Source: a bacterium
GTDB taxonomy: Bacteria > UBA6262 > WVXT01
Length of the DNA stretch: 35,946 nt
Direction of reading: 5' to 3'
NCBI GenBank assembly: GCA_011773355.1
Contig: WVXT01000047.1
Location: 1 to 35,946 of the forward strand
Below the pieces are notes generated by a model. That model searched no databases. It was not told the origin of the DNA and saw nothing but the letters and a program-made list of their open reading frames with translations. Position numbers and translations under genes: made by a program. Every line of letters begins with the position of its first letter. Position 1 is the stretch's first letter. This document shows positions 1 through 35,946 of the stretch, piece after piece.

Positions 1-337
1 CCAGTGTGGCCGAACACCCTTTCAGGTCGGCTACTGATCGTTGCCTTGGTAGGCTATTACCCCACCAACTAGCTAATCAGGCGCGGACTCATCCTTGAGC
101 GACTCCCCGAAAATCGGGGAACCTTTTACTACTGAATCATGCAATTCTGTAGTCTTACGCGGTATTAGCTCCACTTTCGCAGAGTTACCCCCCACTCAAG
201 GGCAGATTATCCACGTGTTACTCACCCGTTTGCCACTACCCCGATATCGCCTTACGGCTCTATCGGGACCGTTCGACTTGCATGTGTTAAGCGCGCCGCC
301 AGCGTTTGTTCTGAGCCAGGATCAAACTCTCCATGAA
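1..337 (-). rRNA. rrs: 16S ribosomal RNA, 5' portion (partial)
   Basis: The reverse complement carries the universal 5' 16S signature AGAGTTTGATCCTGGCTCAG at 330-311, then GCTGGCGGC, AACACATGCAAGTCG and GTGAGTAACACGTGG, and reaches the CCTGAAAGGGTGTTCGGCCACACTGG region at the window edge. This is roughly the first 320 positions in E. coli numbering. The mature 5' end is placed at about 337 by counting back seven bases from the AGAGTTTG block, so it could be off by a few bases. The gene continues beyond the left edge, and 23S/5S presumably follow outside. Two strong promoters lie upstream (648-676 and 422-450), giving leaders of about 300 and 80 nt. Confidence 0.98.
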
Positions 338-421
338 AACTTACTTAACACCTTGAATTAACCAGGGTTATCTGGCTTCAACGCTCCTATTCTAGTTTCA
401 AAGACCTAAATACCCATTTTA

Positions 422-450
422 ATTATACCACGTAATTACTGCCTTGTCAA
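422..450 (-). promoter_or_regulatory. rRNA promoter P2 (consensus sigma70 type)
   Basis: On the minus strand: TTGACA (450-445), a 17-bp spacer, TATAAT (427-422), with TGG directly before the -10 (extended -10 form). All twelve core bases match the sigma70 consensus. The DNA just upstream (451-475) is AT-rich and could act as an UP element. The predicted start is near 415, about 78 nt before the mature 16S end. Activity is inferred from the match and position. Confidence 0.88.
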
Positions 451-477
451 GGTTCTCCTTATATATTAAGATGCTTA

Positions 478-499
478 AAGATGAAAAAAGTTTCATCTT
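478..499 (-). other. AT-rich hairpin between rRNA promoters P1 and P2
   Basis: A perfect 9-bp inverted repeat (478-486 with 491-499) closes a 4-base loop upstream of P2. It would be transcribed only from P1. No U-run follows on the minus strand, so it does not look like an intrinsic terminator. It could be part of the leader-processing or antitermination region, or a weak barrier between the promoters. Confidence 0.4.
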
Positions 500-647
500 C
501 GCGTCAAGCTTATTTGACAAAAATTACGATTGGGAAATAGATGTTGACTTTTAAAGAAAAGAACATGAAGGTAATTGTGGCGGGACTTTCTTTCGGAGAG
601 GATAATATTTTTTCTCCGGGGCATCCCTCCCTTCTTGTTTCGATTAA

Positions 648-676
648 ATAATAACAAACTTCTTATTAATTGTCAA
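648..676 (-). promoter_or_regulatory. rRNA promoter P1 (upstream tandem promoter)
   Basis: On the minus strand: TTGACA (676-671), a 17-bp spacer, TATTAT (653-648), with TGT before the -10 (extended -10). The match is eleven of twelve core bases. It lies 32 bp past the rho stop codon and drives towards 16S. Together with P2 it forms the tandem arrangement common for rRNA operons. The sequence between them (338-707) holds no ORF with a ribosome binding site. Confidence 0.8.
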
Positions 677-707
677 GTAGTTTTTTAGAAAATTATTTCA
701 CAAAGCC

Positions 708-1985
708 TTACTGGACCTTATCCAGTTCCAGTAATTTCAAGAATTCCTTGTTGGACTTGGTAGTTTGTAACTTCTCCAGTAAAAACTCCATCGCTTCCAC
801 GACATTCAAAGAACTTAGCGCTTTTCTCAGAAGCCAAACTTTGTTCAGTTCATCTTCGGGAAGAAGGAGTTCTTCTTTTCTCGTCCCTGAGCGGTGAATA
901 TCGATTGTGGGAAATATTCTTTTGTCGACTAATCTACGATCGAGATTGGCTTCCATGTTGCCTGTCCCTTTAAATTCTTCAAAGATGACATCGTCCATCC
1001 GGCTTCCAGTATCAACCAGTGCTGTGGCAATAATTGTCAGGCTACCCCCTTCTTCAATATTGCGGGCTGCACCAAAAAAACGCTTGGGTTTCTGCAGAGC
1101 GTTAGAATCTAAACCACCAGATAACACCCTGCCTGAGGAGGGAGTTACAGTATTGTAAGCCCTGGCCAAACGGGTTATGCTATCCAGCAAGATGACCACA
1201 TCTCTCTTATGTTCAACCAGTCTCTTGGCTTTTTCCATAACCATTTCTGCTACTTGGATGTGGCGATCCGCCGGCTCATCAAAGGTTGAAGAGATTACCT
1301 CTCCTTTTACTGACCTTTGCATATCGGTAACTTCCTCAGGTCTTTCGTCTATGAGCAACACTATTAGAATAATCTCTGGGTGGTTAGTTGTAATACTATT
1401 TGCAATTTGCTGCAATAAAATGGTTTTCCCGGTTCGCGGTGCAGCAACAATCAACCCTCTCTGTCCTTTCCCGATGGGAGTCAAAAGGTTCATTACCCGC
1501 ATGGATACCTCTGTAGGTTTAGTCTCTAAGTTAATTTGTTCATTGGGATAAAGGGGAGTCAGGTTATCAAATAGTACACGGTCACGAATATTCTCCGGGT
1601 TCTCGCTATTAACCGCTTCTACCCGTAAAAGAGCAAAGAAACGCTCACCTTCTTTTGGTGGGCGTACCTGCCCAGAGACAGTATCTCCCTTGCTTAAACT
1701 GAAACGCTTAATTTGTGAAGGAGAAATATAGATGTCGTCCGGGCCCGGTAAGTAATTATTGTTAGGAGACCTCAAGAAACCGAAACCATCAGGCAAAATC
1801 TCTAGCACTCCTTCATCGAATAGAAGGCCGTTAGATTCAGCCTGGGCATGCAAAATTTTGAAGATTAAATCCTGTTTTCTGAGGCCCGATATCCCTTCCA
1901 CTTTTAACTCTTTTGCTTTCTTTGTCAAATCTGCTATGGTCATTTTGGATAAGGCACTTATATCTAATGGGATTCTTTCTACCAT
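708..1985 (-). CDS. rho: Transcription termination factor Rho
   Basis: Hexameric RNA-dependent ATPase that terminates transcription by translocating along untranslated RNA. At 425 aa it has the usual compact length. The N-terminal helical domain (about 15-50) has the conserved [11 protein letters not shown] stretch, and the cold-shock RNA-binding domain (about 55-120) has DGFGFLRSP. The Walker A is APRTGKT (about 182-188) and Walker B VVILLDS (about 263-269). The Q/R-loop block [15 protein letters not shown] and the [11 protein letters not shown] stretch follow. No large insertion is present. The ATG at 1985-1983 has a strong AAAGGAGG Shine-Dalgarno. It sits between a small secreted protein gene and the rRNA promoters. 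Its roughly 300-nt leader is rich in hairpins, compatible with autogenous control, which is known for rho elsewhere and only inferred here. Confidence 0.98.
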
Positions 1986-2004
1986 CTATTCCTCCTTTTT
2001 GTGA

Positions 2005-2168
2005 ATCTGCTCCCAAGGAGTCCGACGTCTCCATCGGGATTGGGAGTGCTGTGGGACCTGTACTTCTCCCCATTTACATCGGGGGACTGTCTGTTTCCCG
2101 GGGCGCTCAAGCGTCCTTCGCCCGTCGCTCACACGTCCCCATTTATTCATCCCGATTTCATCAGGACC
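2005..2168 (-). repeat. Structured rho leader with degenerate palindromic repeats
   Basis: The 380-base gap between rho and the next gene (1986-2365) has no supported ORF. It contains several inverted repeats: ctcccaa/ttgggag (2010-2016 with 2040-2046), gggcg/cgccc (2101-2105 with 2119-2123) and tcccgat/atcagga (2150-2156 with 2160-2166, imperfect). The block 2123-2168 resembles 3001-3049: both start cgtcgct-acacgt and run into a cccgattt-palindrome. It is probably a dispersed intergenic palindromic repeat that has become part of the rho 5' UTR. Confidence 0.6.
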
Positions 2169-2294
2169 CTTAAACAAAGGTTCCTTATTTATGAAATAAA
2201 ACTTTCCGAAAACCATTAGCTAAAGGGAAAAATTTATAAGATTTGGTAAATAGGATTGTGTTGAGGAAAGTTTACATCGGTTTGCTAATACAAT

Positions 2295-2321
2295 ACTATA
2301 ACATTTTACAGACTTTGTCAA
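2295..2321 (-). promoter_or_regulatory. Putative rho promoter
   Basis: On the minus strand TTGACA (2321-2316) is followed after 15 bp by TATAGT (2300-2295) preceded by TGT, an extended -10. A 17-bp spacing would instead use TAGTAT. It lies 45 bp past the upstream gene's stop codon and would give a 5' UTR of about 300 nt. The short spacer lowers confidence, although extended -10 promoters tolerate this. Confidence 0.6.
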
Positions 2322-2365
2322 TAATTATTTTCAGTTGTTAACGCAAGGCTAAAATGGGACCTAAA

Positions 2366-2857
2366 TTAATATCCCCATTCCCGTTCATGATAATCGAAGG
2401 GAGTAACAGGTTCCTCTATTTCTTTTTCCTCTTTTTTACTTTTACTTTTCCTTCTAAAATACCCTATCGGAAGACCAGTTTCTCCATGAGTACCCACAGA
2501 AATAAGCTCCCAGCCGTGCTGTTCAAGGCTATTAAGAAACTCTTCCTGTTCATTAAAACTGGGCATTCCTTTCTTCTTTATCTTCTCCAGTTCAAATTCC
2601 TTAAAAGACTCTAAGGCTTCTAATTCGCCTCCTGGACTTAGTCCCTGGGGATAAAATCTATCACGGAAGTCTGCAAATTCTTCACTTTCTATTCTCAGTT
2701 CTTTCCACTCCTGGAGAGCGGTAGTATAGAATATCGCCTTTGCCTCGGGCATAAGGAATGCTACCTTGTATTCCCACTTAGCTTTCCCTCCAAATACGAA
2801 TCCAGTGAATAGAAAAATTCCCAGAAACATAATTATCCACGCTAACAATTTTTTCAT
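2366..2857 (-). CDS. Small secreted DUF4177-like protein
   Basis: 163 aa. A signal peptide or single membrane anchor covers about residues 1-23 (two lysines, then a hydrophobic run ending before GGKAKW). The mature part starts with KWEYKVAF and later has LNSLEQHGWELISVGTH followed by a GYFRRK strand. This WEYKV...GWELISV layout is typical of the small DUF4177 fold, whose function is unknown. The middle (about 45-95) is charged and helical, and the tail is Lys/Glu-rich. The ATG has a strong AAGGAGGGG ribosome site. The gene stands alone between two repeat-filled gaps. The family assignment is by motif only. Confidence 0.75.
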   Translation of the reverse strand: MKKLLAWIIMFLGIFLFTGFVFGGKAKWEYKVAFLMPEAKAIFYTTALQEWKELRIESEEFADFRDRFYPQGLSPGGELEALESFKEFELEKIKKKGMPSFNEQEEFLNSLEQHGWELISVGTHGETGLPIGYFRRKSKSKKEEKEIEEPVTPFDYHEREWGY

Positions 2858-2866
2858 GTTCCCCTC

Positions 2867-3049
2867 CTTACGCTTCGCTTCAGTCGGCCCGGGTTCTCAC
2901 CATCTCCAACCCGTCGCCAGACTTGTCCCGATTTCATCGGGACGGCGACCCTTACGCTTCGCTTCAGTCGGTGACCTGTTCCGATTCATTATTATCGGGA
3001 CGTCGCTAACACGTTCCTCCTTATTCGTCCCGATTTATTCATCGGAACC
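2867..3049 (-). repeat. Cluster of intergenic palindromic repeats
   Basis: The 267-base gap 2858-3124 holds two exact copies of a 21-bp sequence starting cttacgcttcgctt (2867-2887 and 2951-2971). It also holds three variants of a gtcccgat...atcgggac palindrome: 2925-2943 (8-bp stem, 3-base loop, with a further outer gtcgcc/ggcgac stem at 2913-2918 and 2944-2949), 2978-3001, and 3027-3048. The copies differ by compensating or wobble-type changes, as in structure-forming repeats. No ORF with a ribosome site is present. The 3' parts resemble the repeat in the rho leader. Confidence 0.75.
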
Positions 3050-3124
3050 CTGGTTTATATTTTCTGTATAAAAAGTAGACATTAGTATGCTGTGCACAAA
3101 TTCGGACAACTAGGATAACATATT

Positions 3125-4513
3125 CTATTTAAGATTATTTTGTATTAGACTTTTTAAATCTTGCAGTTTAGGTAAGGTGATAGGGTCGGCGAGATAAATT
3201 CCACGCTGGCTTCCTTCTCTCCAAGCCAGATATAATATCCTCTCCTCAGCGGGCGAGAATACAGGATTTGTATTTCCATAATATTTTCCACTTACCACCT
3301 GGCGCTTGTTTCGACCATTAACATTAACTGTATAGATTCCTTTCCAGCCAAAGAATCCTTCACCAGGCGTTCTGCGATGAGATTTGCCGCTGCTTAAGAA
3401 TAGTATCTTCTTTCCGTCCCGTGAGAAAGAGGGAAATTTATTGTAGGATTTGTCACCCACCAGGCATTTTCTATTTTTTCCCCCAGTGTCACATATATAG
3501 ACTGCGCTATTATCCAGCGAGTCGATCTTGCCATCTTTATTGGTATCTCTGCGCCTACTTAGATAGACTATTTTAGTGCCATCCGGGGAAAAAACCGGAA
3601 AAGAGTTACTGTATCTATCACTTACCAGCTCTTGTTCATTTCTGCCATCACTATCTATAATATATACACCACTGTTATCACGCAAATCAATCTTGCCATC
3701 TGCGTTAGTATCCCTTCTCCAGCTGGCATAGACTATCTTTTGACCATTGGGTGAAAAAGAAGGAAAGGTGTTATCATATTCATCACTTACTATTTGTTTC
3801 TCATTTTTGCCATCAGTATCTATGGTATAGATTCCACTATTGTAATCTCGCCAGCTGGCAAACAGAATCTTATCACCATCCGGGGAAAAAGAAGGAAACT
3901 TATTATGATAGTTGTCAGAAACTATACATTTTTCACCTTTTCCGTCTAAATCTTTTATGTATATTCCCGCATTATCCAGCAAATCAACCTTGCCATCTCC
4001 GTTAGTATCCCTGCGCCTGCTCAAATATACTATCTTGGTCCCATCTGGTGAGAATGAAGGAAAGCTATTCTGAAAATCATCATTTACAACTTGTCTTTCA
4101 TTTCTTCCTTCAACATCTATAATGTAAATTCCGAAATTGTCTCCCCGGCCGATGACGCCATCGCCGTTGGTATCCCGCCGAATGCTACAAAAAACTACCT
4201 TCTTGCCATCGGGAGAAAATGCTGGAAAGGCATTGTAATATTCGTCGGTCACAATTCTTTTCATGCCAGTCAATTCACAGATTCTTTCAATCATCTCTTC
4301 TCGGGGTCCAAGAGTGATTATTTCTTCCAAGACTCTTTTTGTATTTGCAAAATCCTTATTGTTAAAATAGGCCTCTGCCAAAAGATAACAGGTGTTGATG
4401 TCTTTTCTCTTAGAAACCGCCTTAGAAAACTGCTCAATGGCCTGGTCAAACAGCCCCAATCCAAATAGTTCCTTCCCTTTCTTGACTTCTCTGATTTTTC
4501 CAAAGAGACCCAT
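3125..4513 (-). CDS. TPR plus seven-bladed PD40/TolB-like propeller with EF-hand-like loops
   Basis: 462 aa from the chosen ATG. The first about 85 residues form two TPR-like helical pairs (GKELFGLGLFDQAIEQFSKA). Then come seven PD40 (WD40-like) blades, each with an N-x-FPSFSPDGxKI core, as in TolB-type propellers. Four blades (1, 2, 4, 5) carry a 12-residue insertion of the form DTNxDGxIxxxD. It has Asp/Asn at positions 1, 3, 5 and 12, Gly at 6 and a hydrophobic residue at 8, matching an EF-hand/dockerin calcium loop. There is no signal peptide, which is odd for such loops. The ATG at 4513-4511 is preferred over one two codons upstream, because the AGG inside yraN's end is then about 8 nt away. 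The function is unknown; a scaffold or sensor is possible. Confidence 0.8.
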   Translation of the reverse strand: MGLFGKIREVKKGKELFGLGLFDQAIEQFSKAVSKRKDINTCYLLAEAYFNNKDFANTKRVLEEIITLGPREEMIERICELTGMKRIVTDEYYNAFPAFSPDGKKVVFCSIRRDTNGDGVIGRGDNFGIYIIDVEGRNERQVVNDDFQNSFPSFSPDGTKIVYLSRRRDTNGDGKVDLLDNAGIYIKDLDGKGEKCIVSDNYHNKFPSFSPDGDKILFASWRDYNSGIYTIDTDGKNEKQIVSDEYDNTFPSFSPNGQKIVYASWRRDTNADGKIDLRDNSGVYIIDSDGRNEQELVSDRYSNSFPVFSPDGTKIVYLSRRRDTNKDGKIDSLDNSAVYICDTGGKNRKCLVGDKSYNKFPSFSRDGKKILFLSSGKSHRRTPGEGFFGWKGIYTVNVNGRNKRQVVSGKYYGNTNPVFSPAEERILYLAWREGSQRGIYLADPITLPKLQDLKSLIQNNLK

Positions 4514-4528
4514 GTTCATATCCTGTAT

Positions 4529-4897
4529 TCAGTATGTATAATTTGCATTTACAACAAAAGCATCCTTAATAAGTTCTATATGATTGGGATATACAGAAAC
4601 AACGTCGAACCTAAGGTCCTGCTCATGGATTTTCTTTTGTTTAAGATATGTTAAAGCCACTTTGGCCAGCTTCTTCTGTTTATACGCATCTATTGCCTCT
4701 TCAGGTAAACCGTATTCTTCTGTACTTCGCGTCTTGACTTCCACAAAACAGAGAATATTCTTGTCTTTGGCAACGATATCAATTTCACCTAAAGCACAAC
4801 GGTAATTCCTTTCCATAATCTCATATCCCTGTTTTTTCAAGAATTTTATGGAAATGTCTTCCCCTTTTTTACCTAAATTTATTCTTCTATTGCCCAT
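4529..4897 (-). CDS. yraN: UPF0102 (YraN) endonuclease-like protein
   Basis: 122 aa, full length for the family. The restriction-endonuclease-like core is visible: [19 protein letters not shown] (helix 1), [17 protein letters not shown] (the conserved GEIDI with acidic Asp), FVEVKTRS (E-x-K), then the C-terminal RFDVVSVY strand. Its biological role remains unclear, and a part in DNA processing has been suggested for the family. The ATG overlaps the end of rplS by 11 bp, so translation is probably coupled. Position after rplS is common for yraN. The ribosome site is weak. Confidence 0.93.
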
Positions 4898-5243
4898 TTA
4901 GCTTTTTATCTTTAACCCGTGCAGCTTTACCTATCCTTTTACGCAAATAATACAACTTTGCCCGGCGAACCCTTCCACTCTTGACTACACTTATCTTTTT
5001 AATCTGGGGAGAATGAACAGGGAAAATCCTCTCCACTCCTACACCATAAGAAAGCTTGCGCACGGTAAAAGTTTCGCTTATACCTCTTCCTGAACGCCTA
5101 ATGACCACTCCTTCAAAGGCGTGAACTCTTTCACTACCGCCTTCGAAAACTTTTGAAATGACACGCACTGTATCGCCAACAAGGAAGTCGGTTAAGTCTT
5201 TTTTCACCATCTCCGCAGTGGCTCGTTTCAGTAAACTGTCCAT
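4887..5243 (-). CDS. rplS: 50S ribosomal protein L19
   Basis: 118 aa. The L19 signature is complete: FLVGDTVRV, the [21 protein letters not shown] block, [15 protein letters not shown], and [18 protein letters not shown] at the C-terminus. L19 lies at the 30S-50S interface of the ribosome. The ATG at 5243-5241 is chosen over a GTG three codons upstream because AAGGTGG sits five bases before it. It lies 27 bp downstream of trmD in the rpsP-khpA-rimM-trmD-rplS operon, an order conserved across bacteria. Confidence 0.98.
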
Positions 5244-5270
5244 AAAATCCACCTTTCTATGATTGTAAAT

Positions 5271-6056
5271 CTATCTATTTGCGCTCTTAAAAACTAATCG
5301 AGTTGTAGCCGTTTTTACTTTTTTTCTTTTGAGTTCCTCCAGGATTTTTTGGTCTTCTCCAGAAAGCGCTATCTTTTCCAAAAGATCTGGCCTTTTATTC
5401 AAAGTGTTTCTTAGCGCTTTTTGTCTTCTCCATTTCCTGATCCGAGCATGGTTCCCTGATAAAAGGAGGTTTGGAACAGATTTTCTCCTAAACCTTCTTG
5501 GCCGGGTGTAATGTGGATAATCTAACAACCCCTGGTAAAAGGAATCATTCTCGAAAGATTCCTTCTTATTCAAAACTCCTGGCAATATCCTTACCACGGA
5601 ATCGATAATTACCATTGCCGCCAATTCTCCTCCTGTCAAAACATAATCGCCAATGGAAACTTCATCAGTAATTAAGTTTTCCCTGACCCGCTCATCCACC
5701 CCCTCATAATGCCCGCATATGAATAGCAAGTGTTCCTCTTGAGAAAGTTCCTTGGCCTTAGCCTGGTTGAAGGTTTGTCCCTGGGGAGTTAAAAGGATAA
5801 TGCGCGTTTTGCCTTTCTTTTTTCTCTTACCTACGATTTTTTCTACAGCGCGAAATATAGGTTCCGGTTTCAAAACCATTCCCGCTCCGCCACCATAGGA
5901 ATAATCGTCCACAACGGAGTGTTTATCCAAAGCAAAGTCACGCAAATTATGGACGTTAATTTTGACAATGTTTTTCTGTTGCGCGCGCTTTAAGATACTT
6001 TCCTTAATTATTTCTTTCACCATTTGCGGAAATATAGTTATTACATCGATTACCAT
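5271..6056 (-). CDS. trmD: tRNA (guanine-N1-)-methyltransferase
   Basis: Makes m1G37 in tRNAs with a G36pG37 sequence using S-adenosylmethionine, preventing +1 frameshifts. 261 aa from the chosen start. The knotted SPOUT domain shows DVITIFPQM at the start, DDYSYGGGAGMVLKPEPIF, HYEGVDERV and the knot signature SIGDYVLTGGELAAMVIID. The C-terminal domain has DYPHYTRPRRF and SGNHARIRKWRR. A charged tail of about 25 residues follows the usual end. The ATG at 6056-6054 is preferred over an in-frame TTG four codons upstream because AAGGA is correctly spaced before it. Confidence 0.98.
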   Translation of the reverse strand: MVIDVITIFPQMVKEIIKESILKRAQQKNIVKINVHNLRDFALDKHSVVDDYSYGGGAGMVLKPEPIFRAVEKIVGKRKKKGKTRIILLTPQGQTFNQAKAKELSQEEHLLFICGHYEGVDERVRENLITDEVSIGDYVLTGGELAAMVIIDSVVRILPGVLNKKESFENDSFYQGLLDYPHYTRPRRFRRKSVPNLLLSGNHARIRKWRRQKALRNTLNKRPDLLEKIALSGEDQKILEELKRKKVKTATTRLVFKSANR

Positions 6057-6068
6057 TTTTTCCTTCAA

Positions 6069-6608
6069 TTATAGCTCCCGGGGAAGATCAACTATCATTC
6101 TTTTCTTATTAATATTGATTTCCTTCACCAATTTTTTTAGTGCAGGAAATAAGATCTCTTTAGTTTCTTCTTTGATTACATAGATATCGTTTGCCCCTGT
6201 TCCAAAAATGTCTACAATTTTTCCCAGGCGGCGCAGCCCCGTTCTGTCCTTTGCAAAAACTTCCATTCCCATCAAATCTTGAACATAATAAGCTCCCTTT
6301 GCCAAGGGAAGTCTCTTACAGGCGACTTTATATTTCTTCAACTGATCTGCCTGGCCAATAGTATCACAGCCAGCAAATTTCAAGAAAATGAACCCCTTTT
6401 GTTCTCTCAGGTTAAGTATCCGGGCCTCCTTTTTCTCTCCTTCTGGATTCACCAAATAGACATTCTTAATTTTTTCCAAAAGGCTCCTCCCACCTCTGGT
6501 GACGAAACTGGACAAGGACAGATATGAGATCAGTTTCACTTCTCCTTCACGTCCCTGTGTATTAACGATTTCTCCCAAAAAGACCAAATTTTTATTTTCT
6601 TTTCCCAT
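6069..6608 (-). CDS. rimM: 16S rRNA processing protein RimM
   Basis: 179 aa, normal length. The N-terminal beta-barrel starts FLGEIVNTQGREGEVKL and the C-terminal PRC-barrel has LMGMEVFAKD, LGKIVDIFGTGANDIYVI, EILFPALKKLV and the terminal MIVDLPREL. RimM binds ribosomal protein S19 and helps mature the 30S head. The ATG directly follows the khpA stop (TAG then ATG with no gap), implying translational coupling. The ribosome site would lie inside the khpA end. Confidence 0.97.
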   Translation of the reverse strand: MGKENKNLVFLGEIVNTQGREGEVKLISYLSLSSFVTRGGRSLLEKIKNVYLVNPEGEKKEARILNLREQKGFIFLKFAGCDTIGQADQLKKYKVACKRLPLAKGAYYVQDLMGMEVFAKDRTGLRRLGKIVDIFGTGANDIYVIKEETKEILFPALKKLVKEININKKRMIVDLPREL

Positions 6609-6839
6609 CTATTTAATGACCTCGAGCGTGACCCGGTGTCCTGTCTTCACAGAAGCAGCATTAAGCAACGTGCGCAGTGCTTTAATAGTCCTTCCTTGTT
6701 TGCCGATTACTTTGCCTATGTCTTCCTTATCTGTTGACAGTTCCAGAATTATATTCTGTTCTCCCTTTATCTCTTTAACTTTGACCTTTTCGGGATTATC
6801 TACTAGCTGTTTAACTATGTGAATCACCAGTTCTTTCAA
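6609..6839 (-). CDS. khpA: KH-domain RNA-binding protein KhpA
   Basis: 76 aa, a single KH domain with the IGKQGRTIKALRTLL motif (GxxG variant GKQG) and a preceding acidic strand. KhpA is known in Firmicutes to pair with KhpB/Jag and bind RNAs linked to cell elongation; no jag gene is in the window. The start is TTG (6839-6837) with a good GGAGG five bases before it. Position between rpsP and rimM is the classic place for this gene. Confidence 0.96.
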   Translation of the reverse strand: MKELVIHIVKQLVDNPEKVKVKEIKGEQNIILELSTDKEDIGKVIGKQGRTIKALRTLLNAASVKTGHRVTLEVIK

Positions 6840-6884
6840 CTATTCCTCCAAAATTACGTGATAATCACTTCTAACGCCTGATAA

Positions 6885-7130
6885 TTATTCTTTTTCCTTG
6901 TGAATTTTCAGTAAACTTTTTACCGTTGGCGAAATCAATGCGCCTTTCTTCATCCAGGCTTTAATCTTTTCTTGAAAGAATGTAATGCTTTCCCTGGACG
7001 CATGCGGATCGTAATGCCCCAGTATTTCTAATACTCGTCCGTCCCGCTTCTTTCTCGAATCAACTGCCACAATAGTGTAGAAAGGACGTTTATGTGTCCC
7101 AATCCTCTTCAATCTAATCATTATGGACAT
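6885..7130 (-). CDS. rpsP: 30S ribosomal protein S16
   Basis: 81 aa, typical length. It contains IRLKRIGTHKRPFYTIVAVDSRKKRDGR and ILGHYDP, the S16 signature. S16 is an early assembly protein of the 30S body. The ATG at 7130-7128 has GGGAGG four bases upstream, slightly close; the ATG three codons later is possible but farther away. It is first gene of the rimM-trmD-rplS operon. In many bacteria ffh lies just upstream, but here rpe does, 40 bp away. Confidence 0.97.
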   Translation of the reverse strand: MSIMIRLKRIGTHKRPFYTIVAVDSRKKRDGRVLEILGHYDPHASRESITFFQEKIKAWMKKGALISPTVKSLLKIHKEKE

Positions 7131-7170
7131 ATTTCCTCCCTTTATAAAATTGCAGTTTTGCCTCGGTTAT

Positions 7171-7851
7171 TTACTTACCTGCCGATTTTTTCTCAGAGAG
7201 AGCACACACTTTACGGAGGTCGGCAATTGCCTTCCTGGGGTCGGGCGAACCGAAAATATACTCCCCGGCAACCAGAATATTTGCACCATTCTCTATAGCC
7301 GACCGCGCCGTGTTAAGGTCAATTCCACCATCAACTTGAATATCTACAGTTAGTCTGTTTTTTGAAATGTAATCCCGAAGATAAGCAATCTTTGGTAAGA
7401 CGGAACTAATGAACTTCTGTCCCCCAAAACCCGGCTCTACGGTCATTAACAGAACCATGTTAATTTGATCTAAGTAATTCAATAAAGACTCAACAGGCGT
7501 CTGAGGATTGAGCGCCACTCCCACTTCCAGCCTTTCCTTCATGATTGCTTCAATTTGCTCTCCAAGATTAATACAAGTTTCTTTGGAAACCGTAATAATT
7601 CTTGCCCCAGCATGAGCAAAAACAGATATGAATTCTTGAGGATTCTCTATCATTAGATGAACGTCAAGAGGTAGCTTGGTTATCTTCTTTATGGATTTCA
7701 CCACTTGAGGTCCAAAGGAAATATTGGGAACAAAGTGACCATCCATAATATCGAGATGCAACATATCCACCCCCGCTTTTTCAACCAGCGATATCAACTC
7801 TTTTAGATTTGTAAATTCACAGTTTAGAATAGATGGAGCGATCTTAATCAC
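7171..7851 (-). CDS. rpe: Ribulose-phosphate 3-epimerase
   Basis: 226 aa TIM barrel of the pentose phosphate pathway interconverting ribulose-5-phosphate and xylulose-5-phosphate. Motifs: IAPSILNCEF, LHLDIMDGHFVPNISFGP (catalytic Asp and metal ligands), LDVHLMIENP, the phosphate-binding VEPGFGGQKF and VDGGI with the second catalytic Asp. The GTG start overlaps the PASTA gene stop as GTGA, with AAGGAG eight bases upstream. In Firmicutes rpe follows prkC-rsgA; here it directly follows the kinase-less PASTA gene. Confidence 0.97.
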   Translation of the reverse strand: MIKIAPSILNCEFTNLKELISLVEKAGVDMLHLDIMDGHFVPNISFGPQVVKSIKKITKLPLDVHLMIENPQEFISVFAHAGARIITVSKETCINLGEQIEAIMKERLEVGVALNPQTPVESLLNYLDQINMVLLMTVEPGFGGQKFISSVLPKIAYLRDYISKNRLTVDIQVDGGIDLNTARSAIENGANILVAGEYIFGSPDPRKAIADLRKVCALSEKKSAGK

Positions 7852-8867
7852 AATTCCGTCTCCTTAACCAAAATACCGTTAACAAATATTCTTGCCTTTG
7901 CTTTTCCCAAAACCTGTATGGGCAATGAAATCTTCGTTCCCGGAGAATGTATCTTACGATAAACTTCCCTTTCACCCTGACCATCAACTACTACAATAAG
8001 AACGTCTCTATCTAAAACTCCCTGGGAAACTTCATAATATACTGTTGCTTCGCGGATTATTTTGTGCTCTTCGCTTTTCTTTGCCACAGTTACTTTAACT
8101 ATAGTATTTTCATCGATGATTTCACCTGTGTGAGGTTCCTGTTTTAATATAGTTCCTTCGGGAACGCTATCATTAACAGTTTCTTTAATTTCACCCAAGG
8201 ATAAATTCATATCCCGCAATATCTTCCGGGCGCTCTTGATATTTTGGCCTAGCAGATTGACCATCAAAGGCACTTCTGCTTCTCTGGCTGGCCCCAGACT
8301 TATCACCAGATTAATCATGCTTCCTCGGGCAACGATTTCTTCCGGTGAGGGGTCTTGCGCTATTACAAAGTCCTTTTTTATTTCCTCCGAGTAAGTTCCT
8401 GTTTCCTCGCCCAGAACCAAGCCTGCCTGACGAAGGAGAATCTTTGCCTCGCGTAAAGACTTCCCTACAAGCTGAGGAATGAAAATAACCTGACCACCAG
8501 AACTAATGATAATTTTAATGACTTTTCCTTCTTTCACTACCGACCCCGGCAGGGGTTCCTGAAAAATAATACTGCCGTCGGGGATATTCTCATTATACTG
8601 TTCGCCAACTTTCTTGATATATAAGTCCTGGTCACTTAAAATCTGCAGAGCCTGCCCCACGGTCCTTCCCGTCAGGTCGGGAATCATTATCTCTTTCTTC
8701 TGATGAATAACTATCCCCATCAATTGGTTAAAGATGAGAACACCAAATACTATGGCGGCAAAAGTAGCCAGAATGATTTTAATAAATTTTTTAGTCCCCT
8801 GCTGGAGAGAAAAAAATCCAAGTAACGTAACAGAAATTAGAATTAAAATTCCTAATATTAATTTCAT
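7848..8867 (-). CDS. Membrane-anchored PASTA-repeat protein without kinase domain
   Basis: 339 aa. Two hydrophobic segments (about 3-21 and 30-52) are followed by three PASTA repeats (about 59-124, 127-192 and 197-262), each with the IPDLTGRTVGQAL-type start and a GSxxxxxVxxxIS end. A C-terminal beta-rich domain (about 268-339) follows. PASTA repeats bind muropeptides or lipid II in Ser/Thr kinases such as PrkC/PknB and in some PBPs. No kinase or transpeptidase motif is present and the reading frame leaves no room for one. In Firmicutes the kinase prkC lies between rsmB and rpe, exactly this position, so this may be a truncated or divergent relative. The ATG has a GGGGAAGG ribosome site. Confidence 0.9.
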   Translation of the reverse strand: MKLILGILILISVTLLGFFSLQQGTKKFIKIILATFAAIVFGVLIFNQLMGIVIHQKKEIMIPDLTGRTVGQALQILSDQDLYIKKVGEQYNENIPDGSIIFQEPLPGSVVKEGKVIKIIISSGGQVIFIPQLVGKSLREAKILLRQAGLVLGEETGTYSEEIKKDFVIAQDPSPEEIVARGSMINLVISLGPAREAEVPLMVNLLGQNIKSARKILRDMNLSLGEIKETVNDSVPEGTILKQEPHTGEIIDENTIVKVTVAKKSEEHKIIREATVYYEVSQGVLDRDVLIVVVDGQGEREVYRKIHSPGTKISLPIQVLGKAKARIFVNGILVKETEL

Positions 8868-8898
8868 AACCTAACCTTCCCCTCTATTTGTTACCAAC

Positions 8899-9096
8899 AG
8901 AGATTCAAAAGATAGTTTGTGAAGAATATTAGAAATTTCAGCCAAGAAATAAGGACAGCTATTCTACTTCCAAGCCCGGATAAATCGGGGTCTGACCCCC
9001 GCTCTGCGGGGGAGTTTATTTTTGCGCCTTGCAAAGTCCGAAGTTTCTTGGCGTTAAGAAATTTCTCAGAATGAACAAACTATCTTTTGAATCTCT
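8899..9096. repeat. 198-bp inverted-repeat (MITE-like) element between rsmB and the PASTA gene
   Basis: The ends are perfect 22-bp inverted repeats (8899-8920 and 9075-9096). Homology continues inwards with matched blocks agaaattt, gccaagaaa and ggac on each arm, giving arms of roughly 55-60 bp. The centre holds the palindrome ggggtctgacccc (8987-8999) and a 7-bp GC stem cccccgc/gcggggg (8996-9012). One end stops two bases before the rsmB stop codon. It encodes nothing. As RNA it would fold into a long hairpin. I see no clear target-site duplication. A miniature mobile element or a REP/BIME-like unit are the best readings. Confidence 0.8.
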
Positions 9097-9098
9097 TC

Positions 9099-10460
9099 CT
9101 ACATCCTTACCATGCGACAAGCAAACATACCATCCATGTGGTGACGATGAGGATAAATTTTCAAGAAACCGTTTTCATCAACTAGCTCTTCTTTAGAAAC
9201 AGGAAGATAGGGCTTGACTGATTCCAGGTGAAATAACGGTCTCTCCTTTAAGAACTTCTCAATAATTTTCTCACCCTCTTCCGGTTCCAAACTACACACT
9301 GCATAAACCAAAACGCCTTTAGGCTTAACACATAAAGAAACCTCACTCAAAATTGCATATTGCAACTGGGGCATTTTAACCAAAGTTCCCCGATAATCTC
9401 TATTCCAGCGAACCTCTGGCTGACTCTGGATGATTCCCAGACTGGAGCAAGGCGCATCCACAAGGCATCGGTCAACTTTTTTTGAGTAAAGGGAACTTAC
9501 TTTAGTGGCATCCAGAAGTTCTGCTTTAACATTGGTCACTCCCAGGCGCCTGCAGTTCTCCTTAATCATTTCCACTCGAGGTTTACGAATATCTAAAGCG
9601 ATAATTGAACCTGTATTTTTCATAAGTTCTGCAATATGTGTAGTTTTTCCGCCGGGTGCGGCACAGGCGTCCAGCACAGTCTCTCCAGGCTCAGGTGCAA
9701 GGATATGACTGATGAGCTGAGAGCTCTCTCCTTGGACAGTAAACAGGCCCCTCCTGAAGGATTCCAATTGAGTTAAAGAGATAAAATCTCTTATCTTTAA
9801 GCCCCCGGGAACGACTGCGCTAACCTCCACTTTCAAATCTTCTTCCTTCAGGGTAGGAATAATTTCTTCCCGCGTGGTCTTCAAAGTGTTGATGCGAATA
9901 GAGAGAGGAGGCGCTTGATTGTTGATTTCGCACAACTTTATTGTTTCCTTCTCTCCCAATCGTGACAACCAACGCGTAATTAACCACTGCGGATGAGAGT
10001 AGACTATGGAAAGATATTGGGATAGATTCTTCTGTTGGTCAGGATAATGAATGTCTTTTAGATTATTGCTAATTGCACGTAGTACTGCATTGATCAGTGA
10101 AACAATACCGGTATGTCCAAATTCTTTACTCATCTCTACCGACTCGTTTATTGCTGCGTAGGCGGGAATCTTATCAAGATACATTAACTGATAAGCTCCC
10201 AATCTCAAAATATTTCTCACATAAGGAGAGAATTCTTCTATCTTTTGTTTAAAACTATAGGTATTAAGCACCCAATCCAAAGTATTGAGACGGCGAATCA
10301 CTCCGTAGACCAATTCAGTAACCAGTGCCCTATCCTCTTTTGATAATTCGTGAGATGAGAGCGCACTATCTAAAGCAACTCTGCTGTAGGCATTTTTTGT
10401 CTCAATTTTATATAGGACTTCTAATGCAATCTTTCTTGCCGATTTCACTCTTTCCCCCAC
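9099..10460 (-). CDS. rsmB: 16S rRNA (cytosine-C5)-methyltransferase RsmB
   Basis: 453 aa, makes m5C967 in 16S rRNA. The N-terminal NusB-like domain (about 1-140: ARKIALEVLYKIE, LVTELVYGVIR, RLGAYQLMYLDKIP) precedes the SAM methyltransferase. That part has the binding motif VLDACAAPGGKTTHIAE, motif IV VDAPCSSLG (one catalytic Cys) and YAVCSLEPEEGE (the second Cys). The GTG at 10460 overlaps fmt by 16 bp. A second GTG four codons later forms a GTGA overlap with the fmt stop and may be the true start. The stop lies two bases from the inverted-repeat element. Next to fmt and priA, as in many bacteria. Confidence 0.97.
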   Translation of the reverse strand: MGERVKSARKIALEVLYKIETKNAYSRVALDSALSSHELSKEDRALVTELVYGVIRRLNTLDWVLNTYSFKQKIEEFSPYVRNILRLGAYQLMYLDKIPAYAAINESVEMSKEFGHTGIVSLINAVLRAISNNLKDIHYPDQQKNLSQYLSIVYSHPQWLITRWLSRLGEKETIKLCEINNQAPPLSIRINTLKTTREEIIPTLKEEDLKVEVSAVVPGGLKIRDFISLTQLESFRRGLFTVQGESSQLISHILAPEPGETVLDACAAPGGKTTHIAELMKNTGSIIALDIRKPRVEMIKENCRRLGVTNVKAELLDATKVSSLYSKKVDRCLVDAPCSSLGIIQSQPEVRWNRDYRGTLVKMPQLQYAILSEVSLCVKPKGVLVYAVCSLEPEEGEKIIEKFLKERPLFHLESVKPYLPVSKEELVDENGFLKIYPHRHHMDGMFACRMVRM

Positions 10461-11401
10461 ATATCGCCAACTGTTAACCGGGCACCCTGAAGATAATCAT
10501 AAGCTTTCTGGATAGGTTTACCTTCTGGCTGAACCCGGGTGACCAGAAGCCCCCCTTCTCCACAAGCTACTACAAATCCTTCTCCCTTTCTGATTTCCAC
10601 AATTTTTCCCGGCTTAGGAAAGCCTCTTTTGTCAGCCTCAACAGGTACTGTCATAGTTTTAGCCTGTACTATTTTCACTTTCTTTTCCCCGTCTATTTGA
10701 ACATAAGTTCCTGGCCATGGATTGAGTGCCCGAATACGATTGAATATTTTTTCAGAAGTGTCATTCCAATTAATCTTACCATCACTCTTTTTCAACAATG
10801 GTGCATAACTGATGCCAGACTTATCCTGGGAGAAGCGGGTAACTTTTCCTTTCCTTATCAAATTGAGCGTCTCTTCCAGCAAAACCACCCCTGCTTCACA
10901 TAATTTGTCCTGTAAAGTTGAATAATTGTCTTCGTGGTCTATGGAAACTTTTTTCTGCAAAATAATGTCACCCGCGTCTACTTCTTCTTCCATAAATATT
11001 GATGATACCCCTGTATAATAATTTCCCTCAAGAAGCGCCCACTGCACAGGAGCCGGGCCACGGTACTTAGGAAGCAGAGAAAAATGAATGTTCAAGCAAC
11101 CCTTCTCGGGAATGCTCAAAACTTCGGCTGATAAGACTTTCCCAAAGGCAACAACTACAATCAAATCTGGGGCTAACTCCTTAACCTCTTCCACAAAGTT
11201 GCTATCTGCAATCTTCTCTGGTTGAAAAAGAGTAAGCTTTTTCTTCAAAGCAAACTTCTTTACCTCTGAGTATTCCAGACGATGTCCCCGTTTAGCGGGA
11301 CGGTCCCCTTGAGTGACAATAGCTACAATTTCGTCACTCTCCATTATCTTCTTCAAGAACTGGAGGGAAAAGTCAGGAGTTCCCATAAACAAGATACGCA
11401 A
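10445..11401 (-). CDS. fmt: Methionyl-tRNA formyltransferase
   Basis: 318 aa. Formylates Met-tRNAfMet with 10-formyl-tetrahydrofolate for initiation. The N-terminus MRILFMGTPDFSLQFL is standard. The catalytic LNIHFSLLPKYRGPAPVQWA and the Asp of DAGDIILQ are present, and the C-terminal OB-like domain has NRIRALNPWPGTY. The start is TTG (11401-11399) with a strong CAGGAGG site. The deformylase gene def, usually adjacent, is absent from the window. A candidate promoter lies at 11481-11510, overlapping the priA stop. Confidence 0.98.
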   Translation of the reverse strand: MRILFMGTPDFSLQFLKKIMESDEIVAIVTQGDRPAKRGHRLEYSEVKKFALKKKLTLFQPEKIADSNFVEEVKELAPDLIVVVAFGKVLSAEVLSIPEKGCLNIHFSLLPKYRGPAPVQWALLEGNYYTGVSSIFMEEEVDAGDIILQKKVSIDHEDNYSTLQDKLCEAGVVLLEETLNLIRKGKVTRFSQDKSGISYAPLLKKSDGKINWNDTSEKIFNRIRALNPWPGTYVQIDGEKKVKIVQAKTMTVPVEADKRGFPKPGKIVEIRKGEGFVVACGEGGLLVTRVQPEGKPIQKAYDYLQGARLTVGDMWGKE

Positions 11402-11480
11402 CTTTTCCTCCTGAACCAGTTAGGCACTGACCAGTTTAAAATAGCTTAAATTCCCTTTTAATAATACCAAATTCTTTGTG

Positions 11481-11510
11481 TTTATACAAATTTTTTGTTT
11501 CCTCTGTCAA
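11481..11510 (-). promoter_or_regulatory. Putative fmt promoter overlapping the priA stop codon
   Basis: On the minus strand: TTGACA (11510-11505), an 18-bp spacer, TATAAA (11486-11481). The TGA inside TTGACA is the priA stop codon (11509-11507). The predicted 5' UTR is about 70 nt. The rest of the 105-base gap has no other feature. Confidence 0.65.
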
Positions 11511-13495
11511 AGCATATTGACAGGGTCGACGTCAACACTAATCTCTATTCCTTTCTCCTCAAATCCCAGGTAGTGTCTCTGGAAAAATTCGCCGATATCC
11601 TTCATATCGGTAGTTTTGATGATAATCTGCCAGCGATATTTTTCCGCAATCTTATCCAGTACGGCGGGAGCGGGACCTAATATTGTGGCTCGATTCATTT
11701 CCCTCTTTAACAGAGAACCAATTTTTTCAGACGCGGTTATCACTTTTTTTTCATCTTTTCCTCTTATCAGAATGAGCACCAAATTAGTAACGGGGGGATA
11801 GTTCAATTCTTTCCGGAATTCCATCTCTTTCTCGTAGAATGAGCGGTAATCGTGTTTAAGTGCTAACTTTATGCTATAATGATCAGGATTGTAGGTCTGA
11901 ACGATAACCTCACCACCTTTGGGCCCCCTTCCGCTCCGTCCAGCAACCTGCGTAATCAGGGAGAAAGTTCTCTCTGCAGAACGGAAATCTGGCAAGTTTA
12001 AAGCCGTATCCGCCGAGATTATTCCCACCAGGGTAACATCAGGAAAGTCCCACCCCTTGGCCACCAGCTGAGTACCCACCAGGATATCGACTTTTCGCTG
12101 ACGGAAGGCATTAAATATTTTCTCAGCGGCGTACCGGTAATGCATGGTATCGATATCCATTCTCATAACTTTCGCCCGGGGAAACATTTTCATTACCACT
12201 TGTTCTACTTTCTCCGTGCCCGTACCAAAATAGCGAATTTTTTTACTGCCACATCGGGGACAAAATCTTGGCGCTTGCCGACGATGGTTACAATAATGGC
12301 ACTTAACTTTTTTCTCATCAAAATGGTAAACCATGGAAACATTACAATTTGGACATTTCAGCACAAATCCGCACTCTCGACACAAAATAAAAGTGGAATA
12401 ACCCCGCCGATTCAAGAAGAGAATAATCTGTTCATCCTTTTTCAATCTTTCAGCAATCGCCTCAGAAAGTCTCTCAGAGAGGACGCCTTGAGTGTTTCTT
12501 CTCTTTAGTTCTTGGCGCATATCAACTACAGCTACTGAAGGAAGAGACCTTTCATATACCCTTTCCGGAAGAGTCAAAAGTCTATACGGTTCTACTCCTG
12601 TTAACGCTCGATAGAAAGCCTCCAGAGAAGGAGTCGCTGAACCCAGAATCAAAGTTGCCCTCTCAAGTTCAGCCCTCTTCCCTGCTAATTCTCTAGTATG
12701 ATACAAGGGTCTTTTTTCCTGCTTGTAAGAAGTATCATGTTCTTCATCAACTATTATCAGGCCCAAGTCAGGAAAAGGCGCAAAAATCGCTGACCTTGCC
12801 CCAATCATTATATCTATCTTCCCCTGGTAGGCGGATTGCCAGGTACTGTACCTCTCTCCCCGGGAAAGGCGACTGTGCCAGAGTCCGATTCGGCTAGCTC
12901 CGAATCTTTGTTTGAAAATACTCAAGAACTGTGGCGTCAATGATATTTCGGGAACCAAAAATATGGACTGCATTCCTACTTCCTGGGCTTGAGCTATGGC
13001 CTGCAGATAGACTTCTGTCTTGCCGCTGTCAGTTACGCCATGAACAAGGAAAATAGCAAATTTTTTTTCCTTTATATTATTTTGAATAGGTTTTAATATT
13101 CTCCTTTGCTGCGGAGAGGGTATTAAGGCGGGGAAAACCTTCGTTTCCGTCCTTTTTACCTTTTCCCTTGGTTTGACAGGCCGAAAGTTGTGGGGAAGTA
13201 TTACGTCCAGAGCCTGCCCCAAAGAACACACATAGTATTTAGATATCCACTTAGCCAGCTGTAGTAGATTTGCGGAAATTAACGGTTCTTTATCGATGAC
13301 CTCTTTAATCATTTTTGCGCCTTTTACTCTTGACCTTGCTAAGTCGTCTATAACATATCCTATCCTTTCTTTAGGTCCAAAAGGTGCTACTATTCTCCTT
13401 CCTACCAGTCTTTCCGATTCCAGTTCCAGGGGAAGGGAATAGTGGAAAATTCTATTAAAAGGAATAGGAAAAACAACTGATACGCATCCTTCCAT
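11507..13495 (-). CDS. priA: Primosomal protein N' (PriA helicase)
   Basis: 662 aa superfamily 2 helicase that restarts stalled replication forks. The N-terminal DNA-binding region (1-110) starts VSVVFPIPFNRIFHYSLP. The Walker A is HGVTDSGKTEVYL (about 152-164; the usual fourth residue Gly is Asp here). The DEEH box lies at about 250-253 (IIVDEEHDTSYKQE). Two zinc sites sit in the insertion CRECGFVLKCPNC...CHYC...CPRC, all eight cysteines present. The C-terminal helicase motifs are GTQLVAKGWDFPDVTLV and ITQVAGRSGRG. It follows udg and precedes fmt. The ribosome site (AAAGG, about 14 bases off) is weak. Confidence 0.97.
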   Translation of the reverse strand: MEGCVSVVFPIPFNRIFHYSLPLELESERLVGRRIVAPFGPKERIGYVIDDLARSRVKGAKMIKEVIDKEPLISANLLQLAKWISKYYVCSLGQALDVILPHNFRPVKPREKVKRTETKVFPALIPSPQQRRILKPIQNNIKEKKFAIFLVHGVTDSGKTEVYLQAIAQAQEVGMQSIFLVPEISLTPQFLSIFKQRFGASRIGLWHSRLSRGERYSTWQSAYQGKIDIMIGARSAIFAPFPDLGLIIVDEEHDTSYKQEKRPLYHTRELAGKRAELERATLILGSATPSLEAFYRALTGVEPYRLLTLPERVYERSLPSVAVVDMRQELKRRNTQGVLSERLSEAIAERLKKDEQIILFLNRRGYSTFILCRECGFVLKCPNCNVSMVYHFDEKKVKCHYCNHRRQAPRFCPRCGSKKIRYFGTGTEKVEQVVMKMFPRAKVMRMDIDTMHYRYAAEKIFNAFRQRKVDILVGTQLVAKGWDFPDVTLVGIISADTALNLPDFRSAERTFSLITQVAGRSGRGPKGGEVIVQTYNPDHYSIKLALKHDYRSFYEKEMEFRKELNYPPVTNLVLILIRGKDEKKVITASEKIGSLLKREMNRATILGPAPAVLDKIAEKYRWQIIIKTTDMKDIGEFFQRHYLGFEEKGIEISVDVDPVNML

Positions 13496-13562
13496 TGTCG
13501 TAAATACACCTTTCCATTCTTTATCTACTGGTCAACTAGCTTTGAAAATAGCGGAATCATCC

Positions 13563-14294
13563 TCAATGCGGAGAAATAGAGGTCATCGCCTTCTTTATCT
13601 TCTTCATGTCTTCCCACACTTCCCGCTTTCTCGTCGGGTCTCTCAAAAGATATGCCGGATGGTAAGTGGGAATGACCTTTATGGGCTCTCCAAACTTTCC
13701 ATAAGGCGGATAAAAATCGTAAAACTTACCACGAAGTTTTCCTATGCCTTCGCTTAAGTTTAAAAGCGCCCTGGTAGCCGGTGAACCGAGAGTACAGATG
13801 ATTTTAGGCTCGATAATTCCAATCTGTTTAAACAAAATTGGAAGGCACTGAGCTACCTCATCTTGAGTTGGCGGCCGGTCGTTACCTCTCATTTCTGGGT
13901 GGGTGGGATCTCTCATGGGATGACATTTCACAATATTGGAAATGTATACTTCTTCTCTAGTTAACTCAATCGATTCAATTATTTTGGTTAACAGCTGTCC
14001 AGCCTTTCCTACGAAGGGAATTCCCGATAAATCTTCATCGAAACCGGGCCCCTCGCCAACAAACATTAATTCTGCCTTGGGATTCCCGGCTCCGAACACC
14101 AGATTTGTCCTCGTTCTCCCTAACTTGCAGTTCTGACAATCCTTTATTTTCATTGCCAGATCATCTAAAGCTCCCGATTCAGCTCTCTTTTCATCCCCTT
14201 GTTGCATAAACTCTTTTATGCCCATATCTCTTTCCTGTTCCAGAAACTTCCTGGTTATTGAAAGTAACTCCGCAAATTCTTTATTTCTATTCAA
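13563..14294 (-). CDS. Family 4 uracil-DNA glycosylase (Fe-S)
   Basis: 243 aa. Removes uracil from DNA, typical of thermophiles and many anaerobes. The cluster cysteines are C53 and C56 (CQNCKLG), C124 (VKCHP) and C150 (AQCLP), with a longer than usual stretch between the last two. Motif A reads GEGPGFDED (GEAPG in most members) and the helical lid motif YHPAYLLR is present near 220. Residues 1-42 are a helical extension. The start is TTG with GAGG seven bases upstream. It sits between coaBC and priA, which are neighbours in many genomes, so it appears to be an insertion into that conserved order. Confidence 0.92.
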   Translation of the reverse strand: MNRNKEFAELLSITRKFLEQERDMGIKEFMQQGDEKRAESGALDDLAMKIKDCQNCKLGRTRTNLVFGAGNPKAELMFVGEGPGFDEDLSGIPFVGKAGQLLTKIIESIELTREEVYISNIVKCHPMRDPTHPEMRGNDRPPTQDEVAQCLPILFKQIGIIEPKIICTLGSPATRALLNLSEGIGKLRGKFYDFYPPYGKFGEPIKVIPTYHPAYLLRDPTRKREVWEDMKKIKKAMTSISPH

Positions 14295-14308
14295 TTCTAA
14301 TCCTCATC

Positions 14309-15520
14309 TCATTTCATAAATTCTTTTAACTCGGATAATATCCTCTCGGCTATCTTTTCTTTCTTCATTTCTCGCAAGAGAATTTTCTTCCCCGATTTCG
14401 TGAAAATTTTAACCGTGGCTTCATTCTGACTCATTGCCTCAGGAGTATTAGCTATAATCATATCCAGATTCTTCCTCTTCAGTTTCTCCCGGGCGTTCTT
14501 TTCCAGGTCTTTCGTCTCTAACGCAAACCCGATTAAGCATTTCGCATCTCTTTGTTTACCCAATTGACCAAGGATATCGGGGTTCCTTACCAAATTTATA
14601 CTTTTCCTCTGAAAGTTGGTCTTAATTTTCTCTTTCTCCCTCTTCTTTGGACGGTAATCACTAACAGCGGCGGAAGCGATAACCACGTCCGAGCGAGGAA
14701 CATATTTTACCACTTCCTTTTCCATATCCTGGGCTGAGTCTACAAATACGGTGTTCACTCCTTGTGGTGGTGTAATATTTGTAGGACCACTAATTAATAT
14801 TACTTTTGCCCCTCTCCTTTGTGCTACCTCAGCCAAAACATAGCCCATTTTGCCTGAAGAGGCATTCGATATATACCTCACCGGGTCCAGGTATTCACGA
14901 GTGGGACCGGCAGTGATGAGAAAAGTCCTCCCTGCCATATCTCTGTCCCGGGCCAGAAAATCCCTAAGGGCATCCATAATCTTATCAATGCTGGCTAACC
15001 TACCCAAGCCACTCTTTCCCGAGGCGAGCCTTCCATATTCGGGTCCAATAAATTTGAATCCCTTTTCTTTCAATTTTTCAATGTTGGCCTGGGTGAATCT
15101 ATTCTTATACATAGTTTCATGCATTGCTGGAGCTATTACAACAGGCGCCTCACTGGCCAAAACGGTAGTAGTTAAGAGATTATCGGCAATACCTGCAGCT
15201 AATTTTGCAATGGTGTTAGCTGTAGCGGGGGCAACCAAAATTAAGTCTGCTCTTTCGGCCAAAGAGATATGCTCGGCTTCCCACTCTTCCGGCAAATCGA
15301 AAAGATTTAGATAGACCCTATTCCCAGAGAGAGTCTGAAAAGTTAACGGGGTGACGAAATGAGTCGCCGACCTGGTCATTATTACAAACACTTCAGCACC
15401 CAGCCCTTTTAAGCGAGAGACTATCTCACAGGCCTTGTAAGCAGCAATACTACCGGTTATGCCTAAAATGATTTTTCTATCCGCAAAAGGCCTATTTTTC
15501 TTCAGGCTTCTTTTTTTCAA
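14309..15520 (-). CDS. coaBC: Bifunctional phosphopantothenoylcysteine decarboxylase/synthetase
   Basis: Two steps of coenzyme A synthesis. CoaC half (to about 185): FMN-binding GITGSIAAYKA, catalytic His in EHISLAERAD, and LVAPATANTIAKLA. The conserved PAMN substrate clamp reads PAMH here (His about 134). CoaB half: FLITAGPTREYLDPVRYISN, NASSGKMGYVLAE, ASAAVSDYRPK with the KIK lysines. 403 aa from a TTG at 15520-15518, six bases after GAGG; a GTG one codon upstream is nearer to it. Either start overlaps rpoZ by about 30 bp, so translation is probably coupled. Confidence 0.97.
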   Translation of the reverse strand: MKKRSLKKNRPFADRKIILGITGSIAAYKACEIVSRLKGLGAEVFVIMTRSATHFVTPLTFQTLSGNRVYLNLFDLPEEWEAEHISLAERADLILVAPATANTIAKLAAGIADNLLTTTVLASEAPVVIAPAMHETMYKNRFTQANIEKLKEKGFKFIGPEYGRLASGKSGLGRLASIDKIMDALRDFLARDRDMAGRTFLITAGPTREYLDPVRYISNASSGKMGYVLAEVAQRRGAKVILISGPTNITPPQGVNTVFVDSAQDMEKEVVKYVPRSDVVIASAAVSDYRPKKREKEKIKTNFQRKSINLVRNPDILGQLGKQRDAKCLIGFALETKDLEKNAREKLKRKNLDMIIANTPEAMSQNEATVKIFTKSGKKILLREMKKEKIAERILSELKEFMK

Positions 15521-15749
15521 CACTTTCCTCTTTTGACACCTTTTCCTTTGAGATTTTCTTCTTACCCGTATCCTTACTGGCTACTTCGTATAATGCTTCT
15601 ATAATTGTCTCCGGTGTCATTTTAATTTTTCCGTCTTTCTTGGTCTTCTCTTTTAATAACTTCGAAGTCAAAAGGATTAACTTATATTTATTAGATACAT
15701 TATCCAGCAACAATTTATCCAGCGAAGGTTTAGCTTTGTCTTTTACCAT
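15492..15749 (-). CDS. rpoZ: RNA polymerase omega subunit
   Basis: 85 aa. Residues 7-55 fit omega: LDKLLLDNVSNKYKLILLTSKLL, then a helix TPETIIEALYEVASK. The last about 25 residues are a Lys/Glu-rich tail that overlaps the coaBC start. Omega supports assembly of the beta' subunit. Position between gmk and coaBC is the standard one. The protein is divergent, so the call rests partly on context. Confidence 0.92.
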   Translation of the reverse strand: MVKDKAKPSLDKLLLDNVSNKYKLILLTSKLLKEKTKKDGKIKMTPETIIEALYEVASKDTGKKKISKEKVSKEESVEKKKPEEK

Positions 15750-15795
15750 TCTTTCTACTCCAATTCTATTCAGCCAGGAAATGCTCCTCTACATT

Positions 15796-15830
15796 GAAGC
15801 AGAGCTTCGTCCCGATTCATGGGGCAGTTA
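15796..15830 (-). repeat. Small hairpins in the gmk-rpoZ gap
   Basis: The 78-base gap between gmk and rpoZ contains gaagc-aga-gcttc (15796-15808) followed at once by gtcccgattcatggggc (15809-15825), a degenerate copy of the palindrome family seen at 2925-3048. No U-run follows, so a terminator is unlikely. Confidence 0.45.
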
Positions 15831-16436
15831 TATAAGATTCAGTTTTTTTATTTTTTCTTCCGACCTGTTTACTTTGCTCTTTTCAGCCACTATAATAGAT
15901 TTAACCTGTGTAAAGGCATCTACTAACCGGTCATTAATCACTAAATAGTCATAACTTCCTATTCGTCCCATTTCCCAGCGGGCATTAGTCAGCCTTTTCT
16001 TTATGGTTGCTTCACTGTTCCTCTTTCGCCATTTAATCCTTCTCTCCAATTCAGAAAATGATGGCGGTGCAAGGAAAATAAATATCGCCTGGGGATACTT
16101 TTTCTTCAATTTCATCGCACCCCGCACATCTATGTCCAATACGACATCTTTTCCCCTAAGCAGATTCCTTTTCAGGAAATCCTTGGGAGTGCCATAGTAA
16201 TGGCCATGAACCAATGCCCACTCTGCAAGCTCATCCCTTTTGATCTTCTGTTTAAACTCATTCTTGGAAACAAAGAAATAATCCTTTCCTTGAACTTCTC
16301 CACGACGGGGAGCCCGCGTAGTAAGTGAGACGGAATAGCGAGCGCTGGGGAAGTTGCTAATTAACTTTCTGCATAGAGTCGATTTACCTGTGCCCGAAGG
16401 AGCAGAGATAATTATGAGTAGTCCAGGTTCGGTCAT
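15828..16436 (-). CDS. gmk: Guanylate kinase
   Basis: 202 aa. Phosphorylates GMP to GDP. P-loop SAPSGTGKSTL (11-21), GMP-binding SVSLTTRAPRRGEVQGKDYFFV, EWALVHGHYYGTPKDF, the DIDVRGAMKLKK stretch and the lid RRIKWRKRNSEATIKKRL are all present. The ATG lies five bases after the remA stop, with GGAAG from the remA end as ribosome site. The order remA-gmk-rpoZ-coaBC is conserved in Firmicutes and several other phyla. Confidence 0.98.
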   Translation of the reverse strand: MTEPGLLIIISAPSGTGKSTLCRKLISNFPSARYSVSLTTRAPRRGEVQGKDYFFVSKNEFKQKIKRDELAEWALVHGHYYGTPKDFLKRNLLRGKDVVLDIDVRGAMKLKKKYPQAIFIFLAPPSFSELERRIKWRKRNSEATIKKRLTNARWEMGRIGSYDYLVINDRLVDAFTQVKSIIVAEKSKVNRSEEKIKKLNLI

Positions 16437-16441
16437 TATTC

Positions 16442-16774
16442 TTACTTCCGTTTTCTTAATTTGTACTGATTTGTCGCGGTAGAAGTCAGCAGTACCTTCT
16501 TTTCAGCTTTTTCTATCTTCTGTTGAAATCTCTCACCAATCGTTTCTGGCTGCAATGCGGACAAGATAACGTGGTTACTATCAGTAATTATTACTGAGCG
16601 GGTACGCCGGCCGCAGGTAGCATCAATCAAACTACCCCTCTTTCTGGCTACTTCTATTAATCTTTTCACAGGTGAAGAAGCAGGGTTAACTACGCTTACA
16701 ATTCTTTGGTCGACAACTATGTTATTAAAACCTATATTGATCAATCTTACCGCCATTGTTTTTGTTGTCTTCAT
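16442..16774 (-). CDS. remA: RemA/DUF370 DNA-binding protein
   Basis: The DUF370 core is strong: [66 protein letters not shown]. In Bacillus subtilis RemA is a ring-forming DNA-binding activator of biofilm matrix genes. Outside Firmicutes its role is not established. Two ATGs are possible: 16774 (110 aa, [10 protein letters not shown]) and 16756 (104 aa, MAVRLINIG, the usual family start). Neither has a clear ribosome site. The predicted start of transcription is only about 10 nt before the first ATG, so a nearly leaderless mRNA is possible. The C-terminal 25 residues are a basic tail. Confidence 0.94.
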
Positions 16775-16791
16775 ATTAAAATTAAACTTTT

Positions 16792-16820
16792 ATTATATTT
16801 AAAAATAACGAATATGTCAA
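16792..16820 (-). promoter_or_regulatory. Consensus promoter of the remA-gmk-rpoZ-coaBC operon
   Basis: On the minus strand: TTGACA (16820-16815), a 17-bp spacer, TATAAT (16797-16792), all twelve core bases matching consensus in very AT-rich DNA. The TGA in the -35 box is the stop codon of the UPF0280 gene (16819-16817). Transcription should start near 16785. Confidence 0.85.
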
Positions 16821-17563
16821 ATCTTAATTACCCTTAAATCTCCCCAGAAACCAAATTTATCACCTTTAACTATGATTACACCCTTAATACCCTCAATCCC
16901 TTTGGCAAAATTGATTGCTTTGTCAATATCTCTGCTCTCTTTTACTAAATTTCCCATGGCTGTAGCACAGGCATCAGCCAGAGCAGTGGAATGCGAAATA
17001 GCCACCGCCACATCCGCTCGACCAAAACTGAAAGAATGGCCACAAGTTCCGCTGGAAGCACAGATTCCCAAAGGACCATCTGCAGCATGTATTTCCAGAC
17101 CAATCCCGGTAGAAATCTCATCCGCACCATAATATATTCCCACTTTGCGTATTTTGCTGGTCTTTATAAACACATCGCCACCATTTTCAATTATTACATC
17201 GGAAATCCCTTCTGACAATTTGCTTCCCACCGCGCCAGCAATTGCCCCGGCTACTGAAGCAAAGGGACCTACGTCGGCAAGCAGTGCCGCCCCAGCCATC
17301 TGTTTGATAATTTCTGGAGCATCAGAATCTACAGCCACAGGTTTAAAACTCACCTCAAAAATCGGGTAATTCTTTATATAATTTTCAATATCCCGACGGT
17401 AATCTCCTACCAACTTTTCTGTTTTAGCAATAATACTCTTTATTTTTTCCTTTTCTTTACCATCTACAGCTACGTATATGTCCGTTTCTTTCTGGCTAAT
17501 TCGGAAGTTCACCAGATCTCTGCTTTTGAACAATTCACGATATCTTCTTTCCTCAACCATCAT
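16817..17563 (-). CDS. UPF0280 family (ApbE-like) protein
   Basis: 248 aa. It has the UPF0280 features: YRELFKSRDLVNFRISQKETDIYV, IENYIKNYPIFEVSFKPV, the glycine/alanine-rich DVGPFASVAGAIAGAVG, IIENGGDVFI, GICASSGTCGHSFSFG and ALADACATAMGN. The fold resembles the FAD:protein FMN transferase ApbE (its ENGGD and ALADA-type motifs). Members are known from archaea and from some bacteria, and the substrate is unknown. The first of two adjacent ATGs (17563 or 17560) overlaps the rluD end by 11 bp, so coupling is likely. Confidence 0.9.
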   Translation of the reverse strand: MMVEERRYRELFKSRDLVNFRISQKETDIYVAVDGKEKEKIKSIIAKTEKLVGDYRRDIENYIKNYPIFEVSFKPVAVDSDAPEIIKQMAGAALLADVGPFASVAGAIAGAVGSKLSEGISDVIIENGGDVFIKTSKIRKVGIYYGADEISTGIGLEIHAADGPLGICASSGTCGHSFSFGRADVAVAISHSTALADACATAMGNLVKESRDIDKAINFAKGIEGIKGVIIVKGDKFGFWGDLRVIKI

Positions 17564-18497
17564 CTTTTATTCTCTTATCCTTTCTTAATCGAGCGATTAT
17601 TTTCTTAAATTCTTTGGGGAGAGGAGCCGTAAAGTTTACCCAATCTTTCTTGACAGGATGAATAAATCCCAATTTGTATGCGTGTAGAAGCTGGCGGCTC
17701 ACCCTCAAATTCTCTGGAGCAGGCCGTCCATACTCACTATCTCCCACTACAGGATGTCCGATGTGTGCCAGATGGACCCTTATCTGATGCGTCCTCCCTG
17801 TCTTTGGTCTCACTTCCAAAAGAGTAAAATCTCCTAAAATTTCACGCACTGCAAAATCAGTAATTGCCCGGCGACTCTTTATTGAGGTTACAGCCATCTT
17901 TCTTCGGTCCGTAATCTTTCTACCCACCGGAGCCTCGATACTTCCCTGGGGATTCACCATCTTCCCAGAGACTAATGCCAGGTACACTTTTTCTACTTTT
18001 TTGTTCTCAAACTGTTTAGCCAGATGGGCCAGGGAGGCGTTATTTTTGGCGACAACCATAACCCCGGAAGTGTCTTTATCCAGGCGGTGAACAAGCCCCA
18101 CGCGATTAATATCGGGAAATTTTCCCCTGGTTAAACCGGGAAAATGGTACAGCAGAGCGTTTACCAATGTCCCCGAGTAGTTTCCACAGGCAGGATGGAC
18201 TACCATGCCCGCCGGTTTATTTACTACAATTACAGCTTTGTCTTCATAGATGATATTCAGAGGAATTTTCTCCGGAAATGCCTGGTGCGGTTTGGCTGGT
18301 GGCAGATTTATGGTTACTACATCCTTTTCCTTAACCTTATAATGTCTGGAAACAATCCTGTCATTAACCAGTATATCTCCCTGAACAATCATCTTTTGCA
18401 AGTAATTTCTGGAACGGCGCGGAAAAGAAGAAGACAGATATAAATCGAGTCTCTTTCCCTCTTCACCCTTATGCACAACTAATTCTTTCCTCTCCAT
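17553..18497 (-). CDS. rluD: RluA-family 23S rRNA pseudouridine synthase (RluD-like)
   Basis: 314 aa. N-terminal S4 RNA-binding domain (about 14-75: KRLDLYLSSSFPRRSRNYLQKMI) and a catalytic domain with GLVHRLDKDTSGVMVVAK (catalytic Asp about 140), VYLALVSG and the GRTHQIRVHLAHIGHPVVGD motif. RluD acts on helix 69 of 23S rRNA; the exact target in this organism is inferred. The ATG at 18497 (a GTG one codon upstream is possible) overlaps lspA by about 30 bp. lspA-rluD adjacency is conserved. Confidence 0.95.
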   Translation of the reverse strand: MERKELVVHKGEEGKRLDLYLSSSFPRRSRNYLQKMIVQGDILVNDRIVSRHYKVKEKDVVTINLPPAKPHQAFPEKIPLNIIYEDKAVIVVNKPAGMVVHPACGNYSGTLVNALLYHFPGLTRGKFPDINRVGLVHRLDKDTSGVMVVAKNNASLAHLAKQFENKKVEKVYLALVSGKMVNPQGSIEAPVGRKITDRRKMAVTSIKSRRAITDFAVREILGDFTLLEVRPKTGRTHQIRVHLAHIGHPVVGDSEYGRPAPENLRVSRQLLHAYKLGFIHPVKKDWVNFTAPLPKEFKKIIARLRKDKRIKDDG

Positions 18498-18948
18498 CAC
18501 CAGCGGTTCTTTCTTTACGGGGACGCTTTCTCAGGATAAAAAATAACATAAGAATGCCACCAATACAGACACCCGAATCGGCAAGGTTAAACACAGGCCA
18601 GATGCGGAAATCTAAAAAATCGATCACAAACCCGAACCTCAGCCGGTCAATAAGATTGCCTGAAGCGCCACCCAAAATTAATCCTAAACAGATTTTTTCC
18701 TTTAATGATTTGATAATCTTTTTTCTTTCGAAAAAGATAATAACTGCAATAATGATGAAGGAAATAGCGATAAAAAGAAAGTGCCCTTGAGGAAAAAGCC
18801 CGAAAGCAATGCCCGTATTCTCCACATAAGTGATGTGAAATATGCTCTTTATAACCGGAATCGACTCAGCAACAGACACATTTTGCCTGATTATAAACTT
18901 AGAGAACTGGTCAACGGATAGTAATATTAGAGCAACTAGGTACACCAA
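18469..18948 (-). CDS. lspA: Lipoprotein signal peptidase
   Basis: 159 aa, four membrane segments (about 1-15, 50-70, 82-100, 120-137). Aspartyl protease that cleaves prolipoproteins after lipidation. Motifs: DQFSKFIIRQNV, VENTGIAFG, GGASGNLIDRLRFGFVIDFLDF (first catalytic Asp) and PVFNLADSGVCIGG (second). The TTG start has GGAGG eight bases upstream. It lies 30 bp after ileS, a common arrangement. The last about 20 residues form a charged tail. Confidence 0.97.
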   Translation of the reverse strand: MVYLVALILLSVDQFSKFIIRQNVSVAESIPVIKSIFHITYVENTGIAFGLFPQGHFLFIAISFIIIAVIIFFERKKIIKSLKEKICLGLILGGASGNLIDRLRFGFVIDFLDFRIWPVFNLADSGVCIGGILMLFFILRKRPRKERTAGDGEERISCA

Positions 18949-18978
18949 TTCTTTATCCTCCAGGGCAGGAAATCACTT

Positions 18979-21813
18979 TCACAGATTCTTCACCACTTCT
19001 ACGCACCTTGCGCAAAGCTGGGTATGTTGTCTATCCTCTCCCACAGTAGGACTCCAGTTCCAGCAACGCACGCACTTCTTTCCCGGCGCCCTTCTCACCC
19101 TAATATATAACTCGGACATCTCCTCGCTTCTCATCATAACTTCCGATTTGTCCTTCCCTAACCCCGGGGAAGCCGAAGGCACTTCCAAAATAATCTTCAC
19201 TTCGGAAACAATGAGAATCTCTTTCCAATCGTTCCGATAATCATGGAGAAGCGAGACCAACTTCTTTTCCTGAGTATAAAGGTCTACTTCTGCTTCCAGG
19301 GAACTCCCGATAATCTTCTCTTTTCGGGCAATCTCCAGTGCCTTCACTACACTTTTCCTGAGGAGCAAAATCTTCTCCCACTTTTTTGCCAGCCTTTCGT
19401 TCCAATACTTTTTCTCCACCCCAGGAAGGTTGGTCAAAAAGACACTCGGCTCCCTAACCTCGGACATCAATTGCCATGCTTCTTCGGCAGTATGGGAGAG
19501 AATTGGCGCAGAGAGTTTAATCAAACTCACTGCCAGTTCATAAAGCACTGTCTGGGCTGACCTGCGGGGAAGAGAATTTCTATTAAAAGTGTATAGCCTA
19601 TCCTTAAGCACATCTAAATAGAATGAGGAGAGCTCTCTGGTACAGAAATTGTGGATGGTTCTATAAACTCGATGTAATTCGAAGGAGTCATAGTCGTCTA
19701 CCACCTGGGAAATCAATTCCTGCAATTTATGCAGCACCCACTGGTCCAGTTCCGACATCTCTTTGTATTTTACCCTCTTGGAAATATCAAAATCATGCAA
19801 GTTTCCTAAAAGGAAACGGAAAGTGTTTCTGATCCGCCGATACCCATCGATAAGGTGGCCAATAATTTCTGAAGAAATGCGAATATCTTCACGGTAGTCT
19901 TCTGAAGCAACCCACAGCCTTAAGATCTCAGCGCCGTGCTTCTGGATAATTTCCTGGGGAGCAATCACGTTACCTATCGATTTGGACATTTTTCTCCCTT
20001 CGCCATCAACAACAAACCCGTGAGTTAAAACGCTCTCAAAGGGAGGTGCCTTTTCCAGAGCAACTGCAGGAATTAACGAGGTCTGAAACCAACCTCTGTG
20101 CTGGTCTGAACCCTCCAGATATAAGTCTGCAGGCCAGGATAGGTTTTCCCGCTCTCTCAGAACAGCTTCGTGACTGACCCCGGAATCGAACCAGACGTCT
20201 AGAATATCTTTCTCTTTAACGAATTCTCTCTTTTTGCACTTAGGACACTCTATATTTCCTGGCAGAATCTCTTCTTCTTTTCTTATATACCAGGCGTCGC
20301 TACCTTCCTTCAAAACCAGGTCCTGGACAGCCCCTATACTCTGTTCGGACATTAGGGGTTCCCCACAATTTTTACAATAGAAGATAGGGATGGGAACTCC
20401 CCAATACCTTTGGCGGGAAAGACACCAGTCTGGCCTTGTTTCCACCATACTGGAGATTCTATTTTCTCCAATTTTGGGAATCCATTCCACCTTTTTTATT
20501 GCTTTCAGCATCCTTTCCCTGAGTCTACTTTTGTCTACATCCAGAAACCACTGTGCCGTAGCGCGGAAAATAATCGGCTTCTTGCAGCGCCAACAATGGG
20601 GATAAGTATGAACAATCTCTTCAGAAAGGAGAAGATGAGAGGAATTTTGCATTTTTTCTATGATTAACTTGTTAGAAGAAAAAACATCCAACCCGGAAAA
20701 TTGTGGAACTTCTTCGGTAAATCTCCCCTTAACATCTACAGGGGCTAATACAGGGAGCCCATATTTCAAACCAATCTGGTAATCTTCCTGCCCGTGGCCA
20801 GGAGCTATGTGTACTATCCCCGTTCCCTCCTCCAGGGTCACGAAATCGGCTAAAATGCCCAAAGAATCCCTTTCCATAAAGGGATGAGAGCAGATAATTC
20901 CTTCTAAGTCTTTACCCCGGGAAACTTTCCAGATATCATAATTTTTGATGCCCAATCTCTCCATCAGATTCGACACTAACTCTTTAGCAATAATTATTAG
21001 CTCTTCTTTTGAACAACGAGCCGAGCGAGATAACTTTACCCATGCATAGTCGTATTCGGGGTGGAAAGCAAGAGCTACATTAGCGGGCAAGGTCCAGGGA
21101 GTTGTTGTCCAGATGAGAACGGAAGTAGGAAGTTGTAATTTAGTCTTCTTGTCTTTTCCCAGTTTTTTGACCGGGAATTTCACATAAACAGAATGGGAAG
21201 TGTGATTGGAATATTCTACTTCGGCTTCGGCCAGAGCTGTCTCGCAATTTGCACACCAATAGACTGGTTTCTTTCCTCTGTAAATATAGCCTTGACCTAC
21301 AAGCCGCTTAAATATCTCGATGATTTTTGCCTCATAATCGTAAGACATTGTAAAATAGGAGTTTTCCCAATCACCAAAAATCCCCAATCGTTTGAACTCT
21401 TCCTTCTGAATGCCAGCGAACTTTCGTGCATAAGCCCGTGCCTTCCTGCGAAAATCAACCCGGTCTATCTCTTCTTTCCTGAGACCCAGATCCCTTAAGA
21501 GCTGGTATTCTATAGGCAGTCCATGGCAATCCCATCCGGGAACGAAGGGAACGTTGAAACCCTCCATCATCTTGAATTTAACGACTATGTCCTTAAGAAT
21601 CTTATTCAAGGCAGTCCCTATATGGATGTTTCCATTAGCATAAGGTGGACCGTCGTGAAGAATATACCTGGTTCCATCCTTATTCTTTTCCTGGATAGTC
21701 TCGTATAATCTCATCTCATCCCACTTTTTCTGTATTTGTGGTTCCCGTTTGGGCAAATCGGCTTTCATTTGAAACTGAGTAGTGGGAAGATTTATTGTTT
21801 TATTGTATTCCAT
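18979..21813 (-). CDS. ileS: Isoleucyl-tRNA synthetase
   Basis: 944 aa class I synthetase. HIGH motif variant HIGT in PYANGNIHIGTALNK (about 57-71), CP1 editing domain with TTTPWTLPAN and GTGIVHIAPGHGQEDY, KMSKS in GRKMSKSIGN, and a C-terminal zinc finger CVRCW...CARC as in the bacterial type. The ATG has AGGAG from the mtnA end about nine bases upstream and begins four bases after the mtnA stop. No T-box leader is visible because the gene sits inside an operon. ileS-lspA-rluD is a conserved string. Confidence 0.98.
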   Translation of the reverse strand: MEYNKTINLPTTQFQMKADLPKREPQIQKKWDEMRLYETIQEKNKDGTRYILHDGPPYANGNIHIGTALNKILKDIVVKFKMMEGFNVPFVPGWDCHGLPIEYQLLRDLGLRKEEIDRVDFRRKARAYARKFAGIQKEEFKRLGIFGDWENSYFTMSYDYEAKIIEIFKRLVGQGYIYRGKKPVYWCANCETALAEAEVEYSNHTSHSVYVKFPVKKLGKDKKTKLQLPTSVLIWTTTPWTLPANVALAFHPEYDYAWVKLSRSARCSKEELIIIAKELVSNLMERLGIKNYDIWKVSRGKDLEGIICSHPFMERDSLGILADFVTLEEGTGIVHIAPGHGQEDYQIGLKYGLPVLAPVDVKGRFTEEVPQFSGLDVFSSNKLIIEKMQNSSHLLLSEEIVHTYPHCWRCKKPIIFRATAQWFLDVDKSRLRERMLKAIKKVEWIPKIGENRISSMVETRPDWCLSRQRYWGVPIPIFYCKNCGEPLMSEQSIGAVQDLVLKEGSDAWYIRKEEEILPGNIECPKCKKREFVKEKDILDVWFDSGVSHEAVLRERENLSWPADLYLEGSDQHRGWFQTSLIPAVALEKAPPFESVLTHGFVVDGEGRKMSKSIGNVIAPQEIIQKHGAEILRLWVASEDYREDIRISSEIIGHLIDGYRRIRNTFRFLLGNLHDFDISKRVKYKEMSELDQWVLHKLQELISQVVDDYDSFELHRVYRTIHNFCTRELSSFYLDVLKDRLYTFNRNSLPRRSAQTVLYELAVSLIKLSAPILSHTAEEAWQLMSEVREPSVFLTNLPGVEKKYWNERLAKKWEKILLLRKSVVKALEIARKEKIIGSSLEAEVDLYTQEKKLVSLLHDYRNDWKEILIVSEVKIILEVPSASPGLGKDKSEVMMRSEEMSELYIRVRRAPGKKCVRCWNWSPTVGEDRQHTQLCARCVEVVKNL

Positions 21814-21816
21814 TCT

Positions 21817-22860
21817 TTAATCTCCTGAACTGAAATGTGAGACCATCTTTTTTCTACTGGGATGCTTGACAACGCCTCTCTCGGTTATGATAGCACTCAC
21901 CAACTTATGTGGCGTAAGGTCAAAAGCCGGATTGACAACAGGTATGTTTCTGGGAGCAATCCTTCTTTTCTGTATTTCCAGAACTTCCCGCGGGTCTCTT
22001 TCCTCAATCACCACGTTTTCACCTTTATAAGTTTTCATGTCAACAGTGGACGAGGGAGCAGCAACATAGAAAGGGACATGGTGGTGCTTTGCTAAAACGG
22101 CCAAAGTATAGGTGCCTATCTTATTAACCACATCGCCATTGGCAGCAATACGGTCAGCGCCCACAATTACGCAGTCAATAATACCCTTCTGCATAAGATG
22201 CCCGGCCATATTATCTGTGAGCAAAACGGCTGGGATCTTATCGTGAACAAGTTCCCACGTAGTGAGACGAGCTCCTTGTAGCGCCGGACGCGTCTCATCC
22301 ACAAAAACTTTCTTAATCTTTCCCTTGCTGAAAGCCGCTCTAATCACTCCCAGGGCTGTTCCATAACCTCCTGTAGCCAATGAACCTGTATTGCAATGGG
22401 TAAGAACACTGGCCGGCTTATTAATTAACCTCAGTCCGTTCTTACCAATTCGCTTGTTTAATCGAATGTCCTCTTTTAGTATGTTAATGGCTTCTTTCTC
22501 AAGAATATATTTGATTTCTTCTAAAGATTTCTTACGGTTCTTTCTGGCCAGGGCAAGGAGCCTGTCAATTGCCCAGAAAAGATTTACTCCGGTTGGTCGG
22601 GTACGCAGGAAGCGATTTGCTATAGCCCGTAACTTTTTGAAGAAGCGGTCCTTCGTTCTGTCCTTTATACTTTTTGCTCCCAGAGCCAGTCCCATAGCAG
22701 AAGCAATGCCAATCGCGGGAGCACCGCGGATGGACATGTTTCTAATACAAAGGGTAACCTTGTGGTAATTCTTGCACTCAATTACTTCTTCTTTATGAGG
22801 CAATTTCCTCTGGTCCAAGATATAGACTTTGCCTTTTTTCCACCAGATTGTGTTGATCAT
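21817..22860 (-). CDS. mtnA: Methylthioribose-1-phosphate isomerase
   Basis: 347 aa from the preferred ATG. It belongs to the eIF2B-related aldose-ketose isomerases of methionine salvage. Key motifs: IRNMSIRGAPAIGIASAMGLAL, RPTGVNLFWAIDR, THCNTGSLATGGYGTALGVI (with the catalytic Cys), DETRPALQGARLT, and GADRIAANGDVVNKIGTY (catalytic Asp). No other methionine-salvage gene is nearby, so a related role in another sugar-phosphate pathway cannot be excluded. A TTG 11 codons upstream would extend it into the yggT-like gene. The ATG begins two bases after that gene's stop. Ribosome sites are poor for both. Confidence 0.93.
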   Translation of the reverse strand: MINTIWWKKGKVYILDQRKLPHKEEVIECKNYHKVTLCIRNMSIRGAPAIGIASAMGLALGAKSIKDRTKDRFFKKLRAIANRFLRTRPTGVNLFWAIDRLLALARKNRKKSLEEIKYILEKEAINILKEDIRLNKRIGKNGLRLINKPASVLTHCNTGSLATGGYGTALGVIRAAFSKGKIKKVFVDETRPALQGARLTTWELVHDKIPAVLLTDNMAGHLMQKGIIDCVIVGADRIAANGDVVNKIGTYTLAVLAKHHHVPFYVAAPSSTVDMKTYKGENVVIEERDPREVLEIQKRRIAPRNIPVVNPAFDLTPHKLVSAIITERGVVKHPSRKKMVSHFSSGD

Positions 22861-22862
22861 TT

Positions 22863-23132
22863 CTATTTTATTATGAAAGAACCCACCAGCCAAAACAGTA
22901 CAACAAATATCACCAGCAGGGTAATGGAAAGAGTAGATTCTTCCTCAATGGAGATAAACTTACGCGCTTGATTAAAAATAGTTTCTGAAAAATCTTTGAT
23001 GAGCGGCCCAAGAAAAACTGTGTTCAAATCTTTTCCTTGTCTGGAGAGAACATACTTTGCTAAAACTACTACGAACAGAATAATTAAGAAACTATTAATC
23101 AGATAACCAGCAATGTTCAGTAGAACTTGCAT
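22863..23132 (-). CDS. Small two-TM YggT-like membrane protein
   Basis: 89 aa with two hydrophobic segments (about 5-27 and 68-87) joined by a polar stretch with IKDFSETIFNQARKFI. YggT/YlmG proteins share this length and layout (the linker normally reads FLxPIRRxI). Similarity is weak at sequence level, but the position after proC and yggS is the classic yggT position, so context carries the call. The ATG has a strong GAGGAGG site. Confidence 0.7.
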   Translation of the reverse strand: MQVLLNIAGYLINSFLIILFVVVLAKYVLSRQGKDLNTVFLGPLIKDFSETIFNQARKFISIEEESTLSITLLVIFVVLFWLVGSFIIK

Positions 23133-23141
23133 CTTACCTCC

Positions 23142-24110
23142 TCAACCTTTGCTTAGTTCTTTTGACCTTATAGCCGCCTCCTTCACGGCGGCAATCAAAA
23201 TTTTCTGAAATCCTTTTTCCTCAAGATATTTCAATGCAGCTTCAGTTGTTCCACCTGGCGACGTCACTTTATGCCTTAAGACTTGAGGACTTTCCCCTGT
23301 CTCCATAACCATGTTCACTGCACCGAGGACCGTCTGATTAACCAGTTTTCTGGCATCGTCCTCTGACAAACCCATTTCCATTCCTGCCTCGATTAGCGAT
23401 TCAATGATATAGAATATGTATGCTGGACCGCTACCCGAGAGGGCAGTTACTGCATCGAGCATCTCTTCAGGAACCTTAACCACGATTCCCACTCTACTCA
23501 TCATCTGCTCTGCAACAGTCTCTTCCTCTTCGCCGGCATACTTACCCGGGCAGAGGCCTGAGGCACCTGTTTTTACCAGGGCAGGAGTATTGGGCATTAC
23601 TCTGACAACCGGAACCTCTTTCTCAAGAACCTTCTCTATAAAACCTGTAGTAATCCCCGCAGCAATGGAGATAATCAACTTATCTCCTGTCACAACATCC
23701 TTAATTTCCGAAAGAACCCTCTCCATTACCTGGGGCTTTACAGCCAAAACAATAATGTCACACTTCTCCACTGCTTCTCTGTTATTCTCGGTAGTAGAGA
23801 CTCCTTCTTTTTTCCTGATATACTCAAGCCGCTTAGGTCTAATATCAGTAACCAGAACTTTATCTTTACTAATCAGTCCGCTCCCCAGAATTCCCGAGAT
23901 TAATGCGCTACCCATATTTCCACAGCCAATGAAGGCTACCCTTTTCTCTCTCCATAAATTCCTTTTCTCTTCAGGAACCATATTATATAGACTCTTCCTC
24001 CTTTCTCTCTTACGGCGTTCAACAAAGGGAGGTCTCCCTCCACCAGGACGGCGCCTTTCTCCTCCTTTTCTTCTCTCTTTTTTCAACCACTTTTCGTCAT
24101 TCTGTTTCAT
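23142..24110 (-). CDS. proC: Pyrroline-5-carboxylate reductase with Arg-rich N-terminal extension
   Basis: Last step of proline synthesis (NAD(P)H-dependent). The Rossmann domain starts at RVAFIGCGNMGSALISG (about 57-73). Then come AVKPQVM, SIAAGITT, RVMPNTPALVKTGASG and the C-terminal ALSGSGPAYIFYIIESLIEAG and VTSPGGTTEAALKYLEEKGF. Unusually, about 55 residues precede the domain. They are very basic, with ERRKGGERRR and ERRKRERRKS. The ATG at 24110 has a fair GAGAG site. An internal ATG at 23981 (residue 44) would give a normal-length enzyme, with AGGAAG about 13 bases upstream. Which is used is unclear. The neighbours yggS and yggT-like are the usual ones. Confidence 0.93.
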   Translation of the reverse strand: MKQNDEKWLKKERRKGGERRRPGGGRPPFVERRKRERRKSLYNMVPEEKRNLWREKRVAFIGCGNMGSALISGILGSGLISKDKVLVTDIRPKRLEYIRKKEGVSTTENNREAVEKCDIIVLAVKPQVMERVLSEIKDVVTGDKLIISIAAGITTGFIEKVLEKEVPVVRVMPNTPALVKTGASGLCPGKYAGEEEETVAEQMMSRVGIVVKVPEEMLDAVTALSGSGPAYIFYIIESLIEAGMEMGLSEDDARKLVNQTVLGAVNMVMETGESPQVLRHKVTSPGGTTEAALKYLEEKGFQKILIAAVKEAAIRSKELSKG

Positions 24111-24133
24111 ACTACTCTCTTTTGTGTTATCAT

Positions 24134-24814
24134 TTATGGTGCAAAAATTGCTCTTCCTATCCGCACCATGTTTGAACCTTCCTCAATAGCCACTTCAAAA
24201 TCATTACTCATACCCATGGAAAGATATGTCATTTCTACATTTTCTATATTCTCAGCTCTAATTTCTTCGGCAAGCTCCTTCAATTTTCTAAAGCAGGGTC
24301 TACAATCTTCTGGATTTTCATAAAGGGGGGCCATAGTCATCAGTCCTTTAATTTTTAGGTTAGGTAGCTCACTAACTTCTTTGAGAAAAGTAATTACCCC
24401 TTCAGGATTTAAACCATACTTTGATTGTTCACCCGCTACATTCACTTCAATTAATATCTCCTGTACCTTGTCAATTTTTCTTGCCTGTTTGTCGATTTCT
24501 TTGGCCAATTTAGCGCTGTCCACAGAATGGATTAAATCAAAAATCTTGACAGCATCTTTTGCCTTATTCCTCTGCAAGTGTCCTACCAGGTGCCAGATAA
24601 CCTCACTCTTTACTTTTCCATATTTTTCTTTTGCTTCCTGAACCCGGCTCTCGCCAATAATATTTACTCCCGCAGCTACTGCTTGTTCAATTCTATCCGC
24701 CTCTACTGTTTTAGTCACTGCTACCAGGGTTATTTCCGTAGCATTTCGACCAACCAATTCCGCCTTAACTCGAATTTTCTCTTCAACTTTTTCTAAATTT
24801 TCCCTTACCGACAT
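24134..24814 (-). CDS. yggS: YggS/PLPBP pyridoxal-phosphate homeostasis protein
   Basis: 226 aa single TIM-barrel domain binding PLP through Lys35 (LVAVTKTV). Other motifs: GVNIIGESRVQEAKEKY, WHLVGHLQRNKAK, EVNVAGEQSKYGL, GLMTMAPL and LSMGMSNDFEVAIEEGSNMVRIGRAIF. It is thought to keep PLP levels balanced rather than to catalyse a reaction. The ATG starts three bases after the upstream stop. Next to proC, as in many bacteria. Confidence 0.97.
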   Translation of the reverse strand: MSVRENLEKVEEKIRVKAELVGRNATEITLVAVTKTVEADRIEQAVAAGVNIIGESRVQEAKEKYGKVKSEVIWHLVGHLQRNKAKDAVKIFDLIHSVDSAKLAKEIDKQARKIDKVQEILIEVNVAGEQSKYGLNPEGVITFLKEVSELPNLKIKGLMTMAPLYENPEDCRPCFRKLKELAEEIRAENIENVEMTYLSMGMSNDFEVAIEEGSNMVRIGRAIFAP

Positions 24815-24817
24815 ATC

Positions 24818-26137
24818 TTATTTTCTCACTACTTCCCTCTTTGCAGCACTCACGTTGCCTGCTCTGTCCCGGGCCAAAATTGTCAGGATATTTTTCCCGG
24901 GAACCAGTTTGCAATAGATAACAAAATTACCCTCGGAATAAGTAACTGCTCGTTCTCCGTTCACCTCCACGGTAGAACCCTCCTCTGTCTTTCCCTTAAC
25001 CACAACGAACTCTTCTTTCGTCTTAGCCCTTTTTCTGGGCAGGAAAATTTCCAACTTCGGGGGTTTGGTATCAATAACCAGACTCTTTACCGAAGAAGCT
25101 TTAATCTTAGCACCCAAGTCATTGCAATAGAAAAGGCGCCAGAAATATCTACCGTCCGGGAGCCGGCTTTTCTCCTCAGAACTTCCGAAAAACTCCATAG
25201 GGAAAGTGTTAGCCATAAAATTTTCTACTGAAGAATGGACCGATTTCCCAGTGGAATGGAACAGCTTCCAGAAATACTCACTATTGTCCAGAACGCTCTC
25301 TTTATCCACAACAAGCTCCCTAAAATTTTCGTCCTGAGCAATTTCCAGGTGGTAATATTCTATGGCAAACGCCTTTCCTTCCGCTGATGCAGGCACATAC
25401 ACAAATGGTTGGGGTTCCTCTATTCCTTTCCCGTAGTCGATATTCAAACGAAATCCTTCGGAGAGAGTTATCTTGACTCCGTCCGAGGCAACGTCAACTT
25501 TACCCGTATAGACGGCAACCTGTGTCGATTTATCCTTTCTCACCCTGGCTTTGAAGTCCGGCTTCGGTCCTTCCAAGCTGAGTCGTGGCTCAATCAACGC
25601 CGCTGCTGTCAGAACATTAGCCTGCGCAGCGCGCAGTTCCCCGGAAAGAAGCTCGACCTCTTCTCTCTCTTTTTCTGACCTTAAAACTACGAGTGAATTC
25701 TCCCTTATCTTTAAAACTTCTCCACTTTCAAAACCGATGCTAGCAAACGACCTTCTCAATGTCCTTATTGCATCTCCATTGGATAGCTTCATATTCAACT
25801 TTGCACTCTGCCATTCCGATTCTCCTCTTCTGCGCGCACGCACCTCTCTGAGGAGATAAATTAAATGCGCTGCCCTTAAATGCTCCTTAATTAACTCTAC
25901 GGGCAATTTCAATTCCATTGCTGGTAGAATATAGTCCGGGTCGTCAATTACATTGTTATTGTATCGATAAATTTCTGGCCAGCGACTGGGGTCTTTCAAA
26001 TATTTATCGGCAATCCCATGTAGCGTGTCTCCTGATTTTACTTTGATTGTTTGTAGTTTTACGTCTCCTGCTCGCTCTAGTGAATAAACAGTACTTGAGA
26101 AAAGGAAAATAAGAATAGCCAGTCCGATTCTTATCAC
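24818..26137 (-). CDS. Secreted LysM-FecR domain protein
   Basis: 439 aa from the GTG at 26137-26135, which has GGGAGG eight bases upstream and gives a clean signal peptide (MIRIGLAILIFLFSSTVYS). A longer frame from a TTG at 26191 lacks a ribosome site. Domains: LysM (about 30-80: IKVKSGDTLHGIADKYLKDPSRWPEIYRYN split into the LysM core and helix), FecR-type beta domain (about 108-235: NGDAIRTLRRSFASIGFESG), a fibronectin-like middle, and a C-terminal Ig-like domain with EEGSTVEVNGERAV and ARDRAGNVSA. LysM binds peptidoglycan. LysM-FecR proteins are common envelope proteins of unknown exact role. It is last in the HTH-PilZ cassette. Confidence 0.88.
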   Translation of the reverse strand: MIRIGLAILIFLFSSTVYSLERAGDVKLQTIKVKSGDTLHGIADKYLKDPSRWPEIYRYNNNVIDDPDYILPAMELKLPVELIKEHLRAAHLIYLLREVRARRRGESEWQSAKLNMKLSNGDAIRTLRRSFASIGFESGEVLKIRENSLVVLRSEKEREEVELLSGELRAAQANVLTAAALIEPRLSLEGPKPDFKARVRKDKSTQVAVYTGKVDVASDGVKITLSEGFRLNIDYGKGIEEPQPFVYVPASAEGKAFAIEYYHLEIAQDENFRELVVDKESVLDNSEYFWKLFHSTGKSVHSSVENFMANTFPMEFFGSSEEKSRLPDGRYFWRLFYCNDLGAKIKASSVKSLVIDTKPPKLEIFLPRKRAKTKEEFVVVKGKTEEGSTVEVNGERAVTYSEGNFVIYCKLVPGKNILTILARDRAGNVSAAKREVVRK

Positions 26138-26187
26138 GTATATTCCTCCCGCCCAATGCCAAACTTCCATGAGAAAACCAGGAACTA

Positions 26188-26763
26188 TCAAGATTCGATA
26201 TCTTTCTTCTTAAACAGAAGAATTGACTGTAGAAGTGATTTTGTTAATTTTCGAAAAAAGCGTATCACCAGAGCCTGTCTCCGATCAAAAGACCTTCTGT
26301 TTCTTACTCGCCGGCGATTGGAGACATAGTCAGGTATCACCGCGGTTCTCCGTTCCGCCTTTCTTCTTTCTATTCTTCTCCGTTCAGGCACTGCTTCCCC
26401 AAGACTATTTTTTGCCTTAGTAAATTCTTCTAATATCCTCTTGTACTCTTTCTTTAAACTTAAAAATTGGACCCCACAATTAAATTTCTTATCCCTCGGC
26501 AGGAAATAGTTCCACAACACTTTTGCATCCGTATCCAAGCGGGGAAAAGGAAAGGCTAAATCAAGAGTTAATGATATCCTCGAAGAAACTGGCAGAGAAC
26601 TCTTTAGAAGAAGAGAGGCCCCCCGGGAACTTAAATCGGCCGTCTCTCCGGAGAAACTGGTGGGAATGTTATCAGGTAGATCCTTGACTCTTACTTTAAC
26701 CGGAATCCCTGCTAAAACTCTTGTCGTTGCCCTTCTATCTTTTGCAGTTAAAATTCTTTTCAT
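26188..26763 (-). CDS. PilZ-domain protein with Arg-rich C-terminal tail
   Basis: 191 aa. The PilZ domain (about 8-112) keeps both c-di-GMP motifs: RxxxR at R11-R15 (RATTR) and DxSxxG at D43-G48 (DLSSRG), so ligand binding is likely. It also has the GVQFLSL strand. From about 126 the chain is an unusual arginine-rich tail, ERRRIERRKAERR and NRRRVRNRRSFDRR, ending in a hydrophobic/basic segment (about 165-186) that could contact membrane. The ATG has a GGGAGAAG site. It lies 20 bp after the HTH gene and 50 bp before the LysM-FecR start, so the three probably form one transcription unit. Confidence 0.92.
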   Translation of the reverse strand: MKRILTAKDRRATTRVLAGIPVKVRVKDLPDNIPTSFSGETADLSSRGASLLLKSSLPVSSRISLTLDLAFPFPRLDTDAKVLWNYFLPRDKKFNCGVQFLSLKKEYKRILEEFTKAKNSLGEAVPERRRIERRKAERRTAVIPDYVSNRRRVRNRRSFDRRQALVIRFFRKLTKSLLQSILLFKKKDIES

Positions 26764-26783
26764 TCTCTTCTCCCTTCCAGGAT

Positions 26784-26963
26784 TTAATGGTGCTTATCAT
26801 TCGATTTTTGCTTCACCCAGGAATCTATTTCTGACTTGTTGTAACGCCACTGTTTTCCAATCTTTAAGGCCGGAATCTTTCCCTGGCGGGTCATTTTGTA
26901 GACCGTAACTTTGCTTAATCTAAGATAATCTGCTACCTCTTTTATGGTCATTAATTTCTGCAC
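26784..26963 (-). CDS. Small BldC/excisionase-like helix-turn-helix protein
   Basis: 59 aa from the GTG at 26963-26961, which has AGAGGTG seven bases upstream. A GTG at 26972 and an ATG at 26951 are alternatives. A single winged HTH fills the protein: MTIKEVADYLRLSKVTVYKM, TRQGKIPALKIGKQWRYNKSEIDSWV. This is the HTH_17/excisionase-type domain shared with Xis, TorI-like and BldC-like MerR relatives. No phage or integrase gene is nearby, so a transcription regulator is more likely than an excisionase. Its promoter region carries 10-bp direct repeats (26981-27030), suggesting autoregulation. Confidence 0.9.
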   Translation of the reverse strand: MQKLMTIKEVADYLRLSKVTVYKMTRQGKIPALKIGKQWRYNKSEIDSWVKQKSNDKHH

Positions 26964-26980
26964 TATTTTCACCTCTATTT

Positions 26981-27030
26981 TGTGATTTTTTCTTATATCT
27001 CTTGATATTTTGTGATTTTTTGTGATATTT
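26981..27030 (-). promoter_or_regulatory. Array of five 10-bp direct repeats (putative operator)
   Basis: Read on the plus strand in 10-bp steps from 26981: tgtgattttt, tcttatatct, cttgatattt, tgtgattttt, tgtgatatt(t). Units 1, 4 and 5 share tgtgat, unit 3 has ttgatattt, unit 2 is degenerate. All are in exact 10-bp register, so they lie on one face of the helix. The array fills the space between the -10 box (27032-27037) and the ribosome site of the HTH gene. Head-to-tail binding to direct repeats is known for BldC-type MerR relatives; its use here is inferred. Confidence 0.65.
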
Positions 27031-27031
27031 A

Positions 27032-27060
27032 ATAATATATAATGTAGAAACAGAAGTCAA
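27032..27060 (-). promoter_or_regulatory. Promoter of the HTH-PilZ-LysM/FecR cassette
   Basis: On the minus strand: TTGACT (27060-27055), a 17-bp spacer, TATTAT (27037-27032), ten of twelve core bases matching. The TGA in the -35 box is the stop codon of pgeF (27059-27057). The predicted transcription start (about 27025) falls inside the direct-repeat array. Confidence 0.72.
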
Positions 27061-27803
27061 GAAAAATTTAGTTGGATAATTGCCATCATCCGCCCGGTGG
27101 AGGTTTTATCTCGGCGATAGGAAAAAAAATTTTCATTTTCGTAAGTACACATCGGCATTATCTGGATATTTTTCGGAACAATCCCTGCTCTCTGCAACTG
27201 GTATGAATTTGCCTTGGCTAAATCGACAGACCAAAATTTTTCCTGGGAGACCGGAGAAGATTCTGAAATTATTGAGGCTAAAACTTCTCTTCCCCAAGAC
27301 TTGAAGCACTCAGTGAAAGCTTTTGCCACCGGAGACCAGGAGACCGTATAGCATTCTTTGCAAATGTGCGGTCCGATTACTGCAAGAATATCTCTTGCTT
27401 TTACTCCGAAAACATGCGAGATCATGTTCACTGCCATAGAGGAAATATTGGTTACTGTGCTTCGCCAACCCGCGTGCAGAAGACCTGCTATTTTTCTCTG
27501 AGGATGGAAAAGGAATATGGGAGGGCAGTCGGCAACAAATATGGCAAGAGGGACATTGGGTAGGTCAGTAATAAGCCCATCTGTAGCAGGAAACTTTCTT
27601 CCCCGGTCTTTTTCTCTAACTATAGCAATGCCATTCTTGTGTACTTGCTCTCCAGTAGTGATTCCAGAATCGGCTATGTTTAAGCGGCGGGCTATCTCTC
27701 TTTTCTTTTCCGGGAATTTTGCATTGCCCGCATTGCCAGTGGTAATGCCAGCTAAAACAGGAACCGTAGAGGTAAAGGTGATGGGAAGAAAGAAGTCTTC
27801 CAT
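27057..27803 (-). CDS. pgeF: PgeF/YfiH-family protein (peptidoglycan editing factor, multicopper-type fold)
   Basis: 248 aa, formerly called laccase or DUF152. The metal/catalytic triad is visible: His55 (GEQVHKN), Cys93 (ADCPPIFLF) and His110 (LLHAGWRST). The C-terminal CTYENENFFSYRRD is also conserved. E. coli YfiH removes mis-incorporated serine from muropeptide precursors, while other members show purine nucleoside phosphorylase/deaminase activity. Near ftsZ and yggS, as in Firmicutes (ylmD-ylmE). The ATG lacks a good ribosome site; AAAAGGAT about 20 bases upstream lies in the pilT end. Confidence 0.93.
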   Translation of the reverse strand: MEDFFLPITFTSTVPVLAGITTGNAGNAKFPEKKREIARRLNIADSGITTGEQVHKNGIAIVREKDRGRKFPATDGLITDLPNVPLAIFVADCPPIFLFHPQRKIAGLLHAGWRSTVTNISSMAVNMISHVFGVKARDILAVIGPHICKECYTVSWSPVAKAFTECFKSWGREVLASIISESSPVSQEKFWSVDLAKANSYQLQRAGIVPKNIQIMPMCTYENENFFSYRRDKTSTGRMMAIIQLNFS

Positions 27804-27819
27804 TTAACTATTAAATTTT

Positions 27820-28902
27820 TTATCCTTTTGCACCACTTCCTGAATCTATTCCGCGAATATATAATAGAAGCTCTTCGGGGTTACTGGCAGAAGATAAGGC
27901 ATCTTCCAGCTTGACCAGCCCCTTACTATACAATTTCTTTAATGCCTGATTGAAACTTTGCATCCCGTAATAATCCCCTTTTTCCATAGTACCAAGAATC
28001 TCTCCTGACTTATTTTCCTCTATCAATTTCTTGACCAGTGCGGTAGCAACCAGGACTTCTACTGCAGGTACTCTACCCTTTCCATCACTTCTGGGCAGAA
28101 GCCTCTGGGAAATCACTGCCTGCAAAGTATCAGCTAATTGCAGCCGAACCTGATTCTGTTGGTAAGGCGGAAAAAGGTCTATGATACGAGTTATGGTTTG
28201 TACGGCATCTATCGTGTGCACCGTGGATAGTACGAGGCTTCCCAGCTGGGCTGCAGTCAATGCTGCAGCCATTGTGGCTAAATCTCTCATTTCACCTACC
28301 AGAATTACATTAGCATCCTGGCGGACAATATGTTTTAGGGCAGCCGGATAATCCCGCGTATCTCCACCTAACTCCCTTTGAGTTACAACGCTCTTCTTAT
28401 CTTGATGGACAAATTCAATAGGGTCTTCGATGGTTATGATATGAACCGCTCGACTCGAATTAACATAGTCGACAATTGCCGCTAGCGTTGTAGATTTGCC
28501 ACAGCCCGCCGGCCCTGTAACCAGCACAAGTCCCCGCTCATTCTCTGAAATCTTCTTCAATACAGGGGGCAAATTTAACTGTTCAAAATTAGGAACTTCA
28601 AAAGGTACAAGCCGAAACGCTATATGAATAGTTCCTCTCTGGAGGAAAATATTGATTCTGAAACGGGCCAATCCTTCTACTGCGTAAGAGAGGTCGCACT
28701 CGTGGTTTTCATCAAAAATCTGTTTCTGTTTTTCATTCAAAAGCGATAGACCTATCCGCTCAGTATCCTTGGGACTGAGCGCGGGATGTGAACTCTGCAC
28801 CAGCCGTCCATTGATTCGAAAAATAGGGGGACTTCCCACACGCAGATGCAGGTCGGAACCATTCTTATCCACCATTTCGCGTAGAAGGGTAGCAATTTGC
28901 AT
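27820..28902 (-). CDS. pilT: Twitching motility ATPase PilT
   Basis: 360 aa hexameric secretion-type ATPase that retracts type IV pili. N-terminal PAS-like domain (GSDLHLRVGSPPIFRINGRL), Walker A GPAGCGKST (about 130-138; family usually GPTGSGKST), Asp box TIEDPIEF, Walker B ILVGEMRD (about 200-207), His box LSTVHT and the PilT C-terminal region. The ATG at 28902 is preferred over a TTG four codons upstream because GGGAG is well placed. No pilin or pilB gene is in the window. pilT-yggS-proC-yggT is a known proteobacterial order. Confidence 0.95.
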   Translation of the reverse strand: MQIATLLREMVDKNGSDLHLRVGSPPIFRINGRLVQSSHPALSPKDTERIGLSLLNEKQKQIFDENHECDLSYAVEGLARFRINIFLQRGTIHIAFRLVPFEVPNFEQLNLPPVLKKISENERGLVLVTGPAGCGKSTTLAAIVDYVNSSRAVHIITIEDPIEFVHQDKKSVVTQRELGGDTRDYPAALKHIVRQDANVILVGEMRDLATMAAALTAAQLGSLVLSTVHTIDAVQTITRIIDLFPPYQQNQVRLQLADTLQAVISQRLLPRSDGKGRVPAVEVLVATALVKKLIEENKSGEILGTMEKGDYYGMQSFNQALKKLYSKGLVKLEDALSSASNPEELLLYIRGIDSGSGAKG

Positions 28903-28926
28903 GTTAGCTCCCAAAAATCATCACAA

Positions 28927-30033
28927 CTACCGGTACCTCTTCTTTCTCCGAAGAAAAGCGGGGACTCTTAGGTTCTCCTTCATATAGCCGGGTTCCTTCA
29001 ATAATTCTCTCTTGTTGTATTCCCATAAATCCCCGGCGAACTCTTCCTGTCTCAATTTCTCTTCCAGAAGAGCTCGTGGTGGAGGAAAGCCGGTAGCAAT
29101 TACAGTAATTTTTACTACATCTTTGAGGCTTTCATCAAATGCCTGACCAAAGAAGACATTCGCTCCCGAGGCAGAAGCATTGTGAATTAAGTCCATTGCC
29201 TCTTTAATTTCAAACATAGTGATATCTTTATTTCCCGTAATATTAACTAAAATACCTTTGGCGCCTGCAATAGATACATCTTCCAACAAAGGGCAGTTTA
29301 TAGCTGCCTTAGCCGCCTTAATTGCTCTATCTTTACCCCGTGCCCAGCCCATTCCCATTAACGCCTCTCCGGCACCAACCATAATCGTCTTCACATCAGC
29401 AAAATCAACATTAATCATTCCATGCGAAGTAATAATTTCTGAGATACTCTGTACTGCCTGCCGCAGAACGTCATCGGCTACTTTAAATGCATCAAGAGCA
29501 GGGGTCGTCTCATCAATAATGGCAAATAGTCTCTGGTTGGGAATAACGATTAAAGTGTCGACTTTTCTCTTCATGTTTTTCAGTCCCTCTTCCGCCTGTT
29601 TAAAGCGAATGGGTCCCTCAAACATAAATGGCTTGGTAACCACTCCCACGGTCAGAGCCCCCAATTCCTTGGCTATTTCTGCAGCAACGGGTGAGCCCCC
29701 TGTCCCGGTTCCTCCACCCAGACCTGCAGTGATAAATACCATATCAGCGCCTTCCAGAGATTCCTTAATTGCATCACGGTCTTCTTCGGCAGCCTGGCGA
29801 CCTTTCTCAGGATCGCCTCCCACTCCCAGGCCCTTAGTAAGATGGGCTCCTAATTGTAAACGGTATCCAGCCAGAGAATCACGCAAAGCTTGAGCATCAG
29901 TATTTGCTGCAATAAACTCTACTCCTTTTATCTCTGAAGCAACCATGCGATTAACTGCATTGCCTCCTCCGCCACCGATGCCTATAACTTTTATGTTTGC
30001 AGTAAGGTCCACATCCTGTTTAAACTTTAACAT
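28927..30033 (-). CDS. ftsZ: Cell division protein FtsZ
   Basis: Tubulin-like GTPase forming the division ring. 368 aa from the ATG at 30033-30031, six bases after GGAGG; a TTG four codons upstream overlaps that site. Motifs: IKVIGIGGGGGNAVNRM, nucleotide loop GLGGGTGTGGSPVAAEIAKE (family norm GGGTGTGAAP), T7 loop NVDFADVK, and the SGANVFFGQAFDESL block. The C-terminal linker is short, about 40 residues. The chain ends with the conserved binding peptide RVPAFLRRKKRYR, which in other bacteria docks FtsA and other partners. It directly follows ftsA. Confidence 0.98.
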   Translation of the reverse strand: MLKFKQDVDLTANIKVIGIGGGGGNAVNRMVASEIKGVEFIAANTDAQALRDSLAGYRLQLGAHLTKGLGVGGDPEKGRQAAEEDRDAIKESLEGADMVFITAGLGGGTGTGGSPVAAEIAKELGALTVGVVTKPFMFEGPIRFKQAEEGLKNMKRKVDTLIVIPNQRLFAIIDETTPALDAFKVADDVLRQAVQSISEIITSHGMINVDFADVKTIMVGAGEALMGMGWARGKDRAIKAAKAAINCPLLEDVSIAGAKGILVNITGNKDITMFEIKEAMDLIHNASASGANVFFGQAFDESLKDVVKITVIATGFPPPRALLEEKLRQEEFAGDLWEYNKRELLKEPGYMKENLRVPAFLRRKKRYR

Positions 30034-30058
30034 CACCACCTCCAATTATAGACACAAA

Positions 30059-30080
30059 ATCCCTGATGGAAAATCGGGAT
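30059..30080 (-). other. Hairpin in the ftsA-ftsZ gap
   Basis: On the minus strand atccc-gat...atc-a-ggga(t) forms an imperfect 8-bp stem around a 5-base loop, followed by only three T. It lies 25 bases before the ftsZ start. It could be a weak attenuator or processing site, or another degenerate member of the cccgat palindrome family. Confidence 0.4.
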
Positions 30081-30103
30081 GCGTACATAATTAGACTAAG
30101 ATA

Positions 30104-31333
30104 CTAAAAGATCTCCTCAAACCACTCTTTTATCTTGCGTAAGGTAGAACGTCCCTTCCTTCTTACAAATCTCCTCTCATAAATAGGAAATTCTTCTTTT
30201 TGGGCATACTTAATCAAGCCAATGGCTGTAGCATAATCTGGACTACTGATAACCTCTGAAAGTCCCTCTACATTCTGGGGGATACCCAGTCTCATAGGAA
30301 GGTCCAAAATATCTTCACTAAACTCTTTAACCCCGCGGAGCAAAGCGCCGCCTCCGGTCAAAATCCCTCCCGCAGGTATCAGATTTTCCCTGCTTATTTT
30401 TGTCATCTCTTCGCGAATAAAACTAAAGATTTCCTCTACCCGCGGCTCGACAATCTCGCAGAGTCTGCTGGTCAGGATTGTCTGACGGGTCTTACCATCC
30501 ATGCCCAGGATATTTACTTCCACATTATCAGGAATCATCTTCATTTGAGCACAGCCAAATTCCCGCTTAATCCTTGCTGCCTCCGAGAGGGGTACATGGA
30601 GACAGTGAGCTATGTCTTTTGTAATAATATCACTTCCTATGGGTAGCGCTCTGGTAGCTTTGAGAGCCCCTTCAATAAACACGGCTAAATCCACAGTTTG
30701 TCCGCCGAAATCTATAAGCACACATCCTAAATCTTTCTCTTCGGGAGTAACTACAGTTTCCGCAGCAGCCAATACGCTCAACACTATATCCTCTACTTCC
30801 AAACCATTTCTATTAATACATTTTACCAGGTTATTTATTGTGGTGGAGACTCCGGTTACAATGTGCACATGCACTCCCAGATGACTACCTTCCATTCCTA
30901 CGGGGTCCATTACCCCTCTTTGACCATCCACCACGAAGCCCTGAGGGAGAGTATGGATGATTTCTCTCTCAGGAGATAAGCGAATGGCCCGGGCTGAATC
31001 GATGACTCTTAATATATCCTCTTCAGCGATCTCTTTATCAGAACGAGCAATCATAATTGCTCCCTGATGATTAAAGCTTTCGATATGACCGCCTTCAATT
31101 CCCACGTAAACCGTCTTAATCGAGGTATTTGCTATTCCCTCAGCTTCATCCATAGCTTGACCTATAGCCCGGGTAGTCTCCTCAATGTTAACCACTACAC
31201 CGTTACGTAAACCGCGACAGGGTACCCTGGCCGATCCGATTATTTCCACTTCCGCCTTCTGAGTAATTTTACCAACAAGAGCGCAAATATTGCTTGATCC
31301 TACATCGAGACCAATAACTGTTTTCTGTTTCAT
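30104..31333 (-). CDS. ftsA: Cell division protein FtsA
   Basis: 409 aa actin-like ATPase that anchors FtsZ to the membrane. It has VIGLDVGSSNICALVG (phosphate 1), the 1C domain VYVGIEGGHIESFN, GCVLIDFGGQTVDLAVF (phosphate 2), GGILTGGGALLRGV (adenosine) and the C-terminal amphipathic helix LRKIKEWFEEIF, the membrane-targeting sequence. The ATG has GGGGAG four bases away. It sits between ftsQ and ftsZ as usual. Confidence 0.98.
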   Translation of the reverse strand: MKQKTVIGLDVGSSNICALVGKITQKAEVEIIGSARVPCRGLRNGVVVNIEETTRAIGQAMDEAEGIANTSIKTVYVGIEGGHIESFNHQGAIMIARSDKEIAEEDILRVIDSARAIRLSPEREIIHTLPQGFVVDGQRGVMDPVGMEGSHLGVHVHIVTGVSTTINNLVKCINRNGLEVEDIVLSVLAAAETVVTPEEKDLGCVLIDFGGQTVDLAVFIEGALKATRALPIGSDIITKDIAHCLHVPLSEAARIKREFGCAQMKMIPDNVEVNILGMDGKTRQTILTSRLCEIVEPRVEEIFSFIREEMTKISRENLIPAGGILTGGGALLRGVKEFSEDILDLPMRLGIPQNVEGLSEVISSPDYATAIGLIKYAQKEEFPIYERRFVRRKGRSTLRKIKEWFEEIF

Positions 31334-31366
31334 TTTCTCCCCAATCAGACCTACGTCTTTTTCTTA

Positions 31367-32128
31367 CTAACCAACAATTATTTCTCCTTTTCCTTCTTTC
31401 AAAAATCGTAAGTCAAGATAGTTAAAACTCTTACTATTTTTCAGCAAATCCTGGAGGACCAAATTTAGATAACTCAACTTCTTCTCCAATTGGGTTTCCG
31501 TTTCTTTCCCTACAGGTCCCCAGATAAGTACGGCCCTATCCATTTTTAACTTAATTTTTCTTGGATTGTTGCCGTCTATATATGATATTCTATTGTAAAA
31601 CTGGGAGTCGACTGCCATAAGCTTAATTAAAAAACTTACCACTTTTTTCCTATTAACAGAATCTTTAGCTCCCAAAATTATCGGTAAATCTCTGTCCTTA
31701 CCTAAAAATGTTATTCCCTCTTCGTCAATTAACTCCACTTTATTAGAATGAACTTTTGCTCCCTTATCCAGCCGGGCAATAGGAACTCTCTCACTAATTT
31801 TCAGGACTATTTTGTCAGGGAAATCGCGATGAATATCTATTTCCTTAATCTGTTTTAGACTCCTCAATCTTTTTCTTGCCTGTCCTAGTCTAACTTTGAA
31901 TATATTATCCGCTTTTTTTATTTTTAGTGTTAATAGAATGTCCTTTTTACTGATCTGTTGGTTTCCTTCAATTTTTATTTCTTCTATCTTAAAATAAGGT
32001 GAATAAATGAGGAATTTGTAAATTCCATATCCAGAAAAAAGAAGCGCCAGCGATAACAAAGTGAGTCTCAAAATTCTAAAAATTCGCCTCTTCAACAAAA
32101 TTCTTTTTTGCCATCTTTTAACTGCCAA
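31367..32128 (-). CDS. ftsQ: Cell division protein FtsQ/DivIB
   Basis: 253 aa bitopic membrane protein of the divisome. A short basic cytoplasmic start (MAVKRWQKRILLKRRIFRI) precedes one membrane segment (about 20-40). A POTRA domain follows (FKIEEIKIEGNQQISKKDILLTL), then the FtsQ beta-domain with DFPDKIVLKISERVPIA and LIDEEG. The TTG start has GAGGG about 11 bases upstream, inside the ddl end. Sequence conservation is low in this family; position between ddl and ftsA supports the call. Confidence 0.93.
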   Translation of the reverse strand: MAVKRWQKRILLKRRIFRILRLTLLSLALLFSGYGIYKFLIYSPYFKIEEIKIEGNQQISKKDILLTLKIKKADNIFKVRLGQARKRLRSLKQIKEIDIHRDFPDKIVLKISERVPIARLDKGAKVHSNKVELIDEEGITFLGKDRDLPIILGAKDSVNRKKVVSFLIKLMAVDSQFYNRISYIDGNNPRKIKLKMDRAVLIWGPVGKETETQLEKKLSYLNLVLQDLLKNSKSFNYLDLRFLKEGKGEIIVG

Positions 32129-32141
32129 TGTTAATCAACCC

Positions 32142-33071
32142 TCAATCCAAAGCATAAGATAGAATCTTAACCACCAGTTGCTTAAAATCCATCCCTGCCA
32201 CAGCCGCAGCTTCTGGCAGGAGACTGGTCTCGGTCATCCCGGGGATTGTGTTAATTTCTAAGAGATAAATTTGACCTCTTTTATCTATTACCATATCTAC
32301 ACGAGTAGCGCCTGCACAACCCAGGGCGCGGTGAGCAGCAAGAGCCAGAGATTGAGCCAATTCGTACTGCTCTCGTGGCAATTTGGCGGGCACAATATGC
32401 TTGGACATCCCTGGTTCATACTTTGCTCGATAGTCATAAAATGTTGTCTTTGGTACAATTTCTATTACCGGCAGAGGTTCATCGCCCAGAATTCCTACTG
32501 TAATCTCTTTTCCTTGAATATATTCTTCAATTAATATTTTGTCTCCATATCCATAAGCTAAATTTATCGCACTATCCAGACCTTTTGATTGTCGAACTAT
32601 GGTCACTCCAATTGTTGAACCTTCCCTGGCTGGTTTGACAATTACGGGATAGTCCAGCTCTCTCAATATATCACCAGGAGCTTCCACTTTTTTCTCAAGA
32701 ACATTGTATTTTGCCATAGGCAATTTATGGTAACTGAAAACCTTCTTAGTATATACTTTATCCAGAGCCAACGCACTGGCCAATACTCCCGAACCAGTAT
32801 AAGGAATACCCATCATTTCCAGAAGCCCCTGAATTGTCCCGTCCTCGCCGAGCTTTCCGTGAAGAGCAATAAAAGCCAGGTCTATCCCCTCCTTGGCTAG
32901 CTTCAAGGCGATATCTCTATCCACATCAAGCTTAGACACATTTAACCCAAGGAAGACTAAAGCTTTGTAAATGGCCTCTCCTGTCTTGAGAGATATTTCT
33001 CTTTCTTGAGAACTCCCCCCACAAAGCACCCCTATCTTTTTCGTCCTTAATTTATCCATTACCTCTTTCAC
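32142..33071 (-). CDS. ddl: D-alanine--D-alanine ligase
   Basis: 309 aa ATP-grasp enzyme making D-Ala-D-Ala for peptidoglycan. Motifs: GVLCGGSSQEREISLKTG, ALHGKLGEDGTIQGLLEMMGIPYTGSG, VKPAREGSTIGVTIV, and LEINTIPGMTETSLLPEAA (metal and substrate binding). The Tyr in IPYTGSG argues for D-Ala rather than D-lactate specificity. The GTG at 33071 has GAGGGG eight bases upstream; an ATG four codons later is possible. Between murB and ftsQ, as in many dcw clusters. Confidence 0.97.
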   Translation of the reverse strand: MKEVMDKLRTKKIGVLCGGSSQEREISLKTGEAIYKALVFLGLNVSKLDVDRDIALKLAKEGIDLAFIALHGKLGEDGTIQGLLEMMGIPYTGSGVLASALALDKVYTKKVFSYHKLPMAKYNVLEKKVEAPGDILRELDYPVIVKPAREGSTIGVTIVRQSKGLDSAINLAYGYGDKILIEEYIQGKEITVGILGDEPLPVIEIVPKTTFYDYRAKYEPGMSKHIVPAKLPREQYELAQSLALAAHRALGCAGATRVDMVIDKRGQIYLLEINTIPGMTETSLLPEAAAVAGMDFKQLVVKILSYALD

Positions 33072-33083
33072 AAAACTATCCCC

Positions 33084-33989
33084 TCATCCCTTAACTATTT
33101 TCAATTCCAATTCAAGGTCTATATCAAATTTTTCCTTGATCGTTTGCCGAATTTTTTCGATCAGATTACACACATCTTCAGCTCTTGCCTTGCCACAATT
33201 AATAATAAAATTCGCGTGTTTTTTTGATATTTCCGCATTCCCAAATCTTGTTCCCTTTAATCCTGCGACTTCAATCAATTTTCCTGCCTCATATTTTTCT
33301 GGATTCCTGAAAACACAACCAGCATTACGAGTAGAAAGAGGTTGATTTCTTTTTCTCTGCTTAAGACTCTCTTTAATTTCATTCATAATATCACTTTTTT
33401 TGCCATTTTTCAACCCCAGTTTCACTTCCAGAACTATCGCTTTATCGGGTAAATCACAATATCTGTAGGAAAAATTGGTTTCTTCTTTCTTCAAAATTTT
33501 TACTTTTCCCTCATGAAAAATTTTTATTTCCCTCACAACGTCACCAATCCAACCCATTTTGGTTCCTGCGTTAGTAACAATTGCACCACCTACGCTTCCT
33601 GGAATTCCTGAAGCAAATTCTAATCCACTCAAACCTTTCTTACCCAATTTTTCCACCAAGTTATTCAACTTCACTCCCGCCCCAGCTGTTACCTGGTTAC
33701 CCTCTATGGAAAACTTTTCAAACTCACCTTTCAACTGAATTACCAGGCCACTAAATCCCTTGTCGGGAAAGAGCACATTGGTACCTTCTCCTAAGATAAA
33801 GAAATCTAAATTCTCTCTCTGAGAAAATTCAATCACATTAGTCAGCTGTTCAATATTTCTTAATTCCAGAAAATAACTCGCTGGACCACCTATCCGAAGA
33901 GAAGTGTGCCGGGAAAGCGGTTCGTCAATCCTCAACCTATTTCCCACTAGTTTTCGCAATTTGCTTAATATATCCACTGATTCCACCAT
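33084..33989 (-). CDS. murB: UDP-N-acetylenolpyruvoylglucosamine reductase
   Basis: 301 aa FAD enzyme that makes UDP-MurNAc. FAD-binding motifs: HTSLRIGGPASYF, ILGEGTNVLFPDKGFSG, LEFASGIPGSVGGAIVTNAG. The substrate tyrosine region is FSYRYC. The catalytic proton-donor serine of the E. coli enzyme (GSxFKNP-type motif) is replaced by Cys in AGCVFRNP, a substitution seen in some MurB proteins. The terminal Glu-containing LELELKIV is present. The ATG has a weak GTGG site and a stop codon directly upstream. Confidence 0.97.
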   Translation of the reverse strand: MVESVDILSKLRKLVGNRLRIDEPLSRHTSLRIGGPASYFLELRNIEQLTNVIEFSQRENLDFFILGEGTNVLFPDKGFSGLVIQLKGEFEKFSIEGNQVTAGAGVKLNNLVEKLGKKGLSGLEFASGIPGSVGGAIVTNAGTKMGWIGDVVREIKIFHEGKVKILKKEETNFSYRYCDLPDKAIVLEVKLGLKNGKKSDIMNEIKESLKQRKRNQPLSTRNAGCVFRNPEKYEAGKLIEVAGLKGTRFGNAEISKKHANFIINCGKARAEDVCNLIEKIRQTIKEKFDIDLELELKIVKG

Positions 33990-34035
33990 TTAATTCCACT
34001 CAAGATTTCCCTTCCCCGAAATCCTTGAAGAAATC

Positions 34036-34078
34036 GGCGATAGTTCCTACGTTCGCCAGGACTCCGGTTCGAAGCCGG
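34036..34078 (-). other. Two small hairpins in the murC-murB gap
   Basis: The 92-base gap 33990-34081 contains ccgg-ttcgaag-ccgg (34064-34078) and ggcga/tcgcc (34036-34040 with 34053-34057). On the minus strand no U-run follows. Function unknown; possibly mRNA processing or remnants of an intergenic repeat. Confidence 0.35.
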
Positions 34079-34081
34079 TGA

Positions 34082-35449
34082 TTAAATCTTTTTTAAGATT
34101 TCTTCGCCGATTTTGTAGACGTCTCCGGCTCCTAACGTGACCAGCACATCCTGTGGCTGTAGACTTTTTACAACCTCCTTAATCATAGCTTCTCGGTCTG
34201 AACTTAATGCAATAGTCTCTCTCTTCTCAGCGGGGAAAGATTCCAGGATTAACGATGAAGAGATTCCCGGAATGGGCTTCTCTCCCGCAGAATATATATC
34301 TGTGAGCCAAATTCGGTCCACATTATCAAAAGAATGTCCAAATTTTTTTGCCAGATCTCTCGTGCGCGTATACCGATGCGGCTGGAAGATAACTAACAGC
34401 CTACTTTCTGGCCAGATTGATTTGATTGTCTCCAGAGTTACTTTAATTTCTGTGGGATGGTGCCCATAATCATCTATAAATACTATATCCTTTTTCCTGG
34501 CCTTAACCTCCAACCTTCTACTAACCCCAGTAAAATCGAGAAAAGCCTTTCTAATCTTTTCCAATTCTATTCCCAGTTCAATACCTACTGCGGCTGCGCC
34601 CAGAGAGTTGACAACGTTGTGAGCTCCAGGCAGGTGTATTGTGAGCCTTCCCAGATTCTTTCCCGAAAAACAGAGGTTAAACTCAGTATCCATCCCTTTA
34701 TATACCATATTTTCTGCATAAAAATCATAATTTTTCCCTATTCCGTAAGTATAATATTTTCTCGTTATTTGAGGAATAATCGACTTAATATTTTCATCCT
34801 CACCACAAAGGATAATAGACCCGTAAAAAGGAACTTTATTTACAAATTCTGTAAAGGCACTTTTGATATTACCCAGGGTCTTATAGTAGTCAAGATGGTC
34901 ATCGTCGATATTTGTAACCAGCGCAATGGTAGGTGTCAGTTTCAGAAATGAGCCGTCGCTTTCATCTGCTTCAGCTACTATGAACTCTCCCTTGCCTAAC
35001 TTAGCAGAAGAACCAATATTTTTTAAACGCCCGCCAATTACTACTGTAGGATCCAATCCACCTTCGGCAAGAACCATGGACACAAGGGAAGTAGTCACTG
35101 TTTTCCCATGAGTACCGGCAATTGTCACTGCATACTTCAGCCTCATTAACTCGGCAAGCATCTCCGCCCGAGGAATAACGGGAATCTTAAGTTTTTTTGC
35201 CTGAACCACTTCCGGATTATCGGGTAGAACCGCGCTGGAAGTAACCACCACATGGGCATTCCTTACCTGTCCAGGCTTATGACCAATAAATATTTTACCG
35301 CCCAGGGATGCTAACCGCTGTGTTACTTCTGTCTTCTTGAGGTCCGACCCACTAACCTTATAACCCAAATTTATCAGCACTTCAGCAATTCCGCTCATCC
35401 CTGAACCACCTATACCCACAAAATGTATGTGTTGAATATTCTTTAACAT
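34082..35449 (-). CDS. murC: UDP-N-acetylmuramate--L-alanine ligase
   Basis: 455 aa, adds L-Ala to UDP-MurNAc. N-terminal Rossmann domain HIHFVGIGGSGMSGIAEVL, P-loop AGTHGKTVTTSLV (about 111-123; the residue after GKT is Val where Thr is usual), VAEADESDGSFLKL, TNIDDDHLDYY, the MurC stretch SRRLEVKA, and DDYGHHPTEIKVTL in the C-terminal domain. The ATG has GGGGAA about 12 bases upstream. murG-murC-murB order matches many dcw clusters. Confidence 0.98.
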   Translation of the reverse strand: MLKNIQHIHFVGIGGSGMSGIAEVLINLGYKVSGSDLKKTEVTQRLASLGGKIFIGHKPGQVRNAHVVVTSSAVLPDNPEVVQAKKLKIPVIPRAEMLAELMRLKYAVTIAGTHGKTVTTSLVSMVLAEGGLDPTVVIGGRLKNIGSSAKLGKGEFIVAEADESDGSFLKLTPTIALVTNIDDDHLDYYKTLGNIKSAFTEFVNKVPFYGSIILCGEDENIKSIIPQITRKYYTYGIGKNYDFYAENMVYKGMDTEFNLCFSGKNLGRLTIHLPGAHNVVNSLGAAAVGIELGIELEKIRKAFLDFTGVSRRLEVKARKKDIVFIDDYGHHPTEIKVTLETIKSIWPESRLLVIFQPHRYTRTRDLAKKFGHSFDNVDRIWLTDIYSAGEKPIPGISSSLILESFPAEKRETIALSSDREAMIKEVVKSLQPQDVLVTLGAGDVYKIGEEILKKI

Positions 35450-35474
35450 TTTATTTTATTTCCCCAACAGCCCC

Positions 35475-35946
35475 TTACGTTGTTTCAATTAAATCAGCCA
35501 TTTTAGTAGCTGCATCTTCAATAGAAAGTCTTCTCGTATTTTCCGCCATTCCCCTCAACTCTGCCTCGTCCTCAATCAAGCCGATTATCACATCGCCAAG
35601 TAACTCACCCGTCAACCGGTGATCTTCGATAAGTAGGCAACCGCCTCTCTTTGATAGAAACTCAGCATTCGCCTTCTGGTGGCCACGAGTTGCATAAGGA
35701 TAGGGAATAAGAATGCTGGGTAAGCCTTTTGTTATGATTTCAGCAACAGTACTTGCCCCAGAGCGGGCAATTACCAGGTCACAGCAGCTGTAGGCATATT
35801 CCATATGGAGAAGATAAGGAAGAACGCGTGCGGCGTAATCTGTTTTCTCGTATTCTTTTTTCATTTCCGAAAATTGCCCAATGCCCACGATGTGTATAAT
35901 TTGAATCTTCTTCTGCAAACGATTCAAAAAATTTAGTGCTCTTACC
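35475..35946 (-). CDS. murG: UDP-GlcNAc:undecaprenyl-PP-MurNAc-pentapeptide transferase MurG (C-terminal part)
   Basis: The reading frame runs off the right edge; no real start lies inside the window (a TTG at 35927 is internal). The residues seen begin VRALNFLNRLQ, matching the GSQGxRALN motif of MurG. The nucleotide-sugar site ARSGASTVAEI and IPYPYATRGHQKANAEFL follow, the hallmark of the C-terminal GT-B domain. MurG is a peripheral membrane enzyme that makes lipid II. The stop is 25 bp before the murC start. Confidence 0.95.
   Translation of the reverse strand, partial: VRALNFLNRLQKKIQIIHIVGIGQFSEMKKEYEKTDYAARVLPYLLHMEYAYSCCDLVIARSGASTVAEIITKGLPSILIPYPYATRGHQKANAEFLSKRGGCLLIEDHRLTGELLGDVIIGLIEDEAELRGMAENTRRLSIEDAATKMADLIETT

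Follow-up and report, generated by a model that had tools for sequence, protein, structure and literature searches.

A 10-bp direct-repeat array lies between the promoter and the ribosome-binding site of a small HTH_17 gene

The window analyzed here, a stretch of bacterial DNA of 35,946 nucleotides, carries on its minus strand a gene for a 59-aa winged helix-turn-helix (wHTH) protein of the HTH_17 family, located between pgeF and a gene encoding a PilZ protein. The space from the -10 box to the ribosome-binding site of this gene is filled by an array of five consecutive 10-bp units. The features of the locus are as follows.

27057-27803, minus strand: pgeF, the upstream neighbour, with a stop codon that runs into the -35 box (TIGR00726, 157 bits; cut-off 141)
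27055-27060, minus strand: -35 box TTGACT, which overlaps the stop codon of pgeF (from the sequence; TTGACT is kept in the congeners G001-G003)
27032-27037, minus strand: -10 box TATTAT, with a 17-nt spacer in the window species (from the sequence)
26978-27027, minus strand: direct-repeat array, 5 x 10 bp without gaps, proposed operator (sequence, repeat scoring, congener alignment)
26970-26976, minus strand: ribosome-binding site AGAGGTG (from the sequence)
26784-26963, minus strand: HTH_17/excisionase-type wHTH protein, 59 aa, single domain, proposed array-binding autoregulator (PF12728, TIGR01764, AlphaFold, fold search)
26188-26763, minus strand: PilZ protein with RxxxR (RATTR) and DxSxxG (DLSSRG) motifs (PF07238, 41.6 bits)
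24818-26191, minus strand: LysM-FecR protein with an N-terminal hydrophobic segment (LysM, FecR and Glucodextran_B matches)
24134-24814, minus strand: yggS-type gene, the downstream neighbour (Ala_racemase_N)

Read in the sense of the gene, the first four units of the array are TATCACAAAA (27027-27018), AATCACAAAA (27017-27008), TATCAAGAGA (27007-26998), and TATAAGAAAA (26997-26988), while the fifth (26987-26978) has the same letters as the second. The promoter is a good sigma-70-type sequence (TTGACT-17-TATTAT), and the position of its -10 box predicts a transcription start at about 27025, which would place the array at approximately +1 to +50. The likely start codon of the HTH gene is the GTG at 26963, and about 20 nt separate this gene from pilZ. 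The initial annotation had assigned the array to positions 26981-27060; the array itself is real, but it occupies 26978-27027 and the range first given additionally covers the promoter.

With Tandem Repeats Finder the array received the highest score in the window (61, the next being 44). Its period-10 all-pairs identity of 0.75 was reached by 0 of 2000 dinucleotide shuffles (mean 0.45, maximum 0.63), and it was the strongest period-10 segment in the 359 kb of the window genome (1.33 Mb, 101 contigs, 84% complete) covered by the scan, with the runner-up at 0.57. These results bear out the original description of five consecutive units between the -10 box and the ribosome-binding site, spaced without gaps at a pitch of one helical turn.

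The array register is conserved in the genus

The window genome (G000) was compared with its three congeners (G001-G003) and with two relatives in the order, six genomes in the phylum. The HTH gene is present in all three congeners, where its product is 93-95% identical. Alignment of the upstream regions revealed that the register of the array is common to G000-G003 and free of indels, whereas the promoter spacer does contain indels. The arrays of G001, G002, and G003 have period-10 identities of 0.74, 0.62, and 0.70, respectively, each matched by none of 2000 shuffles. Loss of the repeat register in relatives, which the initial annotation had named as grounds for abandoning an operator, is thus not what the alignment of the three congeners shows. 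The array differs from those of G001, G002, and G003 at 4, 7, and 5 of 50 positions (8, 14, and 10%), while 28-29% of the four-fold degenerate sites of pgeF differ in the same comparisons (Fisher p of 0.005, 0.064, and 0.018); as G001-G003 are mutually close, this amounts essentially to one deep comparison. Conservation is uneven along the array. Units 1 and 4 are invariant among the four species, although unit 4 is a weak match in each of them, while unit 2 varies in five of its ten columns and is a good match in the window species only. All four species retain the C at position 4 of units 1, 2, 3, and 5.

The -35/-10 spacer is about 17 in G002 and 18 in G003. In the promoter of the HTH gene on G001:C93 it is clearly shortened, with the array intact, the cause being a misassembly or else a weakening of the promoter. 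A broader contig search for relatives returned two loci, apparently on the same contigs as those of G003 and G001.

The sequence ATATCA(A/G)AGATAT, which lies in the best-conserved part of the array, is found in all four species and contains an inverted repeat, ATATC-N4-GATAT, in units 3 and 4. This could mean that the functional element is a site for a symmetric dimer and that the tandem register is incidental. We regard this as highly improbable: arms of five A/T-rich bases are weak evidence, units 1 and 5 are kept even though they lie outside the palindrome, and the structural model of the single-domain protein described below has no dimerisation helix.

The array occurs at one locus per genome

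When the window genome was searched with a pattern of two units, allowing up to three mismatches, only the array locus matched, and a 25-bp pattern run over G000-G003 matched solely the array before the HTH gene, with no matches for the reversed-pattern control; such pattern searches would miss more divergent sites. The search for further arrays of the unit that had been suggested with the initial annotation therefore returned only the HTH-gene locus, in the window genome and in all four genus members, and a regulon of further arrays was rejected on the same grounds. A second HTH_17 gene found throughout the genus (L002, G000:C44) has no comparable array upstream. A single locus per genome fits a dedicated, self-acting regulator encoded next door better than a global one.

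The same distribution bears on whether the array is read by another regulator of tandem 10-11-bp sites, for example of the OmpR/PhoB type, which would place hth-pilZ under an external signal. A Pho-box-like 11-bp TTAACA repeat is indeed present elsewhere in the window genome. OmpR/PhoB-type response regulators usually have several sites, however, while the present pattern was found at only one locus per genome in all four species, no response regulator is adjacent to the locus, and the period-10 enrichment described below is found before HTH_17 genes and not before 199 other genes. We therefore consider an external regulator unlikely. The 11-bp TTAACA direct repeats (TTAACAAAAAA and GTAAAAATTTT; L105/L121, G000:C59, ~3752-3875) lie between two divergent genes, one of which encodes a protein of >1350 aa with a signal-like N-terminus.

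The 59-aa protein is a single-domain wHTH protein with a putative BldC-type interface

The 59-aa protein scores above the cut-offs of both PF12728 (HTH_17; 75.1 bits, cut-off 27) and TIGR01764 (excisionase-type DNA-binding; 65.8 bits, cut-off 28.8). Its AlphaFold model (pLDDT 89.8) comprises the two HTH helices, a wing, and a C-terminal helix, with no dimerisation helix. The best solved folds were DNA-bound BldC (6AMA, smeA-sffA) and RdfS (8DGL), with TM scores of 0.66-0.78 and, the protein being short, no Foldseek E-value below 0.001. Membership of the BldC family itself was rejected (NF033787, 22.9 bits against a cut-off of 77). The initial description of a winged HTH protein is supported, the solved structures closest to it in fold being BldC and RdfS, but the family name should be HTH_17/excisionase and not BldC.

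BldC of Streptomyces (6AMA, 6AMK) is likewise a small single-domain wHTH protein, which binds head-to-tail to direct repeats; at smeA-sffA these form four tracts, spaced regularly at intervals of one helical turn (PMC5859096). The 59-aa protein is also a single wHTH domain, lacking a coiled coil and an effector domain, and its candidate site, the conserved five-unit array, is made up of direct repeats whose pitch is close to one helical turn. In a phmmer alignment, E9, R15, and G36 at the head-tail interface are identical to the BldC contact residues E16, R22, and G44, and the positions corresponding to the hydrophobic interface residues F21, V23, W31, and L43 are hydrophobic as well (L14, L16, M24, and I35), so that, together with L33 at the position of I40, the aligned residues match the BldC interface, in which R22 pairs with E16' and F21, V23, and W31 face I40', L43', and G44' (PMC5859096). 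E, R, and G are found at these positions in other HTH_17 proteins too, and the identities are thus weakly discriminating. The DNA-contact residues of BldC, K26, R30, H46, R47, and R48, correspond to V19, K23, Q38, W39, and R40; R48 alone is identical, the change of R30 to lysine is conservative, and the base-reading residues are lost. As the interface is kept while the base-reading residues have changed, the 59-aa protein may act like BldC without being classed as BldC.

Two other classes were rejected. A classical MerR regulator would have an effector and coiled-coil domain, which this protein of 59 aa lacks, and a 19-20-bp promoter spacer, compared with 17 bp in the window species. A recombination directionality factor would have an integrase gene and an attachment site alongside its own gene, whereas the neighbours here are ftsA, ftsZ, pilT, pgeF, pilZ, yggS, and proC, and there is no integrase among the open reading frames read from 23.1 to 32.1 kb of the window.

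The HTH gene is linked to pilZ

All four species have the hth-pilZ pair; pilZ comes directly after the HTH gene in G001 and G002, while in G003 it is split by a contig end and its 5' part follows the HTH gene. The LysM-FecR gene stands between pilZ and yggS in G000 and G001 and is cleanly absent from this position in the close relatives G002 and G003, whose genomes encode relatives of it, 45% identical, elsewhere. What had been annotated as a three-gene cassette is therefore better described as two genes. In G004, from a sister family, ftsZ-pilT-pgeF is followed by a different gene.

With its PilZ domain, an RxxxR motif, and a (D/N)xSxxG motif, the PilZ protein has the sequence features by which c-di-GMP-binding PilZ proteins are recognized, in agreement with the intact motifs noted originally. 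GGDEF-family matches were found in all six genomes, with 5-7 in each of the four genus members. Together with the linkage of hth and pilZ in four species, these observations are what would favour a c-di-GMP-responsive envelope switch, in which the HTH protein would receive feedback from PilZ and would in turn control envelope genes. This linkage consists of gene adjacency only, and it does not extend to the LysM-FecR gene in G002 and G003; the pattern searches found no further arrays that could represent envelope targets, and the HTH protein has no ligand domain, 59 aa leaving no room for a sensor. The switch as initially worded is thus unsupported. We judge it quite unlikely, and any link of the array or the HTH protein to c-di-GMP is speculation.

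Direct repeats at a 10-bp pitch precede other HTH_17 genes

A second, unrelated array at another locus, L013 (G005:C136, 1360-2218), prompted a survey of HTH_17 genes across many lineages, in which the 150 nt preceding each gene were scored as a z value against shuffles of the same region. At L013, four units of the type CATTCYATAC end at, and lie upstream of, the -35 box of an HTH_17 gene, which is followed by a gene for a PIN_3-domain protein (77 bits); this looks like a toxin-antitoxin pair with the HTH_17 protein as the antitoxin. Small HTH_17 proteins are widespread, with TIGR01764 matches in 207 of 290 sampled genomes.

In a first set of 71 upstream regions, reduced to 68 by removal of near-duplicates, the mean z at period 10 was 1.74, with 18 regions above 3 and 9 above 4, while periods 7, 8, 9, 11, 12, and 13 gave means of -0.16 to 0.24 (p <3e-6 in paired tests against period 10). 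At period 10, the mean z was 0.14 for the 199 upstream regions of other genes, with none above 4, and 0.22 for 28 HTH_3 upstream regions, with one above 4. A second set of 74 upstream regions (88 loci before filtering), which combined a sample of 297 genomes from a single phylum with what remained of the first sample and was dominated by a subclass with a YRI wing, was weaker, with mean z values of 0.63 at 10 bp and 0.74 at 9 bp, and p = 0.07 for period 10 against the small HTH_3 control. Proteins with W[RK]F-type wings gave a mean z of 2.14 in the first set (n = 42) and 1.17 in the second (n = 15), and many HTH_17 upstream regions have no array. Since the hypothesis arose from the first set and was only partly replicated in the second, the repeat rule is likely rather than established. 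Repeats at 9 bp, the pitch reported for BldC at whiI, were seen upstream of three HTH_17 genes with a YRI/YRV-type wing (L345, L341, and L200).

The placement of the arrays was compared with promoter boxes read by eye. At L219, whose units are TATTGGTATC, TATTGTCATC, and TATTGGCATC (consensus TATTGGYATC), and at L130, L006, and L031, the repeats are placed as in the window, at the -10 box or immediately behind it. At L212 (unit ACCAACTGTC), L205, and L235 they lie within the -35/-10 spacer. All of these arrays thus lie over the promoter or directly next to it, which is where an autoregulatory site would be expected. Two related HTH_17 genes (L323 and L326, in G293 and G323) have GTTAAC-type 10-bp repeats upstream of the -35 box and in the promoter spacer.

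Arrays from other loci also help to judge whether the repeats of the window are intrinsically curved DNA, in which A-tracts phased with the helical turn would tune the promoter without a dedicated protein. The window array is A-rich on one strand and has A-rich tracts every 10 bp. At other HTH_17 genes the repeats often do not form A-tracts, as illustrated by those of L219, L013, and L212, which suggests that what the arrays have in common is the pitch, and within the window array the C at position 4 of units 1, 2, 3, and 5 does not vary among the four species. Curvature is therefore a very unlikely explanation of the array, although it may aid binding.

Pooling the units of 20 other arrays, with the window array left out, revealed a loose shared core, CA on one strand and TG on the other, plus A/T. 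The information of this pooled motif was 3.83, compared with 3.19 ± 0.12 in column-permuted controls (maximum 3.56 of 100). The unit of the window fitted it no better than did its own permuted columns (p 0.30-0.54). Taken together, the survey slightly favours the generalization that single-domain HTH_17 proteins commonly autoregulate via two to five one-turn direct repeats (10 bp or, in the second set, ~9 bp) that overlap their own promoter or lie next to it, and whose unit differs by protein and perhaps shares a loose TG-plus-A/T core.

Discussion

The analysis confirms a direct-repeat array and establishes its placement, conservation, and single-site occurrence, along with the family and predicted fold of the adjacent protein and the enrichment of such repeats before relatives of its gene. 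The reading of the array as a direct-repeat operator is supported by its conservation and by the family survey, and we estimate a probability of roughly 75% that it is the autoregulatory operator of the 59-aa wHTH protein, bound head-to-tail. Binding, stacking, repression, and co-transcription of the operon are parts of this model that we infer. The protein would probably be monomeric in solution and occupy the array at one molecule per 10-bp unit, inserting its recognition helix into the major groove and its wing into the A/T-rich minor groove. Since all of the units lie on the same face of the DNA, the molecules would stack head-to-tail and cooperatively. The resulting filament, immediately behind the -10 box and extending over approximately +1 to +50, would prevent promoter clearance and might also stop read-through from the pgeF side, such that the level of the hth-pilZ transcript would be set by the concentration of the HTH protein itself.

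A one-turn direct-repeat mode of binding is already known for BldC, Xis, and Apl and, in part, for RdfS. BldC differs from the present case in controlling a regulon, compared with one array locus per genome here, and in its 9-bp pitch at whiI, compared with the A/T-rich unit and 10-bp pitch of the window array (PMC5859096). RdfS, the recombination directionality factor of ICEMlSym-R7A (8DGL), is like the 59-aa protein an HTH_17 wHTH protein and provided its second-best fold match; it is oligomeric when bound to DNA and acts as a repressor of its own promoter (PMC11963761). RdfS differs in its extra N-terminal oligomerisation helix, in being encoded by a mobile element, and in that a consensus motif could not be found for it, while the array is clear here. 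Xis-type factors, including Apl of phage 186, bind direct repeats about one helix turn apart, presumably with one monomer on each, are highly cooperative, bend DNA, and can repress promoters (PMC7498355). Apl-type operators resemble the window array in the pitch of their direct repeats, although Apl and Xis are phage switch and attachment-site proteins and Apl is described as a sequence outlier of the family (PMC7498355). Euo of the Chlamydiae provides a case of an excisionase-like wHTH protein that serves as a transcription factor and binds promoters via multiple boxes, but it has two tandem wHTH domains and >100 target promoters (PMC4989314). The HTH domain is also very similar to that of Mad1 from the MADS defence system; the match is below the cut-off (NF047737, 74 bits, cut-off 80; PADLOC mad1, 46.8 bits), and the neighbours pgeF, pilZ, and yggS do not form a defence operon.

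Small HTH_17 proteins are very common in bacteria, and to our knowledge few of them have a known operator. A literature search, in which most subscription papers were beyond reach, did not turn up any account of repeat operators as a family-wide feature of HTH_17 genes. A readable array before the gene provides a testable operator for many of these proteins and would extend the filament mode of BldC and Xis to chromosomal operons. If the repeat rule holds across the family, the operators of thousands of uncharacterised regulators could be recognized in the genome, and filaments of the BldC/Xis type, far from being peculiar to excisionases and to Streptomyces development, would be a common means of autoregulation on the chromosome.
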